Below are positions 1 through 64,000 of a stretch of DNA of 64,000 nt, piece after piece. Both the position numbers and the translations under genes were made by a program. The notes under the pieces were generated by a model, which worked only from the letters and a program-made list of their open reading frames with translations, was not told the origin of the DNA and did not search any database. Location of the stretch: positions 124,001 to 188,000 of the forward strand of contig JACQEZ010000019.1 in assembly GCA_016200325.1 (NCBI GenBank), read 5' to 3'. The stretch is from Candidatus Manganitrophaceae bacterium. GTDB lineage: Bacteria > Nitrospirota > Nitrospiria > SBBL01 > Manganitrophaceae. The first letter of the stretch is position 1. Each line of letters opens with the position of its first letter.

Positions 1-866
1 CGACCGGAGAGCGGGACCTCCTCCCTGCTTCACCGGTCATTCAGCACGATCTCTCCCGTGACGATTATGTCCGGCTGGTGATCCGGGCGAAGGAATATAT
101 TGCCGCGGGAGATATTTTTCAGGCGAATCTCTCCCATCGTTTTCGGGTCGCCTCCGCAGCACCTTCCGTCTTTTCTCTCTATAAGAGGCTTCGACAGATT
201 AACCCTTCCCCTTTCTCCGCCTATCTTGATTTGGGGCAAATCGAAATCGCCAGCGGCTCCCCGGAACGGTTGGTCCGGGTCACCCCGGTTGAAGGAGAGA
301 GAACCGTCGAGACCCGACCGATCGCCGGAACCCGCCCTCGGGGCCGCGATCCGGAGGAAGACCGTCAGCTGGTCGATGCGCTCCGTCGCAACGAAAAGGA
401 GCGGGCGGAGCATTTGATGCTGGTCGATTTAGAGCGGAATGATCTCGGGAAAATCTGCCGATACGGATCGGTCCAGGTCGACCGGTTGATGGGAATTGAG
501 AAGTATTCGCATGTGGTCCACCTTGTCTCCAACATCGTCGGCGTGCTCCGATCGGAAGTCACGACCGCCGAGGTGATCAAGGCGCTCTTCCCGGGAGGAA
601 CCATCACCGGGGTCCCCAAGATCCGCTGTATGGAAATCATCGCTGAACTCGAAAAGAGAGCGCGCGGCCTTTACACCGGCGCAATCGGATACATTGACTT
701 TGCCGGGGAGATCGATTTGAATATCGCCATTCGGACCTGGGTTCGACAGGGAGAGGAGCTGAGTTTTCAGGTGGGCGCCGGCATCGTCGCCGACTCCGAC
801 CCGGAAAGGGAGTACCGGGAGACCCTTCAAAAAGCGGCGGCCCTTCTGAAGGCGGTTGAATCGTGA
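1..866 (+). CDS. pabB: Chorismate-binding enzyme, PabB/TrpE type (5' end cut off)
   Basis: This is the C-terminal catalytic part of an aminodeoxychorismate/anthranilate synthase component I. The open frame runs in from the window edge, so the start is not visible. Family signatures are clear: KEYIAAGDIFQANLS, IASGSPERLV, LVDLERNDLG and PGGTITGVPKIRCMEII, which form the chorismate and Mg site. The class IV aminotransferase gene just downstream suggests 4-amino-4-deoxychorismate synthesis for folate rather than tryptophan. One point is open. The motif at 318-332 reads PIAGT, as in TrpE, whereas the well-studied E. coli PabB has PIKGT, with the Lys forming a covalent intermediate. Family membership is certain; the choice of PabB over TrpE rests mainly on context. 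Confidence 0.85.
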   Translation, partial: TGERDLLPASPVIQHDLSRDDYVRLVIRAKEYIAAGDIFQANLSHRFRVASAAPSVFSLYKRLRQINPSPFSAYLDLGQIEIASGSPERLVRVTPVEGERTVETRPIAGTRPRGRDPEEDRQLVDALRRNEKERAEHLMLVDLERNDLGKICRYGSVQVDRLMGIEKYSHVVHLVSNIVGVLRSEVTTAEVIKALFPGGTITGVPKIRCMEIIAELEKRARGLYTGAIGYIDFAGEIDLNIAIRTWVRQGEELSFQVGAGIVADSDPEREYRETLQKAAALLKAVES

Positions 867-921
867 GGTCGCGAAGCAACGTCCCCCTTTGCCTTGCTGC
901 TTCCGCCCCTCGGATCTAACC

Positions 922-1773
922 ATGTGGATCTACCTTCAAGACCGGTTCGTTCGAAAGGAGGAGGCAAAGGTCTCGGTTTTTGACCGCGGCTTTTTGTATG
1001 GAGACGGTCTCTTTGAAACCTTCCGTGCGTACCACGGGCGGATCTTTCTCCTCTCGCAACATCTGGAACGGCTTGCGCAGGGGGCCGATCGTCTCGCCCT
1101 CCCCCTTCCAACCCCCTCTGAAATTGAAACGATCCTTTATCAGACGCTGGAGAAAAATGGACTCGAAGAGGCGCTCCTCCGCTTAACCCTGACCCGGGGC
1201 GAGGGGGAGGGCGGATTCGACCCGGAGCGCTGCGAGCATCCGACCCTTTTGGTGACGGCGCGCCCGTTTACCGGGCATCCCCCGGAACGCTACCGCAACG
1301 GGGTTACGGCCGCCATCGTCCAGATCCGGAGGAATGCGCCGGCGACGCTCGACCCGGCCTTAAAATCGACCAGCTTTTTGAACAATGTAATCGCAAAGCT
1401 GGAAGCAAAAAAAGAGGGGGCGTTCGAGGGACTCCTGATGACACTGGACGGTTATCTTTCGGAAGGAAGCGTCAGCAACCTTTTTTGGGTGCGGCAAGGG
1501 ACGCTCCAGACCCCCTCCCCCGCGGTCGGACTCTTGAGAGGAATCACACGCGAGGTCGTCATCACGCTGGCGCATCAAAAAGAGATTGAAGTTGAAGAGG
1601 GTTTCTATCGACCTGAGGCGCTTCTCAACGCCGACGAAGCTTTTTTAACCAACAGCAGCTTTGAGCTGATGCCGCTGACCGAGGTGAACGGCCGTAAAAT
1701 CGGCTCCGGGGCGCCCGGCCCGCTGACGCAGGCGCTTCATCAGGCCTTTAGAGAGGTCGTGAGGGAGCGGTAA
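922..1773 (+). CDS. pabC: Aminodeoxychorismate lyase-like class IV aminotransferase
   Basis: A PLP-dependent fold-type IV enzyme of 283 residues, normal for PabC, DAAT or IlvE. The ATG at 922 begins MWIYLQDRFV, where the family normally starts; an upstream in-frame start at 856 would add 22 unlikely residues. Visible features are DRGFLYGDGLFET near the N-terminus, the probable PLP lysine in LKSTSFLNN, and EGSVSNLFW in the cofactor pocket. It lies 55 bases after the pabB-like gene, which favours 4-aminobenzoate synthesis (lyase release of pyruvate). A branched-chain or D-amino-acid aminotransferase cannot be excluded from sequence alone. Its 3' end overlaps the end of the convergent kinase gene by 34 bases. 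Confidence 0.8.
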   Translation: MWIYLQDRFVRKEEAKVSVFDRGFLYGDGLFETFRAYHGRIFLLSQHLERLAQGADRLALPLPTPSEIETILYQTLEKNGLEEALLRLTLTRGEGEGGFDPERCEHPTLLVTARPFTGHPPERYRNGVTAAIVQIRRNAPATLDPALKSTSFLNNVIAKLEAKKEGAFEGLLMTLDGYLSEGSVSNLFWVRQGTLQTPSPAVGLLRGITREVVITLAHQKEIEVEEGFYRPEALLNADEAFLTNSSFELMPLTEVNGRKIGSGAPGPLTQALHQAFREVVRER

Positions 1774-3932
1774 ACCGCCTCTTTCAGTGCGATCATGCCG
1801 AACGGCTTCGCGAGGAGGGTCTGGTTTCTCTCTTCCAGTAGACGGCGTGCTTCAGGATCGATCCCCTCCTCATACAGAAATAAAAGGCGCTCCGCCACCG
1901 CAGGATGCTCCTTTAGAATGAGGTCGTGGAAGAGCGGACCGGGCAGACCCGGAAGTCCGGCGTTGATTAAGACCAAGTCATACCGGCCCAGCCGAAGATG
2001 CTCCAACGCCGCCTGACCGCTTCCAACCGCATCGACATGGAAGCCCTCCGCCCGGAGCAGGTAGGAACACATCTCCAATACAGATTCGGTATCGTCGACA
2101 ATCAAGATCTTCTTTCCGACATAAGCGCCTGGCCGGTCCGAACGACCGCTCTTTTTCCCCTCTTCCGGCTCATTGAGGGGGAAGGTCACGATGAAGGTGA
2201 CCCCCTGGCCATAGAGGTTTTCGATCAAGATCTCCCCGCCATGCTCCTTCACGATCCCATAGGAGATCGACAACCCAAGGCCGGTCCCGACCCCCACCTC
2301 TTTGGTTGAGAAAAACGGCTCAAATATTTTCGGCAACACCTCCGGCAAAATCCCCGTACCGGTATCATGGAAGGAGACCGAGACATTTCCGTTGCTCAGC
2401 GTGCTGGAGAGGGTTAAACACAACGGACCGGCGCTTAACTTCTTCTTTTCCAGCAGCGCCTGATGGGCGTTGTGGATGATGTTGAAGAAGACCTGCTGCA
2501 TCTGATGCGGATCGACCCAGGCGGGAGGAATCGCGTCGGAGAGGCGTTCGACCACCTCGATTCCGTCGGTCTCCAGCTGATAGAGCTTCAGCTCCAACGC
2601 TCTTCGAAGGAGGTCGTTCACATTGTTGAAACTCTTCTCTGCCGGATGCCGCCTGGCAAAGGTCAGCAGGTTTCGGATGATTTCGGAGCAGCTCATCGCC
2701 TCGCTGAAAATTTTCTCAAGAAAGTCTCGATCGCGGGGATTCGTCGTCGTCTCCAACAACAGCTGGGTGAAGCCGATGACGCTCGTCAGCGGGTTGTTGA
2801 TCTCATGCGCAACGCCCGAGACCAGCTCCCCGATCGCCGAGAGCTTTTCCGTCTGAATCAACTGCCCCTGTAGTCGTCTCAGCTCCGTGACCTTCTGTTC
2901 CAGATCTTGGTAGAGTTTTGCATTGTCGATCGCGATCGCCACCTGGGAGGCCACCGTGGTCAGAAAATCGAGCCGCTCTTGGTGAATCTGTCCCGCTTCG
3001 ACCGATCTCGGCGAGAAGAGGCTGAGGACCCCGATCGCCTTCCCCTTTACCATCAGCGGAATCCCGATTAAAGAGGTGATGCCGCAGAGCGCCGCCTCAT
3101 CTCGATAGACCAGACGCGGGTCCTTTCCCATATCGGGAACGACAATCGGTTTTTCTCTCTGGAAAACTTCACCCAAGATCCCTTGACCCGGGCGCAAGAT
3201 CAACGCATTGAGGGGAACCTGCTCGGAGAGACCCCGTGCCGCGACCATCTCTAACAGTCGCTGGGTCGGATTGTAGAGCATGATCCAGATCGCTTCGGAG
3301 TCGGTGATTTCAGCAACATGGTTGAGAATAATTTTAACCACGGCATCGATCGACAAGGACGATGTCGCCGCCTGACTCAGGTGAAAAAGGGCCAGGGCCT
3401 CTTTCTCTCTTCTCAGGTAAACCCCCTGAAGCCGGATTCGCTCCAGCGCCAACCCCATTTGGTCTCCGACCGCCTGCAACCACTTCTGCTCCCGGGGGGT
3501 GAGTCGCCCGGACCGGACCGGCCCAAATGCAAAAACCCCAAGCACTTTTCGATTGTAACGAAGGGGAACCGCGCCGCAGAAGAGCCCCTTGTCGCTCAAT
3601 GGAGGCGACGCTTCGGACGACGCACCAAAGGAGCCGGGGTCACTCTGTGGATCTTGAAAAAAAGCGTTCCCGCTCTTTCCGACCGGCTCAATCACTTCGG
3701 ATCCGAGTTGGGGCGCGTTCTTTTGAAACGGGTGGATTGCCTCCGGGGGAAGCTGGAAGGAGGAAGCGAGTTCGAGGGTGCCTCTCTCCTCGCTAAAGAG
3801 GAAGAGCGCGCCGATGGAAAGGCTGGGAAGATGCTCTTGAATTTTCAAAAATGCTTTTGAAAATAAGGCATCGATCTCGATCCCCTGTGTCATCAGGGCG
3901 GAAATTTCGTTAAGTCCCTCTAAATCGTCCAT
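1740..3932 (-). CDS. Hybrid histidine kinase: GAF-GAF-HisKA-HATPase-degenerate receiver
   Basis: A soluble sensor kinase of 730 residues with no membrane segment. It has a divergent GAF domain (about 10-165) and a clear GAF domain (about 180-340, with GQGILGEVF and ITSLIGIPL). A short coiled linker leads to HisKA with the phosphoacceptor His in GVAHEINNPLTSV (about residue 375), then HATPase with DTGTGI, FFSTKEVGVGTGLGLSI and GGEI. The C-terminal receiver (about 605-725) keeps the acidic IVDD pair and the Lys in LLAKPF, but the usual phosphoacceptor Asp is Asn (YDLVLINAGLPG, codon 1962-1964). The kinase half looks active; the receiver probably cannot be phosphorylated in the usual way. The ligand is unknown. 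It lies downstream of the CBS-protein gene on the same strand. Confidence 0.9.
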   Translation of the reverse strand: MDDLEGLNEISALMTQGIEIDALFSKAFLKIQEHLPSLSIGALFLFSEERGTLELASSFQLPPEAIHPFQKNAPQLGSEVIEPVGKSGNAFFQDPQSDPGSFGASSEASPPLSDKGLFCGAVPLRYNRKVLGVFAFGPVRSGRLTPREQKWLQAVGDQMGLALERIRLQGVYLRREKEALALFHLSQAATSSLSIDAVVKIILNHVAEITDSEAIWIMLYNPTQRLLEMVAARGLSEQVPLNALILRPGQGILGEVFQREKPIVVPDMGKDPRLVYRDEAALCGITSLIGIPLMVKGKAIGVLSLFSPRSVEAGQIHQERLDFLTTVASQVAIAIDNAKLYQDLEQKVTELRRLQGQLIQTEKLSAIGELVSGVAHEINNPLTSVIGFTQLLLETTTNPRDRDFLEKIFSEAMSCSEIIRNLLTFARRHPAEKSFNNVNDLLRRALELKLYQLETDGIEVVERLSDAIPPAWVDPHQMQQVFFNIIHNAHQALLEKKKLSAGPLCLTLSSTLSNGNVSVSFHDTGTGILPEVLPKIFEPFFSTKEVGVGTGLGLSISYGIVKEHGGEILIENLYGQGVTFIVTFPLNEPEEGKKSGRSDRPGAYVGKKILIVDDTESVLEMCSYLLRAEGFHVDAVGSGQAALEHLRLGRYDLVLINAGLPGLPGPLFHDLILKEHPAVAERLLFLYEEGIDPEARRLLEERNQTLLAKPFGMIALKEAVYRSLTTSLKA

Positions 3933-4157
3933 TGAGAGTTCGGCCTTCCTGCTGCTGAAGTGTCATCCAAAGAAGATCAACCGCCGGAAAAGAAGGACCC
4001 GGTGGGACAGAGAGGGGCGAAGGCAGCCTGGGGTTGCCCTAAAGCAAGCAAAAAAAGGCAAACCCCTGAAGAAGAAGGCTGAAGGAAATATTCGGAGATC
4101 CCGGCGTCAGGCTTTATATAAGAAAATCTATCTTATTTGTCAATCTTATTTGTAAGG

Positions 4158-5486
4158 TTATTTGTCAGCCGATACTTTTTGAGGAATTTTGTTCATGGCG
4201 GGTTTTTTCTCGACCTTCAACTTTGCGATCCGACGGCCATCCATGTCTACAATGGTAAATTTATAGTCACCGTACTGAATAATCTCTCCCCCTTTCGGCA
4301 TGTTTTGAAGCTGGGAGAGGGCAAACCCTCCCAGAGTTTCATACTCGGCCGAATCGGGAATCGGAAGGCCATAATCGCTTCGAAGATCCCGGACGGAGAG
4401 GGAGGCATCGATCACCCAAGAGCCATCCTTAAGACGCTCCACCGGACGGTCTTCAATATCATATTCGTCCTGAATCTCCCCGACGATCTCCTCGACCAGG
4501 TCTTCCATTGTCACCAGCCCTTCCACACTTCCATATTCGTTGATGACGACCGCCATTTGGATCCGCCGCCGCTGCAGCTCTTTCATCAAGCGGCTGACCT
4601 GCATCGTCTCCGGCACGAAATAAGCAGGATGCAGAAGCTCTTTTAACTGGACCGCTTTGTTCCCCTTGTCTTGGATCATCGCCGACATCAGATCTTTAAA
4701 GTAAAGAATACCGGTGATGTCATTGATATTCGTCCTGTAAACAGGATAACGCGAGAATTTATTTTCCGTTACGTACTTTAAAATTTCGTCGAACGGGGTG
4801 TCGATCTGGATGGCGTGGATTTTCGGCCGGGGGACCATGACCTCTTTTACTGATATGTCATTAAATTCAAAGACACTGTGAATGAGCTCCTGCTCGGTTT
4901 GATCAAAAACACCCTTCTCCCGTCCCTCCTTGAGAAGATATTTGATCTCTTCTTCCGAGATGAAGCTGCCGGGAATGATCTTGCCGCCGATCGGCCTTAA
5001 GAAAAACCGAACCGACATGGTCAAAGTTTTAACAAATGGACCGAGCGCCTTCTCCATCAGCCCGAGCGGTTTCACAAGTCCCAAGGCGATCTGTTCGGGG
5101 TATTTTAGTCCGAGCGATTTCGGAACCAACTCGCCCACCACCAGGGTCACGTAAGAAATAATAAGAACCATTGTGAAAACAGAAGCGGCCTCGCTGATTC
5201 GGTCCAGCAAGGGGATACCCTCGAAAATCGGGCGGATGTACTCAACGGCAACAATACCGCCGACGGCTGCGGCAGCGGAGCCGACCAATGTGACCCCGAT
5301 CTGGACCGTCGCCAGAAACCGTTCCGGCTCACTTTGAAGTTGATAGAGGAGACTGGCCCGTTGATTTCCCTTGTCTGAAAGGCTTTTGATGTTGCTCTTT
5401 CGGGCGGTGATGACTGAAATTTCTGCTGCGGAGAAAAAGGCATTGAGCAAAATTAAGCCGGCAATCAATATGATTTCAAAGACCAT
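4158..5486 (-). CDS. CNNM/CorC-HlyC family membrane protein with CBS pair
   Basis: A 442-residue protein of the DUF21-CBS-CBS-CorC_HlyC architecture, often called hemolysin C-like and linked to divalent cation (Mg or Co) efflux. The N-terminal DUF21 region (about 1-190) has hydrophobic segments starting at MVFEIILIAGLILLNAFFSA, followed by GVTLVGSAAAAVGGI and VGELVPKSLGL. A CBS pair covers about 205-335, including VMVPRPKIHAI, RYPVYR and VNEYGSVEGLVTMEDLVEEIVGEI. The C-terminal CorC domain contains WVIDASLSVRDL and YETLGGF. Length and order are normal for the family. It is transcribed away from the Rrf2 gene. The hemolysin name is historical and implies no toxin. Confidence 0.88.
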   Translation of the reverse strand: MVFEIILIAGLILLNAFFSAAEISVITARKSNIKSLSDKGNQRASLLYQLQSEPERFLATVQIGVTLVGSAAAAVGGIVAVEYIRPIFEGIPLLDRISEAASVFTMVLIISYVTLVVGELVPKSLGLKYPEQIALGLVKPLGLMEKALGPFVKTLTMSVRFFLRPIGGKIIPGSFISEEEIKYLLKEGREKGVFDQTEQELIHSVFEFNDISVKEVMVPRPKIHAIQIDTPFDEILKYVTENKFSRYPVYRTNINDITGILYFKDLMSAMIQDKGNKAVQLKELLHPAYFVPETMQVSRLMKELQRRRIQMAVVINEYGSVEGLVTMEDLVEEIVGEIQDEYDIEDRPVERLKDGSWVIDASLSVRDLRSDYGLPIPDSAEYETLGGFALSQLQNMPKGGEIIQYGDYKFTIVDMDGRRIAKLKVEKKPAMNKIPQKVSADK

Positions 5487-5552
5487 TAAAGAGGAACCTC
5501 CATGGGGTTAAGATAGCATAAAAGCCCTGTACGAACAAGGATAAGAATTTAC

Positions 5553-5581
5553 TTGACAGGGTGAATCTCATCCTCTATATT
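5553..5581 (+). promoter_or_regulatory. Sigma-70-type promoter of the Rrf2 gene with a dyad in the leader
   Basis: TTGACA at 5553-5558 and TATATT at 5576-5581 are separated by exactly 17 bases. Transcription would begin near 5588, about 30 bases before the ATG at 5618. Between them lies CTAT-CGGA-ATAG (5598-5609), a small dyad placed where an Rrf2 protein could repress its own gene. The promoter is read directly from sequence; the operator role is inferred. Confidence 0.65.
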
Positions 5582-5617
5582 TCAAAATACTTAATCCCTA
5601 TCGGAATAGTCGGATTT

Positions 5618-6079
5618 ATGATCCACCTCTCTGCAAAAAGTGAATACGCTGTTTTAGCCCTTTTGGCCCTCTCCCTCCATGCAGGACCCGGTCCGCTTCA
5701 GGTTAAAATGATTGCCCAGCGTGAGAAGATTCCGGCGCGATTTCTGGAACAAGTGATGAATCTCCTTAAAAAACATGGGTTTGTTGAGAGTGTCCGAGGA
5801 CCTTATGGCGGCTATCGTTTGACCAAGCCGCCTGAACAGATCCGCCTAGGAGAGATCTTACAAGCAATCGAAGGTCCTTTTGTCGCCATCGATTCCATTT
5901 CCCGCCGGCAGAGCGATTCGCTGGAGCCACCAGAAGAGGGGGAAAACACCCTCCTCAAAGAGGTCTGGGATGAGGTCGGAACCTCGCTGAGAGAACATCT
6001 CGACTCGATTAACTTCAAAGACCTCTCCGAACGGAAAAAAGAGATGGAGAGAAAACAGGTATTGATGTTTCATATCTAA
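5618..6079 (+). CDS. Rrf2-family transcriptional regulator without cysteines
   Basis: A 153-residue winged-helix regulator. The start at 5618 (MIHLSAKSEYAVLALLAL) matches the family; an upstream GTG at 5561 would lie inside the promoter. The recognition helix region is IPARFLEQVMNLLKKHGFVESVRGPYGGYRL. IscR and NsrR carry three Cys for an Fe-S cluster, but this protein has none, so it is more like CymR, which senses cysteine status through a partner protein. It lies directly upstream of aprA on the same strand, with a 75-base gap holding the palindrome TATTGATCAATA (6117-6128). A role as repressor of the sulfate-activation genes is likely but inferred. Confidence 0.85.
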   Translation: MIHLSAKSEYAVLALLALSLHAGPGPLQVKMIAQREKIPARFLEQVMNLLKKHGFVESVRGPYGGYRLTKPPEQIRLGEILQAIEGPFVAIDSISRRQSDSLEPPEEGENTLLKEVWDEVGTSLREHLDSINFKDLSERKKEMERKQVLMFHI

Positions 6080-6116
6080 CGAATTCATTTTCGATTAAAT
6101 TCAATGAAACACCGGG

Positions 6117-6128
6117 TATTGATCAATA
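6117..6128. promoter_or_regulatory. 12-bp perfect palindrome upstream of aprA
   Basis: TATTGATCAATA lies 27 bases before the aprA start codon, in the short gap after the Rrf2 gene. It could be an operator. It lacks the 4-base spacer expected of an FNR/CRP-type site, and no matching copy was noticed upstream of mrp. Confidence 0.3.
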
Positions 6129-6154
6129 AATCTCGAACCACCTGAAAGGAGCTT

Positions 6155-7870
6155 ATGGAACGAAAGGTCATCGACACAGACATCCTCATCATCGGCGGCG
6201 GAACGGCCGGCTGCATGGCGGCGGTGGAGGCGAAGGAGCGCTATCCGCAACTCTCCGTCACGATTTTAGAAAAGGCCCACATCGATCGAAGCGGCTGCCT
6301 TGCCGGCGGTATGAATGCCATCAACGCCTACCTGAACAAGGGGGAGACGCCGGAGAGCTTCACCCGTTATGTTCGGGCCGACTCCTGCGGGCTGATTCGG
6401 GAAGATCTGGTCCAGTCGATGTCCGAGCTCTTTGAATATTGTGTGAAGAAGGTCGAGAAGTGGGGACTGCCGATCCTCTGTGACGACCAGGGAAACTACC
6501 TGCCGCGAGGTCGATGGAACATCAAGATCAACGGCGAGTCGCTGAAGCCGATCCTGGCGAAAGCAGCCCGCTCGGCGGGAGCGCAGGTCTTCAATTGGGT
6601 CGTCGTCACCAACCTCCTGACCGACGGAGAACGGGTGGCCGGCGCGGTCGGCTTCTCGCTCCGAAATGGCATCTTCTATGTCGTCAAAGCCAAAGCGACG
6701 ATCATCGCCACCGGCGGCGCGGCGGGACTTTACCGGCCGAATAATCCCGGCGACGCCTCCCACAAGACATGGTATTGTCCCTACAACACCGGCGCCGGGT
6801 ATGCGATGGGAATCCGCGCCGGGGCCGAGATGACCTCCTTTGAAATGCGCTATGTCGCCCTTCGGACGAAAGATACCATCGCGCCGACCGGGACCATCGC
6901 CCTCGGCGTCAAAGCGCCGCAGGTCAACGCCAAAGGGGAACAGTTCATGAAAACCCGCTACGCCCACCTCGGCGGCGACGGCGCGCCGACCCCCTATCGG
7001 ACCTATGGCCCGCTGATGGAGATTAAGGAGGGACGCGGGCCGGTCTATCTCGACACCCGCGGCCTCACCGCGGAGCAGGTGCGCGAGCTGAAGTCAGCGT
7101 ATCTCGATATGTATCCTTCGATGGTCCTTTACTGGGCCGCCAACAACATCGATCCATCAAAGGAGCCGATCGAGGTTCAAACGACCGAGCCGTACATCGT
7201 CGGCGGTCATTGCCAGGCCGGTTATTGGGTCGACGGCGATCGCCGGACCACTGTCAAAGGGCTTTATGCCGCGGGAGATGTCGCAGGCGGCGCTCCGTAT
7301 AAGTTCGTCTCCGGCTGCTGGGCGGAGGGGGTTCTTGCCGCCCGGGCCGCCGGGACCGATATCGCTGGCCTGCCGCCGATCGCTCTTTCGGAAGAACAGA
7401 TCGCCGCCGAAGAAGCGCGCGCTTTCGAACCGATTAAAAGACAAGGGAAAGTCCGCTATCCGATCGCGCCCACAGACATGGAGGCGCGCCTTCAAAAACT
7501 GCTGGAGCAATACGCCGGCGGCGCCTCCACCTATTATGAGATGAACGAAGAGATGCTCCAGATCGCGCGGCAGCGGCTCTCCAAATTCCCGGAGGACTTC
7601 GACAAGCTCGTCGCAAATGACCTTCATCAGTTGATGAAAGTCCATGAGATCATCGATCGGGTCGATGTCGCCCAAACGCTGGTCGAGCACCTTCTCCACC
7701 GGAGAGAGACCCGCTGGCCTTCCTACCAGACAAGAACCGACTATCCGGAGCGGGATGATGTCAATTGGCTCAAATTCGTGAACACCCGACGGGACCCCAA
7801 AACGGGGAAGATCGAGGTGCTGACCCGCCCCTACGAGCAGTTGATCCCTGGAGATCGGTATAAGCCGTAG
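6155..7870 (+). CDS. aprA: Adenylylsulfate reductase alpha subunit (FAD), short form
   Basis: The flavoprotein subunit of APS reductase, which interconverts adenosine 5'-phosphosulfate and sulfite plus AMP. The N-terminal dinucleotide fold contains IIGGGTAGCMAA. Family features follow: GCLAGGMNAINAYLN, ATGGAAGLYRP, the active-site stretch FEMRYVALRTKD, GGHCQAGYWVDG and GLYAAGDVAGGAPYKFVSGC. At 571 residues it is clearly shorter than the roughly 650-residue enzymes of classical sulfate reducers. A strong GAAAGGAG precedes the ATG. aprB follows after 56 bases and sat after that. No qmoABC genes are near, so the electron partner is unknown. Identification is firm; the in vivo direction (assimilatory or oxidative) is open. 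Confidence 0.95.
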   Translation: MERKVIDTDILIIGGGTAGCMAAVEAKERYPQLSVTILEKAHIDRSGCLAGGMNAINAYLNKGETPESFTRYVRADSCGLIREDLVQSMSELFEYCVKKVEKWGLPILCDDQGNYLPRGRWNIKINGESLKPILAKAARSAGAQVFNWVVVTNLLTDGERVAGAVGFSLRNGIFYVVKAKATIIATGGAAGLYRPNNPGDASHKTWYCPYNTGAGYAMGIRAGAEMTSFEMRYVALRTKDTIAPTGTIALGVKAPQVNAKGEQFMKTRYAHLGGDGAPTPYRTYGPLMEIKEGRGPVYLDTRGLTAEQVRELKSAYLDMYPSMVLYWAANNIDPSKEPIEVQTTEPYIVGGHCQAGYWVDGDRRTTVKGLYAAGDVAGGAPYKFVSGCWAEGVLAARAAGTDIAGLPPIALSEEQIAAEEARAFEPIKRQGKVRYPIAPTDMEARLQKLLEQYAGGASTYYEMNEEMLQIARQRLSKFPEDFDKLVANDLHQLMKVHEIIDRVDVAQTLVEHLLHRRETRWPSYQTRTDYPERDDVNWLKFVNTRRDPKTGKIEVLTRPYEQLIPGDRYKP

Positions 7871-7926
7871 CGACCACGCCGATCGGCAGAATCGTTAGAT
7901 CATTTATTGATGTTAAGGAGGTTGAA

Positions 7927-8313
7927 ATGCCGGTTTGGGTAGATCCAGAGAAGTGCAACGGCTGTTATGGCGCCAGCCAGCCCCCCTGTCTTCGAATGTG
8001 TCCGGGCGACCTGATTGTAAAAGACCATACCGCCAACAAGGCCTATTTAAAGTATCCGGAAGATTGCTGGGACTGTCTCCCCTGCGTCAAGGTCTGTCCG
8101 GAAGAGGCGATTGAGTTCCACCTTTCTTATCAATTTGGCGGAAAGGGGGCCAAGCTGATCCCCCATATCCATAAAACGCACGATCAGATCTCCTGGGAGC
8201 TGATCGATACGCAAGGGAACAGCGAAACCTTTACGATCCGGACAAAACTGATGCCGGTGGCGCTCGATGAGAAGGTCGAGGGAGGAACGCAGACGCTCGA
8301 TTTTTCAATCTAA
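7927..8313 (+). CDS. aprB: Adenylylsulfate reductase beta subunit (two 4Fe-4S)
   Basis: The ferredoxin-like subunit that passes electrons to AprA. Two cysteine clusters are visible: CNGCYGASQPPCLRMCPGD (the AprB-type first cluster with an insertion) and CWDCLPCVKVCPEEA. Near residue 60-75 the typical AprB segment AIEFHLSYQFGGKGAKLIP follows. The 128-residue length, without the longer C-terminal tail, matches the short AprA next to it. TTAAGGAGG precedes the ATG. It is surely co-transcribed with aprA. Confidence 0.95.
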   Translation: MPVWVDPEKCNGCYGASQPPCLRMCPGDLIVKDHTANKAYLKYPEDCWDCLPCVKVCPEEAIEFHLSYQFGGKGAKLIPHIHKTHDQISWELIDTQGNSETFTIRTKLMPVALDEKVEGGTQTLDFSI

Positions 8314-8418
8314 CGGAAGCATTCAACATTCAGCCATCATTGGAATATTCTGAACTTAAACTGAAAACAGACGGCTGAGCGCTGACCGCTTTTTCATCCA
8401 TCATTAAGGAGTCAAAGA

Positions 8419-9591
8419 ATGGCGATATCCGTTCCGCATGGCGGCAGGTTGATCAATTGTTTTGTCGATTCGAAAGAGGTCGACCGGCTGACACAGAAAG
8501 CCTCCCAGCTGAAAAAAATCGAATTGACCCCGCGCGAGATCTCCGACCTGGAATTGATCGCAGCCGGCGTCTTCTCCCCGCTGGAGGGGTTCATGAGAAG
8601 CGCCGATTATCAGAGTGTGCTTGATCGGATGCGGCTCGCGAACAATCTCCCCTGGAGTCTTCCGATCACCCTTTCCGTCACTGCCGCAGAGGCTGCGGGG
8701 CTGAAAGAGGGGATGGAGGTCGCACTCGTTCAGGAGACCGGATTAGCGCTCGCCATTCTGAAAATAGAGGAGATTTATCCTTTCAATAAAGAGAAAGAGG
8801 CGGTCGCCGCCTATGGGACGAACGACGCAAGCCATCCCGGCGTCGCCTACACGCAGACGCTCGGCGATTTCTATCTCGGCGGGAAGATCGAAATGCTCCG
8901 CCGCTCCCCGATTCAACGCTTTCATGAACACCAGATGGACCCGGCCCAAACGCGCAAGCTCTTTGAGGACAAAGGCTGGAAACGGATCGTTGCCTTCCAG
9001 ACCCGAAACCCGATTCACCGTGCCCACGAATATATTCAGAAATGCGCGCTGGAGATCACCGACGGTCTTCTCCTCCACCCGATCGTCGGTGAGACCAAGA
9101 GTGACGATGTCCCCGCCGACGTACGGATGCGCTGCTACAAGGTCCTTCTTGAGAACTACTATCCGAAGGACCGAACGATCCTGTCTGTCTTTCCGGCGGC
9201 GATGCGCTACGCCGGTCCGAAGGAAGCGATCTTTCACGCCATCTGCCGAAAAAATTACGGGGTCACCCACTTCATCGTCGGCCGCGATCACGCCGGCGTC
9301 GGGAACTTCTACGGCTCGTTCGACGCACACCATATTTTCAACAAATTCGCCGAGGGTGAACTTGGCATCCAGCCGCTTTTCTTCGACCATACCTTTTACT
9401 GCAAGCGCTGTTTGGGAATGGTTTCAGCCAAGACCTGCCCGCACGATGCTTCGGAACATATCGCCCTCTCCGGGACCAAGGTCCGCGAGATGCTCCGGGC
9501 CGGAACCAAACCTCCCCCGGAGTTCAGCCGCGCCGAGGTTGCCGAGATCTTAATTGAAGCGATGTCGGATCAGGCGAAAGCGGGGAAATGA
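8419..9591 (+). CDS. sat: Sulfate adenylyltransferase (ATP sulfurylase)
   Basis: A homo-oligomeric ATP sulfurylase of 390 residues that makes APS from sulfate and ATP, or the reverse. Signatures are FSPLEGFM, the nucleotide-binding QTRNPIHRAHEY, GRDHAGVGNFYGS and a late metal-binding segment CKRCLGMVSAKTCPHD. It lacks the APS-kinase-like C-terminal domain of fungal enzymes, as expected for the bacterial and archaeal dissimilatory-type Sat. AAGGAG lies 8 bases before the ATG. The 105-base gap to aprB has no clear terminator, so the three genes are likely one unit. Confidence 0.95.
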   Translation: MAISVPHGGRLINCFVDSKEVDRLTQKASQLKKIELTPREISDLELIAAGVFSPLEGFMRSADYQSVLDRMRLANNLPWSLPITLSVTAAEAAGLKEGMEVALVQETGLALAILKIEEIYPFNKEKEAVAAYGTNDASHPGVAYTQTLGDFYLGGKIEMLRRSPIQRFHEHQMDPAQTRKLFEDKGWKRIVAFQTRNPIHRAHEYIQKCALEITDGLLLHPIVGETKSDDVPADVRMRCYKVLLENYYPKDRTILSVFPAAMRYAGPKEAIFHAICRKNYGVTHFIVGRDHAGVGNFYGSFDAHHIFNKFAEGELGIQPLFFDHTFYCKRCLGMVSAKTCPHDASEHIALSGTKVREMLRAGTKPPPEFSRAEVAEILIEAMSDQAKAGK

Positions 9592-9640
9592 TGAATCGGC
9601 GACGCCCGGGACACGGCTCCAGGGTCACGATTTAAACCAT

Positions 9641-9669
9641 TTGACACCCCAATGCCATTATTATAAGAT
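9641..9669 (+). promoter_or_regulatory. Probable promoter of the mrp gene
   Basis: TTGACA (9641-9646) is followed by TTATAAGAT. A -10 element can be read as TAAGAT with 17-base spacing, or as the better hexamer TATAAG with 15-base spacing. It lies 30 bases before the mrp start, so the downstream block can be transcribed independently of sat. Confidence 0.5.
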
Positions 9670-9699
9670 CAGTTTTACCTTCGCTGGGAGAGTCCCTTA

Positions 9700-10617
9700 A
9701 TGGCACCCGAGAAAGACCTAAAAACCATCCTCAAAAAGATTCATTTCACCGATGACGCCCAGGTGATGAAACAGCTGGTCGACCAATCGTTGCAAGTGAA
9801 AATCCGGATGGGCCAAATTCGTCGAAAAATCGTCATCATGAGCGGAAAGGGGGGGGTCGGCAAGAGCATGACGACCGCCAACATTTCACTCGCCTTTGCC
9901 CGGCAGGGCCACAAAGTCGGCATCCTCGACGTCGATTTAAACGGCCCCTGCATCCCGAGAATGCTCGGCGTCAAAGGACGGTTTGAGTTTACCGCCGAAG
10001 GGGCGATTCCACCGGCCGGCCCCTACGACACCAAGGTCGCCTCGATGGACTTCTTTCTCCGCCAAGAAGACTCGCCGGTCCGCTGGAAGGGCCCGATGGA
10101 GCTCTCACCGGTCTGGCTGGGCTTGATGGAAATGAACGTCATCCGCGAATTCCTCGGCGACGTCAACTGGGGCGAGATCGACTACCTCTTCACCGATTTG
10201 CCTCCCGGCGCCGCCGCCGACAAGCCGCCGGTCATCGCCGGATTCATCCCGGAGCTCGACGGCGCGGTCGTCGTCACCACCCCGTCGGAGGTCGCCAAAA
10301 CGGTCGTGAAGAAATCAATTGTCTATGCCCGCGATCTCGGCATTCCGGTGATCGGATTGGTTGAAAACATGAGCGGCGCCCTCTGCCCCGAGTGCAAGGC
10401 TGCCGTCCCCTTCTTTGAAGGAGGATGCGAAGACCTCTGCGAAGAGCTCGACGTGCCGCTCTTGGGCAAAATCCCTTTCGACCGCGAGATGTCGCATGCC
10501 TGCGATTCAGGCAAGCCGCTCTCACCGGAGCACCCGATTTCGAGACGCTTTGATGAAATTGCCAATCGGATTCAACAGCTGTTGGATTTTAAAAAGATCG
10601 TTGCCGACAAATTGTAA
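9700..10617 (+). CDS. Mrp/NBP35/ApbC-family P-loop ATPase, Fe-S cluster carrier
   Basis: A 305-residue cytosolic ATPase that assembles and transfers Fe-S clusters in studied relatives. After a 45-residue N-terminal stretch comes the deviant Walker A SGKGGVGKS, then DVDLNGPCIPRMLGV and DLPPGAAADKP. The paired cysteines of the cluster site are in MSGALCPECK. It has the C-terminal AHAC-like end (MSHACDSGKPL). The short N-terminus is not the FSCA/DUF59 domain of E. coli Mrp. Placement next to an APS reductase with two 4Fe-4S clusters suggests it serves AprB or a sulfite reductase encoded elsewhere; this is inference. Confidence 0.9.
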   Translation: MAPEKDLKTILKKIHFTDDAQVMKQLVDQSLQVKIRMGQIRRKIVIMSGKGGVGKSMTTANISLAFARQGHKVGILDVDLNGPCIPRMLGVKGRFEFTAEGAIPPAGPYDTKVASMDFFLRQEDSPVRWKGPMELSPVWLGLMEMNVIREFLGDVNWGEIDYLFTDLPPGAAADKPPVIAGFIPELDGAVVVTTPSEVAKTVVKKSIVYARDLGIPVIGLVENMSGALCPECKAAVPFFEGGCEDLCEELDVPLLGKIPFDREMSHACDSGKPLSPEHPISRRFDEIANRIQQLLDFKKIVADKL

Positions 10618-10668
10618 CGCGCCACAAAATCGGAGATTTCGTGGCGTGCCCTTTTACGGAGGAACCCT

Positions 10669-11382
10669 ATGAAGTTCGTTTGTATGAAATGTGAAAGTTT
10701 CATGACCTTTGAGAACGTCCAAACGCCGGGAGAACAGTCGCTCGGCGTGACCTTCGCCTGTCCCACCTGTAGCGCCAAGGTTGCGATGGTCACCAACGCG
10801 GGAGAGACAGCGATGGTCCAGGCGCTCGGCGTAAAATTGGGCGGGCGCACCGCTCCGGCCGAGCCGATGGAGCTGACCCGCCAGACGTTGAAAGAGGCCC
10901 CCGACAGCTTCAGCAAACCGGCCCCCTCTCCGGCGGCTCAGAAAGAAATGCTTGCCGCCGAAATGGCCAAAGCCTCTTCTACCGGGGGGGGAACCTGTCC
11001 CTTCTCCAGCATGGTGGCCCAAATGCAGGGAGGCGCCAAGGAAGAGTCGATCGGTGAATTGACCTGGACCAAAGAGGCGCAAGAGCGGATCGAGAAGGTT
11101 CCTTCTTTCATGCGTCCGATGATTCAGATGGGAATCGAGAGCTATGCCCGGCGAAACGGCCTCTCGACCATTACAGAACAGGTAATGGATGCCTCCAAGA
11201 ACGATCAGGGAGAAATGGTCTGGTCGAAAGAGGCCGAACAGCGCCTCGACAACATCCCCTCGTTCATCCGCCCGATGGCGAAGAAAGAGATCGAGCGGAT
11301 CGCGAAAGAGCGGGGAGAGAAAGAGATCTCCGCCGCGCTGATGGAGGAGGCCAAGTCCAAATTCATCGGCATGGGCTATTAA
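10669..11382 (+). CDS. Zinc-ribbon protein with two PCP_red domains
   Basis: A 237-residue protein built from three parts. The N-terminus (about 1-60) is a zinc ribbon with CMKC and CPTC pairs. A linker carries an odd conserved-looking GGGTCPFSSMVAQM. Two tandem copies of the domain found at the C-terminus of light-independent protochlorophyllide reductase subunit B follow. Copy one starts WTKEAQERIEKVPSFMRP; copy two starts WSKEAEQRLDNIPSFIRP. No chlorophyll genes are nearby, so the domain has some other role, perhaps binding an Fe-S or tetrapyrrole partner. GGAGG precedes the ATG and only three bases separate it from the next gene. The function is unknown. Confidence 0.8.
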   Translation: MKFVCMKCESFMTFENVQTPGEQSLGVTFACPTCSAKVAMVTNAGETAMVQALGVKLGGRTAPAEPMELTRQTLKEAPDSFSKPAPSPAAQKEMLAAEMAKASSTGGGTCPFSSMVAQMQGGAKEESIGELTWTKEAQERIEKVPSFMRPMIQMGIESYARRNGLSTITEQVMDASKNDQGEMVWSKEAEQRLDNIPSFIRPMAKKEIERIAKERGEKEISAALMEEAKSKFIGMGY

Positions 11383-11385
11383 AAA

Positions 11386-12090
11386 ATGAATTCCTCCAAC
11401 GTCATGGATGCGCAGGCTTTCATCCACTCCCTTGAGGAAGAGATCCTGCATCACGAAGCGGTGCATCATCCCTTCCTCAAGCGCTTTGCCTCCGAAAAGT
11501 TGACGGTCGAGCAGATCCAGACATTCGGCTTACAGCATTATCAGCTCGTCAAGATCTTCGTAAATTACATGACCAATCTGCTGCCGAAGATTCCGGATAA
11601 GGATGCGGCCGATCTCTTCCGGACCGTCTTCGACGACGAGTTCGGCCAGCACACGATCTTCCGAAGCCACCCCGCCCTTTATCGACATTTCCTGAAGACG
11701 CTCGGCCTGCCGGACGAGGCGTGGGGACGGGTTAAGCTCCTCCCCGAAACCGCCACCTTCGTGGAGGGCCACAAGGAGCTGACCCGGGGAAAAGATTTCC
11801 TCTTCGCCCTCGGCGCCATCGGGCCGGGACATGAGTTCTCCATCCCGACGATGTTCGCCTACCTGATCGAGGGGATACAGAAGAATACGAACCTGACCGA
11901 TGAGGATGTCGAATACTTCTCCCTCCACATCGTCGAAGATGTCGAGCATGCCGTCGTCTTCAACAAGCTCATCTCCCGACATGTCGAAACCGAAGAGGGC
12001 CAAAAACGCCTTCGCGACGGCGCCCTGCAGTCGCTCGCCTACCGGAAAACCTTCTGGGACGGACTGCAGCGGGCGGTCTTCGGTCGATAA
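11386..12090 (+). CDS. Heme-oxygenase-like diiron protein (HDO/CADD-like)
   Basis: A 234-residue all-helical protein of the TenA/PqqC/CADD fold. The six metal ligands of the HDO superfamily can be matched: Glu in DDEFGQH, His in RSHPALY, Glu in PGHEFSIPTM, and the H-x3-D-x2-H helix HIVEDVEH. This suggests an active diiron oxidase or oxygenase; characterised relatives cleave amino acids, fatty acids or a tyrosine side chain. It is translationally close to the zinc-ribbon gene (stop and start separated by three bases), and a ferritin-like gene follows after a longer gap. The substrate cannot be told from sequence. TenA or PqqC proper is unlikely because those enzymes lack the full ligand set. 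Confidence 0.82.
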   Translation: MNSSNVMDAQAFIHSLEEEILHHEAVHHPFLKRFASEKLTVEQIQTFGLQHYQLVKIFVNYMTNLLPKIPDKDAADLFRTVFDDEFGQHTIFRSHPALYRHFLKTLGLPDEAWGRVKLLPETATFVEGHKELTRGKDFLFALGAIGPGHEFSIPTMFAYLIEGIQKNTNLTDEDVEYFSLHIVEDVEHAVVFNKLISRHVETEEGQKRLRDGALQSLAYRKTFWDGLQRAVFGR

Positions 12091-12353
12091 CTCTTTTCTT
12101 CCGCCCCCACAGGCCAATCTCTCCTTAACACTCTCCCGTTTGAGCTTTTCTTGACCACCTCGCGGAACCCTCTTCAGAGAAGCGTTCCTCTTTTTCCCAC
12201 GTTCATTCCCGCTCATCAAGCCATCATCCTCATCGATCGAGATGGAGGACCTCTTTAAAGATTTCTGTAAGGCACCCATCTTGCTGTTCAGACCGGCGTT
12301 ACATCTAAACCTCTCAATTTAATAAACCGACTTTGAATAGTAAGGAGCTTGAT

Positions 12354-13649
12354 ATGGCAATGAATCCATTCAAAGAGAAGGGAATCCCTTTAGAAAAGCA
12401 GATCCGGAATTGGAAGCAGATCGCGGTGCTTCCTTATCGGAAGCAGTTGGTCGATGCCTATACCCGCTGTCGAATTATTTTAATGAACGGCATCGAGAAT
12501 GAGTCGTTCATCTTCTCCCACTCATTCGCCCGGAACATCGACAACATGGAAATTAAAGGACGTCTGGCAGAGGTGCGTCGGATCGAACAGCAGCAGCAGA
12601 CGACCATCAATTGGCTCAATCCGGCCGATCAGACCGTACTGGAGACGAGCATCGGCTATGAGCAGGTCGCTATCGAGCTGACCGCCTATCTCGCGCGAAC
12701 CGAGCCCGATCCTTATGTCAAAGAGGTCTTTGATTTCGGCCTCCTTGAAGATTTTGATCATATGTTCCGTTTTTCCCAAATGCTCGACCTCATCGAGGGA
12801 AAAGATCCGGAGGAGATCACCCAGGGAAGGACGACGATCTTTCCGGGAAGGCCGACGCAAGACCACCATAATGATCCGATATTGCGGCTGCGGAGGCATT
12901 ATGAGAAAAATGAAGCCGATCCGATTTCAAAGGCGAATATCCTCACCCTGCTCTCTGGAGAGCAGCAGACCTATAACTTTTACAAAAATCATGGACTGCA
13001 GTATGGGAGCCCCGATTTGAGAGAGCTCTATGCTGAAATCGGCGAGGTGGAAGAGGAGCATGTCACGCAGTATGAATCGCTGATGGATCCGAATGAGACC
13101 TGGTTCGAGAAGTGGCTGCTTCATGAATTCGTGGAGTGTGCAAATTATTATACCTGTTATACCACCGAAATCGAACCGAAGCTGAAACCGGTCTGGGAGA
13201 TGTTCCTCGGTTTTGAGCTGGAGCATCTGAGGATTGCAGGAGAGATGTTCAAGAAGTATGAAAAACGAGATCCGGAAGAAGTGGTAGGGACCACCCTTCC
13301 TACCCCCGCGACCTTTGAGGAAAATAAAGCCTATGTCGCGGAGGTCCTCATCAACACGGTGGATAAGCGATTGATGCCCGACGGAGAATTTGCGAGGCTC
13401 AACGAGCTCCCGAAAAATTGGCCGAGCTATGCTTATCAGCGGATCGTCAATGCGTCCGGCTCCCCCTCGGAGGAGGTCGTTCGTTTGAGGATGGAATCGG
13501 TGGGCCAAGAGCTGTTGCGCGCCGATGAGGCGTTGGCCGGGCGGAGCGCCGAGTTCCGCCTGAAATCACTCGACGCCGAAAAAGCCCCCAACACGGCGCC
13601 GGAGAGCGCGGAAGAGATCCGGCCTCAGTACATCGCACGGGCCGCGTAA
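12354..13649 (+). CDS. Ferritin-like diiron protein, about 430 residues, unknown function
   Basis: The ATG at 12354 follows AAGGAG by six bases; an in-frame TTG at 12333 is less likely. The protein looks like two four-helix units. The second half has a full ferritin/rubrerythrin-style set: Glu in SGEQQTYNF, E-x2-H in EEEHVTQYE, Glu in HEFVECANYY and E-x2-H in FELEHLRIAG. The first half has SIGYEQVAIELTAYL and LLEDFDHMFRF, perhaps a second or degenerate site. The C-terminal 60 residues are charged and probably disordered. It follows the HDO-like gene after 263 bases without a clear gene or terminator. I do not recognise a named family; an oxidative diiron role is inferred. Confidence 0.75.
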   Translation: MAMNPFKEKGIPLEKQIRNWKQIAVLPYRKQLVDAYTRCRIILMNGIENESFIFSHSFARNIDNMEIKGRLAEVRRIEQQQQTTINWLNPADQTVLETSIGYEQVAIELTAYLARTEPDPYVKEVFDFGLLEDFDHMFRFSQMLDLIEGKDPEEITQGRTTIFPGRPTQDHHNDPILRLRRHYEKNEADPISKANILTLLSGEQQTYNFYKNHGLQYGSPDLRELYAEIGEVEEEHVTQYESLMDPNETWFEKWLLHEFVECANYYTCYTTEIEPKLKPVWEMFLGFELEHLRIAGEMFKKYEKRDPEEVVGTTLPTPATFEENKAYVAEVLINTVDKRLMPDGEFARLNELPKNWPSYAYQRIVNASGSPSEEVVRLRMESVGQELLRADEALAGRSAEFRLKSLDAEKAPNTAPESAEEIRPQYIARAA

Positions 13650-13729
13650 ATACGGTTTCGACAATGAAGAGCGTCGTTTGAACGCCGCTGCCGTTTCCAG
13701 CAACTCGGGACGGCAGCGGCTGAAGCGGG

Positions 13730-14905
13730 TTATCTCGATTTGGAGAGGGCCCCGGGGATGATTTTCCCCAGGAGCACCGGATGCCGGGCCCCGGTGACGG
13801 AAGGAATATTGGTCGGCTGTAAATGTAATGTCTGATAGGCGAGCAATGCGAAGGTCATCGCCTCGATCGCCCGGCTCTCCTGATTGACCGCCTCGAACGG
13901 TTCCACCGGGATTGGATCGAGCGCTTCGGCCAAGCGGCCCATCAAAACAGGATTGCGGACCCCGCCCCCGCCGACGATCACCTCATCGAGCCCTCCCTGG
14001 CTGAGAAGAAAGCGTTGAATGTTCTCCGAGATCGCCGCCGCGGTGAAGGCGGTTGCGGTCGCGATCAAATCCTCCGCAGGAATGCGCTGCCGCCGGCTTG
14101 CCTGGAGAATGAATCCGACCATCTCTTGCCCAAACATCTCCCGGCCGGTGCTCTTCTGCGGCTTCCTTCGGATAAACGGATGGCGCATCAACTCGGACAA
14201 CAGCGCGGTATCGACTTTTCCCCGCCGCGCCATCGTCCCCCCTTTGTCGATCTCCTTCCGCCCGCCGGTCAAGGTCCGAACCAGCCCGTCGATCAGCATG
14301 TTGCCCGGCCCCATGTCGAAGGCGAGCGTCTGATCGAGCGACGCCCCCGCCTTGAGATAGGTCACATTGCTGATCCCGCCGATGTTGACGATCGCCCGGG
14401 AGCGCTTTGTATGAGAAAAAAGAAGCGCGTGAAGGTACGGGGTGAGCGGCGCCCCTTCTCCTCCGGCCGCCATGTCGCGCGGCCTGAAATCGGCGACGGT
14501 CGTGATCCCGGTCCGCTCGGCGATGACCGACGGCTCGCCGATCTGGAGGGTGGAGCGGATCTCTCGCTTCCCCTCCCGCTTCGGAACCGGAAGATGGTGG
14601 ACGGTCTGGCCGTGCGAGCCGATGAGGGCGATCTTTCGAAGAGAGATCCGATATTTTTTGGCAATCTCGCAAGCCGCCTCGGAAAACAACTCACCGACGT
14701 AGAAGTTTAAATGACAGAGCGCGGCGACCGAATGCGGGAAGCCGGAGGCAAGATCGATCAGTTGCCGCTGGAGCGATCTCGGATAGGGATAGACCTCAAA
14801 GGCGAGAAGCTTCATGTCGATCCGGCCGCGCCGCTGTCCGATATCGACCAAGGCCGCATCGATGCCGTCCGACGAGGTTCCGGAAATCAATCCGATGACT
14901 TTCAT
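13730..14905 (-). CDS. anmK: Anhydro-N-acetylmuramic acid kinase
   Basis: A sugar kinase of the ASKHA fold, 391 residues, phosphorylating 1,6-anhydro-MurNAc during peptidoglycan recycling. Clear signatures are the N-terminal GLISGTSSDGIDAALVDI, GSHGQTVHHLP, NIGGISNVTYL, DMGPGNMLIDGLV and GGGGVRNPVLM. The start at 14905 gives the usual N-terminus. It stands alone, convergent with the ferritin-like gene and divergent from the pterin dehydratase gene. Nothing is unusual. Confidence 0.95.
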   Translation of the reverse strand: MKVIGLISGTSSDGIDAALVDIGQRRGRIDMKLLAFEVYPYPRSLQRQLIDLASGFPHSVAALCHLNFYVGELFSEAACEIAKKYRISLRKIALIGSHGQTVHHLPVPKREGKREIRSTLQIGEPSVIAERTGITTVADFRPRDMAAGGEGAPLTPYLHALLFSHTKRSRAIVNIGGISNVTYLKAGASLDQTLAFDMGPGNMLIDGLVRTLTGGRKEIDKGGTMARRGKVDTALLSELMRHPFIRRKPQKSTGREMFGQEMVGFILQASRRQRIPAEDLIATATAFTAAAISENIQRFLLSQGGLDEVIVGGGGVRNPVLMGRLAEALDPIPVEPFEAVNQESRAIEAMTFALLAYQTLHLQPTNIPSVTGARHPVLLGKIIPGALSKSR

Positions 14906-15021
14906 GAGGACGAAGGCTAATTGATTTATACAAAAAGGTCAAGCAGCTTGCTCTGCCGAGAGCCGCCATGTTATCTTGGTCCCTGTCCACCACTGAATCT
15001 GAATCACGAAAAGAGAGGTCG

Positions 15022-15372
15022 ATGATGGCGAGCGAATTGGCACAGAAGGAGTGTATCCCCTGTAAAGGGGGGGTCCCCCCTTTGAAGGGAAAAGAGCTGA
15101 CCGATCTTCTCGATCAGTTAGACAACGGCTGGAAGGTGATCGAGGCGCATCACCTGGAAAAGGAGTATTCGCTCCCCAACTTCCGGCAGGCGCTCGACTT
15201 TACGGTTCGGATCGGCGAGTTGGCGGAGGCGCAGTTCCATCACCCCGATATCGCTCTCGCCTGGGGAAAGGTCAAGCTGACGATCTGGACCCACAAGATC
15301 AACGGGCTGACGGAGAGCGACTTTGTCTGGGCGGCCAAGGCCGACCAAGCATTCGAAAAGATGCCGAAGTAA
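15022..15372 (+). CDS. Pterin-4a-carbinolamine dehydratase-like protein
   Basis: A 116-residue protein of the PCD/DCoH family. The start at 15022 (MMASELAQ) follows AGAGAGG; an upstream ATG at 14968 would add an unlikely tail. The N-terminal ECIPCKGG is the form often seen in bacterial members. Active-site signatures are FHHPDIALAWGKV, WTHKINGLTESDFVWAAKAD. It dehydrates 4a-hydroxy-tetrahydropterin. No aromatic amino acid hydroxylase is visible in the window, so its partner pathway is unclear. Confidence 0.88.
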   Translation: MMASELAQKECIPCKGGVPPLKGKELTDLLDQLDNGWKVIEAHHLEKEYSLPNFRQALDFTVRIGELAEAQFHHPDIALAWGKVKLTIWTHKINGLTESDFVWAAKADQAFEKMPK

Positions 15373-15421
15373 GATTCGCCAAAACCGGTGCAGGATTGGA
15401 CCGGCAACACCCGATTATAAA

Positions 15422-15450
15422 TTGACTTACTCTTCCCTTTAATGTATTTA
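15422..15450 (+). promoter_or_regulatory. Promoter of the znu operon
   Basis: TTGACT (15422-15427) and TATTTA (15445-15450) are 17 bases apart. Transcription from here would begin near 15457, downstream of an in-frame ATG at 15442. That argues for the later znuA start at 15493. Confidence 0.5.
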
Positions 15451-15492
15451 TTTTGGATGCCCCTTGCCTCTCGCGACAACCGCGACAAATGG

Positions 15493-16431
15493 ATGCGCCT
15501 GACCGTTCTTTTTTTCCTCTTAATCGGCCTTCTCTGCTTTTCCGCCGCGCTTTATGCCGAGGACAAAATTCCGATCGTGGTCACCCTGCCGGTCCTCAAA
15601 GATTTCGCCGAGCAGGTCGGCGGCTCCCATGTCGAGGTGAAGTCGCTGATCACCGGCCTCGAGAGCGAGCACACCTATACGCCGAAACCGAGCGACATTC
15701 TTGCGGTGAAACGGGCCGGCTTGTTGATCAAAATCGGGTTGGGGCTGGAGGTCTGGGTAAACGCACTGATTAAAAATGCCGACCGCCCCGATTTGAAGGT
15801 GGTAACCACATCGGACGGGGTGGGGCTCATCCGAGACCACCGGGAGCGGGAGGAGCCGAATTTTTTTGAAAACGACCCGATCGACCGTCAGCACGCTTTT
15901 AAAGAGCAGCACACGATGGGAAATCCCCATATCTGGCTTGATCCGGAAAATGCTAAAATAATGGTCAGGCATATCACGGAAGGTTTGATCGGTATCGATC
16001 CCTCTCACAAAAGCGACTACATGGCCAATCAATCGCGCTATATCATGGAGTTGGAATCGCTCGAAGCGGAAATGAAGCAGAGGGTCGCCCGGCTGCCAAA
16101 CCGGAACATCGTCACCCACCATCCCGCGTGGCCCTACTTCGCCCGCCGGTTTGGATTTGTGATCAAAGGAGACATTTTGACCCAGGTCGGCGCGGAGCCT
16201 TCGGCCAAGCACATCGGCGACTTAATCAAGCTGGTCCAACAGGAGAAGGTCAAGGTGATCGTCTCCGAGCCGCAACTGAATCCAAAAGTTCCACAGACCC
16301 TGGCCGAAGAGACCGGCGCGAAAGTCGTCGTTCTTTCACCCCTTCCGGGAGCGATCCCCAAAACAGACACCTACCTCGACCTGATCCGATACAATACCGA
16401 GACGCTGGTTGGGGCGCTGGGGGGGTCGTGA
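15493..16431 (+). CDS. znuA: Zn/Mn ABC transporter substrate-binding protein
   Basis: A periplasmic metal-binding protein (cluster A-I). The start at 15493 gives a short signal peptide with a 16-residue hydrophobic core ending ALYAEDK; an in-frame ATG at 15442 is possible but precedes the likely transcription start. Metal ligands fit His in SEHTYTPKP, His in NPHIWLDP, His in THHPAWPYF and an acidic residue near the C-terminus (DTYLDLIRY). The loop around DHREREEP and RQHAFKEQH is short but His-containing. The stop overlaps the start of znuC (TGATG). Zn or Mn specificity cannot be settled from sequence. Confidence 0.9.
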   Translation: MRLTVLFFLLIGLLCFSAALYAEDKIPIVVTLPVLKDFAEQVGGSHVEVKSLITGLESEHTYTPKPSDILAVKRAGLLIKIGLGLEVWVNALIKNADRPDLKVVTTSDGVGLIRDHREREEPNFFENDPIDRQHAFKEQHTMGNPHIWLDPENAKIMVRHITEGLIGIDPSHKSDYMANQSRYIMELESLEAEMKQRVARLPNRNIVTHHPAWPYFARRFGFVIKGDILTQVGAEPSAKHIGDLIKLVQQEKVKVIVSEPQLNPKVPQTLAEETGAKVVVLSPLPGAIPKTDTYLDLIRYNTETLVGALGGS

Positions 16432-17258
16432 TGGCCCACCCCGCCTCGCAGGTGCCGTCTCCACCGGCGGCCACCAAGCCGATCATCCACTTCTCTCATG
16501 CCACCTTCGCCTTCGCAAATCGGGTCGCCCTGGAAGACATTGGTTTCGACCTGATGGAAGGAGAATTCGCCGGGGTGATCGGACCGAACGGTTCGGGAAA
16601 GACGACGCTGCTGAAGGCGATCCTGGGGCTCGTCCATCCGACGTCGGGGACGCTCCAAATCTTTGACTGCGCCCATCAAGAGCTCCGCTGCGAACACCGG
16701 GCGCGGATCGGATACCTTCCCCAAAAAGAGCTGGTTGATCCGCACTATCCGATCACCGCCTGGGAGACGGTGATGATGGGGCGGTATGCCGCCATCGGGC
16801 TCCTCCGCCGCCCCTCGAAGATCGACCGGGAGATCACCCTCGAATCGCTTCAAGCGGTCGGGATGGAGACGTTGAGGGAAGTTCCCCTCGGAAGCCTCTC
16901 CGGAGGCCAGCAACAACGGGTCTTCATCGCACGGGCGCTGGCGCAACGCCCGCAGATCCTTTTGCTCGATGAGCCGACGACTGGCCTGGATGCGACCTCC
17001 CAACACAACCTTATCGATTTAATCCGGCGGCTCCATCAAGACTTCGGCCTTTCGATCGTCTTTGTCACACATGACATCAACATGATCAGCCCCTTCGTCG
17101 ATTCACTCATTCTCTTGAAAACCCGTCTCTACGGAAAGGGACCGCCCCGTCAAATTCTCCGGCAAGAGATCCTCTCCGATGTCTACGGAAAGGAGATCAT
17201 CCTTGCCGAGCGGGAGTCGGGACCCTACGTCATCATGAGCGATCACCACCACGGATAG
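16431..17258 (+). CDS. znuC: Zn/Mn ABC transporter ATPase
   Basis: The 275-residue ATPase of the importer. Walker A is GPNGSGKTT, the signature is LSGGQQQR, and Walker B leads to DEPTTGLD, followed by the switch His in FVTHDINM. The start codon overlaps the znuA stop, so translation is coupled. A longer open frame extends upstream inside znuA but has no family-like sequence there. The first 20 residues are a Pro/Ala-rich lead before the domain begins. Confidence 0.93.
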
Positions 17259-17362
17259 AGGACAGGAGCCATCGGGGGAGGACGCCTTCCAGCATTCATC
17301 CTGATATCCCTTCTAAATTATGACTTCAATATCTGGACCCTTTGTAGAATCGGATTGCCATC

Positions 17363-18190
17363 ATGTTTGAAATGTTCACATACGGCTTCATGCAGCGCGC
17401 CTTCATCGCGTCGTTTTTGATCGGACTGGTCTGCTCTGTAATCGGGGTCTTTGTCGTTTTGAAGGGGCTCTCGTTTATCGGGGCGGGGACGGCGCACGCC
17501 GCCTTTGCCGGCGTAACGCTCGCTTTTTTGATCGGCGTCAACCCGCTGCTGATGGCGGTGATCTTCGGCCTCTCCACCGTCTGGGTCACCGGTTTTTTGC
17601 AGCAGACCGGGAAAATGAAACCTGATGTCTCGATTGGAATCTTCTATACGCTGGCGATGGCGCTCGCCATCCTCTTCATCGGGCTGATGAAGGCGTACAA
17701 TCCGGAAGTCTACGGCTATCTTTTCGGAAGCATCCTCTCGGTGACGCAGACCGATTTGAAGGTGATCCTCATCCTCTCCTTCGGCATCCTCCTGACCATC
17801 TTTCTCTTTTTCAAGGAGTTTCATTTCATCTCGTTCGATCAAGAAATGGCCGAGGCGAGCGGCATTCCGGCGAAAAACCTCTTTTTCCTGCTGCTCAACC
17901 TGATCTCACTGACGATCGTCATTTCGCTTCAGGCGGTCGGCGCGATCCTCGTCTTTGCACTGCTGGTGATCCCGGCGGCGGCGGCTCAACAGTGGGCGAC
18001 GAAAATGCGAACGATGATGGCGATCTCCATTCTCATCGGCATCTCCTCCTCCTGGGCCGGGGTGATCCTCTCCTATTGGTTTGACCTCCCCTCCGGCTCG
18101 ACGATCGTCCTCCTGGCGACGTGCCTCTTTATCCTCTCCGTCCTCTTTTCTCCAAAGCGGAGAAAAAGCCGGCCGGCGAAAGCAGCCTAA
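17363..18190 (+). CDS. znuB: Zn/Mn ABC transporter permease
   Basis: A 275-residue polytopic membrane protein of the ABC-3 family with about eight helices. Signatures are GVFVVLKGLSFIGAGTAHAAFAG and LQAVGAILVFALLVIPAAAA, the latter forming the coupling region. It follows znuC after 104 bases that contain no gene. A small hairpin (18214-18230) follows the stop but has no clear T run. Confidence 0.92.
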   Translation: MFEMFTYGFMQRAFIASFLIGLVCSVIGVFVVLKGLSFIGAGTAHAAFAGVTLAFLIGVNPLLMAVIFGLSTVWVTGFLQQTGKMKPDVSIGIFYTLAMALAILFIGLMKAYNPEVYGYLFGSILSVTQTDLKVILILSFGILLTIFLFFKEFHFISFDQEMAEASGIPAKNLFFLLLNLISLTIVISLQAVGAILVFALLVIPAAAAQQWATKMRTMMAISILIGISSSWAGVILSYWFDLPSGSTIVLLATCLFILSVLFSPKRRKSRPAKAA

Positions 18191-18249
18191 AACGAATTCA
18201 TCGGCCCTTTAGATGTAGGTCCCGCCTACAGAGAAAGCGCCGCTAATCG

Positions 18250-20385
18250 TCACAACGGAAACGGAGGCTCCCCATCTATTAAGGGATCCGATACCTCTGC
18301 CTGTCCGAAAGGGACAGTAAAGTTCGCCGACGTCCGGATGCCGGGCGGGACACCGGCGGTCTCCTTGTTAATGCCGGAGATCGTGACCAGTTTCACCGTG
18401 ATCGCTTCCGTCCCCACGCTCACCCATCCGAATCCATGCCCATCCGTGTCGGCGTATTTCAGATGCCGGTTCACCTCGGGACTTTTCGCCGCCCCGATCG
18501 CCGCTCTGGAATGGGTCTCGGCCGCCGCGAGACCGGCGGCGACGCCGTTGAGGAGCGTATTGTTCAGATTGTTCACGATCGGATTTTCGCCCACCTGATC
18601 CATCGGGGTCGCATCATAGCGAATAAGCGTTTGCAATAATTTTTCATCCGCCGTCGGATTCTCCCTCTCCGAAAGCTGTCTGCCGACGGCGAAGAGGGAG
18701 ACTGAGCTGATTCCGCCGCAGACAAACTCGGTCATCGCCGGCGACCCGGTTTCAGGCGGTTTCACATCATAGTTATCGAGGACCGTTCCGGCGAAGTGGG
18801 CATGATAATCTCCGGAGAGCGAGACGACATTCTGAATATGGTTCGAGCGAAGAAACGCCATCAACTCATTTCGCTCGGAGGCATACCCGTCCCAGCTGTC
18901 GGTCGACAATACGACATCGGGCAAGCGGGTTCCGAGCGCGCTGAGATTAATAAGAAAACGCATCAACGGGACCGAGTTTCCCCAGATTTTCCAACGGGCC
19001 TCCGACTGCAACCAAAGCGCCTTCCACCAGGCTTTCTGCTTTTTCCCCAATATCGTACCGGGCGGCCGGTTAAAGCGCGGATTGATCAGGAGGCTTCCCG
19101 CAAAAATAAAACTGTTCGGATCTCCGCCGTTGGCTGTTTTGCCGGCATCGAGCAGGTTGACCAATTCCAGCGGCATCACCATCCGAGAGTGGACGAAGAC
19201 CGACCGGTCGGAGGTAATCTCTTCCGGCGCCGCATGGTCGCTTCGGTAGGAGCGATTGTCGGTCACCGCCAGCTCCAGCATCATTCCAAACCGAAAACTC
19301 CGATAAATTGAAATTGTATCGATCGCTTTGATATTCTCTCCATTGTCAGCAAAATTGGAGTCATCGACATGGACGTTCGGCGTCTCGTGAACCTCCGCGA
19401 ACTCAAATGCTTTCGTCTCCCCCAGGTCGGGATCAATGTCACCTTGGTGCAGGAGATTGACCGGCGTATATTCAAACCACGCCTGACTGGCCGCCACCCT
19501 TCGCGGCTGAGAAGGCTCGTCGGTGCTGCTGGCATCATTGTAATTCGCTTCGCTCTCCCAGCAGTCGTCTGAGAATTCATGATCGTCCCAGATATAGATA
19601 AACGGCCAGCGGGCGCGCGCCTCCTGCAAATCGGGATCGGCCATATACTCTTGATAGACATGGCGATAGTCCGCCACGGTCCGCGCATAGGCGATGCCGT
19701 CGGGCGTGGTACCCCCATCCGGAAAGGGACCGACTCCCCGTCTTTGTCCATTTTGATCAATCAGGCCGCCGTCGATTCTATTAAAAGTAGAATTGAGCGG
19801 CCGCATTAATGGATCATTGCTGGTCTCATAAATAAAATCGCCCAAATGCAACACGAAACGGATCCGCTTCTCGACCGGCTCCTTCCGATCCTCCTCGATC
19901 ATCTGGCGATACGCGCCGTAGAATCCATGCTCCCGATTCTGGCAGCTGACAAACGCAAATTGGATCTCCCGGCTGTCATCGAGGGCCGGCGCCGTTAAGG
20001 TTCTCCCGGTCGGAGACACCTGCCCGGTAGTATGAATAAACCGGTAGAAATAAAACGTATCGGATTTCAGATTATTGACGACGATCTTGAGCGTGTAGTC
20101 GCTCGCGGCGGAGACATCAAACGTTTTCTGAAGGACCAGCTGGGTGAACGCTTCATCGAGCGAGACTTCGGCCGTCACCTGCTGCTTTTGCTGATTTTGA
20201 ATCGGCAGCGCACGCGTCCAGATCACGACCGATTCAGGCCGCGGATCGCCCGAGGCGACCCCTTGGGGAAAACCGTCAAAATCGGCGCCACTTTTATGGC
20301 CGGAATGGCAAGCGGTCAGCAAACCGGGAAAGCCGGCCGCGGCAAGAAAAACACCGGAGAGTTTTAAGAAGTCCCGTCTTAACAC
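18250..20385 (-). CDS. phoD: PhoD-family alkaline phosphatase/phosphodiesterase, Tat lipoprotein
   Basis: An exported metallophosphoesterase of 711 residues. The N-terminus has a twin-arginine motif (RRDFLKLSG) and a lipobox ending LLTAC, so it is probably exported folded and lipid-anchored. The PhoD_N beta domain (about 35-130) contains FPQGVASGDPRPESVVIWTRA. The catalytic domain has FVSCQNREHGFYGAY, HLGDFIYE, YIWDDHEFSDDCW and LSGDYHAHFAG, which carry the metal ligands. It should release phosphate from esters outside the cytoplasm. It lies 123 bases after the unknown lipoprotein gene, with a strong hairpin in between. No pho box was recognised. Confidence 0.9.
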   Translation of the reverse strand: MLRRDFLKLSGVFLAAAGFPGLLTACHSGHKSGADFDGFPQGVASGDPRPESVVIWTRALPIQNQQKQQVTAEVSLDEAFTQLVLQKTFDVSAASDYTLKIVVNNLKSDTFYFYRFIHTTGQVSPTGRTLTAPALDDSREIQFAFVSCQNREHGFYGAYRQMIEEDRKEPVEKRIRFVLHLGDFIYETSNDPLMRPLNSTFNRIDGGLIDQNGQRRGVGPFPDGGTTPDGIAYARTVADYRHVYQEYMADPDLQEARARWPFIYIWDDHEFSDDCWESEANYNDASSTDEPSQPRRVAASQAWFEYTPVNLLHQGDIDPDLGETKAFEFAEVHETPNVHVDDSNFADNGENIKAIDTISIYRSFRFGMMLELAVTDNRSYRSDHAAPEEITSDRSVFVHSRMVMPLELVNLLDAGKTANGGDPNSFIFAGSLLINPRFNRPPGTILGKKQKAWWKALWLQSEARWKIWGNSVPLMRFLINLSALGTRLPDVVLSTDSWDGYASERNELMAFLRSNHIQNVVSLSGDYHAHFAGTVLDNYDVKPPETGSPAMTEFVCGGISSVSLFAVGRQLSERENPTADEKLLQTLIRYDATPMDQVGENPIVNNLNNTLLNGVAAGLAAAETHSRAAIGAAKSPEVNRHLKYADTDGHGFGWVSVGTEAITVKLVTISGINKETAGVPPGIRTSANFTVPFGQAEVSDPLIDGEPPFPL

Positions 20386-20429
20386 AATGACAAATTAACA
20401 AAAACCCAAATAAAAAACCGCGAATCGAA

Positions 20430-20456
20430 GTCTCCCCCAGCAAAGCTGGAGGAGAC
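20430..20456 (-). terminator. Hairpin between lipoprotein and phoD genes
   Basis: Outer arms GTCTCC (20430-20435) and GGAGAC (20451-20456) enclose an inner CAGC/GCTG stem. On the minus strand it is followed about a dozen bases later by TTTTTTATTT. It could attenuate read-through from the lipoprotein gene into phoD. Confidence 0.4.
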
Positions 20457-20508
20457 CCGATCTTCTCAATCACCAGGAACAACGACTTACCTGCCAACAC
20501 AGGTGATC

Positions 20509-21996
20509 TTATTTCTTGCTACCACTGCTGGGACAGGGCGTATCGACAATGGATGCCCCTAAATTTGGTGCCAAAGTGAAACAGGTATTCTCTGTATGTG
20601 TAAGATTTACCGAGCCAAACTCCCCCGTGCTGGTGCTCGTGACCGAACCACTACTGACCTTAAATAGAGGCGATCCGGTCGTGCTGTCGAGAAGAGTCCA
20701 TTTGGCGGCTGACGGTATTAACACATCATAGGTGCCGGTCTTCCCGTCGACCAGCCCAAGCGTATCCTTCTGGTCATAATGCCGGTGGAACGCTTGGTCG
20801 AAGGTGATGCTGCTATCCGCCCCATTGATTGTCACCCCAAAGGTATCGAGCGAGAGTTTAAAATCGGTATCGGGCGATTCGGTTGCATCCAGAGTCGCCG
20901 GGACGCCGCCGATGCCTAAATTCGTGACGATCAGCTTGTCCGGGGTTAATTCTGCGTGCAGGGTCAACTGATTCAGATTCAGTTTCGTTGGATGCTTTGC
21001 TAAATCCGAGCCATCCAGAGGGAACCCTGCAGCAAGCGCGCCGAGATTAATGGAGGCAGACCCCGTCCCGGCAGGACCATCCGCGATCAGGTCAACCACG
21101 TTCTCTGCGGCAGCAAGGGTGATATTGATGTTGGTCGCAGCATCTACAATGTTAATTGCTTGCTTGATCGAAAGGGCGATCTCGCCATGGTCCGGGCCGA
21201 GATCTGTAAAGGTGGTCCTTACAATTCCTTCCAAGGTCTGTGGAAGACCGGCGGGAGGAAGATTTGCGGTATCAATAAATCCCTGCGCCACCAGGGCTGA
21301 AGCGATGACTTTTAACTCCGCAAGATCAAATTGAATGAAGGCGGTGCTGGGAGCATACCCGATTGTCACCAGAACGTGCCCATCATACGTGATATCAAGG
21401 GTGCCGTCATCCTGTGTGCTGCCGGGTGTCAATACCGCTCGGACGTGGCTATAAAAATCGACACACTTTCCCGTTCCGAGGCTGTCCAATGCCTGCTGAA
21501 TCTGACTGAGTACTGGATCACCGCAGAGGGCTGCTTCATCCGGGTCGAATGTGACAGTATTTCCGGTTTGAGTCCCATTCGTTAAAATTAATGGGATGGC
21601 GGTGTCTAGTTGTTGACCCAGTTGGGCCGTCGGATCGGTGCCGGGGTCCGGCGGCGTCATACCGAGCGCCTTAAGAACGGACCCACTCGCCGACGAGTTG
21701 GCTGCAACTTTGCCGAGGGCGCCCACAATGCTTTTTGAAGTTCCCCCAATATTTTTAACCGCGCCCGCTTTGGCCTGATCCGGCGTTTGAGGCGTCGGAT
21801 TTGGATTGTTACCCGCCTGGCCTCCCCCCCCTCCGCTGCCGCATGCCACGAGAATTCCGGCGACGACGAAAAATAAAAATCCGAGCAGGTCCCGCCGCAG
21901 AGAGGGTGACCCCAGCCGGTCCCAGCTGCCGCTTGATCGCTTTACGCTCTTTTCCAGATCGATTGAATCTTTCTTTTTATCGGTTCTCCAAAACAT
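20509..21996 (-). CDS. Predicted lipoprotein of unknown function
   Basis: A 495-residue protein not recognised. A charged N-terminal lead of about 34 residues precedes a hydrophobic segment and a lipobox (GILVAC), then a Gly-rich and Pro/Asn/Thr-rich linker. The mature part is rich in Thr, Asp, Leu and Gly with alternating hydrophobic stretches, as in a beta-rich or LolA/LppX-like barrel. Four late Cys pairs may form disulfides. AAAGGA precedes the ATG at 21996. It has a promoter about 300 bases upstream and hence a long leader. phoD follows on the same strand. Exported lipid-anchored protein is the most that can be said. Confidence 0.7.
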   Translation of the reverse strand: MFWRTDKKKDSIDLEKSVKRSSGSWDRLGSPSLRRDLLGFLFFVVAGILVACGSGGGGGQAGNNPNPTPQTPDQAKAGAVKNIGGTSKSIVGALGKVAANSSASGSVLKALGMTPPDPGTDPTAQLGQQLDTAIPLILTNGTQTGNTVTFDPDEAALCGDPVLSQIQQALDSLGTGKCVDFYSHVRAVLTPGSTQDDGTLDITYDGHVLVTIGYAPSTAFIQFDLAELKVIASALVAQGFIDTANLPPAGLPQTLEGIVRTTFTDLGPDHGEIALSIKQAINIVDAATNINITLAAAENVVDLIADGPAGTGSASINLGALAAGFPLDGSDLAKHPTKLNLNQLTLHAELTPDKLIVTNLGIGGVPATLDATESPDTDFKLSLDTFGVTINGADSSITFDQAFHRHYDQKDTLGLVDGKTGTYDVLIPSAAKWTLLDSTTGSPLFKVSSGSVTSTSTGEFGSVNLTHTENTCFTLAPNLGASIVDTPCPSSGSKK

Positions 21997-22503
21997 GATT
22001 GTCTTCCTTTCTCGCTATTGTCAACAGTTGAGGTGCCTGTGCTCCCACCCTCCCAATGCAGCCCGGAGCCGGGTTGCGTCATCTTAATGATCGAATCCAA
22101 GATCCTTTCACTCATTCCAAAACAGGTCGCATCCTTGCTGACAAAAGCGGCAATCACTTTCGTTCCTAAGCCGAAAACGAGGGTCTCGGTCCCCTGAGCA
22201 CCCTCGATGATCGGCTAAAACGCCCTTTCTTTGAGTTGCAGATTGAGCGGTATATCTTAAAAAATGGTTCTATACCAAAATGGTTTTTCAGGGGGCTTAT
22301 TCTATAGAGGTTTCCCTTGACAGAGTCAACCCCCTCTTTGGAGGGGGGGACGCTTGACAAGAACGAGGGGTGCGATGGGAAGGAGAAAAGCGGCTTTCAT
22401 AGGCCAACCAGACGGTGGGTCGAAGTCGATTTCTATTCGAGTTTTATTGCGACCGAGCGCCATCTGAAAATGGCTTCGGCTAAGACGTCGGCGGGAGCTG
22501 CTC
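21997..22503 (-). other. Intergenic 507-base stretch: long leader of the lipoprotein gene
   Basis: No convincing gene is present. The minus-strand promoter at 22301-22329 would give an untranslated leader of about 300 bases. The leader can fold: it contains a GAGGGT...ACCCTC pairing near 22170-22215 and repeated ACCATTTT near 22270-22295. Short open frames inside lack ribosome sites and family resemblance. The kinase gene ends at 22504, and a CCCCCTC/GAGGGGG hairpin (22330-22347) may terminate it weakly. Confidence 0.4.
22301..22329 (-). promoter_or_regulatory. Promoter for the lipoprotein gene
   Basis: On the minus strand TTGACT (22329-22324) and TATAGA (22306-22301) are 17 bases apart, giving a start of transcription near 22294. 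Confidence 0.5.
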
Positions 22504-25197
22504 TCAGGAGGTGGACCCCAGGAACATTCGTTCAAGGCCGATATTCGCATGAAAGGCAAAATGCAGGAACAATTGATAATCTTCCTGGCTGATCGTGTCG
22601 TGGGTGACGGCCTTGTCGGCGTAGAAAAACCCGATGACATTCCCCTTGGCGTGAATCGGGCTGATCACGAAGGAGCGGGAGCCGAAGAAAGCAATGAAGC
22701 GCTTGGAGATCAGCGGTCGCGTCGGATCACTGCCGACATCTTGGACGAAGACCGCCTTTTTATCCGAATAGACCTTTCCGAAAATATTATCGGCGGGATC
22801 GTTGGGAAAGCTCAACCGACTCGCCAGATCCTGAGACATCGCGCCGAGACCGTACCGTCCCATAATTTGCGTTTTCGAAGGATTACAGAGGATGAGAAGC
22901 GCCCGATCAAATCCGATCCCGCGATGAATCCCCTCTAGAATCGCGCTGAAGAGAACATTGATGTCTTGGCTTTCGGCAATGTGGTTGGAGATGTCTCGCA
23001 GGAGTTTCAATTGAAGCGAGGGCCGGTCGATCTCTTCCGGCTTCTCCGGCGCTGCTGTTTTCCCCGTCTCTTTCTTCTCCGTCACTTCCGGCTCAGCCGT
23101 CGCTTCTTCCACCTGCGCGGGAGCCGCCGGCGCCGCCGCCTCGGCCGCCTCGGGGGCTTGGAAGATCTCTCCCAGACGCTCCAGCAAATCGCTCCGGGGG
23201 GAGGCTTTCGACTCGGACGTAATCACCGGCGGCTTGAATTTCTCCGCCTCGATCTCAAAGCTGTCTGAAACCTCCCTGATATTTTTATAGGCCTTCTGGA
23301 TCAGACCGACCCCCTCCTCCGGCGGAATATTCAAGCAGACTTCCATCTGTTGCATCAATCCGTCCATCTCTTCTTGGGTCCCTTTTTCTTTGAAGAGATT
23401 GCCGACCACTCTGTTTGCGAGGTACGCCACCGCCCAGAGCTGCTCTCGAGGGGTGTGCGCCGGAGAAAAAAGGATCTGGTCGGAGGCGGCCAACGGCTCC
23501 ACCAGATGATCCGGAACCCGGCACTCTTTGGCCATGGTGATTCCGAGCTGGTTGACGGAGGCCCCCAAGACCTGTTGTTCCGCTTTCCACAAAGGGAGCC
23601 CCGACTTTTCCACCAGCTCCTGGATCTCAAGATGCGATTCGGGAAGATAATAGGCGAGCGAGATCGGCCCGAGGTTGTAAAAGAGCGTCGCGAGAAAGAG
23701 CTCTTCCTGTTTCGGATAGTGAAGGCGCTCCCCCAATTCTCTCGCCAAGGTGGCCGCGATGAAGGAGTCGGCAATGATCTTTTTTAAATCGACCTTCGGG
23801 TGCTGTTTCTGGAAGAGCTCCACGAAGGAAAGCCCGAGGCTGACCGAGCGGATCATGTCGAGCCCCAGCACCACGACGGCCCTGGAGACGGTGAAGACCT
23901 CTCCATATCCGGAATTGAAGTAAGCCGAATTGGCCACCTTCAGGACCTTGACGGCAAATCCCTGATCCTGCAAGATGCTCCTCGCCACATCGGCGGCGCC
24001 GGACACTTTGTCTTCCGCCGCCCGAAGCGTCTGAATGACCGTATCGCGCAAAACGGGAAGATCTCCTCGGGCCTGAATCCGCCCTTGCAACCTTTCGAGG
24101 ATCGGTGTCTTCGGCGTGGAGACCGGCTCTCTCTTCGGAACCTCCGGTTTGGGACGGGCGGGGGCCGCTCTTAAAGAACCCAAAGAAGAAGATCCGCCAT
24201 TGCGTGGGACCGGCGCTTTTTCCGCGGTGGCCAAGGCGGCCTTTTTCATTCGGGCCCGCTCTTTCTCAATCTCCTCGGTAAAAAGTTCATGGAGCGTTTG
24301 CGCCAGCGCTGTTTGAATCTCGCTGAGCGGCTTCGACAAACAGCGCTCCAGCTCCTGCTGCATCTGCGCCGCTGAGGGATACCGATTCCCCGCCTCCTTG
24401 GCGAGCGCCTTCGACATGACCCTTTCAACCGGCTCTGAGATTTCAGCATTGAATCGGCGCGGCGGATCGAATTTCGCTTCTCGAACGCGATCGAGCGTGT
24501 TGATTTCGCTCTCCCCCTTAAACAGCCGCTTGCCGGTTGCACACTCGTACAAGACGATGCCGAGCGAAAAAAGATCCGAGCGATGATCGATCCCCTTTCC
24601 CCACGCCTGCTCGGGCGACATGTAGGCGATTTTTCCTTTCAGGGTTCCGGTCCGGGTCTCGTTCTCTTGAAGGGCGACCTTCGCGATTCCGAAGTCGACC
24701 AGCTTGATCTCTCCATCGTAGGAGATCAAAATGTTTTGCGGGCTGATGTCGCGGTGAACCAGGTTCAGCTCTTTTCCGTGGAGATCTTTCTTCTTGTGCG
24801 CATGCTCCAACCCGCTGCAGACACGGCTGACGATGAAAAGGATCTGATCGATCGAAAGGGGCCGGTTGCGCTTCCGGCTCTGCTCCAGGATGGTCCGAAG
24901 GTCCCGTCCGGTCACATATTCCATTCCGATATAGAGCGACGCTTCGACCTCGCCGAAATCGAACACCTGAGCGATATTCGGATGGGAGAGCTGGGCCGCG
25001 ACCTTCGCTTCGTTGATGAACATTGAAACGAACTCGGCGTTTTCGGTAAAGTGCGGAAGGATCCGTTTGATCGCGAGTAGCCGCTCGAACCCCTTCGATC
25101 CGGTCTGCTTGGCGAGGAAAACTTCGGCCATGCCCCCTTTGGCAATCTGATCGATGAGGAGATATTTTCCGTATTGCGCGGGGAAATCGGCCGGCAT
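22504..25197 (-). CDS. Ser/Thr protein kinase-HDOD-GAF fusion
   Basis: A 897-residue soluble signalling protein. The start at 25197 (MPADFPAQYGKYLL) puts the kinase at the N-terminus; an earlier frame start at 25275 adds 26 residues. The Hanks-type kinase (about 10-280) has GGMAEVFLAK, the catalytic Lys in LLAIKRIL, HRDISPQNIL, DFGIAK and MSPEQAWG. After an Ala/Pro linker an HDOD domain (about 365-570) contains ARSILQDQGFAVKVLKVANSAYF and VVVLGLDMIRSV. A low-complexity Ala/Glu-rich linker leads to a C-terminal GAF domain (about 740-890) with FDRALLILCNPS and VISPIHAKGNVIGFFYADKAV. HDOD has no metal-binding HD pair. The target and ligand are unknown. No membrane segment is present. Confidence 0.9.
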   Translation of the reverse strand: MPADFPAQYGKYLLIDQIAKGGMAEVFLAKQTGSKGFERLLAIKRILPHFTENAEFVSMFINEAKVAAQLSHPNIAQVFDFGEVEASLYIGMEYVTGRDLRTILEQSRKRNRPLSIDQILFIVSRVCSGLEHAHKKKDLHGKELNLVHRDISPQNILISYDGEIKLVDFGIAKVALQENETRTGTLKGKIAYMSPEQAWGKGIDHRSDLFSLGIVLYECATGKRLFKGESEINTLDRVREAKFDPPRRFNAEISEPVERVMSKALAKEAGNRYPSAAQMQQELERCLSKPLSEIQTALAQTLHELFTEEIEKERARMKKAALATAEKAPVPRNGGSSSLGSLRAAPARPKPEVPKREPVSTPKTPILERLQGRIQARGDLPVLRDTVIQTLRAAEDKVSGAADVARSILQDQGFAVKVLKVANSAYFNSGYGEVFTVSRAVVVLGLDMIRSVSLGLSFVELFQKQHPKVDLKKIIADSFIAATLARELGERLHYPKQEELFLATLFYNLGPISLAYYLPESHLEIQELVEKSGLPLWKAEQQVLGASVNQLGITMAKECRVPDHLVEPLAASDQILFSPAHTPREQLWAVAYLANRVVGNLFKEKGTQEEMDGLMQQMEVCLNIPPEEGVGLIQKAYKNIREVSDSFEIEAEKFKPPVITSESKASPRSDLLERLGEIFQAPEAAEAAAPAAPAQVEEATAEPEVTEKKETGKTAAPEKPEEIDRPSLQLKLLRDISNHIAESQDINVLFSAILEGIHRGIGFDRALLILCNPSKTQIMGRYGLGAMSQDLASRLSFPNDPADNIFGKVYSDKKAVFVQDVGSDPTRPLISKRFIAFFGSRSFVISPIHAKGNVIGFFYADKAVTHDTISQEDYQLFLHFAFHANIGLERMFLGSTS

Positions 25198-25380
25198 TTC
25201 GGGTCGCCCTCTATTGATGGTCGGGATACGCGTTATGAAGCGTTGAGGAAAAAAGGAAAGAAGATCTATAAGCAAGTAAATCGTACGGTGCCGAACTTGT
25301 CAAGGAAAGGGCGAACTGAAGGAAGGGGGTCGCGTCCGCGAAGCGATCGAAGACGCCGAACAAATGAAGTCATCGATGCG

Positions 25381-25409
25381 CCCTCAGGCTGGACGCTGAG
25401 GGATTTTTC
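25381..25409 (+). terminator. Rho-independent-type hairpin, plus orientation
   Basis: CCCTCAG (25381-25387) pairs with CTGAGGG (25396-25402) and is followed by ATTTTTC. The T run is on the plus strand although both flanking genes are on the minus strand, so it would stop antisense transcription entering the malic enzyme gene. Confidence 0.4.
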
Positions 25410-25430
25410 AACCGCTTGCTCACGCGGGGT

Positions 25431-26861
25431 CTATTCCGGGTCGTTTGTAATCTTCTTTTCCCGACGGGCCACCCCGGTCTCGGTCGCCGCTGTCGCCACT
25501 GCCTGCGCCACCGCCTTTGCGACCTTGTGATTAAAGACGCCGGGAACGATATAATCTTCGGAGAGTTCATCCTTGCGGATCACCGAAGCGATGGCGTGCG
25601 CGGCGGCCAAATTCATCGCATCGTTAATTTCGGAGGCGCGGACATCGAGCGCGCCGCGGAAGATGCCGGGGAAGGCGAGGACGTTGTTGATTTGGTTCGG
25701 ATAGTCGGAGCGGCCGGTCGCCATAATCCGGACGATCCCTTCCGTCTCCTCCGGCATGATCTCCGGGGTTGGATTGGCGAGCGCGAAGACGATCGGATCG
25801 CGCGCCATCTTCTTTACCGCCGCGGCGCTCAAGGCGCCAGCGACTGAAACACCGATGAAGACATCGGCCCCCGCCAACGCATCATCCAGCTTTCCCTTCA
25901 GCCGATTCGGATTGGTCTTTTTTGCATAGTCGCGTTTGACCGGGTTCATATCGCCCCTCCGGCCGGCGTAGATGATCCCGGCCCGGTCGCAGCCGATGAT
26001 CTTCTTCACCCCGGAGGAGAGGAGGATCTCGCTGATGGCAACCCCGGCCGCTCCCACCCCGTTGACAACCACCTTCAGATCTTCCATTTTCTTTTTGACA
26101 ATCTTCACGGCGTTCAGCAGGGCGGCCAATACAACAACCGCGGTTCCATGTTGATCGTCGTGAAACACGGGGATGTCGAGCGTCTTCTTGAGGCGCTGCT
26201 CCACCTCGAAGCAGCGGGGCGAGGAGATATCTTCCAAATTGATCCCGCCGAAACCGGTGGCAATCCGCTGGACCGTCTCGACGATCTCGTCGGTCTCTTG
26301 CGTCGCCAGGCAGATCGGGTAGGCATCGATTCCGCCGAACTCTTTGAAGAGCATCGCCTTCCCCTCCATCACCGGCATCGCCGCCTCCGGCCCGATGTTG
26401 CCGAGCCCCAAGACCGCCGAGCCGTCGGTGACGACGGCGACGCTGTTCTTCTTGATCGTCAGCGAAAACGCCTTGCTCTTGTCTTCATGGATCGCCATGC
26501 AGACCTGCGCCACCCCCGGCGTGTAGACCCGGGAGAGGTCGTCGCGGGTCTTGATCGGAATGCGGTTGGCGATCTCGATCTTTCCGCCGAGATGAAGCAG
26601 GAAGGTCCGGTCGGAGAGATGGACGACTTCGACCGCCGGGATCTGCTTGACCGCATCGACAATCCGGGCCGTGTGCGCTTCATCCCGGGTGCTGACGGTG
26701 AGGTCCCGGGTGATCACCCCGCGATCGACGCTGACGATATCGATCGCGCCGATATCGCCGCCGGCCTTTCCGATCGCCGACGTGATCTGGCCGAGCATGC
26801 CGATCTGGTTTTTGAATTTAAGCCGGAGGGTGACGCTTCGACTGGCGCTGGGATAAACCAT
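25431..26861 (-). CDS. Malic enzyme (NAD(P)-dependent) with N-terminal ACT domain
   Basis: A 476-residue enzyme converting malate to pyruvate and CO2. Residues 1-85 form an ACT domain ([18 protein letters not shown]), an amino-acid-sensing module absent from the smallest malic enzymes. The catalytic part has YTPGVAQVC, the Tyr/Lys region, [40 protein letters not shown] with metal-binding Asp, and [13 protein letters not shown] for the nucleotide. It lacks the phosphotransacetylase-like tail of MaeB. The prohibitin gene lies 27 bases upstream on the same strand, a likely operon. Allosteric control by an amino acid is plausible from the ACT domain. Confidence 0.93.
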
Positions 26862-26888
26862 CTTTGACCTCTATCCTTTACTTTGCCT

Positions 26889-27713
26889 TTATTTTGCTTT
26901 CAGCCCATTGATATCAATAAACGGCGTTGCGCCGCCGGAAACCTGCGGCAGCTTGCCGTCCCACTTTTCGATCGCGCGAAGCTGGAGCAAAATCGGCGTC
27001 AGGGTCTCCCGCTGCAGCCGCTGGCCATCCGCCTCGGCCCGCGCCTGGGTCACCCGCTGCTCCGCTTCGATTCGAATCCGATCCAGATCGCGCTTCGCCT
27101 TCAACGCCGACTGCTCGGCGGTCTGCTTCGCCTCGATGGCGACATTGAACTCGTGCGAGAAGTCGAAATTGACGATCGAAAATTCATCGACGATGATATT
27201 GAACTTCACCAAACGCTGGGAGAGGTTTTCTTTGATCGCATCCTTCACCTCGGCCCGCCGGGTGATCAGCTCTTCCGCCGTGAAGTGGGCCGTGACCGAC
27301 TTGACCGCCTCCTGCACCGCCGGATCGATTACCCGCTCCTTAAAGCTCAGTCCGATCTCCTGATAGACCTTCTGCGCCCGGCTCGGATCGAGGTGGAAAT
27401 TGACGGCGATGGTGGAGGAGACGTTCTGAAGGTCTTTCGAGGCCGCCCGTGCATCGGTCTGAGACTTTTGTACTTTGACATCGATCGGAACAATCTCCTC
27501 GATGAACGGAATCTTGAAATGGAGCCCTTCCCCGAGCTGCACATCTTTGACCCCGCTCAGCTTGCTGAAGACCACCCCCCGCTCCCCCGCGCCGACCACC
27601 TGAAATGAGCTGAGCAATATAATAAACAAAAAGAGAATCACCGCGGCTGTAACGATCAGGCGGGGCAGCCGGGAAAGCCCGGGCGGAATCTTCATTTCAT
27701 AAATATCAGCCAT
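26889..27713 (-). CDS. Prohibitin/SPFH-domain membrane protein
   Basis: A 274-residue SPFH (band 7) protein. One N-terminal membrane helix (about 18-40) is followed by the SPFH domain with VVGAGERGVVFSKLSGV and LGEGLHFKIPFIEEIVPIDVK. A coiled region rich in Ala, Glu, Lys and Arg (about 190-245) precedes the tail. The order is that of prohibitin homologues, which form large ring assemblies in the membrane and hold proteases such as FtsH in eukaryotic and E. coli cases. It lies just upstream of the malic enzyme gene; there is no known functional tie. Confidence 0.9.
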   Translation of the reverse strand: MADIYEMKIPPGLSRLPRLIVTAAVILFLFIILLSSFQVVGAGERGVVFSKLSGVKDVQLGEGLHFKIPFIEEIVPIDVKVQKSQTDARAASKDLQNVSSTIAVNFHLDPSRAQKVYQEIGLSFKERVIDPAVQEAVKSVTAHFTAEELITRRAEVKDAIKENLSQRLVKFNIIVDEFSIVNFDFSHEFNVAIEAKQTAEQSALKAKRDLDRIRIEAEQRVTQARAEADGQRLQRETLTPILLQLRAIEKWDGKLPQVSGGATPFIDINGLKAK

Positions 27714-27809
27714 TTATTTTATTATCCTCCGTGGAGTTGAACACGCATCGCGCATCGCATCCCTCGCAATTTGTTGCGAGGTGAGACGCGCGAGTATAAA
27801 TTGAGTCTT

Positions 27810-28394
27810 CTATCTTCTCGGGTCGAAGCCCCCCCGCCGCAAGCTGCGGGGAGCTTCTATGCGCTCTTGGCGCTCTTGGGTCCAGTATACCCGCTCAATC
27901 GCCAAGAGTCTCCTCTTGATGTCGATTCCCCCGGTGTAACCGCCGAGGGTGCCATCTTCGTGGACCACTCGATGACAGGGGAGGATGATCGGAAGCGGAT
28001 TTCGACCGCAGGCATTTCCGACGGCGCGCGCCCCCCGCCCGAGTCCCAATCGATCGGCGATCCACTGATAGCTTCGGACCTCGCCATAAGGGATCTCGGT
28101 CAATGCCTTCCAGACGCGCCGCTGAAGCAGGGTCCCCGTCAGCCAGAAGATCGGCGCATCAAATTCCGGTTTCTGGCCGTTGAAATAACAGTCGATCTGC
28201 CGGCGCCAGGGCGCGAACCGCCCGGGATGCCGCTCCGGGAGCGCTCCGACGCGGCGCGCGATTTCGTTCAGGAGGTCTGACTCGGTGTCGCTCCGGAGAA
28301 GATAGGAGAGCCCCTCCGGATGGGCCACCCTGCCAAGCAGACCGAGGGGAGAGCGGGTGATGTCATAGAAAAGCGGCTGAGAAATCTCTTTCAT
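27810..28394 (-). CDS. ogt: Methylated-DNA-protein cysteine methyltransferase
   Basis: A suicide DNA repair protein that removes O6-alkyl groups from guanine. The acceptor Cys lies in ILPCHRVVHEDG, preceded by the helix-turn-helix segment IPYGEVRSYQWIADRLG and by the Asn hinge GNACGRNP. The ATG at 28394 (MKEISQPLFYD) is preceded by AGAGG; an ATG at 28433 would overlap the opposite promoter region. A strong hairpin falls inside the last 30 bases-coded region near 27827-27859 and may act in 3' end formation. Length (194 residues) is normal. Confidence 0.92.
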   Translation of the reverse strand: MKEISQPLFYDITRSPLGLLGRVAHPEGLSYLLRSDTESDLLNEIARRVGALPERHPGRFAPWRRQIDCYFNGQKPEFDAPIFWLTGTLLQRRVWKALTEIPYGEVRSYQWIADRLGLGRGARAVGNACGRNPLPIILPCHRVVHEDGTLGGYTGGIDIKRRLLAIERVYWTQERQERIEAPRSLRRGGFDPRR

Positions 28395-28513
28395 CGATTG
28401 ACCTCTTCTAACACATTCCCCGGTCGATGGCAAGAATCGCCCAAGGAACTTTGAGGATCTTCATTGACTGGAAGCCCGAATCTCGCTATCATAGAAAGCA
28501 ACCGGAGAGACCG

Positions 28514-29272
28514 ATGACACGAACGATGCTCAAACTCTTTTTGCTCTTTTCCCTACTCCTCTCGATCACGCTGGCAGAAGCCCAAGAGGGAACCCCGATC
28601 CAGAAGATCGAGCGCTACTTTCCTGATGAGGTTGGAATGAAGTGGAGCTATCGCGGATCGGTCGCCGATCAGGTCCAGCGGGTCGCCTCTTATGTCAACA
28701 ATGCCGCCGTGAAAGGAACGGTGGAGAAAAAAGGGGTGCAGGTCAAAGTCTTCACCGAGAGCAATCAGTCAAACGAGGGGCCGGCCGAGAGCTATTTTTT
28801 CCGGGACAAAGAGGGGATCAGCTATTATGGAGGCGATCCGACGACCCCCTTTGAGAGCCAGCTCGTCCCCTACCGCGTTATTCGATTCCCCGTCTCCCTT
28901 CAGAAGCCGTTTTCACAGCTCGATAAAAAAGTGTCGTTTGGAAAAGATCTGGATGAGGACGGCACCGAGGAAGAGGCCGAGGTCCACGCCGAAATCATCG
29001 CAAAAGGATTCGAGACGATCTCCGTCCCGGCGGGAACGTTCAAAGACGCCCTCAAACTGGAGGGGACGATGCTGATCCACATTACCCTCTCCGGCAGCCA
29101 CAAAGTCGTCTTGATGACCGACAAAACCACCAACTGGTTTGCCCCCGACGTCGGGATGGTTAAGGGAATCGAGCGAACCGAGTTCCCCTCGATCGACGGC
29201 GGCAATCCGACCGGGACGATCGTTACGGAAGAGCTGACCGAGTTTATCAAGGATCGGTCGTCCTCACATTGA
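28514..29272 (+). CDS. Exported protein of unknown function (TapB/DUF3108-like)
   Basis: A 252-residue protein. The ATG at 28514 follows GGAGAG and starts a signal peptide (MTRTMLKLFLLFSLL, cleavage likely after LAEAQ). The mature part begins with YFPDEVGMKWSYRG and contains SVPAGTFKDALKLEGT and NWFAPDVGMVKGIE. Those two segments resemble periplasmic TapB/DUF3108-type beta-rich proteins, where the Gly-Thr-Phe and Trp-Phe-Ala-Pro-x-Val-Gly motifs are common. No catalytic residues are evident. It is divergent from ogt and convergent with the oxidoreductase gene, with four bases between stops. Confidence 0.75.
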   Translation: MTRTMLKLFLLFSLLLSITLAEAQEGTPIQKIERYFPDEVGMKWSYRGSVADQVQRVASYVNNAAVKGTVEKKGVQVKVFTESNQSNEGPAESYFFRDKEGISYYGGDPTTPFESQLVPYRVIRFPVSLQKPFSQLDKKVSFGKDLDEDGTEEEAEVHAEIIAKGFETISVPAGTFKDALKLEGTMLIHITLSGSHKVVLMTDKTTNWFAPDVGMVKGIERTEFPSIDGGNPTGTIVTEELTEFIKDRSSSH

Positions 29273-29276
29273 CCCG

Positions 29277-30650
29277 CTACTCTTTTCCGACCATCTCATC
29301 GACCAAATAGAGCATGATCTCCGCCAGTGACGGATGAATGTGGCTGATCTGGGCATACGCTTCCAGCGTTGATCGGAAGTGCATCGCCACCGCCGCTTGG
29401 TGGATGAGGATCGACGCCTCCGCCCCGACGATTTCCGCGCCTAAAATCTCCCCACTTTTGGGGTCGGCCAAGATCTTGATGAACCCTTCGGTTCGGTCGG
29501 TAATAATCGCCTTCCCGAGATCGCTGAAGGGAAATTTTCCGACCCGCACCGCAATCCCCTGTTCCCGCGCGTCGCGCTCGGTCAGACCGACCCGGGCGAA
29601 TTCCGGATCGGAGAAGATCGCGCGGGGGAACACCCGGTAATCGGCCTTTCGGACCGGTCCCTTCATCATGTTCGTTCCGGCCAGATCCCCTTCATAGGTC
29701 GCCATGTTGACGATCTGCGCGCCTCCCGTCACATCGCCCGCCGCGTAGATGTTTGGGTTTGTCGTCTGAAGGAAGTCGTTTGCGACAATCCCGAGCGGGT
29801 GGGTCTCCACACCGGCCGCCTCCAACCGCAACCCGTCGACATTCCCGGTCCGGCCGGTGGCGATCATGATCAGATCGGCCTCGATCCGCTCGACCCGTTC
29901 GTTCTCTTCAAAAGAGATCCACTCCCCTTCCGAATCCCGCTCGATCATCACCTCGCGAACGCCGGTCCGAAGGTCGATCCCATCTTTTCTCAGAATCTCC
30001 GCCAGCGCTTCGCTGACATCTTCATCCTCGTGGCTTAAGATCCGCTCGCTCCGCTGCAGAAGGGTCACCCTCACCCCCATCCGAACGAAAAACTGGCCGA
30101 ACTCGGTCCCCTCGACCCCCCCGCCGATAATCACCATCGATTTGGGGAGCGATTCCAATGTGAGCGCCTCATCGCTGGTGATGTAGCCGGCCTCCTCCAA
30201 GCCGGGGATCGGCGGAATCATCGGCCGCGATCCGGTGGCGATGAGAAACTTCTCGGCGACGTAGTGCTCCTCGCCGACCTGAATCTCTTTCCCCGACAGG
30301 AAGTGCGCCCGGCCGGAGAGGAGGGTGATGTTCGGATGGCGGATAACTCCTTGATAGGCATCATCGGCCATCTCCGCGATCAGCTTGTCTTTCCGCTTTT
30401 TAATCTGATCGAATCGGATGTCAACCGGTTTTCCCGGATAGATGCCGACCTCCGGCGCTTTCTTGAGCAGCCCCATCAACTCGGAAGAACGGAGATAGGC
30501 CTTCGTCGGCATGCACCCCTTCAGAATGCAGAGTCCCCCGAACGGTCCGGTCTCAACCAGTCCGACCTTCGCCCCAAGCTTCGCCGCCGCCTTGGCCCCA
30601 TACCGCCCCGCGCTCCCGGCTCCGATGACCATGACATCAAATTGTTTCAT
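29277..30650 (-). CDS. Pyridine nucleotide-disulfide oxidoreductase, lipoamide dehydrogenase-like
   Basis: An FAD enzyme of 457 residues in the dihydrolipoamide dehydrogenase/mercuric reductase/glutathione reductase family. The FAD motif GAGSAGRYGA is followed by redox-active cysteines in LCILKGCMPTK (C-x4-C). The NAD(P) fold carries VIIGGGVEGTEFG, the second FAD motif is IYAAGDVTGG, and the C-terminal His-Glu pair lies in HIHPSLAE. The redox motif differs from the usual TCLNVGCIPSK of Lpd, and no 2-oxoacid dehydrogenase genes are near, so a true Lpd role is unsure. The start may be at 30650 or at the ATG 21 bases upstream; neither has a strong ribosome site. Confidence 0.88.
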   Translation of the reverse strand: MKQFDVMVIGAGSAGRYGAKAAAKLGAKVGLVETGPFGGLCILKGCMPTKAYLRSSELMGLLKKAPEVGIYPGKPVDIRFDQIKKRKDKLIAEMADDAYQGVIRHPNITLLSGRAHFLSGKEIQVGEEHYVAEKFLIATGSRPMIPPIPGLEEAGYITSDEALTLESLPKSMVIIGGGVEGTEFGQFFVRMGVRVTLLQRSERILSHEDEDVSEALAEILRKDGIDLRTGVREVMIERDSEGEWISFEENERVERIEADLIMIATGRTGNVDGLRLEAAGVETHPLGIVANDFLQTTNPNIYAAGDVTGGAQIVNMATYEGDLAGTNMMKGPVRKADYRVFPRAIFSDPEFARVGLTERDAREQGIAVRVGKFPFSDLGKAIITDRTEGFIKILADPKSGEILGAEIVGAEASILIHQAAVAMHFRSTLEAYAQISHIHPSLAEIMLYLVDEMVGKE

Positions 30651-30733
30651 ACTGAACGTATGATACCTCACTTTCTCTGTGACCTCAAGAACGTCCGCCG
30701 ATCGCGGCGTCTTCTCATTCTCATACAGTAACT

Positions 30734-30770
30734 GTCTAAGGTCGTGGGGTTTCGCCCCACGACCTTAGAC
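30734..30770. repeat. Perfect 16-bp hairpin, collapsed form of the 0.5-kb repeat family
   Basis: GTCTAAGGTCGTGGGG (30734-30749), loop TTTCG, and its exact complement (30755-30770). The arms match the outer ends of the large repeats at 35431-35973 and 43232-43704 (TTGCCTAGAGTCGTGGGG at one end). It therefore looks like a relic in which only the two outer ends remain. It lies in the 214-base gap between two minus-strand genes and could also work as a transcription stop, although there is no T run on either side. Confidence 0.65.
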
Positions 30771-30864
30771 AATAGGTTTGGGGCAAAGGCTCATTCCAAA
30801 GGTGCATATGGCACATAATGATTATGCGACCCCGACGCGGGTCGATCAACCACTTCTCTCACAA

Positions 30865-32031
30865 CTAAGACACCCGAAACGCATCAACCACTTTTTTTCG
30901 AGAGGCCTGAACCGCCGGAAGAAACCCGCCGAACAAACCCATCACAAGGGAAAAAAGGAGCGATTCAACGATGATCGACGGCGAGAGAATAAAACGAAAG
31001 GCGATTTCGGCAAAGGTGGCGAAATTGGTGGTTGAGATCGAGAAAAATTGGAGAACGGACGCGAGGAGGATGCCGACCCCGCCGCCAACGAATGCGAGGA
31101 GGAGCGACTCAAACAGAAAAGCAACGAGGATGCTCCGCCGGGGAAAGCCGAGCGCCCGCATCGTCCCGATCTCGGTCGTTCGATTGGCGACCGAAGCATA
31201 CATCGTAATCATCGCCCCGATCATCGCACCCAAGCTGAAGATCACCGTGACGAAAAGGCCGAGCACCCGGATGAACGTCGCCATCATCTCCGACTGCTTG
31301 GCATAGTATTGCTTCTCCCGCTCCACCGCCACCGTCAGCCGCGGATCGGACTCCAGGCGCGCCTTGAGCGACAAGAAATCGCCGGCGCTCGCCAAGCGGA
31401 CCGTGATCGAGGAGAAAACCGGCCGCCGGAACGCTTGAACGAGCTGCTCGGCGTCGGTCCAGATCTCCGATTCGAACCCCGCCCCTTCCGCCTCGAAAAT
31501 GCCGACGACCGTCCAATCACGCATCCCGAAGCGGACCGTCTCCCCGAGGGCAAGCCCCTGGAAGCGCCCCGCCACGGCGCGTCCGACGACGACCTCGGAG
31601 AGCCCCGGCCGCCAGAGACGCCCCTCCACCAGCTTGACCTGCGTGCGCATCGAAAGCGACTCGGGGGCGACCCCGCGGATCTCGATATGAGAGGGCTTGT
31701 TCGTCCCCCGCTTCAGCAGATTGATCAGGACGACGACCTCGGCGGCGGCGAGCCGCTTCCCGTCCCGATCGGCGGCGATCTCCGGCTGGCTCTTGATGAT
31801 GTTGACCGCCGTCCGGTCGAGCATGCTCATAAATTCCGAATCGGCGCCCCGCCGGACGACGATCGCATTTTTATCCGACCCGGTTCCGACCAGCGTCTTC
31901 TCCAACCCGTTCGCCAGCATCAACACCGCCGAGAAGACGAAGATCACCAACGCGATCCCCCCCGCCGTCAAGAAGGTGGTCGTCCGCCGGGTCCAGAGAT
32001 TCCGGAAGCTGTAATTGAGAGGAATAATCAT
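30865..32031 (-). CDS. FtsX/MacB-type ABC permease (second of two)
   Basis: A 388-residue permease: one N-terminal membrane helix, a large periplasmic domain (about 45-255), then three helices near the C-terminus. The FtsX-domain motif is visible as SVANRTTEIGTMRALGFPRRSI. It is the last gene of a four-gene operon with adaptor, ATPase and another permease, 76 bases after the preceding gene. The family (MacB-like type VII ABC) moves substrates from the periplasm or outer leaflet outwards by mechanotransmission. The substrate is unknown. Confidence 0.88.
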   Translation of the reverse strand: MIIPLNYSFRNLWTRRTTTFLTAGGIALVIFVFSAVLMLANGLEKTLVGTGSDKNAIVVRRGADSEFMSMLDRTAVNIIKSQPEIAADRDGKRLAAAEVVVLINLLKRGTNKPSHIEIRGVAPESLSMRTQVKLVEGRLWRPGLSEVVVGRAVAGRFQGLALGETVRFGMRDWTVVGIFEAEGAGFESEIWTDAEQLVQAFRRPVFSSITVRLASAGDFLSLKARLESDPRLTVAVEREKQYYAKQSEMMATFIRVLGLFVTVIFSLGAMIGAMITMYASVANRTTEIGTMRALGFPRRSILVAFLFESLLLAFVGGGVGILLASVLQFFSISTTNFATFAEIAFRFILSPSIIVESLLFSLVMGLFGGFLPAVQASRKKVVDAFRVS

Positions 32032-32107
32032 GGCAATTTCGGAACGCGGAATGCGGATTGCGGAATAGACAGCAAAAGGTTTTTTCGGTTTTCAATCCGC
32101 AATCGGT

Positions 32108-33280
32108 TCACCCCACCCTCCTCAACCCATCCACAATTCTCACCTGCACCGCCCGCCAAGTCGGAAAGGCGCTGGCGGCGAGGCCGACGGCTACCGCCAT
32201 CAGGGCACAGAGGATCTGGGTCGTCGTCGCCACATCAAATGCCGGGAAGATCGCCCCCATTGCATCTCCCATCGCCCGCTCGAACCCTTTCGCCGCCGGA
32301 TAGGTGATCAGAATCCCGACGAGCCCGCCGGTCGCGGCGATCAAAAGCGACTCGCCGACGATCAGGAAGACCAGATGCCGCGCCCCGAAGCCGAGCGTTT
32401 TGAGGACGGCATATTCGGAGAGGCGCTCGCGCGCCGTCATCGCCATCGTGTTGGAGAGGACGAGGAGGATCACCCCGATGATCACGAGCGAGATGATCCG
32501 AAGGGCCACCAGGATCGTCTCGCTCATCGAGATGAAGCCGAGGACAAACGCCCGCTCCGTCTCGGTGAGGGTCTCCGCAAGGGAATTCTTGAACCGAAGA
32601 TCGATCGCCTCGGCCACCTCCGCCGCCTGTCTCGGGTCTTTCACCTTCACGACATACCAGCCGACATTCCCCGCCCGCCACGGCTCGGTCTGCTTGAGCT
32701 TCTCGTCCAAATATTGGTAGTGAAAAATAAACTGCGTCTCGTCAGTCGACTTCTGCGCCCCGGTGTAGATCCCGCGAATCGTAAACTCCCAATCGCCGGG
32801 AAAGATCATCCCCCGCATCTGGATAACGTCGCCGACTTTCCAATTAAAGCGCTCCGCGAGCTTCCGCCCCACCACCGCGGCATTCCGCTGCTGTTTAAAG
32901 ACCGCTTTCTGCTCGGGGGGGAGTTTAAACTCGGGATACATTTCGGAGAAGTTCGTCGTATCGACGGCGAACTGAGGAAATTGAGAGTGCTTCTCGTCGA
33001 TGTAAATCCCACCGAACCAGTGGGCGTAGGTCACATCGACGACCCCAGGAATGCCGCGGATCGCCTCCCGGTAGGCGACCGGGAGCGAAAAGCCGAGCGA
33101 GACGGCATTGCGGGTGATCAGCCGGTTCGGCGCCGACGCCTCCACCCCCGAATACCAGGCGCCGATCACCGTCCGAATCAATCCAAACGCACTGATCGCA
33201 ATCGCAATCCCGAAGACGGTCAAGATCGACCGGAGCGGATGGCGCATGGTATTTTTAAGGATGAGGCGGAATAATTCCAT
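32108..33280 (-). CDS. FtsX/MacB-type ABC permease (first of two)
   Basis: A 390-residue paralogue of the next gene, with the same one-plus-three helix layout. The characteristic segment is AMTARERLSEYAVLKTLGFGARHL. The periplasmic domain (about 40-260) contains RNAAVVGRKLAERFNWKVGD, typical of MacB_PCD domains. Its start codon overlaps the stop of the ATPase gene, so the two are coupled. Two different permeases with one ATPase suggest a heterodimeric exporter. Confidence 0.9.
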   Translation of the reverse strand: MELFRLILKNTMRHPLRSILTVFGIAIAISAFGLIRTVIGAWYSGVEASAPNRLITRNAVSLGFSLPVAYREAIRGIPGVVDVTYAHWFGGIYIDEKHSQFPQFAVDTTNFSEMYPEFKLPPEQKAVFKQQRNAAVVGRKLAERFNWKVGDVIQMRGMIFPGDWEFTIRGIYTGAQKSTDETQFIFHYQYLDEKLKQTEPWRAGNVGWYVVKVKDPRQAAEVAEAIDLRFKNSLAETLTETERAFVLGFISMSETILVALRIISLVIIGVILLVLSNTMAMTARERLSEYAVLKTLGFGARHLVFLIVGESLLIAATGGLVGILITYPAAKGFERAMGDAMGAIFPAFDVATTTQILCALMAVAVGLAASAFPTWRAVQVRIVDGLRRVG

Positions 33281-33954
33281 CAGGCAAACGTTCCTTTATC
33301 GAGTTGGACCACTTTTCTCGCCCGCTCCGCCGCGCGGGGATCGTGCGTCACGATGACAATCGTCTTCCCATATTCAGTATTCAACCGGCCGAGGAGATTC
33401 ATGATCTCTTCGGCGGAGGTGCGGTCGAGGTCGCCGGTCGGCTCGTCGGCGACCAATAGCGGCGGATCGGTGACGATGGCGCGTGCGATCGCCACCCGCT
33501 GTTCTTGTCCGCCGGAGAGCTGTTTGGGGTAGTGCTGGAGCCGCTCGGCGAGCCCGACCAGCTCCAGCGCCACGGCGGCATGCTCTCGGCGTTGCTGCTT
33601 TGAAAGCGGGGTTAAAAGGAGCGGCAGCTCCACATTTTCGAGCGCCGTCAAGACCGGGAGCAGATTATAGAATTGGAAGATGAAGCCGATCGTTCGGGAC
33701 CGCCACCGGGCCAGCTCCGATTCGGTCAGTGCGGCGAGCTCGGTCCCGGCGACGCGAAGCACCCCCCCCGTCGGCCGATCAATCCCGGCAATCAGATTCA
33801 GGAGGGTGGTCTTTCCGGAGCCGGAGGGCCCCATCAGCGCGAGGAACTCTCCCTCGGGGACGGTCATGTGGATGTGCTGAAGAACGGGGATCTCGAGCGC
33901 GTCGCGGCGATACGATTTGGAAACGTCGATTAATTCAATCAGCGGATCGGCCAA
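33280..33954 (-). CDS. ABC transporter ATPase (LolD/MacB type)
   Basis: A 224-residue ATPase for the adjacent FtsX-type permeases. Walker A is GPSGSGKTT, the Q loop [10 protein letters not shown], the signature [14 protein letters not shown], and Walker B leads to ADEPTGDLD with the following [11 protein letters not shown]. The FQFYNLLP and EPTGDLD forms are typical of the MacB/LolD/FtsE group. It lies between the adaptor gene (gap 119 bases, containing a short CGACGT-rich direct repeat) and the first permease gene. Confidence 0.93.
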
Positions 33955-34073
33955 TGCAATTTCCTAACCGCCTCAAAGGGCGCTGTCTACCTTCGACGTC
34001 GCTTCGACGTCGGCCAGGGTCAACAGCCCTTTCCGCCGTTCGTGCCGAGCCGGTCGAAGCAGACGACGATCTT

Positions 34074-35177
34074 TTATTGTTGAACCTGAACCCGATCGCC
34101 GGGGGCGAGATTTTCCGAAGGGTTGAGGACGACCCGGTCGCCGGGGGCGAGCCCCCGCTTCACCTCGACCTGGCTTCCGATCGGATCGCCGGTCTCCACC
34201 GGGATTTCCTCCACCCGATCTCCCTGGATACGAAATGCCACCTTCCGGTCTTTCCGGGTGACGATCGCCCCCGGCTGGACCGTCACCCTCGGCTTCGCCC
34301 CCTGATCGGCCTGCGGCTCCGAGAGAAAGGCGACCTTCGCACTCATCTCCGGAAGGACCCGGTTGTCGCGATGGACAAAGCGGATCTTGGTCAAGACCGT
34401 CGCCTTGGCCCGGTCGGCGGTCGGAACGATCGTTTGGACCACCCCTTCATATTTCGTTTCAGGATAGGCATCGAGCGCGATCTCAGCCCGCTGATTGAGA
34501 TGGATCTTCTCGATGTTCGATTCGGAGACGTCGGCTTCGACCTGAAGCGACGCCATGTCGGCGATGGTGACGACGGCCGCTTTCACCTGCGTAGACGAAC
34601 CGAACGGCGCCACCACCTCTCCGACTTCCGCATTTTTCGTCAAAACGGTTCCGTCGAACGGCGCCCGGATGAAGGTATTCTCCACATCGACCTCGGCCGA
34701 CCGGACCGCCGCTTCCGCCGCCTTCACTCCCGCCTCCCCCGAAGCGAGCGATGCCTTGGCACGCCGAAAGCGCGCCTGCGCGATCTCAAAATCGGCCTGG
34801 GGGACGAGTCCCGCCTCCTGCAAGCTCTTCCGCCGCTCGAAATTGGAGGTGGCATCATCGAGCTCCGCCTTCGCCTGATCGTTCGCCGATTGCGCAACGT
34901 TGAGGTTCGCTCTCGCACGGGCCAACGCCGCCTCCACATCGGCACTCTCCAGCCGGCCGATCATCTCTCCCTTTTTGACCGGGTCCCCCTCCCGTACCCG
35001 CAGCTCCACCAGCCGTCCGGTCCCCTTGGAGGCGACGGCGGCGCGCCGTTGCGCGACGACATACCCGCTGGCGTTGAGGAACGGAACCGATTGGGAGGGG
35101 CCGATGGAGGAGACGGTCACCCCCTCTACCACCTTCGCCGCGCCGCTGAACGCCCGAACGCCGATGACGGCCGCCAC
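34074..35177 (-). CDS. Periplasmic adaptor (RND/MacA-type membrane fusion protein)
   Basis: The HlyD-like adaptor of the ABC export operon. Visible parts are a biotinyl-lipoyl hinge (SKGTGRLVELRVREGDPVKKG), a long helical hairpin (about 75-150, Ala/Arg/Glu-rich), the returning lipoyl half (FIRAPFDGTVLTKNAEVGEVV), a beta-barrel and a membrane-proximal domain. The start is problematic. The GTG given here falls inside the N-terminal membrane helix; the in-frame reading extends upstream to about 35309 and encodes a typical cytosolic lead and the rest of the helix (NVIWIALLLVGAVAAV). No ATG, GTG or TTG exists there before the stop. An ATG at 35313 is out of frame by one base. The true start may be an ATC near 35300-35295 after AAAGGA. 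Confidence 0.85.
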   Translation of the reverse strand: MAAVIGVRAFSGAAKVVEGVTVSSIGPSQSVPFLNASGYVVAQRRAAVASKGTGRLVELRVREGDPVKKGEMIGRLESADVEAALARARANLNVAQSANDQAKAELDDATSNFERRKSLQEAGLVPQADFEIAQARFRRAKASLASGEAGVKAAEAAVRSAEVDVENTFIRAPFDGTVLTKNAEVGEVVAPFGSSTQVKAAVVTIADMASLQVEADVSESNIEKIHLNQRAEIALDAYPETKYEGVVQTIVPTADRAKATVLTKIRFVHRDNRVLPEMSAKVAFLSEPQADQGAKPRVTVQPGAIVTRKDRKVAFRIQGDRVEEIPVETGDPIGSQVEVKRGLAPGDRVVLNPSENLAPGDRVQVQQ

Positions 35178-35430
35178 CGCTCCGACCAGGAGGAGGGCAA
35201 TCCAAATTACGTTGCGACTTCGACGGGGGGGAGATCCGGCCCCGGTATTTTTCCAGTCGATCTTAAGGCGAGAGAGATCGGAGGGTTTGGTTTCGATGAT
35301 TGCGTCCTTTCATTTCGACAATATCGTCCCATTGTAATGGCAATGTGAGAATTCTTCAAGGTACGATTTGTTTGGGGCGGCTTTAAAGAGGATCAAGCGC
35401 GAGGAAATGGTAACGGCACTCAATCTTCCC

Positions 35431-35973
35431 TGCATAGGGTCGTGGGGTTTTACCCCACCCCCCACCGTAGGGGCCGACTGCCCCGCCCCCTCCGGCCTCC
35501 CCGTGCAGCGGGGGTTACACCCCCTGCCCCCCCACGGTCACAACTTGTACCACACGCGGAAGAGCACCGCGGATGGTACTTCGACACGGTGACCTAAAGC
35601 GGTCGATGAACCGTCTGATACAAAACGCGTGGAATAGCGGGCACAGGACGCCCATGCCGCGCAGGCGCTTACGACAAGAGTACTGGATTTAATCTCCTCG
35701 GAGGGGAGATGCGCCGCAGCGGAAGGGCCCCACTGGGGGATGGGTGGAGCGAGGACGCAGCTCCCCTCCGCTATGATGAAAACGTTCCACCTACCAAATC
35801 AGGTCACCCGTCGCAGCAGTCCGCGCGGCTCTCTGCGCGGTCGCTGCAGCGTGTGACCGTGGGGGGGCAGGGGGTGTAAACCCCCGCTGCCCTGGGGAAG
35901 CCGAAGGGGGGTGGGCACGCATCCCCCGCGGCGGGGCGTGGGGCGGAACCCCGCTCCAATGCTTCTTTAGCCT
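35431..35973. repeat. Large palindromic non-coding repeat element, copy A
   Basis: Left arm 35431-35618, spacer 35619-35779, right arm 35780-35973. The right arm is an imperfect inverted copy of the left. Each arm has an outer GTGGGG-loop-CCCCAC hairpin, a C-rich stretch, a GCAG-GGGGG/CCCCC-TGC hairpin and a long stem bounded by GGTCAC and GTGACC (left stem 35536-35594). The whole element reappears in reverse orientation at 43232-43704. Short open frames inside vary between copies and are not family-like. This accounts for most of the gap between the adaptor gene and the hydrolase gene; the rest of the gap shows no gene. Confidence 0.8.
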
Positions 35974-36129
35974 TCTATCTCCCCTCACATCCTGCCGGGG
36001 CGCAGGCAAGGGAGGGGGGAAATTGGAACCCCCATCAACCCCAAATCCAGCCCACTACTATTCAGTTGATTTGAATCTCCTCTTCTCCTATGATTCTCCA
36101 GATCAGATGCTTATCCTCAACGAGATCCG

Positions 36130-36885
36130 ATGGCACGACTGAGCCTTCCCAACAATGAACACCTCGACTACATCCTGACCGCCCCGGCGCAACCGACCGA
36201 CACCCTCTTCATCTATATTCATGGATTCGCCTCGCATCAACACGGAGAGAAAGCGCTCTACTTTCGGGATCGGGTGGTCGAGCGGGGGTTTGCCTCCCTC
36301 GCGGTCGACTTGAGAGGGCACGGAGACTCGAGCGGAACGATTGAGACGATGACCCTCACCCGCGGGCTGGAAGACCTCGCCGCGCTTTTGGCCGGACCGG
36401 CCGCGCCTTATGAACGGATCGTCTTCATCGGCTCGTCAATGGGAGGGCAGCTTGCCGCCTGGACGGCGGCGCGCCATCCCGGGCGGATCGCCGCCAATTT
36501 CCTCATCGCTCCCGCCTTCTCATTCTATGAAAACCGGCTGCGCGACCTCGGCGAGGCGGATCGGCGACGGCTCGATCAGGGGGGAGACCTTCGGGTCAAG
36601 AATGAATGGATCGATGTGACGGTCGGACGCCGGCTGATCGACGACGCGAAACAGTACCAGATCGGTCGGCTCCTGCCGACTTATCGGACCCCGACGCTGA
36701 TCGTCCATGGGACCGCCGACACCACCGTCTTCCCGGAAGGGAGCCTCGACTTCGTCCGCCGCGCCACCGTCCCGCCGGTCGATCTTCTCCTCATCGCCGG
36801 CGGCGACCATCGCCTCACCCGGCAGAAAGAATACCTCTTCGAGCTGATGCTCGCCTTCCTCCATCGAATCGGTTTTTTATCTTAA
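36130..36885 (+). CDS. Alpha/beta hydrolase
   Basis: A 251-residue serine hydrolase. The nucleophile elbow is GSSMGG, the oxyanion region IYIHGFASHQHGEKA, the acid is Asp in HGTADTTVFP, and the His lies in GGDHRLTRQ. Order and spacing fit prokaryotic esterase/acylglycerol-lipase-like members (Hydrolase_4). No signal peptide is seen, so it is cytosolic. The substrate is unknown. It stands alone after the repeat element and 190 bases before the SOD gene. Confidence 0.88.
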   Translation: MARLSLPNNEHLDYILTAPAQPTDTLFIYIHGFASHQHGEKALYFRDRVVERGFASLAVDLRGHGDSSGTIETMTLTRGLEDLAALLAGPAAPYERIVFIGSSMGGQLAAWTAARHPGRIAANFLIAPAFSFYENRLRDLGEADRRRLDQGGDLRVKNEWIDVTVGRRLIDDAKQYQIGRLLPTYRTPTLIVHGTADTTVFPEGSLDFVRRATVPPVDLLLIAGGDHRLTRQKEYLFELMLAFLHRIGFLS

Positions 36886-37075
36886 CCTATTTCCGACGAA
36901 GTGCGCCCCTTTTGCCACCTGACCCACACGCCACGGGAAAATATTGCACGAAATAAGAATAAGGAAATGCCGGAGTCGGTCTAGCAAGCGCTCTATGTAG
37001 AGGTTGGGCTGAGGTCTTGATCTTGCACCGTATGTCGGTTGGGAAGCGTTCAATATCCAATGGGAGGGAAGAACG

Positions 37076-37705
37076 ATGATTCAATTCCAAGCCGAATTTA
37101 AAAAAAACTTGAAACCAAAACCGATACCGGGACTCTCCGACAAACAGCTTAACGACCATTTCGACGTCAAATACAAAGGGTACGTCACCAAATTCAATGA
37201 GATCCAAAAACAGCTGCAAGAGGTGAACAAGAGCAAGGCGAATCCGAACTATAGCGGTGTTCGCGAGCTGCTGGTCGAGCGGCTCTACTGTCACAACTCG
37301 ATCAAGCTCCACGAAGCCTACTGGCAATGCCTCTCCGGCGAGTCCGATCCGCCCGATCAGATCAAGCAGATGATCTCGGAAGATTTCGGCTCCTATGACA
37401 GCTGGAAAGAGGAATTCAAAGCGTGTGGTCTTTCGGCCCGGGGCTGGTCGGTCTGCGCGTTTGATCTCGACAGCGGCCGCATCTTTAATTTCCTCACCGA
37501 CACCCACTCAATCGGCGCCTGGAACGCCACCCCGCTCATGATTATGGACATGTACGAACATGCCTACTACATCGACTACGCCTCGTCGGTCAAGACCTAT
37601 GTCGAAGAGGGCTTTCTTCCGAATATGAGCTGGAACTATGCGGCTCAGGTCATTGAACGATACCGCATCACCGATCTCCGCACCTCTCTGGGAAAAGCGG
37701 CGTAA
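37076..37705 (+). CDS. sodB: Fe/Mn superoxide dismutase
   Basis: A 209-residue SOD with all four metal ligands: His in NDHFDVKYKGYV, His in KLHEAYWQCL, and Asp and His in MDMYEHAYYIDY. The second-sphere Tyr of E. coli SodB (Tyr34) is kept, but the residue at His30 is Lys. The C-terminal helix and WNYAAQVIERY are normal. No signal peptide is present, so it is cytosolic. A good ribosome site (GGGAGG) precedes the ATG, and a strong stem follows the gene. Whether it uses Fe or Mn cannot be told. Confidence 0.92.
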   Translation: MIQFQAEFKKNLKPKPIPGLSDKQLNDHFDVKYKGYVTKFNEIQKQLQEVNKSKANPNYSGVRELLVERLYCHNSIKLHEAYWQCLSGESDPPDQIKQMISEDFGSYDSWKEEFKACGLSARGWSVCAFDLDSGRIFNFLTDTHSIGAWNATPLMIMDMYEHAYYIDYASSVKTYVEEGFLPNMSWNYAAQVIERYRITDLRTSLGKAA

Positions 37706-37732
37706 ACGGCGAAAAAACGTGTAAATGAATCA

Positions 37733-37771
37733 GATGCGGGGTGGGAGAGAAGCAGGCATCCACCCCGCATC
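37733..37771 (+). terminator. Transcription stop after the SOD gene
   Basis: GATGCGGGGTGG (37733-37744) pairs perfectly with 37760-37771. A run of six T follows at 37787, separated from the stem by a short GC-rich stretch, so efficiency is uncertain. Confidence 0.5.
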
Positions 37772-37795
37772 GACCGCCGGGCGCCATTTTTTATA

Positions 37796-37825
37796 TTGAC
37801 GAACAATCCCCCACTTGTGTATTCT
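37796..37825 (+). promoter_or_regulatory. Promoter of the small membrane peptide/Urate_ox_N genes
   Basis: TTGACG (37796-37801) and an extended -10 TGTATTCT (TATTCT at 37820-37825) are 18 bases apart. The next coding sequence starts at 37928. Confidence 0.5.
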
Positions 37826-37927
37826 CAATTTTTAGTTCTTCTTCATCTGAAACCGCCTGTTTGTCGCCGGTTCAGTCCACTCAAAAACCCAATATTACTG
37901 AAGACCTCAGAATCAAGGAGAGACGCA

Positions 37928-38020
37928 ATGAAAAATCCTCTCGATACGCTGACGGGCACCGTGACCGCCGGATTTGTGCTGACGCTGATTCTCTATTTCA
38001 TCGTTCGGGCCATCGTATAA
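37928..38020 (+). CDS. 30-residue single-helix membrane peptide
   Basis: ATG at 37928 follows AAGGAG by seven bases. The peptide begins MKNPLDTLTGTVTAG, has a hydrophobic segment FVLTLILYFIV and ends RAIV. An open frame upstream of this ATG exists but lies over the promoter and is not plausible. It sits 60 bases before a Urate_ox_N-type membrane protein, which suggests a small accessory subunit. No named family is recognised. Strong ribosome site, own promoter and context support a real gene. Confidence 0.6.
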   Translation: MKNPLDTLTGTVTAGFVLTLILYFIVRAIV

Positions 38021-38080
38021 CCCTGTCACCCTGCGACCGGACTGATCACTCTACTGAATAAATGAATGAAAGGAACGAAA

Positions 38081-38587
38081 ATGAACCCAATGGCGCTTGA
38101 GCTCTTCTTTCGGTGGGGACACTTCCTCGCCGGGATTATGTGGATCGGACTTCTTTATTATTTCAATTTTGTCCAAGGGGCATTTATGAAAGCCGCCGGC
38201 CCGGAAGCGAAAGCCGACGCTTCCAAACACCTCATCCCGCGCGCCCTCTTCTTCTTTCGCTGGGCCGCCGCGCTCACCTGGTTCTTCGGAGCGGCGATTC
38301 TCGGCTCCAGAGGGATACTGGGCGATGCGTTCATGCTCCGTGGCGCCGCCGCGATCATCGGAATGGGCGCTTGGCTCGGCACGATCATGCTCTTTAATGT
38401 TTGGGTGATCATCTGGCCGAATCAACAGAAAGTCCTCGGCCTCGTTCAGGCAGCACCCGAGCAAAAGACCAAAGCGGCGCGGATTGCCTTTCTCGCCTCG
38501 CGCACCAACACGATGCTCTCGATCCCGATGCTCTTCTTCATGGCGAGCTCCAGCCACGCGCCGGCGAGCCTCTTCGGCGCAGGTTAA
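38081..38587 (+). CDS. Urate_ox_N-type membrane protein, copy 1
   Basis: A 168-residue protein with about four helices. It resembles the membrane domain of PuuD-type urate hydroxylases (Urate_ox_N), seen as WGHFLAGIMWIGLLYYFNFVQ and FNVWVIIWPNQQKVLGL, but lacks the C-terminal cytochrome c part. The start at 38081 has AAAGGA six bases upstream; the ATG at 38066 is less likely. The next gene is a paralogue, so both may act as a heterodimer. Urate oxidation is doubtful: no purine genes are near, and the conserved His/Trp may instead bind heme. Confidence 0.75.
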   Translation: MNPMALELFFRWGHFLAGIMWIGLLYYFNFVQGAFMKAAGPEAKADASKHLIPRALFFFRWAAALTWFFGAAILGSRGILGDAFMLRGAAAIIGMGAWLGTIMLFNVWVIIWPNQQKVLGLVQAAPEQKTKAARIAFLASRTNTMLSIPMLFFMASSSHAPASLFGAG

Positions 38588-38657
38588 TAATCAGATCGCG
38601 GCGTGACCCTGTGGGAGAAGGGAGATCACTCTTACCCTTCAACTCGTCGGGCATGCC

Positions 38658-39164
38658 ATGGGAACGGAAAGTATGGTCAGTTCGGAAACGATTCTTCCCC
38701 TTCTGTTTCGCTGGATCCATTTTGTCGCCGGGATCACCTGGATCGGCCTGCTCTACTACTTCAACCTCGTCCAGGTCCCCTTCATGAAAGAGACCGACGC
38801 GACGACGAAAGGGGGGGTGGTGTTGAAGCTCGTTCCCCGCGCCCTCTGGTGGTTTCGTTGGTCGGCGCTGGTGACGGTGCTGGCGGGCGTTTTCTTGCTG
38901 ATGACCGGCCGGATCTTCAACACGGCGATCATGATCGGCGGGACCCTCGGCGTGATCATGTTCCTGAATGTCTGGCTGGTGATCTGGCCGAACCAGAAGG
39001 TGGTCATTCGGATGACCGGCGACGCCGTCGCGACCAAAACCGCCCCGGCGCCCGAGATGGCCAAACACGCCCGGATCGCCTACCTCGCCTCCAGAACCAA
39101 TTTTTACCTCTCCTTCCCGATGCTCCTCTTCATGGGGATGTCGGCCCATTTCCCGCAGTTTTAG
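38658..39164 (+). CDS. Urate_ox_N-type membrane protein, copy 2
   Basis: A 168-residue paralogue of the preceding gene, with the same segments: FRWIHFVAGITWIGLLYYFNLVQ region, PRALWWFRW, and FLNVWLVIWPNQKVVIRM. The helices align one to one with copy 1. The gap is 70 bases and contains no gene. Tandem divergence suggests subunits of one complex. The specific function is unknown; see copy 1 for the doubts about urate. Confidence 0.75.
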   Translation: MGTESMVSSETILPLLFRWIHFVAGITWIGLLYYFNLVQVPFMKETDATTKGGVVLKLVPRALWWFRWSALVTVLAGVFLLMTGRIFNTAIMIGGTLGVIMFLNVWLVIWPNQKVVIRMTGDAVATKTAPAPEMAKHARIAYLASRTNFYLSFPMLLFMGMSAHFPQF

Positions 39165-39173
39165 CCTGCCCCA

Positions 39174-39470
39174 TTAAAATTCCAAATACACCCGCGCACC
39201 GAAGATCGAGACCGGTCCGCGGGCCCGGTTGTAGGCCGGATGCGCGACAAACTGATCGTCGAGCGCGGCCTGCAGCGCCGACCGAATCTGAACATTGTAA
39301 TAGGTTTCAAGAATGTGGGGGATCGTTCGCATACCCGTTGTTGTCGAAGAGATCCTTCACATTCATTTTTCCAACCGTGATCGTGATCCGGGAGATGGCC
39401 CGCTCTCCCGCCAATTGAAGGGTGACCGGAGGCGCGTTCTGAAAATGCCCGGCCTCTTCTTTACAAATCC
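39174..39470 (-). pseudogene. Remnant of a carbohydrate porin (OprB-like)
   Basis: Two pieces of a porin survive on the minus strand in different frames. The upstream piece reads NAPPVTLQLAGERAI and then TVGKMNVKDLFDNNGYANDP, which matches the middle of OprB-like carbohydrate porins. It runs into a stop, and the second piece gives the C-terminus: LETYYNVQIR then HPAYNRARGPVSIFGARVYLEF and a stop at 39174-39176, ending in the Phe typical of outer-membrane proteins. The intervening part of the gene is deleted. The signal peptide region is missing and the beta-propeller gene ends directly upstream. This is recognition by eye; a protein search would settle it. Confidence 0.7.
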
Positions 39471-39473
39471 AGC

Positions 39474-40442
39474 TCACTCTTCATCGTCCGCTTCGACCGG
39501 GAGGCCCGACACCGTAAACGGTGGGGTGCTGGTCGCGAAATCGGCGTTCACCACCAGATAGAGGTCCCGTGCGCGGGCGATCGTGGAGGGTCCCCGGAGG
39601 GTCGGGTCGGTCCGTCGCGCAACCACCGTGCCAGCGAGTCCTCCTTGCCTCAGTTGGACGAAAGCGAGGGTCGGCGGGACCCCTTGGATGACGATCAACC
39701 GGCCGCGGTCGAGAAGGAGACCGTCGCCGCCGACCAGCGGCTCGACATTGATCGGCTGAATCGTCCGGCCGGTCGGGGTGCCGGGTGTGATGTCGATGCG
39801 GAACAGCTTCCCGCTGCTCGTCTGGACGACAATCAGCTCCCTTCCCCCCTTCTGCGCGACAATCCCGTTGAGGTTAAACGCGCCGGCCTCGTATTGAATT
39901 TCCGGCCCGACCGGAATCGCCTCCGGCGTGCCGCTCCCCGCAGCCACCTGCGCCGCGGTCACATGCCAGAGGGTGGGGCGGAATGAATCGGTAACGAAGA
40001 CGTCGCCGGTTTTTGTGACGACGAGGTCATTGAGAAATCCCCCCGCGCCGGTATCGAAAGAGGCGATCGGTTGCTTCGTCGCGAGGTCAAAGACCGAGAG
40101 GATGCCGGTGGCGGCGCCGGCGACATACAATTTTCCGTGGGACACCTTCATCCCGGCGGCCGATTTTCCACTGGCGCCCGGGATAAAAGGGGTCGCTGTC
40201 GGGTGATCGAGCGTCCCCCGGTAGATCGTGCCGTCGCCGACCGTCCCGACGAAAAACGCCCCAGTCCGCCGGTCGAAGGCCACCCCCTCCGGATTGCCAT
40301 GCGTCGACGGCTCAAGTGTAAAGACAACGGGGTCGGTCTCGACCGCCTCCGTCGCGCCGACGGCAACCGACCCTCCCCCCTCAAACAGTGCAAAAATAAA
40401 AATGGCGACAAGCATCCTTACCGAAGATATCCCCCGCTTCAT
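39474..40442 (-). CDS. Exported SMP-30/gluconolactonase-like beta-propeller protein
   Basis: The ATG at 40442 follows AGGAGGG and opens a signal peptide (MKRGISSVRMLVAIFIFALF, cleavage near VAVGA). The mature 290 residues contain repeated blades: HGNPEGVAFDRRTGAFFVGTV, KVSHGKLYVAGAATGILSVFD and NDLVVTKTGDVFVTDSF. These resemble SMP-30/Gluconolactonase-like propellers. A clear set of metal ligands could not be assigned, so activity is unsure. A longer frame upstream of 40442 has no family-like sequence. It ends next to the porin remnant; perhaps the two once formed a sugar-related unit. Confidence 0.78.
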   Translation of the reverse strand: MKRGISSVRMLVAIFIFALFEGGGSVAVGATEAVETDPVVFTLEPSTHGNPEGVAFDRRTGAFFVGTVGDGTIYRGTLDHPTATPFIPGASGKSAAGMKVSHGKLYVAGAATGILSVFDLATKQPIASFDTGAGGFLNDLVVTKTGDVFVTDSFRPTLWHVTAAQVAAGSGTPEAIPVGPEIQYEAGAFNLNGIVAQKGGRELIVVQTSSGKLFRIDITPGTPTGRTIQPINVEPLVGGDGLLLDRGRLIVIQGVPPTLAFVQLRQGGLAGTVVARRTDPTLRGPSTIARARDLYLVVNADFATSTPPFTVSGLPVEADDEE

Positions 40443-40602
40443 ATCGGCCCTCCTCTGAATGTAATCCCTCTTAGGATAAAAGAATCCTGGGCCGCAATGC
40501 AATCGTCCGGCAGGTCGGTCGCACCCGGACCGGTCATTCAAGAAATGGAAAAGGGCCCGGCGCGTCTCGGAGGCCTTGCATCCCGCTCTCCCGTCTCTCT
40601 TT

Positions 40603-41379
40603 CTATCCGATCGCCAACAGAATCCAATAGAGTAAAACCGGAACGGCAAACAACAATCCGATGGAAAGGGCCGCCCTCCCCCACTCTGATCGAATTTGAA
40701 ACAGGGTGCCGGTCAATATTTGATAGACGACATAGAGAAGCGGGATCAATGTCAAAAAAGGAAGGACGATATAAAGGAGGGAGAGAAGATGGAGCATCGT
40801 CTCGGCATACCCGCCTCCGAGCCAATGATAGGAGAGCGCCTCCGCAAAATAGGGAAGCCAGGAGGCGATCATCTCGGCATAGATAAAAAAGGGAAAGAGG
40901 ATCCAGAAGAGATGTCTCGGATCAATCCCGAAGACCGTCGTCTCCGGGAAATACGCTCTCTGCACCCGCTCGCCAAACTTTCCCCCGTAGGCGGCGATCA
41001 GAATCGTCAATGGGATCGCCGCCAGGCAGACCGCGCCGGAGCCGAGCGGCCCGGTAAAGAGGGAGACAAAGAACATCTCCGTCCACCACAACGTAAGCGG
41101 AATCGCCCCCTGGGCGGCGACCACCCCGCCGGGGCGCTTTGCAAGGGCGCCGGCCAGGGTGGCGGCGAATGCGGTCGCCATCAAGCTCAGGAGCAGAAAT
41201 GAAAAAGAGCGATAATCCCATTGGGGCCCCTCTAAACGAAGGACCGACGGCGAGGGGGGTGCGAGGAGGTCGAGATGGAAGGTCTGGGGAAGCGATTGAT
41301 AAAACGCAACGAGGATGCAAAGCAAATAGACATTGAATGCACCCAATGCCGCGAACTTTCCCCGCATAGGAAACGCCAT
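40603..41379 (-). CDS. Polytopic membrane protein of unknown function
   Basis: A 258-residue protein with about six hydrophobic helices, including AFNVYLLCILVAFY near the N-terminus and the closely spaced LLYIVLPFLTLIPLLYVVY and LSIGLLFAVPVLLYWILL near the C-terminus. The spacing recalls Yip1-domain proteins, but I do not recognise a firm family motif. No catalytic residues are evident. It lies between the beta-propeller gene and a ClpP-class protease gene on the same strand, each separated by more than 100 bases, so operon membership is doubtful. Confidence 0.6.
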   Translation of the reverse strand: MAFPMRGKFAALGAFNVYLLCILVAFYQSLPQTFHLDLLAPPSPSVLRLEGPQWDYRSFSFLLLSLMATAFAATLAGALAKRPGGVVAAQGAIPLTLWWTEMFFVSLFTGPLGSGAVCLAAIPLTILIAAYGGKFGERVQRAYFPETTVFGIDPRHLFWILFPFFIYAEMIASWLPYFAEALSYHWLGGGYAETMLHLLSLLYIVLPFLTLIPLLYVVYQILTGTLFQIRSEWGRAALSIGLLFAVPVLLYWILLAIG

Positions 41380-41505
41380 CGTTAACCGGTCGCCGACCGA
41401 CCGAAAGGGACCTTTTTCATGCCTGGCTCTCCTGTATAGTTCAGTCCGTTCAGGAAGTCAACATCCGATCTGTAAGGGAGGGAGCCGGCGGCTTTTTCAA
41501 TGCGG

Positions 41506-42345
41506 CTACTGCGACGCTCCCCGCGCCGAAGGTCCGGCGCGGCGGGGGGCCGGGAGGTATTCCACGCCGGGTTGGCGCCGGACCGGCTGTGGATAGAGAC
41601 TCATCAGCTGCAAGATCTCGGAGGGCATGTCCGAGTGGACAGGGAGTCCCAGCTGCTGCGCCCCCTCCAACGTAATCGGATAGTCGTGGGTCCAGGTCCC
41701 CGTGGTGAGGAGACAGGAGATCTCTTCGGCTTTCTCCAACGTCAAACTCCGCATCAGCAGCCCCTTGGCGCTGTCGCGAACTTGGTTGATCGCCTTCTCC
41801 GAGATGTCGGCGAAGATAATCGTCTGGTCATCGATCCGGGCGATCGGCTTTTTCTCCACCACCTTGAGCAGCGAGGCGGCCGGGTATTGTCCGAGTTGTG
41901 GGTCGATCGGCCCCAGCACCGCATGCGGCGACATCACAATCTCATCGGCCGCAAGCGCAATGAGCGTTCCGCCCGACATGGCATAATGCGGGACAAACAC
42001 CGTCACCTTTCCCTTCCGGTTGCGCACGGCGTGCGCGATCTGGAGCGCCGCCAAAACGAGGCCGCCCGGCGTGTGAAGCACCAGGTCGATCGGCACCTCC
42101 GGATCGGTCAGAGCACAGGCCCGCACGACCGCCTCGGAGTCGTTGATGTCGATATAGCGCATGATCGGAAACCCGAGCAGGCTCATCGTCTCCTGTCGAT
42201 GGACGAGGAGGATCACCCGCGAGCCGCGCCGGTGCTCGATCTGCGCGAGGAGCCGCTGCCGGGAATTTTCAAGGAGCCGCTGCTTCAATACCGGCTGGAT
42301 CGCCGTAAACATAAAGAAGAGCCAAAAAAGATCGCTGATTCCCAT
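41506..42345 (-). CDS. ClpP-class membrane-anchored serine protease (SDH_sah family)
   Basis: A 279-residue protein with an N-terminal membrane helix (DLFWLFFMFTAIQPV) and a cytosolic crotonase-like protease domain. Signatures are RYIDINDSEAVVRA, DLVLHTPGGLVLAA, and the probable nucleophile Ser in HYAMSGGTLIALAADEI, then GPIDPQLGQYPA. This is the SDH_sah/SppA-like family, wrongly named serine dehydrogenase proteinase in some databases. It probably degrades membrane proteins or peptides. A rhomboid protease gene lies 82 bases upstream on the same strand, which suggests linked intramembrane or membrane-associated proteolysis. Confidence 0.85.
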   Translation of the reverse strand: MGISDLFWLFFMFTAIQPVLKQRLLENSRQRLLAQIEHRRGSRVILLVHRQETMSLLGFPIMRYIDINDSEAVVRACALTDPEVPIDLVLHTPGGLVLAALQIAHAVRNRKGKVTVFVPHYAMSGGTLIALAADEIVMSPHAVLGPIDPQLGQYPAASLLKVVEKKPIARIDDQTIIFADISEKAINQVRDSAKGLLMRSLTLEKAEEISCLLTTGTWTHDYPITLEGAQQLGLPVHSDMPSEILQLMSLYPQPVRRQPGVEYLPAPRRAGPSARGASQ

Positions 42346-42427
42346 CCTCCCCTCCTATGTGAAACCGAAAGAGCTCCCCTCGTTTAGATGCGGAATTGAA
42401 TCGAGTCGCCCTGTCATTTTCATCGCG

Positions 42428-43165
42428 TCATCGCGCCCAGCTCCCCTCAATCCCCACCTCATCCCGCTCGAACCGCCGCGGTCCATCTCGATCGGGAAGC
42501 AAAAAGAAACGATAGAGGAGCATTCCCGAAGCAAACCCGCCGACATGCCCCCAAAAGGCGACGCCCCCCACCCCCCCGGGGCCGATTCCGGCGAGGGTCC
42601 CGCCAAGCAGCTGGCTCAGATACCAAAAAAGGAGATAGAAACCGGCCGGCAACTCAAAAAAGAACGGAATAAAAAAAATGGGAAAGAGAACAATCACCCG
42701 GGAGTGGGGGAAGAGGACGAAGTAAGCGCCGAAGACCCCCGCGATCGCCCCCGAGGCGCCGACCGTCGGCATCGTCGAATGGATGTTCATCAACCCGTGA
42801 ACGACCCCCGCGATCATTCCTGTGAGAAGATAAAAGGCCAGAAACCGCCTCCGCCCCATCTGGTCCTCAATATTGTCGCCGAAGATCCAGAGCGCCCACA
42901 TGTTGCCGATGAGGTGAAGCCATCCCCCATGGAGAAACATGCTGGTGAGAAAGGGCCAGTAGTCGTCGGTCGGCAATCCGACCAGCCGCGCCCAGTCGGG
43001 ATGGCTGAAGCGCGCCGGAACGAGGCCGAACCGATAAAAGAGCGCCTCCAGCTCGGCCGGGCTGAGGCTTAACTCATAGAAAAAGACGGCGGTGTTGATG
43101 GCGATCAGCGCCCAAGTCATCACCGGCGTCGTCCGGCTCGGAATGGTATCGCGGATCGGAATCAT
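42428..43165 (-). CDS. Rhomboid-family intramembrane serine protease
   Basis: A 245-residue protein with about six helices. The catalytic Ser lies in VGASGAIAGVFGAY and the His in AFWGHVGGFASG. The loop-1 region contains the usual MFLHGGWLHLIGNMWALWIFGDNIED. All catalytic parts are present, so it should cleave helices of membrane proteins. AGGAG precedes the ATG at 43165. It is the first gene of a pair with the SDH_sah protease. Confidence 0.93.
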   Translation of the reverse strand: MIPIRDTIPSRTTPVMTWALIAINTAVFFYELSLSPAELEALFYRFGLVPARFSHPDWARLVGLPTDDYWPFLTSMFLHGGWLHLIGNMWALWIFGDNIEDQMGRRRFLAFYLLTGMIAGVVHGLMNIHSTMPTVGASGAIAGVFGAYFVLFPHSRVIVLFPIFFIPFFFELPAGFYLLFWYLSQLLGGTLAGIGPGGVGGVAFWGHVGGFASGMLLYRFFLLPDRDGPRRFERDEVGIEGSWAR

Positions 43166-43231
43166 CTTTGAACTCCTCCGATGTGATCGGATCGATTTTA
43201 GTTACACCCGTACCTTATTTGAAGAGATCGA

Positions 43232-43704
43232 TTGCTTAAAGTCGTGGGGCTTCGCCCCAGTCCCTTCACCCTCCAGGTACAGGCGGCCTTCCCGTGCAGC
43301 GGGGGGGAGACCCCCTGCTCCCCCACGGTCACACGCTGCAGGGACCGCGCAGGAGAAGCGCGGACTGCTGCATCGGGTGACCTTCTTTGGTCGATACTCC
43401 GTCCTATTTGTATTTTAATAGGATCTAAATCGAATCCACTTAGACTCCACAACGAAGGTCGCAAGAGATCAGCGCGTCCAGGGCCTGCTATGCCCGCCAT
43501 TCTGCGCGTTCTAAATCAGACGTTCCACCTACCGCTTCAGGTCACCTTTGTCGAAGTGCCATCCGCGGATCTCTTCCGCGCGTGGTACAAGTTGTGACCG
43601 TGGGGTCTGGGGTTCCACCCCGGTGTCCCTTGGGAAGCCGAAGAGGGTTGGGCAAGCAACCCCCGCGGTGGGGTGTGGGGTAAAAACCCCACGACTCTAG
43701 GCAA
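43232..43704. repeat. Large palindromic non-coding repeat element, copy B
   Basis: Left arm 43232-43407, spacer 43408-43515, right arm 43516-43704. Read on the minus strand it aligns with copy A over its whole length, including part of the spacer (for example GCGGGCA and CGCGC blocks), by eye at roughly four of five bases. Its left-arm stem (GGTCAC...GTGACC, starting 43327) matches the right arm of copy A, and its right-arm stem matches the left arm of A. The ends carry GTGGGG-loop-CCCCAC hairpins. It fills most of the 767-base gap before the SnoaL genes. The remainder (43705-43932) shows no gene. Confidence 0.8.
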
Positions 43705-43932
43705 TGCCCCATCCCATCGCCCAATCTTTACTAGATCCAGATTACAGACTACAGACCAAATACCCGTGCAGTCCGTTTTCTCCCTCACCGTAAGCGCCCT
43801 CTCTTCTCCCAAAGGATTATAGACAGGCGCCGCCATCGGGCGCTAGGATGATCACGTGTGCGACCTGCGGCGACAGGCCCTGTCTAGGCGCTTCAACGAT
43901 GGGAACACGATTTTGACAAAGGGGAGGTTCCG

Positions 43933-44394
43933 ATGGACAAAGTTGAGAGAAACATGCAGTTAATGAAAACGTTGGACGATGCGTGGAACGCCCAAGATTG
44001 GGCGACGTTCGAAAAGCGCCATGCGGAGAAGGTCGCCGTCTACTGGCCCGGCAAGCCGGAGCCGACCCGCGGCCGACATCCGCATGAGGTAGAGTCGATT
44101 GAATTCTTCAAAACCTTTCCCGACAACCACATCGAGAACAATCCATATAAAGTTCTTTTCGGACAAGGCGACTGGACCTGTTCGGTCGCGAAGTTTACCG
44201 GCACCATGAAAGGACCGATGAAGACCCCCAACGGCAACGTCATCCCTCCGACGAATAAAAGATTTGAGGTCGAGTTTTGCACGGTCGCCCATTGGAACGA
44301 CAACGGAGAGATCGTGGAGGAGAAGCTCTTCTATGATTTAGTCGGCTTAATGCAGCAGATCGGTCTGGTCGGAGATAAAGCAAAAGCGGCGTGA
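43933..44394 (+). CDS. SnoaL-like (NTF2-fold) protein, copy 1
   Basis: A 153-residue small alpha-beta barrel protein of the ester cyclase/SnoaL type. Features are the N-terminal LDDAWNAQDWATFEKRHAE, the pocket segment YWPGKPEPTRGRHPHEVES, and FPDNHIENNPYKVLFGQGDW. The C-terminal region has EFCTVAHWNDNGEIVEEKLFYD. It begins a run of small genes and has a good ribosome site (GGGGAGG). It is 40 bases before a paralogue. Substrate unknown; family members are often isomerases, cyclases or ligand-binding proteins. Confidence 0.85.
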   Translation: MDKVERNMQLMKTLDDAWNAQDWATFEKRHAEKVAVYWPGKPEPTRGRHPHEVESIEFFKTFPDNHIENNPYKVLFGQGDWTCSVAKFTGTMKGPMKTPNGNVIPPTNKRFEVEFCTVAHWNDNGEIVEEKLFYDLVGLMQQIGLVGDKAKAA

Positions 44395-44434
44395 GGTCTT
44401 GTCCGTCTAAGAAGAAACTCAAGAGGAGATCCAG

Positions 44435-44896
44435 ATGAGCAGCGTCGATGAGAATCTTGAAATCGTTAGACAGATCGATCGGGCCTGGAACGAACGAGAC
44501 TGGAGCAGCTTCGGGCGGCTTCATGCGGAAGATGTCTTCGTCCGGTTCAGCAACCCGAAGGGGATCACCGGCCGCGTTGCCCATCTCGCCGAGGCGCAGA
44601 ATTTCCTCTCGGCATTCCCCGATCATCAAATCGATTTCCCTTATCTTTATCTTTTCGGAGAAGGAGACCTCGTCTGCTCGGTTTTCAAATCGAGCGGGGT
44701 GCAGTCCGGACCGTGGAAACTCCCCGACGGCCGTCTTATTCCAACCACAGGAAAGCGATTGGAGATGGAAATGAACATCGTCTCCCGAGTGCTGGACGGC
44801 GAGGTCGCCGAGAAGATCGTCTCCTATGACATGCTGGGGCTGCTGACGCGGCTCGGCGTCATCAAGCTGACCGAAGGAACGGTCAAGGCGGCGTAA
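44435..44896 (+). CDS. SnoaL-like (NTF2-fold) protein, copy 2
   Basis: A 153-residue paralogue of the preceding gene with identical length: IDRAWNERDWSSFGRLHAEDV, FPDHQIDFPYLYLFGEGD and a short C-terminal helix. Both end in KAA. AGAGGAG precedes the ATG. It probably arose by tandem duplication and is co-transcribed with copy 1. The function is unknown. Confidence 0.85.
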   Translation: MSSVDENLEIVRQIDRAWNERDWSSFGRLHAEDVFVRFSNPKGITGRVAHLAEAQNFLSAFPDHQIDFPYLYLFGEGDLVCSVFKSSGVQSGPWKLPDGRLIPTTGKRLEMEMNIVSRVLDGEVAEKIVSYDMLGLLTRLGVIKLTEGTVKAA

Positions 44897-45016
44897 CGAA
44901 CGTCCGCAGGTTTCATCGGAATGGAGTCCCCGAGGAACGGCCGAACCGCCAAGCCGAAGCGAGAATAACGGCTTCATGCGTTAATTGCTCTTTCAACAGG
45001 AGTCTGCGAGGTCCAA

Positions 45017-45796
45017 ATGCCAGAGCCGATGCCGGTCTTTTTCTTCGGACATGGAAACCCGATGAATGCGCTCCAACGAAACGCCTACACCAAGGGCTGG
45101 GCCGCGATCGGCAACGAGATTCCGCGGCCGCGCGCCATTCTTTCCATCTCCGCCCATTGGTACCTTCCCGGCACCGCCGTGACCGCCATGCCGAACCCGC
45201 GAACGATCCACGATTTCGGCGGCTTCCCGAGAGAGCTCTACGAGGTGCGCTATCCCGCCCCCGGCGATCCGGTCTTGGCCAGCCTCGTTCAAGCGTTGCT
45301 CACCCCCCTTCCGGTCGCGCGTGATAACGACTGGGGACTCGATCATGGGACTTGGTCGGTCCTCTGCCACCTCTTCCCGAAGGCCGATCTCCCGGTGGTC
45401 CAACTCCAGATCGACGAGACGGAGCCGGCCGCCTTCCACTACAAAATGGGACAGCGGCTCCAACCACTGCGGGAGGAGGGGGTTCTCGTGATCGGCAGCG
45501 GCAATCTCGTTCACAATCTCCATGCCTATGCCTGGGGTCGGCATGTCCCCGAGCCGTATGACTGGGCGGTCCGCTTCGAAAAAAGGGCGCGCGAGCTGAT
45601 GCTGGCGGAAGCGGACGGTCCGCTGATTGACTATGAGTCGCTCGGAGGCGACGCGCGGCTCTCGGTGCCGACCCCCGACCACTATCTGCCGCTGCTCTAT
45701 ATCCTCGGGCTGCGCAGACCCGGCGAGCCGGTTCACTTTCCGGTAGAGGGGGTCGACGGCGGCTCGGTCTCGATGCTCACCGTCCGAATCGGATGA
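45017..45796 (+). CDS. LigB/DODA-type extradiol dioxygenase
   Basis: A 259-residue non-heme iron dioxygenase of the LigB superfamily (YgiD/4,5-DOPA dioxygenase type). Metal ligands fit His in FFGHGNPMNAL, His in SAHWYLPGT, His in LDHGTWSVLCHLFP and IGSGNLVHNLH. The motif PRAILSISAHWY is characteristic. It should open a catechol-type ring, but the natural substrate of bacterial YgiD-like proteins is uncertain. It is followed directly by an aldehyde dehydrogenase gene, which could oxidise a ring-cleavage semialdehyde. Confidence 0.9.
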   Translation: MPEPMPVFFFGHGNPMNALQRNAYTKGWAAIGNEIPRPRAILSISAHWYLPGTAVTAMPNPRTIHDFGGFPRELYEVRYPAPGDPVLASLVQALLTPLPVARDNDWGLDHGTWSVLCHLFPKADLPVVQLQIDETEPAAFHYKMGQRLQPLREEGVLVIGSGNLVHNLHAYAWGRHVPEPYDWAVRFEKRARELMLAEADGPLIDYESLGGDARLSVPTPDHYLPLLYILGLRRPGEPVHFPVEGVDGGSVSMLTVRIG

Positions 45797-45860
45797 ATAC
45801 CGATTTGGGGAACGGCCAAGAGGGACGCAAATATTTAGCGCGATTACTTAGGAGGACGCT

Positions 45861-47393
45861 ATGGCACCGAATACCGGCACACTCACCGCGCCCCACCCCT
45901 ACACCCATCTCGACGCTCAATACATCAACGGTCATTGGCGGCCGGGCCGCCATCAAGGTGGCCTTGGAACCGATCTGGATCCCTATACTGGCGATACGCT
46001 GGCCGAGATCGCCCTGGCCGATCGGAGCGACCTCGACGAAGCCTACCAATCTGCGGCAAAGGCGCAGCCGGCCTGGGCCGGCGCCCTTCCCGGAGAGCGG
46101 TCCGCGGTGATGCGCCGCGCCGCGATGATAATGGAAGCGCGCCGGGAAGAAATCGTGAGTTGGCTTATCCGGGAATCCGGCAGCACTCGAATCAAGGCCC
46201 GTCTCGAATGGGAAGCGGTGCACGCCGTGATGCTGGAAGCGGCCACATTGGTCTACCGCGTCGAGAGCCGCATCCTTCCGAGCGATATTCCGAGCAAGGA
46301 AGGTCGCGCCTATCGCAAGCCGGTCGGCGTGGTGGGGGTGATCAGCCCCTGGAACTGGCCGCTGCAGCTGAGCGCACGGTCGGTCTGCCCGGCGCTGGCG
46401 GTCGGCAACGCCGTCGTCGTCAAACCGGCGAGCGACACGCCGATCACCGGCGGATTGCTATTGGCCAAAATTTTCGAAGAGGCCGGCCTGCCGGCGGGGG
46501 TGCTGAGCGTCATCATCGGCCCCGGAAATGAAATCGGCGATGCGTTTGTCACCCATCCGATTCCGCGGGTGATCTCGTTCACCGGCTCCACCCCGGTCGG
46601 ACGCCACATCGCCCGATTGGCCGCCGAAGCGCCGATCATCAAACGGGTCGAGCTCGAATTGGGCGGAAACGGCCCTTTTGTCGTCCTGGAAGACGCCGAC
46701 CTCAACCATGTGATCGACGCCGCGGTCTTCGGCAAGTTTCTCCATCAAGGGCAGATCTGCATGATCGTCAACCGCTTCATCGTCGACGAGCGTCTTTATG
46801 ACGAATTCGTGGAGCAATTCACCGACCGGGTGCAGCATCTGAAGGTCGGAAACCCGGACGAGCCCGATACCATGATCGGTCCGATCATCAATCAGAAACA
46901 GCTCGATGGATTGATGGAGAAAATTCGTGAGGCCCGCGCCTCGACCGCGCGGCAGATGCTCGGCGGCGAGCCCGACGGACTGACCTTGCCGCCGCACATC
47001 TTCTCCGAGGTGACCAATGAGCAGCGGCTCGCCCGCGAGGAGATCTTCGGACCGATCGCTCCAATCATTCGCGCCCGCGGCGAGGAGGAGTCGCTCCGGA
47101 TCGCGAACGATACCGAGTACGGTCTCTCCAGCGCCGTCTTCACCCGGGACCTCCATCGCGGCGTTCAATTTGCGCAGCGGATCGAGGCCGGCATGACGCA
47201 TGTGAACGACCAACCGGTGAATGATATGCCGTACAATCCGTTTGGCGGCGAGAAAAACTCCGGCATCGGCCGGTTCAACGGTGATTGGGCCGTTCAGGCC
47301 TTCACCACCGATCACTGGATCACCCTGCAGCACGCGCCGCGGCGTTACCCGCTCAATGCGAATGAGATCGGAGGACCCTGGGCGGGAGGATAG
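45861..47393 (+). CDS. Aldehyde dehydrogenase
   Basis: A 510-residue NAD(P)-dependent aldehyde dehydrogenase. The nucleotide region is [13 protein letters not shown], the Glu lies in [12 protein letters not shown], the catalytic Cys in GQICMIVNR, and the C-terminal [13 protein letters not shown] is intact. Similarity is to benzaldehyde/vanillin dehydrogenase-type members ([14 protein letters not shown]). CTTAGGAGG precedes the ATG, 64 bases after the dioxygenase gene. Together they look like an aromatic-degradation pair, but the substrate cannot be read from sequence. Confidence 0.93.
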
Positions 47394-47431
47394 TGGTGAT
47401 GAAATCACTGCCGACGAAAAGGAGAACGCGG

Positions 47432-47986
47432 ATGAAAGATCTCGGTCTGCTGGTCCTGCGATTCACCGCGGGGGGATTATTGGCCGGGCATGGCGCACAA
47501 AAGCTCTTCGGCCGGTTCGGCGGAGATGGGTTGGACGGAACGGCCGGCTTTTTAGAATCGATCGGGTTTAAGCCGGGGCGTCCCTGGGCAATCCTGGCGG
47601 GTCTCTCCGAGCTCGGCGGCGGGGCCCTGACCGCGCTCGGCCTCGGCGGCCCGCTCGGTCCGATCGCCACCCTTGGATCGATGGCAATGGCGACCGCCAC
47701 GGTGCACCGGGGAAAACCGATCTGGGCGACCGAAGGGGGGGCGGAGTTGCCGGTGATGTATATGGCGGCGGCGACCGCCGTCGCCCTCTCCGGACCGGGC
47801 CGGTATTCGCTTGATCGTCTCCTCCGCATCAACAAGGTGCCTCGACGGCTCAGCTTCCTGGCACTGGTTGCGACCGCGGCGGGGATCGGATTCGGCCTGG
47901 CCCGTCAGCGGAGGTCCGCGATGGCAGACAAACAGAGGGCGCAGAAGCAGCCGAAACAGGATACGCAGAAACGGCGGGCCGCCTAA
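47432..47986 (+). CDS. DoxX-family membrane protein
   Basis: A 184-residue protein. The ATG at 47432 follows AAGGAG; an upstream in-frame GTG at 47393 overlaps the previous stop. Four hydrophobic segments are visible, starting with LLVLRFTAGGLLAGHGAQKLFGRFGG, the DoxX hallmark. The C-terminal 30 residues are highly basic (RQRRSAM, KQRAQKQPKQ). DoxX proteins are linked to quinone or thiosulfate:quinone redox in archaea and to SOD-linked stress complexes in mycobacteria. The role here is unknown. Confidence 0.85.
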   Translation: MKDLGLLVLRFTAGGLLAGHGAQKLFGRFGGDGLDGTAGFLESIGFKPGRPWAILAGLSELGGGALTALGLGGPLGPIATLGSMAMATATVHRGKPIWATEGGAELPVMYMAAATAVALSGPGRYSLDRLLRINKVPRRLSFLALVATAAGIGFGLARQRRSAMADKQRAQKQPKQDTQKRRAA

Positions 47987-48050
47987 AATAAAGTTCAGGG
48001 GTGAGAGACCACTCTCTGTTTCAACTCACGAATGTAAGGAGGATCTTACC

Positions 48051-48995
48051 ATGCGTGCAATTGCAGTCGACCGATTCGGCGATACGCCGACGCTCCATGA
48101 TTTGCCTCGACCGGAACCGGGCGAAGGGGAAGTACTGATCGCCGTCCGGGCGGCCGGAGTCAACCCCTTCGATTGGAAGGTGATCCAGGCACCGATGGGA
48201 GATCATTTTAAGTACCACTTCCCTTTTATCCTCGGGGTCGACACCGCCGGGGTGGTCGAGCGGGTCGGGCCCGGCGTCAACGACCTGAAGGTGGGAGAGG
48301 CCCTTTTCGGGATGATCCGAAAGCCGGTTTTCGGCGAGGGAACCTACGCTGAGTATGTCACCGCCCCCGCTTCGGTCGTTGCCAAGAAGCCGGCGTCGCT
48401 CACCTTCGAGCAAGCCGCCGCCGTCCCGATGCCGGCCCTCACGGCGTTGACCTCCGTCGACACACTTCAGATCGGAGAAGGAGAGACACTCCTGATCGTC
48501 GGCGCCACCGGTGGGGTCGGCAGTTATGCCGTGCAGCTGGCGGCGCGCCGCGGCGCCCATGTGATCGCGACCGCGCTGACGGAGGATGCGGAGTACATGC
48601 GCGATCTCGGCGCTTCCGAAACGATCGACTATCGGTCAACCGATCTGGTGGAAGCGGTAAAGGGGGCGCATCCCGACGGCATCGACGCCCTCCTGGACCT
48701 CGTCAGCGACGCCGAAAAATTCAACCGGATCGCCGCAACCCTCAAGAAAGGGGGCCGCCTCGCGACGACCCTCTACGTTGCCGATGAGGAAGCGTTCGCC
48801 GCCCAGGGAATCACCGCCGCCAATATTGCCAATCAGCCGTCGCGCCCCCTGCTCGAGCGATTGGTCCAGATGATCGATGCCGGCAAGCTGACGGTGCCGC
48901 TTCAGAAAATCTTTCCGCTTGAGCAAGCGCCGGCGGCGATCGAGCAGAGCCGATCGGGTCATGTCCGGGGCAAGAGGGTGCTGAAAATCGCATAA
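48051..48995 (+). CDS. NADP-dependent MDR-family oxidoreductase (quinone reductase-like)
   Basis: A 314-residue medium-chain dehydrogenase/reductase. The N-terminal GroES-like part has GVNPFDWKVIQAPMG and LGVDTAGVVERVGPGV; the Rossmann part has IVGATGGVGSYAVQLAA. The Cys/His zinc ligands of classical alcohol dehydrogenases are missing, so it belongs to the zinc-free quinone oxidoreductase branch. AAGGAGG lies before the ATG at 48051. An earlier frame start in the DoxX gene is implausible. Confidence 0.9.
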   Translation: MRAIAVDRFGDTPTLHDLPRPEPGEGEVLIAVRAAGVNPFDWKVIQAPMGDHFKYHFPFILGVDTAGVVERVGPGVNDLKVGEALFGMIRKPVFGEGTYAEYVTAPASVVAKKPASLTFEQAAAVPMPALTALTSVDTLQIGEGETLLIVGATGGVGSYAVQLAARRGAHVIATALTEDAEYMRDLGASETIDYRSTDLVEAVKGAHPDGIDALLDLVSDAEKFNRIAATLKKGGRLATTLYVADEEAFAAQGITAANIANQPSRPLLERLVQMIDAGKLTVPLQKIFPLEQAPAAIEQSRSGHVRGKRVLKIA

Positions 48996-49165
48996 CCTGC
49001 GGAGGGATCGGAGGACGCCGTCGCCGGCCATCTGATCCGGAAACCGGACAACCGCGCCCTGGCGGTCATCGATCTATTCGGCTCGAAAACGGCCAGTTCG
49101 TCGAGCGTTGGGATGTGATCCAAGAGGTGCCTGAAAAATCGGCCGACAACAACACGATGTTTTAG
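48996..49165 (+). pseudogene. Truncated, frameshifted NTF2/SnoaL-like gene remnant
   Basis: After the MDR stop, one frame reads GHLIRKPDNRALAVIDLF and then, after a shift of one base near 49080, RLENGQFVERWDVIQEV followed by PEKSADNNTMF and TAG (49163-49165). These match the C-terminal half of NTF2-like proteins whose tails read AVxDIFRxENGKIxEHWDVIQ. The N-terminal half is gone. It is unlike the two intact SnoaL genes at 43.9-44.9 kb. The rest of the gap to 49316 shows no gene. Confidence 0.75.
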
Positions 49166-49316
49166 GGATGCCCTGTTTGTCTTTCAACGTCGCTCAATGT
49201 GACCGGCCTTCTAGATACAATCATCTCCTCCGGTCCTGCTGACCCTGTCGAAGGATCGCGTCGGCTCGGAGCGAGCATCAAAAAAGCGGCTTTATTCTTT
49301 CAAGGGGAGGACCTGC

Positions 49317-49898
49317 ATGAAACCTAAAATTGGAATTATTGGAAAGGGGAATGTCGGCAGCGCGCTCGGGCGGGGGCTGGAGCGGGTGGGCTATCCGGTG
49401 CAGAGCGTCGGACACTACTTGAAGGAGGTAGAGGAGACGGCCGCCTGGGGCGAGGTGGTCATTCTCGCGGTGCCGTATGCCGCCCTCGACGATACCTTGA
49501 ATGAAATAGGAAAGAACGTAAACGGGAAGACGCTGGTCGACGTGACGAACGTCGTCACCCCCGATTATCAGCTGGCGCTCGGCTGCACAACCAGCGGCGC
49601 GGAGGAGCTACAGAAGAAAGTCCCTTCTGCAAAGGTGATCAAAGCATTCAATACGGTGTTCGCCGAAAATATATCCCGTGGAAAGGTCCTGGACGAGCCG
49701 ATCACCCTCTTCGCCGCGGGGGACGATGGAGAATCGAAGGCGACGGTCCTTCAGATGGGACGAGACATCGGGTTTGATCCGGTCGATGCCGGCCCGCTGC
49801 AGAACGCCCGGTGGCTGGAGACATTGGGCTACTTTCATATCCAGCTCGGCTATACGCTGAAAATGGGACCCGAGGTTGAGTTCAAGCTGATTCGATAG
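49317..49898 (+). CDS. NADP/F420-type oxidoreductase-like Rossmann protein
   Basis: A 193-residue single Rossmann-domain protein similar to F420-dependent NADP reductase (NAD_binding F420 family). The nucleotide loop is GIIGKGNVGSALGRGLERVGY, followed by ILAVPYAALDDTL, VDVTNVV and IKAFNTVFAENI. The C-terminal LQNARWLETLGYFHIQLGY is also family-like. No F420 synthesis genes are visible, so it may use another flavin or act only on NADP. It has its own ribosome site (GGGGAGG) after the pseudogene. Confidence 0.87.
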   Translation: MKPKIGIIGKGNVGSALGRGLERVGYPVQSVGHYLKEVEETAAWGEVVILAVPYAALDDTLNEIGKNVNGKTLVDVTNVVTPDYQLALGCTTSGAEELQKKVPSAKVIKAFNTVFAENISRGKVLDEPITLFAAGDDGESKATVLQMGRDIGFDPVDAGPLQNARWLETLGYFHIQLGYTLKMGPEVEFKLIR

Positions 49899-49940
49899 CA
49901 GCGCGCCTGCGCTTCATAAAAAATCAAAAATCCATTCGCC

Positions 49941-50138
49941 TCAGTCGACTTTTTTGAGGCGAGGCATCTGTCCCGACCCCGCCGCGCCGCGCCGACCGCC
50001 CCGCTTTCGCGCTCTGTTCTTGAGGATAACCTGATCGGTCGAATTCCCACAGCCGATACATCGCCAGACCATCAGCATGCCTTGGGTGGTGTCAATCCGT
50101 TCTCTATATTGAGGAAATCCACATTTTGGACATTTCAT
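49941..50138 (-). CDS. Small zinc-ribbon protein
   Basis: A 65-residue protein with two Cys pairs (CPKCG near the start and CIGCG at about 27-31), forming one zinc ribbon, and a basic Arg/Gly-rich C-terminus. It resembles the short transcription-factor-like ribbons in many genomes. It could bind nucleic acid. No partner is evident. Confidence 0.65.
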   Translation of the reverse strand: MKCPKCGFPQYRERIDTTQGMLMVWRCIGCGNSTDQVILKNRARKRGGRRGAAGSGQMPRLKKVD

Positions 50139-50179
50139 GATGGTATCCTACGCTGGGTCTAACGTTTGGGCGGCGGGCA

Positions 50180-50632
50180 TCACGAAAAATGAAGCCGTGA
50201 GGAGACCGCTTCAATTAAAATTAACAGGAATGGCGTTTCCGAAGGAGCCGCCGGCGACCGCAATGGAAGCGCCCGGAAGCGGTAGCGGTTTCCCGCATCC
50301 CCATTAAAACGGTTCGGGACCGGAGACGAAAGACCCCCTGGAGCGCTTCCTCCGTAGGGATCGATCCATTGTTTAAAGTCGACATAGATCGCAAATACGA
50401 TTTGGGAGAAGGAAGAAAGATCGGAGGAGCAGGCTGAGGAGCGCTTCCAATCAAGCGCTTGGCTGATTCTCCGGGCAGCGAGATTTTGATAGACGACCTG
50501 GCCGCCACGACTTAAAACGAGGATCCCCGGCTGCGCGTTTGGGACGAACGGTTTATCTCCCTGCTCTTCTTTTTTTGTTTCATGCAGCGCGTTCCGCGAC
50601 GGCATTTGCATTGTTCTCATCGATCGGAGCAT
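50180..50632 (-). CDS. PAS-like sensory domain protein, probably truncated regulator
   Basis: A 150-residue protein containing GILVLSRGGQVVYQNLAARRISQALDW, which resembles the PAS-like front part of LuxR-type regulators, and a later RFRALPLRSP region. Such regulators usually carry a C-terminal HTH domain, which is missing; the frame stops after ILIEAVSSRLHFS. It may be a stand-alone sensor or a decayed regulator. Ribosome site is weak, so the exact start is uncertain. Confidence 0.45.
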   Translation of the reverse strand: MLRSMRTMQMPSRNALHETKKEEQGDKPFVPNAQPGILVLSRGGQVVYQNLAARRISQALDWKRSSACSSDLSSFSQIVFAIYVDFKQWIDPYGGSAPGGLSSPVPNRFNGDAGNRYRFRALPLRSPAAPSETPFLLILIEAVSSRLHFS

Positions 50633-50817
50633 TTAAACGGGATACACTCCCTTTCTAACCACTTCAGCGGTCATTCATCAGCCGATCCTACAATGGATCA
50701 GTGTCGTTCTGCGGATTTCATCGGTTCCATTATGGCAGCCGGAACGCGTGCGGTTCTGGTCAAAATTGCTCAGTTTTGAAATCGGCAGAACCAAAGAGGA
50801 AGAGATAGAAGGGGATC

Positions 50818-51471
50818 CTAATCGTGCAGGACGATATTCAGCAGAGAGCTGTGGACATGCAAACTGCCGTTGTATTTAATAAAGCCGAGCTTCTTGAACT
50901 TGTTCATAAAGAAGCTGACCCTCGACCGGGTGGTGCCGACCATTTCGGCGAGCATCTCCTGGCTGATCTTTGGAATCACCGGCTCCGCTTTACCGTCTTT
51001 TCCAAAATGGGCGAGCAGAAGGAGAATCCGAGCGAGGCGCTTCTCGCTGGAGTTGAAAAGTTGGTCGACCAGATCTTCCTCAATCCGAATGTTGCGGGAG
51101 AGGAGATACGAGATAAAGAACTCCGAGAAGGTCGGCTCCTCATGCAGCACCCGGATCATCGTCTCTTTTTCAATCCGGATCACCGTGCATTCATCCATCG
51201 AGATTGCGGCAGCCATCCGAACGAGCTGCCCTGCGAGACACCCTTCGCCGAAGAAGTCCGACCTCCCCAGCACCGCAATGACCGCCTCTTTCCCCTTCGG
51301 GGAGACGACGGTCAGCTTTACCTTCCCCGTCTGGATGTAAAAGACGGCATCGGCCGGATCCCCTTGAGAGAAGATGTTCTTTTTCTTTTGTATCTTTAGA
51401 ACTGTTTTTCCGCTTCCGACCGCAGCCAGAAAGGTCTTGGAATCGAAAGAGGGAAGTTGTTTACGCGCCAT
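50818..51471 (-). CDS. Crp/Fnr-family transcriptional regulator
   Basis: A 217-residue regulator. The start at 51471 (MARKQLPSFDS) matches the family better than a frame start 81 bases upstream. The cyclic-nucleotide-type beta-barrel (about 25-130) has IFSQGDPADAVFYIQTGKVKLTV, GRSDFFGEGCLAGQ. The C-terminal HTH reads KISQEMLAEMVGTTRSRVSFFMNKF. It lacks the four-Cys cluster of FNR, so an Fe-S oxygen sensor is unlikely. It is divergent from the glucan synthase gene and may control it. Confidence 0.9.
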   Translation of the reverse strand: MARKQLPSFDSKTFLAAVGSGKTVLKIQKKKNIFSQGDPADAVFYIQTGKVKLTVVSPKGKEAVIAVLGRSDFFGEGCLAGQLVRMAAAISMDECTVIRIEKETMIRVLHEEPTFSEFFISYLLSRNIRIEEDLVDQLFNSSEKRLARILLLLAHFGKDGKAEPVIPKISQEMLAEMVGTTRSRVSFFMNKFKKLGFIKYNGSLHVHSSLLNIVLHD

Positions 51472-51820
51472 ACCTAGCACGCTACCGGGATAGGACCCTT
51501 TTGTCAAGACGTATAACTTAAAGATAAGTAGAACAGCTTTATTCCGAAGCACTTGAAGGCTCGCGAAGGCTCGCCGATCGATCGGATGAAGGGTCCTTCA
51601 GCCAAGGGGTCGATCGCGCCGGTTCTCACCCGTTGCGCTGGGACCTGGTCATCGGATCCCGGTTCGTGGTATGCTGATTCTGGGCCAGGAAGCATCGGCA
51701 ACCCAGGTGACCCCTTCCGGCTCACAGCAAGAGAGCCCTGCAACCCGCCCTCATTCCGAGAAAGTCGTTCAAAACAACCGATCGCGATCGCTCATAGGGC
51801 GCTTCAGAAAGAGATGAATA
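51472..51820. other. Divergent intergenic region, crp/fnr-type gene to ndvB
   Basis: No gene is convincing here. A minus-strand TTGACA near 51507-51502 may belong to the regulator gene. The plus-strand leader can form CTGGG...CCCAG and CCTGG...CCAGG pairings around 51640-51705, so a structured 5' leader of ndvB is possible, but no known riboswitch is recognised. Confidence 0.35.
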
Positions 51821-54800
51821 TTGAAAGAGATCGACACGATCCTCGGACCTTTTCTCCGGTTAAAGACCCGCCTTCGCAGACGCAACGTTCCACGAAAATA
51901 CCCCAACGAAGAGCCGCCGCTGCGATCGGATTTGTTCAGCGCCGATCAGATGGAACAACACGGCAAGCGCCTTGCCGCCGCGCATCAATTGACACCGGGA
52001 CGCGCGCCGGACCAGCTTCTCACCCGACTTTCTGCGAATGAAGCGCTGTTGATCGATGTTTGCAATCTGCTGACCGGTGCGGTCACAGCCAACCAGCGGA
52101 TCACGCCGGCGGCGGAGTGGCTGCTCGATAACTTCTACTTAATCGAAGAGCAGATCCGCACGGCCAAAAAACATCTACCCACAGGGTACAGCCGGGAGCT
52201 TCCTCGCCTCGCGCACGGCCCTTCGGCCGGGCTTCCCCGCGTCTATGATATCGCGCTGGAAACGATTTCGCACGGCGACGGACGGGTCGATCCGGAGATT
52301 CTCAGCCGATTCGTGGCGGCCTACCAGACGGTCACCCCCCTCACGCTAGGAGAATTGTGGGCGATCCCGATCATGCTCCGCTTGGCGCTGATCGAAAACC
52401 TCCGCCGCGTCGGCGCCCGGATCGCCACCAGCAGAATCAACCGCGACCTGGCCGACGCCTGGGCCGACCAGATGATCGAGATCACCGAAAAAGACCCGAA
52501 GAGCCTCATCCTGGTGATCGCCGATATGGCCCGGTCGAATCCCCCCATGGTCAGCTCGTTTGTGGCCGAGCTGACCCGCCGACTGCAGGGACAGGGAGCC
52601 CCCTTGGCGCTGCCGCTGACCTGGATGGAGCAGCTTCTCTCGGAGTCGCAGCTGACGATCCAGCAGTTGGTTCAGTCGGAGACGCAGCAGCAGGCGGCCG
52701 ACCAGGTCTCGATCAGCAACAGCATCGGCAGCCTCCGATTCCTCGGGGCGATGGATTGGCGCAAGTTCGTCGAGACGATGAGCAGGGTCGAGCGGATCCT
52801 CGATGAAGATCCCGGGGGCGTTTACGGCAAGATGGATTTCACGACCCGCGATCGCTACCGGCATGTGGTTGAGAAAACCGCAAAGCATACGGCTCTCTCC
52901 GAAAGCGAGGTGGCGCGCAAAGCGATCGCCCTCGCGCAGGAGGGGGCGGCCCGGGACGGACAGGGAAGTCGGACGGCGCACGTCGGTTTTTATCTCCTCG
53001 ACCGTGGACTGTCTCAGCTCGAACAGGCGGTCGAATTGACGCTGCCGACCTCCAAGGCCCTCCGTCGCACGCTCTCCCGGCATCCTTTGCTCCTCTTCCT
53101 CGGCGCAATCGTTGCGATGACGGCCCTCTTCACCGGAGGGCTCCTGTTCCAGGCCGATGCAACCGGCTGGGACGGCTGGCCGTTCGCCTTGATCGGGATT
53201 CTCTCCCTTCTCTGCACGAGTCAGCTCGCGGTCGCGCTGGTGAATTGGCTGACGACGCTGCTGGCCCCGCCGCATTTGCTCCCGCGAATGGACTTCTCGG
53301 AAGGGATCGCGCCGGAATCACGGACGCTCGTGGTCGTGCCGACCCTGCTGACCACCGCCCGGAACGTCGAAGCGCTGATCGAAGGGCTGGAGGTTCGCTT
53401 CCTGGCAAACCGCGATCCCCACCTCCATTTCGGCCTATTAACCGACTTTCGAGATGCGCCGGAGGAAACCCTCCCTCAGGATGCGCCGCTGCTGCAGCTC
53501 GCCCGGATGAAAATCGAGACGCTGAATGAAAAATACCGTCGCCCCGAGACCCCGGGCGACCCCTTCTACCTGTTTCACCGGCCGCGCCGGTGGAATCCGC
53601 AGGAGCGGATCTGGATGGGGTATGAGCGAAAGCGTGGAAAGCTCGCCGACCTGAATTCACTCCTGCGCGGCGGCCCGAAGGACGCCTTCTCAGAGGTCGT
53701 CGGGAATACCGACCTGTTATTGAACGTCAAATATGTCATTACCCTCGACACCGACACACAGCTGCCGCGCGATTCCGCGCGCCAGCTGGCCGGGACCCTC
53801 GCCCACCCCCTGAACCGCGCGCGCTATGACGAACCAAAAGGGCGTGTCACGGAGGGATACGGCATCCTTCAGCCGCGGGTTGCGGCGAGCCTGCCGGGCT
53901 CCAATGCATCGTATTATGCACGGCTTTGCGGGAGTGAGCCGGGGATCGACCCCTATACGCGCGCCGTCTCCGATGTCTACCAAGACCTCTTCCATGAAGG
54001 CTCGTTTATCGGCAAGGGAATCTATGACGTCGATGCATTCGAACAGGCGCTCAAAGAACGCTTTCCGGAAAACCGCATCCTCAGCCACGATCTGCTGGAA
54101 GGCTGTTATGCCCGCTCCGGTTTATTAAGCGACACACAGATCTATGAGGAGGACCCCTCCTCCTACGGCGCCGATGTCAACCGGCGCGCCCGCTGGATTC
54201 GCGGCGATTGGCAGATTGCGGGATGGCTTCTGCCGCGCGTTCCAGGACCCGGCGGACGCCGGCAGGCCAATCCGCTCTCCCTCCTGTCGCGATGGAAGAT
54301 CTTCGACAACTTGCGGAGGAGCCTCATCGCGCCGGCACTCACCCTCCTCTTATTGCTCGGCTGGACCGTCTTGCCCTCCCCCTGGTTTTGGTCTTCGGCG
54401 GTCATTGGAATGATCTTCATCCCGTCGTTCATCGCCTCTCTCCTTCATCTCTTCCGAAAACCGGACGACGTTCTCTGGAGGCAACACATCAATGCGGCGA
54501 TCCGGTCCGCAGGCAACGCGTTTACGCAGGCGGCGCTGACGCTCGTCTGCCTCCCCTACGAGGCCTATTTTAGTCTCGATGCCATCGTTCGGACCGTCGG
54601 ACGGATCTGGATTACCCACCGCCGGCTTCTGGAGTGGACCTCCTCGGCCGAGGTCAATGGCGATCGGCGGTCCGACCTCCGCGCCGCCTTCCGATCGATG
54701 TGGATCGCCCCCGCGGTCGCCCTTTCCGTCGGGATGGCCTTGATGCTGTCGCGGCCCGGCGCGTTGGCCGTGGCGGGACCGATCCTTCTCTTATGGCTCC

Positions 54801-57800
54801 TCTCCCCCGCCGTCACCGGGTGGATCAGTCAACCGCTGGTTCAGGGGGACCTCCAGCTGACCGGCGAGCAGACCTTCTTCCTCCGTAAAATCTCCCGGAA
54901 GACCTGGGCCTTCTTCGAAACCTTCGTCGGTCCGGAAGACCATTGGCTCCCCCCGGACAATGTCCAGGAGTACCGCGGCACCGTCGTTGCGCATCGGACA
55001 TCGCCGACCAATATCGGGCTGGCGCTGCTCGCCAACCTATCGGCCCACGACTTCGGCTATCTTCCGGCGGGAGGCCTGATCGAGCGGACGGAGAAGACGC
55101 TGCGCACCCTCGAAAGTCTGGAGCGGTATGAAGGGCACTTCTATAATTGGTATGACACCCACTCTCTCAAACCGCTCCACCCGCTTTACGTTTCGACCGT
55201 CGACAGCGGAAACCTCGCCGCCCATCTGCTGACGTTGCGTCCGGGACTGATCGCCCTCTCCGATCAACCGATCCTGAGTGACCGGCTCTTTGACGGTCTC
55301 CACGACACGCTTATGCTCCTGGTGGAGGCGGCCGAAGGGAGGCTTCCTCCGCCGCTCGCCCCCCTCCAGGCCGATCTGGACTCGGCCCTGGCGTCACCGC
55401 CGACCACCCTGACGGGGGCGCACCGGACGCTCGATCGCCTGACCCGCTGTGCGGCGGCGTTCGCCGCCGATGGAGACCGGTTTTCTGAGACGGTCGGCGA
55501 GTGGGCCGAGGCGCTGGCCCGGCAATCGCGCGCCGCCCTCGACGAGTTGACCTTTCTCGCCCCCTGGCTCTTGTCGCCGGAGCGGCCGACGGAGGAGAGC
55601 CTCTTGCCCGATCTCGTCCCGATTCCCTCGCTGCGCGCGCTGGCCGGCCTTGCGCGGCGGGTACATCCCGCCCTCGAACAGCGGCTTGCAACGGAGGGAG
55701 CCGCGCCGGAGCGCCGGTGGCTGAATGCGCTGCAACCGCTTCTGATCGAAGCGGGCCGGCGGGCCGAGGAGCGGATGACGACGACGGCGCGCCTTGCGCT
55801 TCTGTCGGGCGAATTGGCACAGATGAACTATGACTTTCTCTTTGATAAGACACGGCGGCTCCTGGCGATCGGATACAACGCGGGAGAGCGCCGGCGGGAC
55901 GCCAGTTATTATGACCTGCTCGCTTCGGAAGCGAGGCTCTGTACGTTTCTCGCCATCGCACAGGGACAGCTTCCCCAGGAGAGCTGGTTTGCTTTGGGAC
56001 GGCTGTTGACCGGCAGCGGCGGGGAGCCGGTCCTCTTGTCGTGGAGCGGCTCGATGTTCGAGTACCTGATGCCGCTGCTGGTGATGCCGACCTATGAGAA
56101 CACCCTGCTCGACCAGACCTATCGGGCCGCCGTCGACCGACAAATCGACTATGGACGGCAGCGCGGCGTCCCCTGGGGAATGTCGGAGTCGGGCTACAAT
56201 ACCGTCGACGTCCATTTCAACTACCAGTATCGGGCGTTCGGTGTTCCCGGCCTCGGCCTCAAACGCGGACTCGCGGAAGAGCTGGTCGTCGCGCCGTATG
56301 CATCGGTCCTGGCGTTGATGGTCGCGCCGGAGGCGGCCTGTCAGAATCTGCAGCGACTCGCCGTCGAAGGGATGGAAGGAAAGTTCGGCTTTTATGAAGC
56401 GGTCGATTACACCCCCTCTCGCCTCCGCCGGGGGGAGTCGCGCGCGATCATTCGGTCCTTCATGGCCCATCACCAAGGGATGAGTCTTCTCTCCTTGGCT
56501 TATCTCCTCCTCGACCGGCCGATGCAGAAGCGCTTCGAGTCGGACCCTCAGTTCCAGGCAACGCTGCTGCTTCTCCAAGAGCGGATTCCGAAGGCGACCG
56601 CATTTTATTCGCATACCGCCCCCTCCGCCGGCCTCCGGACCCCTTCCGTCGACTCGGAAATGCCGGTGCGGGTCCTCGACAGCCCCAACACGCCGATCCC
56701 GGAGGTGCAGTTGCTGTCGAACGGCCGATACCATGTCATGATCACAAACGCAGGGGGGGGCTACAGCCGCTGGAAGGAGCTCGCGGTCACACGCTGGCGC
56801 GAAGACAGCACCTCCGACCCGTGGGGGACCTTTTGCTACATCCGGGACGTCGCGAGCGGCGCCTTCTGGTCCAATACCTATCAACCGACGCTCAAACGGT
56901 CGGAGAGCTACGAAGCGATCTTCTCCGAAGGACGGGCCGAATTTCGCCGCCGCGACCGTGATTTTGAAACGTATACCGAAATCGTTGTATCACCGGAAGA
57001 TGACATCGAACTGCGCCGGGTCCGGATTACCAATCGCTCCCGGACACGCAAAACGATCGATGTCGTCAGCTATGCGGAGGTGGTGCTCGCCCCTCTTCCC
57101 GCAGACGCGCTCCATCCGGCCTTCAGCAATCTATTCGTACAGACCGAAATCATTCAGCGGAGGCAGGCGATCCTTTGTACCCGCCGACCCCGCTCTCTCA
57201 ATGAGCAGGCGCCCTGGATGTTTCATCTGATGGCGGTGCACGGCGGGGAGAAAGGACCGATTTCCTATGAGACCGACCGCGGGCAGTTCATCGGTCGGGG
57301 AAACACCGTCGCCTCCCCTCAAGCGCTCGGCGATACGGCCGCCCTCTCCGGGAGTCAGGGCTCCGTGCTCGATCCGATCGCCGCCATCCAGCACCGAATC
57401 ACCCTCGGTCCGGACCAATCGACCACGATCGATCTGGTCTCGGGCGTCGGCGAAACCCGCGACGCCGCTTTAAGCCTGGTCGAGAAATACCAAGACCGGC
57501 GGCTGGCGAATCGGGTCTTCGATTTGGCCTGGACCCATAGCCAAGTCGTCTTACGCCAGATCAATGCCACCGAGGCCGATGCGCAACTCTACAGCCGCTT
57601 GGCCAATTCGATTATCTATGCGAATTCGTCGCTGCGGGCCGAGGCCGGCGTTCTGATCAAAAACCGTCGGGGCCAGTCGGGCTTGTGGGGCTATGCGATC
57701 TCCGGCGATTTGCCGATCGTCCTGCTGCAGATTGCCGACGCGGGGAAGATCGATCTGGTTCGCCAGCTGGTCCAAGCCCACGCCTATTGGCGCTTAAAAG

Positions 57801-60550
57801 GACTCGCGGTCGATCTGGTGATCTGGAACGAGGATCACACCGGCTACCGCCAGCTGCTCCAAGAGCAGATTATGGGACTGATCGCCGCCGGGGTCGAAGC
57901 CAACATCATCGACCGGCCGGGCGGAATTTTCGTCCGACCGGCCGACCAAATTTCGAGCGAGGATCGAATTCTGCTCCAGTCGGTCGCGCGGGCCATCCTC
58001 ACCGACACGCGCGGAACGCTGGCGGAGCAGATCAACCGCCGCGGCCTCATGGAGGTGCGCGTTCCCCGGCTGACGCCGACCCGGACCCATCGACCGGCCG
58101 CCCGGCCCGACGACCTTCCCCGCCGCGATCTGATCCTCTTCAACGGGCTGGGGGGCTTCACCCCCGATGGAAGCGAGTATGTGATCACAACCACCCCCGG
58201 AAAGGGGACGCCGGCCCCCTGGGTGAATATATTGGCGAATCCGCAGTTCGGCACCGTTCTCTCGGAGAGCGGCGCGGCCTATACCTGGAGCGAGAACGCC
58301 CATGAGTTCCGCCTGACCCCGTGGCACAACGACCCGGTCGGCGATCCGAGCGGAGAAGCGATCTACCTTCGCGACGAAGAGAGCGGCCACTTCTGGTCGC
58401 CCACGCCGCTGCCGAGAAGGGGAGCGGGCGCTTATGTGAGCCGGCATGGTTTCGGCTACAGCGTCTTTGAGCATCATGAGGACGGGATCCACTCGGAGCT
58501 CTGGGTCTATGTCGCCCTCGATGCATCGATCAAGTTCTCGGTCTTGAAAGTACAAAACAGCTCCGGCCGGTCCCGTCGCCTCTCGGCCACCGGTTATGTC
58601 GAATGGGTGCTGGGGGACCTCCGGCCGAAATCGGCGATGCATGTCACCACCGAGGTCGACGCCGCCGGGGTATTCTATGCCCGCAATCGGTATAATACGG
58701 AATTCGCCGATCGAACGGCGTTTTTCGATATCGACGATGCGACCCGGACCTTCACAGGCGACCGCACCGAATTCATCGGGCGAAACGGCACCCTTCGCGC
58801 GCCGGCCGCCCTGACCCGCTCGCGGCTTTCCGGAAAGGTGGGGGCCGGCCTCGATCCCTGCGCCGCGCTTCAGCTCTCCTTCGAGTTGGCGGACGGGGAA
58901 GCGCGGGAGATCACCTTTAAACTCGGCCTCGGGCGTAACGCCGACGATGCGGCCGATCTGGTCCATCGCTTCCGGGGCGCCGCGGCGGCCGCAACCGCGC
59001 TCGAGACGGTCCGTCGGCATTGGAAGCGGACGCTGGGGGCGGTGCAGGTCGAAACACCGGACCTCTCCCTCAATGTGCTGACCAACGGCTGGCTGCCGTA
59101 CCAGGCGCTCGCATGCCGTCTCTGGGCGCGAAGCGGATTCTATCAATCGGGAGGGGCCTTCGGCTTTCGCGACCAGCTCCAAGATGTCATGGCGCTCATC
59201 CATGCCGAACCGCGCCTCCTCCGCGAGCAGCTGCTCCTCTGCGCGGGCCGTCAGTTCCCGGAGGGGGATGTGCAGCACTGGTGGCACCCGCCGCTCGGCC
59301 GGGGGGTGCGGACGCACTGTTCGGACGATTTCCTCTGGCTCCCCTTGGCGGCCTCCCGTTATCTCGCCGCAACCGGCGATACCGGGATCTTGGATGAATC
59401 GATCCCTTTCATCGAGGGCCGTCCGGTCAATCCCGATGAGGACTCCTACTACGATCATCCGGTCCGGTCCGACGTCTCGGCCAGCCTATACGAACACTGT
59501 CTGCGCGCTATTTTGCGGGGCCTTCGATTCGGCGGGCACGGCCTCCCGTTGATCGGCTCGGGGGATTGGAACGACGGGATGAATACGGTCGGCGAACAAA
59601 ATAAAGGGGAGAGCGTTTGGCTCGGCTTCTTCCTTTATAAAGTCCTCACGGAATTCACTCCGATCGCCCGCCTTCGCGGCGATCTCCCCTTCGCCGAGCG
59701 CTGCCAGAAAGAGGCCGCCCAGCTCCGCCGGAATATCGAGGCGCATGGCTGGGATGGGGCGTGGTACCGTCGCGCCTACTTCGACGATGGGACACCGCTC
59801 GGCTCGGCCGAAAATCCCGAATGCCAAATCGATTCGATTGCACAAAGCTGGTCCGTTCTCTCCGGCGCCGGGGAGGCCGCCCGCGCCCGCCGGGCGATGG
59901 AGGCATTGGATCAACGCCTGGTACGGCGGGATCATTCGCTGATCCAGCTTTTGGACCCGCCGTTCGACAAGTCGAACCTGAATCCCGGCTATATCAAGGG
60001 GTATGTGCCGGGGGTCCGGGAAAACGGCGGCCAGTATACCCATGCGGCGATCTGGGCGGCGATGGCGTTCGCCGCCTTGGGAGAGAACCGGCGCGCCTGG
60101 GAGCTGCTCGACATCATCAACCCGGTCAACCATGCACGGACGCCGAAAGAAACGGCGATCTACAAGGTCGAGCCGTATGTCGTCGCAGCCGACGTCTATG
60201 CGGTCTCACCCCACACCGGCCGCGGCGGATGGACCTGGTACACCGGATCGGCCGGCTGGCTGTATCGTCTCATCGTGGAATCGCTCCTCGGGCTCAGGCT
60301 TGAAGGAGATCGATTACATTTCGAGCCCTGCCTTCCGGAAGATTGGACGGCGTTCAAGATCGATTACCGTTATCGGGAGACGCGCTATCAGATCTCCTTC
60401 GTCCGCTCCCGCGGCATCCGGAATCAACCGGGGGAAGAGATCCGGGTCGCCGTCGACGGCGTCGAGCAACACACGCCGGCCATTCCCCTGGCCGACGACC
60501 GTCAAGATCACACCGTCGAGGTCCGAATTCAGAGCGCGCCCCCGATTTAA
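51821..60550 (+). CDS. ndvB: Cyclic beta-1,2-glucan synthase (GT84-GH94)
   Basis: A giant membrane protein of 2909 residues, the normal size for NdvB/ChvB. The TTG at 51821 after AGAAAGAG puts the conserved [20 protein letters not shown] near the N-terminus. Membrane helices lie near 421-490, 830-870 and 960-985. The glycosyltransferase part has LDTDTQLP (about 638), [28 protein letters not shown] and [15 protein letters not shown]. Two large sugar-binding regions follow. The C-terminal GH94 phosphorylase domain contains [15 protein letters not shown] with its catalytic Asp near residue 2582 and [19 protein letters not shown]. It should make cyclic beta-1,2-glucan by initiation, elongation and phosphorolytic length control. 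The gene stands alone; no ndvA exporter is in view. Confidence 0.95.
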
Positions 60551-60733
60551 GCCCGGGCGAAACGCGGGAGAAGCGCCGGCGAACGATCGAGGACCCCACC
60601 CGACGCTTCGATCCAATTCGAGACCGGATGAGAACCGGTCGATCTTAATTTTGCCGACTTGCATTTGTAAAATGGGATTGAACTTCTTCCCCCTCCAATG
60701 GTACCCTTAGCCGTTGTGTCGGGGAGAAGGAGA

Positions 60734-61015
60734 ATGATTCTGAAAGAAGAGCTCAGCGAAGCGATCGAGGAATTGAATCGGGCCTCGGCGGCGGTCGAAA
60801 AACAGACCCAAGCCGCCGACCCGGAGGAGATGAAGCAAGCGGAGTGGCGGATCACCTATCTGCAGGCGATGGTCCGGTATCTCCTCGCCAACTGCCGCGT
60901 GGAGAACCTGCTTCGGGAGAGTCTGGCCGACCGGGTGAAGGCGCTCGAAAACGAGATGAAGATTTTCAGGAATGGCGCCGGCCCGCATCCGCCCCCCTCC
61001 GACCCCCCTTCCTAA
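60734..61015 (+). CDS. Small coiled-coil protein of unknown function
   Basis: A 93-residue protein rich in Glu, Ala, Leu, Arg and Lys; most of it is predicted to be helix (EELSEAIEELNRASAAVEK and RVENLLRESLADRVKALENEM). The tail is Pro-rich (PHPPPSDPPS). AGAAGGAGA precedes the ATG at 60734. Its stop overlaps that of the convergent GNAT gene by four bases. No family recognised. Confidence 0.6.
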   Translation: MILKEELSEAIEELNRASAAVEKQTQAADPEEMKQAEWRITYLQAMVRYLLANCRVENLLRESLADRVKALENEMKIFRNGAGPHPPPSDPPS

Positions 61016-61539
61016 GGAGCGGTCTCTTCCAAGTTCAGACGGTAGCCTTTGACGATTAAATCGGCCGAAGGATAAAAGTCAAGCGCCGGCGCCCGGACAA
61101 ACCCGATCCGCTCATACATTTCCATCGCCACCCGCATCATGTCGGTGGTATGGAGCGTCAGCGCCGCGGCGCCCGATCGGCGCGCACGCCGAATGCATTC
61201 CTTCATCAGCGCCGCCGCAACCCCTCGGCCCCGCGCCGCCGGGGCAACCGCCAAGAGACGGACCTCCGGCGAAACCCGGGTCATCGGCGGGCTGTTCGGA
61301 GGAGAGAAGACCGATCCGGCCGGATATAAAAGGACGGCGCCGACGATCGCCCCCGCCGCTTCGGCCACGATCTGCTCGGCCGGCTGGACGTCGGCCAACG
61401 TCCCCAAAATCCCCTGCCGGTAGCTCTCCCAATGTTCCGGCATCTGCGCTGAATATTCCTGATAAGCCGAGAGGGTCACCTCCCGAATCCCATCGCGATC
61501 GGCCTCCTCCGCGTCGCGAACCTGCACTCCCTTTGTCAT
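61012..61539 (-). CDS. GNAT-family N-acetyltransferase
   Basis: A 175-residue acetyltransferase. The ATG at 61539 (MTKGVQVRDAEEADRDGI) follows GGAGG; upstream in-frame ATGs add no family sequence. The acetyl-CoA loop is VRLLAVAPAARGRGVAAALM, with the following LTLHTTDMMRVAMEMYERIGF. The substrate is unknown. Confidence 0.88.
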   Translation of the reverse strand: MTKGVQVRDAEEADRDGIREVTLSAYQEYSAQMPEHWESYRQGILGTLADVQPAEQIVAEAAGAIVGAVLLYPAGSVFSPPNSPPMTRVSPEVRLLAVAPAARGRGVAAALMKECIRRARRSGAAALTLHTTDMMRVAMEMYERIGFVRAPALDFYPSADLIVKGYRLNLEETAP

Positions 61540-61600
61540 TGAACCTCCGGTGCTCTCGATAAGGAATCGGCCATCCGTTTGGGCCGTCCGGATCTTCATC

Positions 61601-62509
61601 CTATCGCGATGGCTTCTCGGCGACGTTCTCCTCGAAATACTTTCCCCAATTCGGCCGGCTTCCGTCGATGTCGGTAAAGCCATACTCTTGCGCCAACCCC
61701 CAGGAGCTGAAGAGCCGGCCCGATTTCTTCATCACCTCCGGGTCGGAGGCCAAGGCCGCGACGGCACGGCCGACATAAAACGGCGTCTCGGAAGCGATGA
61801 AGTGCCGGTCTTTCTTCGCCCCCTCCCGCCAGTTCGCCTCGGTGACGCCGAAGTGCTCCAGCATCGCCTCGGAGCGAAGGAAGCCGGGGGTCACGGCGAG
61901 CGCCGCGACCTGGTGCGGGCGGAGCTCTTCCGACATCCCATAGGCGAGCCGGATGACGGAAAGCTTGACCAAATCATAGAAGAGATTGCCCCGATAATGA
62001 AAGTCGTCGCCGTCGGTGATTTCGACGATCAACCCTCGGCCGGACCGGATCATGAATGGCGCGGCGTAGCGGCTCGTGATGATGTGGGTCTGGACGGCGC
62101 GTTGGAGCATCAACCATCCCTTTTCCAACGTCAGCTCCCAGAACGGTTTCCCCCACTCGGCCAATTCATCTCCGCCCCAGACATCGTTGACCAGCAGGTC
62201 CAACCGTCCCTGCTCGGCTTCGACCCGATCGAAGAGTCGCTTCACCTCCGCTTCCACCGTGTGATCGACCCGGACCGGGATGCCGATCCCGCCGCACGCC
62301 GTCACCTTCTCAGCGGACTCCTCGATCGTCTCCGGACGCGCCGTCAGGTCGAACGGGGAGTTCCCCGTTCGTGTCGGGGTCCGGCCCCGGCTGCTCCGCC
62401 CGGTACAGTAGACCGTCGCCCCCGCTTCGCCGAGCATGCAAGCGATCCCCCGCCCGGCCCCCCGCGTCGCCCCTGCGACAACCGCCGTTTTTCCCTGAAG
62501 CTGCTTCAT
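61601..62509 (-). CDS. Short-chain dehydrogenase/reductase (classical-like)
   Basis: A 302-residue SDR. The ATG at 62509 (MKQLQGKTAVVAGATRGAGRGIA) gives the normal N-terminus with the TGxxxGxG-like NAD(P) motif AGATRGAGRG. NNAG is replaced by LLVNDVWGGDE, and the expected YxxxK is present as YDLVK. It resembles the DHRS1-like branch. A longer in-frame lead reaching 62695 crosses the divergent promoter region and is rejected. Ends 61 bases before the GNAT start on the same strand. Confidence 0.88.
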   Translation of the reverse strand: MKQLQGKTAVVAGATRGAGRGIACMLGEAGATVYCTGRSSRGRTPTRTGNSPFDLTARPETIEESAEKVTACGGIGIPVRVDHTVEAEVKRLFDRVEAEQGRLDLLVNDVWGGDELAEWGKPFWELTLEKGWLMLQRAVQTHIITSRYAAPFMIRSGRGLIVEITDGDDFHYRGNLFYDLVKLSVIRLAYGMSEELRPHQVAALAVTPGFLRSEAMLEHFGVTEANWREGAKKDRHFIASETPFYVGRAVAALASDPEVMKKSGRLFSSWGLAQEYGFTDIDGSRPNWGKYFEENVAEKPSR

Positions 62510-62606
62510 CGAGACCTTTTGCGAAACCTGTCGGACGAAACCTGTCGGAATCGATTGGATCGATCCGGATTCCCGGCCGCCGTTACGGCCGCGCCCGCGG
62601 TACCCT

Positions 62607-62626
62607 CCGAGGGGTTGTCCCCTCGG
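62607..62626. promoter_or_regulatory. 8-bp hairpin/dyad in the SDR-peroxiredoxin divergent region
   Basis: CCGAGGGG-TTGT-CCCCTCGG lies between two divergent genes. It could be an operator or part of the peroxiredoxin leader; no T run follows. Confidence 0.3.
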
Positions 62627-62706
62627 AATCCATCGGCGTAGAATGAAAATATATACATACCTGAGTGACCAGGTCCAGAATAATCTATAGCGCAAAGGAG
62701 GGTTCT

Positions 62707-63204
62707 ATGGCCACCCCGTCACCGACAAATGCGCCGGCCCCCGACTTCACCCTTCCGAACGGTGAAGCGGAACCGGTCCAGTTGAGCCACTATCGCGGCA
62801 AAAATGTCGTCCTCGCCTTTTACCCCGCCGATTGGTCGCCCGTCTGCACCAGCGAATTCGCGCTCATTCAAGAAGTGCTCGGCGAAATCCAAGGGTACAA
62901 TGCGGAGGTCCTGGGGATCAGCGTCGACAATGTCTTCTCGCACCGCGCCTGGTCCAAAGATCAGCGCCTCACCTTCCCGCTGCTGAGCGACTTCTGGCCG
63001 CACGGCGGGGTGGCCCGGCAATATGGGGTCTTTCGCGAGAATGATGGGATCAGCGAGCGCGCCCTCTTCTTCATCGACGCGGAGGGGGTCCTCCGCGACC
63101 GCTGGGTCTCGAAAGACCCGGCGATCGCGCCCGGTCTCAACATCATCTTTGATGCGCTCGAGCAGATTGCCGGCGCCCGGCCGAAGGAGGCTCACCATGC
63201 TTGA
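62707..63204 (+). CDS. Peroxiredoxin (AhpE/BCP-like)
   Basis: A 165-residue thiol peroxidase. The peroxidatic Cys lies in YPADWSPVCTSEF (the P-x3-S/T-x2-C variant with Ser-Pro-Val). The N-terminus has APDFTLPNGEAEPVQLSHY and the C-terminal part ERALFFIDAEGVLRDRW. No second nearby Cys is present, which suggests a 1-Cys type. AAAGGAGG precedes the ATG at 62707. The thioredoxin-fold gene starts inside its last eight bases, so the two are coupled and may act together. Confidence 0.92.
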   Translation: MATPSPTNAPAPDFTLPNGEAEPVQLSHYRGKNVVLAFYPADWSPVCTSEFALIQEVLGEIQGYNAEVLGISVDNVFSHRAWSKDQRLTFPLLSDFWPHGGVARQYGVFRENDGISERALFFIDAEGVLRDRWVSKDPAIAPGLNIIFDALEQIAGARPKEAHHA

Positions 63205-63757
63205 CGACACGATTCAGAAAACCGTGATGACGAAAGACGATTGGACCCTCGGCGCGCCCGACGCGCGGGTCACGATGCTGGAATACGGCGACTTCGAATG
63301 CCCCTACTGCGGCATGGCCCGCCCCGTCCTGGAGAGTCTGGTGGAGGAAGAGCCCGATACCGTCCGGCTCGTCTTCCGGAATTTCCCCCTCACCAACATC
63401 CATCCCCACGCCCTGATGGCGGCGGAGGCGGCCGAAGCGGCCGGCGCGCAGGGGCAGTTCTGGGAGATGCACGACATGCTCTTCGACCATCAGGATGCGC
63501 TCGAATACGATCACATCGTTGCCTATGCCGCCGCGCTCGGGCTCGACGTAGAGCGCTTCGATCGGGAACTGCGGGGAGAGGTCTACCGGGAAAAAGTGAG
63601 GGAGGACTTTCGGAGGGGAATTCAGGACGGCGTCAACGGCACCCCGACGATCTTCATGAACCGGATCCGCTACGACGGCCCGCGCGATCGGGTCTCGATG
63701 CGCGCCGCCATCGCCGCGATCCTGTCGGCGGAACCGAGCCGACGGCGCGCGGCGTGA
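63197..63757 (+). CDS. DsbA-like thioredoxin-fold oxidoreductase
   Basis: A 186-residue protein with a CPYC active site (GDFECPYCGMARPV), the DsbA-type helical insert and a cis-Pro in GTPTIFMN. There is no signal peptide, so it is cytosolic, like the DSBA/Na+:H+ antiporter-tail-type (DsbA_FrnE/NhaA-C) proteins. AAGGAGG inside the peroxiredoxin gene serves its ATG at 63197. It may reduce the upstream peroxiredoxin. Confidence 0.9.
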   Translation: MLDDTIQKTVMTKDDWTLGAPDARVTMLEYGDFECPYCGMARPVLESLVEEEPDTVRLVFRNFPLTNIHPHALMAAEAAEAAGAQGQFWEMHDMLFDHQDALEYDHIVAYAAALGLDVERFDRELRGEVYREKVREDFRRGIQDGVNGTPTIFMNRIRYDGPRDRVSMRAAIAAILSAEPSRRRAA

Positions 63758-63787
63758 AAGATTTCAACGGCTCCTCGAAAAAGAAAA

Positions 63788-63817
63788 AAGGGTTCGGCCA
63801 ACGAAGGCCGAACCCTT
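63788..63817. terminator. Bidirectional terminator
   Basis: A perfect 12-bp stem AAGGGTTCGGCC/GGCCGAACCCTT with loop AACGAA. It is followed by CTCTTTC on the plus strand and by a T-rich run on the minus strand (complement of AAAAAGAAAAAA). It sits between convergent genes. Confidence 0.85.
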
Positions 63818-63849
63818 CTCTTTCATCCAACCGATTCGATACGCGGGAT

Positions 63850-64000
63850 TTAAGGCTTCGGTGTTTTGGCCTCGTCCTGAATCGAGAGAAGCTCCACTTC
63901 GAAGATCAGCGTCGCGTTCGGCCCGATCTGCGGTCCGGCGCCCCGGGGGCCGTATGCCAACGCCGGCGGAACGACGAGCTGCCACTTGGAGCCGACCGGC
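63850..64000 (-). CDS. FKBP-type peptidyl-prolyl isomerase, C-terminal part
   Basis: The last 49 residues of an FKBP run off the window edge on the minus strand. The text reads [21 protein letters not shown], then [19 protein letters not shown], which is the standard end of FKBP domains (SxWxLVIPPxLAYGxRG...LIFxVELL). A short charged tail (AKTPKP) and TAA at 63850-63852 follow. Only the C-terminus is visible, so signal peptide and domain number are unknown. Confidence 0.88.

Follow-up and report, generated by a model that had tools for sequence, protein, structure and literature searches.

A 30-residue microprotein of Nitrospirota as the probable detached last transmembrane helix of a short Urate_ox_N protein

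The 64,000-nt stretch analysed here (the window) encodes a 30-residue peptide upstream of two Urate_ox_N genes, A and B. We interpreted this peptide as the last transmembrane helix, now detached, of a short Urate_ox_N (DUF989) protein. To this explanation as a whole, including its inferred steps on helix placement, heme and the fusions in family f6, we assign a probability of about 85%.

Most relatives outside Nitrospirota were single chains of six helices, namely a four-helix core, helix 5 and helix 6. In the lineage of the window, core A and its second copy B would stop after helix 4, helix 5 would be missing, and a separate small gene directly 5' of the core would encode helix 6. The free helix would insert next to the core, in the manner of helix 6 in the single-chain relatives. 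That one helix is a separate 30-residue subunit common to the two cores, and exists in three living states (C-terminal, free and N-terminal), is a more tentative proposal, which we rate somewhat below even odds.

The locus and its parts

The sequence-only reading had described a one-helix peptide with a strong ribosome site before two diverged Urate_ox_N genes. This was confirmed by the coordinates (Table 1), by Pfam, and by an identity of 52% between A and B. The Pfam family Urate_ox_N (PF06181, curated cut-off 26.9) matched A with E 7e-20 (72 bits) and B with E 2e-18 (67.2 bits), and a profile search of the whole genome (4.2 Mb, 20 contigs) found these two proteins as its sole matches. In the genome scan, A and B matched profile positions 7-39 or 7-101, plus 167-246; the best stretches in the Pfam match were 167-241 and 174-242. 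The match was thus restricted to the parts of the profile for helices I-II and V-VI. A and B are without any cysteine, and hence without CXXCH or a C-terminal cytochrome c domain.

Table 1. Features of the peptide-A-B locus, in window coordinates
Feature	Position	Strand	Remarks
30-aa microprotein MKNPLDTLTGTVTAGFVLTLILYFIVRAIV	37928..38020	+	open frame; helix-6 homologue of single-chain Urate_ox_N proteins
AAGGAG, ribosome-binding site of the peptide	37915..37920	+	7 nt 5' of ATG; read from sequence
Promoter-like TTGACG-18-TATTCT	37796..37825	+	consensus match only
Second promoter-like site	37770-37797		consensus match only
Urate_ox_N protein A, 168 aa, four-helix core	38081..38587	+	alternative ATG at 38066
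Urate_ox_N protein B, 168 aa from 38658, four-helix core	38658..39164	+	clade other than that of A

Relatives suggested the ATG at 38673 as the start of B. Position 37796, given earlier as the start, is the first TTG of the open frame of the peptide and lies in the promoter-like hexamer; it is not the gene start. The promoter claimed earlier received modest backing, in that two sigma-70-like sites, scoring 9/12 each, were present where a scan of 1651 bases would be expected to give 0.7.

Two other features of the window were noted. A Fe/Mn superoxide dismutase gene lies directly upstream (37076-37705); its N-terminal half scored 24.4 bits, under the Pfam cut-off of 27. Two further small proteins of 153 aa, diverged from each other and encoded in tandem, are found at 43933-44394 and 44435-44896, and are presumably of the ester-cyclase/SnoaL type.

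The peptide is a conserved gene

The peptide was present in all six genus members examined, with few replacements. The codon differences in 15 pairs of genus members comprised 140 synonymous and 71 non-synonymous changes, and dN/dS in six pairs was 0.04-0.20. The peptide is under purifying selection. An alignment of 18 sequences showed M1, N3, P4, L5, D6, G10, G15, L18, T19, L22 and V26 to be invariant. In-frame conservation in the relatives included the ribosome site, and most of their peptides were preceded by a G/A-rich site resembling AGGAG or GGAG.

A profile built from the same alignment was searched against 146 genomes of the class, with matches in 41, and against 295 of the phylum, with matches in 48. 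Together these gave 62 Nitrospirota genomes, every one of which was inspected. In 60 of them, the peptide was a free frame that shared its strand with an A-type core and lay 5' of it. The gap between the two, counted from where the profile match ends to where the core alignment begins, was 19-192 nt in these 60 loci. As for the remaining two, the peptide was at a contig end in G120 (L167) and was fused to the core in G126 (L165). In one of the 60 (G030, L013), a one-base shift interrupts the peptide frame while the A-type gene next to it is intact; the shift may be an assembly error or a loss.

The converse was also examined. Among the 98 close genomes, all 30 with an A-type homologue (at least 61% identity; the next match was 55%) also carried the peptide. 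No frame loss was seen in the five relatives of the genus that keep both larger genes, all of which retained the peptide. The linkage to A-type cores and the low dN/dS support the peptide as a genuine partner of the larger genes, conserved along with them. It matched no Pfam family at E≤1; profiles of proteins this short are weak.

The peptide is homologous to helix 6

For comparison, 79 loci outside or beside Nitrospirota were collected by tblastn. The proteins extracted by motif from 72 of them were 216-245 aa long, except one of 170 aa (L051). The lengths of cores adjoining free peptides fit four helices, against 216-245 aa for the one-chain forms. The C-terminal end of one of the latter (L111) reads TKVPLDSVKGTLWVGFLLTAILFLITLALT, which is peptide-like. 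Its one-chain model showed six helices, with helix 6 at residues 209-230 (pLDDT 95.4, pTM 0.91). The one-chain form also occurs in Methylotuvimicrobium buryatense 5G (L064), a relative that can be cultivated.

When the peptide profile was run against 834 neighbouring frames, the C-termini of Urate_ox_N proteins came out on top, and the first unrelated frame appeared at E 0.57. Against 21,797 six-frame stretches from the 79 loci, 50 matches were obtained at E<0.05. The C-termini of single-chain Urate_ox_N proteins accounted for 49, and the other was a free peptide, in L051, located downstream of its core. In hhalign, the peptide matched helix 6 at 96.8% (score 54.7); helices 1-5 gave at most 0.17% (scores ≤6.1). 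These profile comparisons show homology between the peptide and the last helix of Urate_ox_N proteins. An AlphaFold2 model of a read-through chain from the peptide into A placed the peptide with low confidence (pLDDT about 55 for the peptide, pTM 0.68), from an input alignment that lacked rows with the peptide.

The sequence-only reading had pointed to the small helices that serve as extra subunits of heme-copper or bd-type complexes. An accessory subunit that evolved independently, like CydX of cytochrome bd oxidase, was therefore considered. The size, single helix and operon position of the peptide resemble CydX, and CydA was a weak structural match (Z about 7) for the one-chain model. This origin is contradicted by the homology of the peptide to the last helix of the very family to which its partners belong. 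Moreover, these partners are Urate_ox_N genes rather than cydAB, and the peptide is without a Pfam match. We consider it improbable.

A leader frame that controls the translation of A, with no action as a protein, would also be short, have its own ribosome site, and lie about 20-190 nt 5' of A, as observed. Such a frame would not account for the amino-acid conservation (dN/dS 0.04-0.20), the homology to a structural helix, the L051 copy downstream of its core, or the fusion to the core in G126. These make the leader reading very improbable, and we retained the detached helix as the explanation.

Distribution of one-chain, split and core-only forms

A tree of 56 cores, picked by a motif demanding the helix-1 histidine, was unrooted in practice. 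Its A clade comprised Nitrospirota cores with free peptides. The one-chain proteins of six helices formed a clade of their own (support 82/75), and a B clade (support 96/87) held L051 and B of the window. Further members of the B clade were the core-only proteins of family f10 (six genomes, of which the tree includes three) and the proteins of families f6 and f14, which carry the helix fused at the N-terminus. On this tree, the ancestral state may be either split or one-chain.

In the six f10 genomes and in G007, a B-clade core was present and no peptide was detectable anywhere in the genome. This showed that the helix can be lost, and that not every core needs it. Urate_ox_N homologues were found in 91 of the 98 related genomes. 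Two genus members carried a third, strongly diverged tandem copy (L118, 11388-11897; and G001, L006).

An N-terminal version of the helix

All 15 genomes examined of family f6 (L130-L132, L196-L207), which is probably Nitrospira, had an extra N-terminal helix, MKFLE(D/N/S)P.QT.G.GFAL. The N-terminus of the G126 protein (family f14), MNPLDNPNQTIGLGVVLTIVLAGVF, begins with MNPLDNPNQT and matched the peptide profile with E 3e-4. In hhalign, the peptide matched the f6 and G126 N-termini together at 65.5% (score 31). Without G126, the f6 N-terminal helix gave 15.9% (score 21.9) against the peptide and 12.2% (score 20.8) against helix 6. Other helices, run as controls, scored 8.7 or less. From the hhalign and G126 profile scores, the shift to the N-terminus was supported, yet more weakly than the homology to helix 6.

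We interpreted f6 as an apparent circular permutation, in which a diverged version of the peptide is fused to the N-terminus of the core. The topology of every helix would be retained in this fusion. By reasoning, removal of helix 5 and placement of helix 6 before helix 1 leave the orientation of each helix unchanged.

The core as a putative heme oxidoreductase

Of 109 loci, all had His14 and 108 had His159, with no motif filter applied; the exception (L073) was an alignment that ends short. N29, R60, N106, Q115, R141 and N143 were also conserved in the core. An N-out topology has been predicted for PuuD in the part of the report consulted (Doniselli et al. 2015, PMC4562309), and loops 1 and 3 of the core, as read from the sequences, are positively charged. 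Together these would place both histidines towards the periplasm, and N29, R60, N106, Q115, R141 and N143 in the cytosolic half.

Compared by hhalign with CopD-like proteins, the core gave 94.8% over 147 columns, using 17 Nitrospirota sequences that included some misread frames. The CopD identity was by Pfam; one of the two members scanned had a direct Urate_ox_N match, of 16 bits and below the cut-off. The two invariant histidines and the CopD-like core suggest a heme-b membrane oxidoreductase. In the proposed mechanism, the core would act as a CopD-like oxidoreductase with a b-type heme. This heme would be held near the periplasmic side by two invariant histidines of A as ligands, His14 in helix 1 and His159 at the end of helix 4. 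The cytosolic polar cluster N29, R60, N106, R141 and N143 would form the substrate site, and electrons would leave to a periplasmic acceptor.

A gene for a monoheme cytochrome c lipoprotein adjoined the core in 17 of the 79 loci outside Nitrospirota, on the same strand in 10 and on the opposite strand in 7. This cytochrome c was not found at E 1e-6 in 94 of the 98 Nitrospiria genomes, including that of the window, and the other four gave weak matches. With the invariant histidines and the CopD-like family, the adjoining cytochrome c genes elsewhere make a heme redox complex a plausible reading of the assembly.

Foldseek returned no structure match at E≤0.001. The VIA matches, among those listed, included cytochrome b6 (Z about 9.4) and CydA, both inside the helical-bundle background. 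A sequence search of PDB chains gave two nanobodies only (E 0.085 and 0.41).

No neighbour was conserved across the Nitrospirota families. A protein of 578-616 aa near the core recurred in eight loci, seven of them listed as f13, and a search gave no identity for it. A GroEL-like gene neighboured the core in 18 of the 79 other loci. In f6 and f10 (L130, L133), the Urate_ox_N gene lies between malate dehydrogenase-like and NuoF-like genes, followed by ferredoxin-like frames. The identities of the GroEL-like, f6 and f10 neighbours were read from the sequence.

We also considered whether the core is a HemJ-type protoporphyrinogen oxidase that would otherwise be missing. The topology is similar, the helix-1 histidine is as in HemJ-like proteins, and core homologues occur in 91 of the 98 genomes. 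However, 93 of the 98 genomes have a HemY-type oxidase, so that nothing is missing, and hhalign of the core against both HemJ found gave only 0.3%. With HemJ over the cut-off in 2 of the 98 genomes, this candidate was rejected as extremely unlikely.

Urate is an unlikely substrate

If A and B were urate hydroxylases (PuuD), the trio would degrade purines. A and B do belong to the same Pfam family, and RefSeq-style records label distant short members 'urate hydroxylase PuuD'. On the other hand, the profile match is partial, and the proteins have no cysteine and thus no CXXCH. OHCU decarboxylase was found in none of the 98 genomes, that of the window included, against 4 of 14 control genomes. 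The earlier view that this may not be a purine enzyme agreed with the missing cytochrome c domain and with the missing decarboxylase. On such sequence evidence, urate is unlikely to be the substrate, and we regard a purine-degrading trio as highly unlikely.

Distant Urate_ox_N proteins of 167-168 aa were seen on two alphaproteobacterial plasmids (L216, 2501-3007, NZ_CP073765.1; L217, 2474-2977, NZ_CP029178.1), with the common gene order pqqA-pqqD-pqqE-[Urate_ox_N]-serC. No pqqB or pqqC was found within the stretch inspected. This is an unusual PQQ-like cofactor cluster, which may use the Urate_ox_N family as an oxidase.

Significance and comparison with known systems

The detached helix accounts for a class of unannotated microproteins: some would be displaced pieces of a neighbouring protein, and not regulators or added subunits. 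A membrane protein found in single-chain, split and apparently permuted forms is useful for testing the assembly of separately encoded helices. If true, the three-state set shows in living genomes how a membrane protein is circularly permuted in nature, with a free helix as the intermediate. The label 'urate hydroxylase PuuD' is misleading for short proteins whose homologues are as widespread in the related genomes as found here (91 of 98).

The four-helix short form has been known since 2015. In the part of that report consulted, short DUF989 proteins are described as four-helix cores that correspond to PuuD helices I, II, V and VI, with no cytochrome c and a gene context different from that of puuD (Doniselli et al. 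2015, PMC4562309). A and B fit this description. The same part makes no mention of six-helix single chains, a separate last helix, or a helix moved to the N-terminus. A literature search of open-licence papers found no publication on a free or moved helix. As far as this search shows, the free helix gene, its helix-6 origin and the apparent N-terminal refusion are new.

PuuD, the cytochrome c urate oxidase of Agrobacterium and Pseudomonas, has a membrane domain homologous to A and B. It has eight helices and a fused cytochrome c, and is encoded among uricolysis genes, none of which is true of A and B. The cytochrome c genes adjoining the core in 17 of the 79 outside loci recall its fused cytochrome c. 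The CopD-like four-helix proteins (PF05425) share profile similarity along helices 1-4 and the same helix-1 histidine with the core. They belong to another Pfam family, however, and the gene context of the core gives no hint of a copper-linked function.

CydX, in the part of its description consulted, is a single-helix small membrane protein encoded beside a large partner (PMC4325964), and in these respects the peptide is alike. The difference lies in origin: CydX is an added subunit, whereas the peptide would be a part of the partner domain that has turned into a separate gene.
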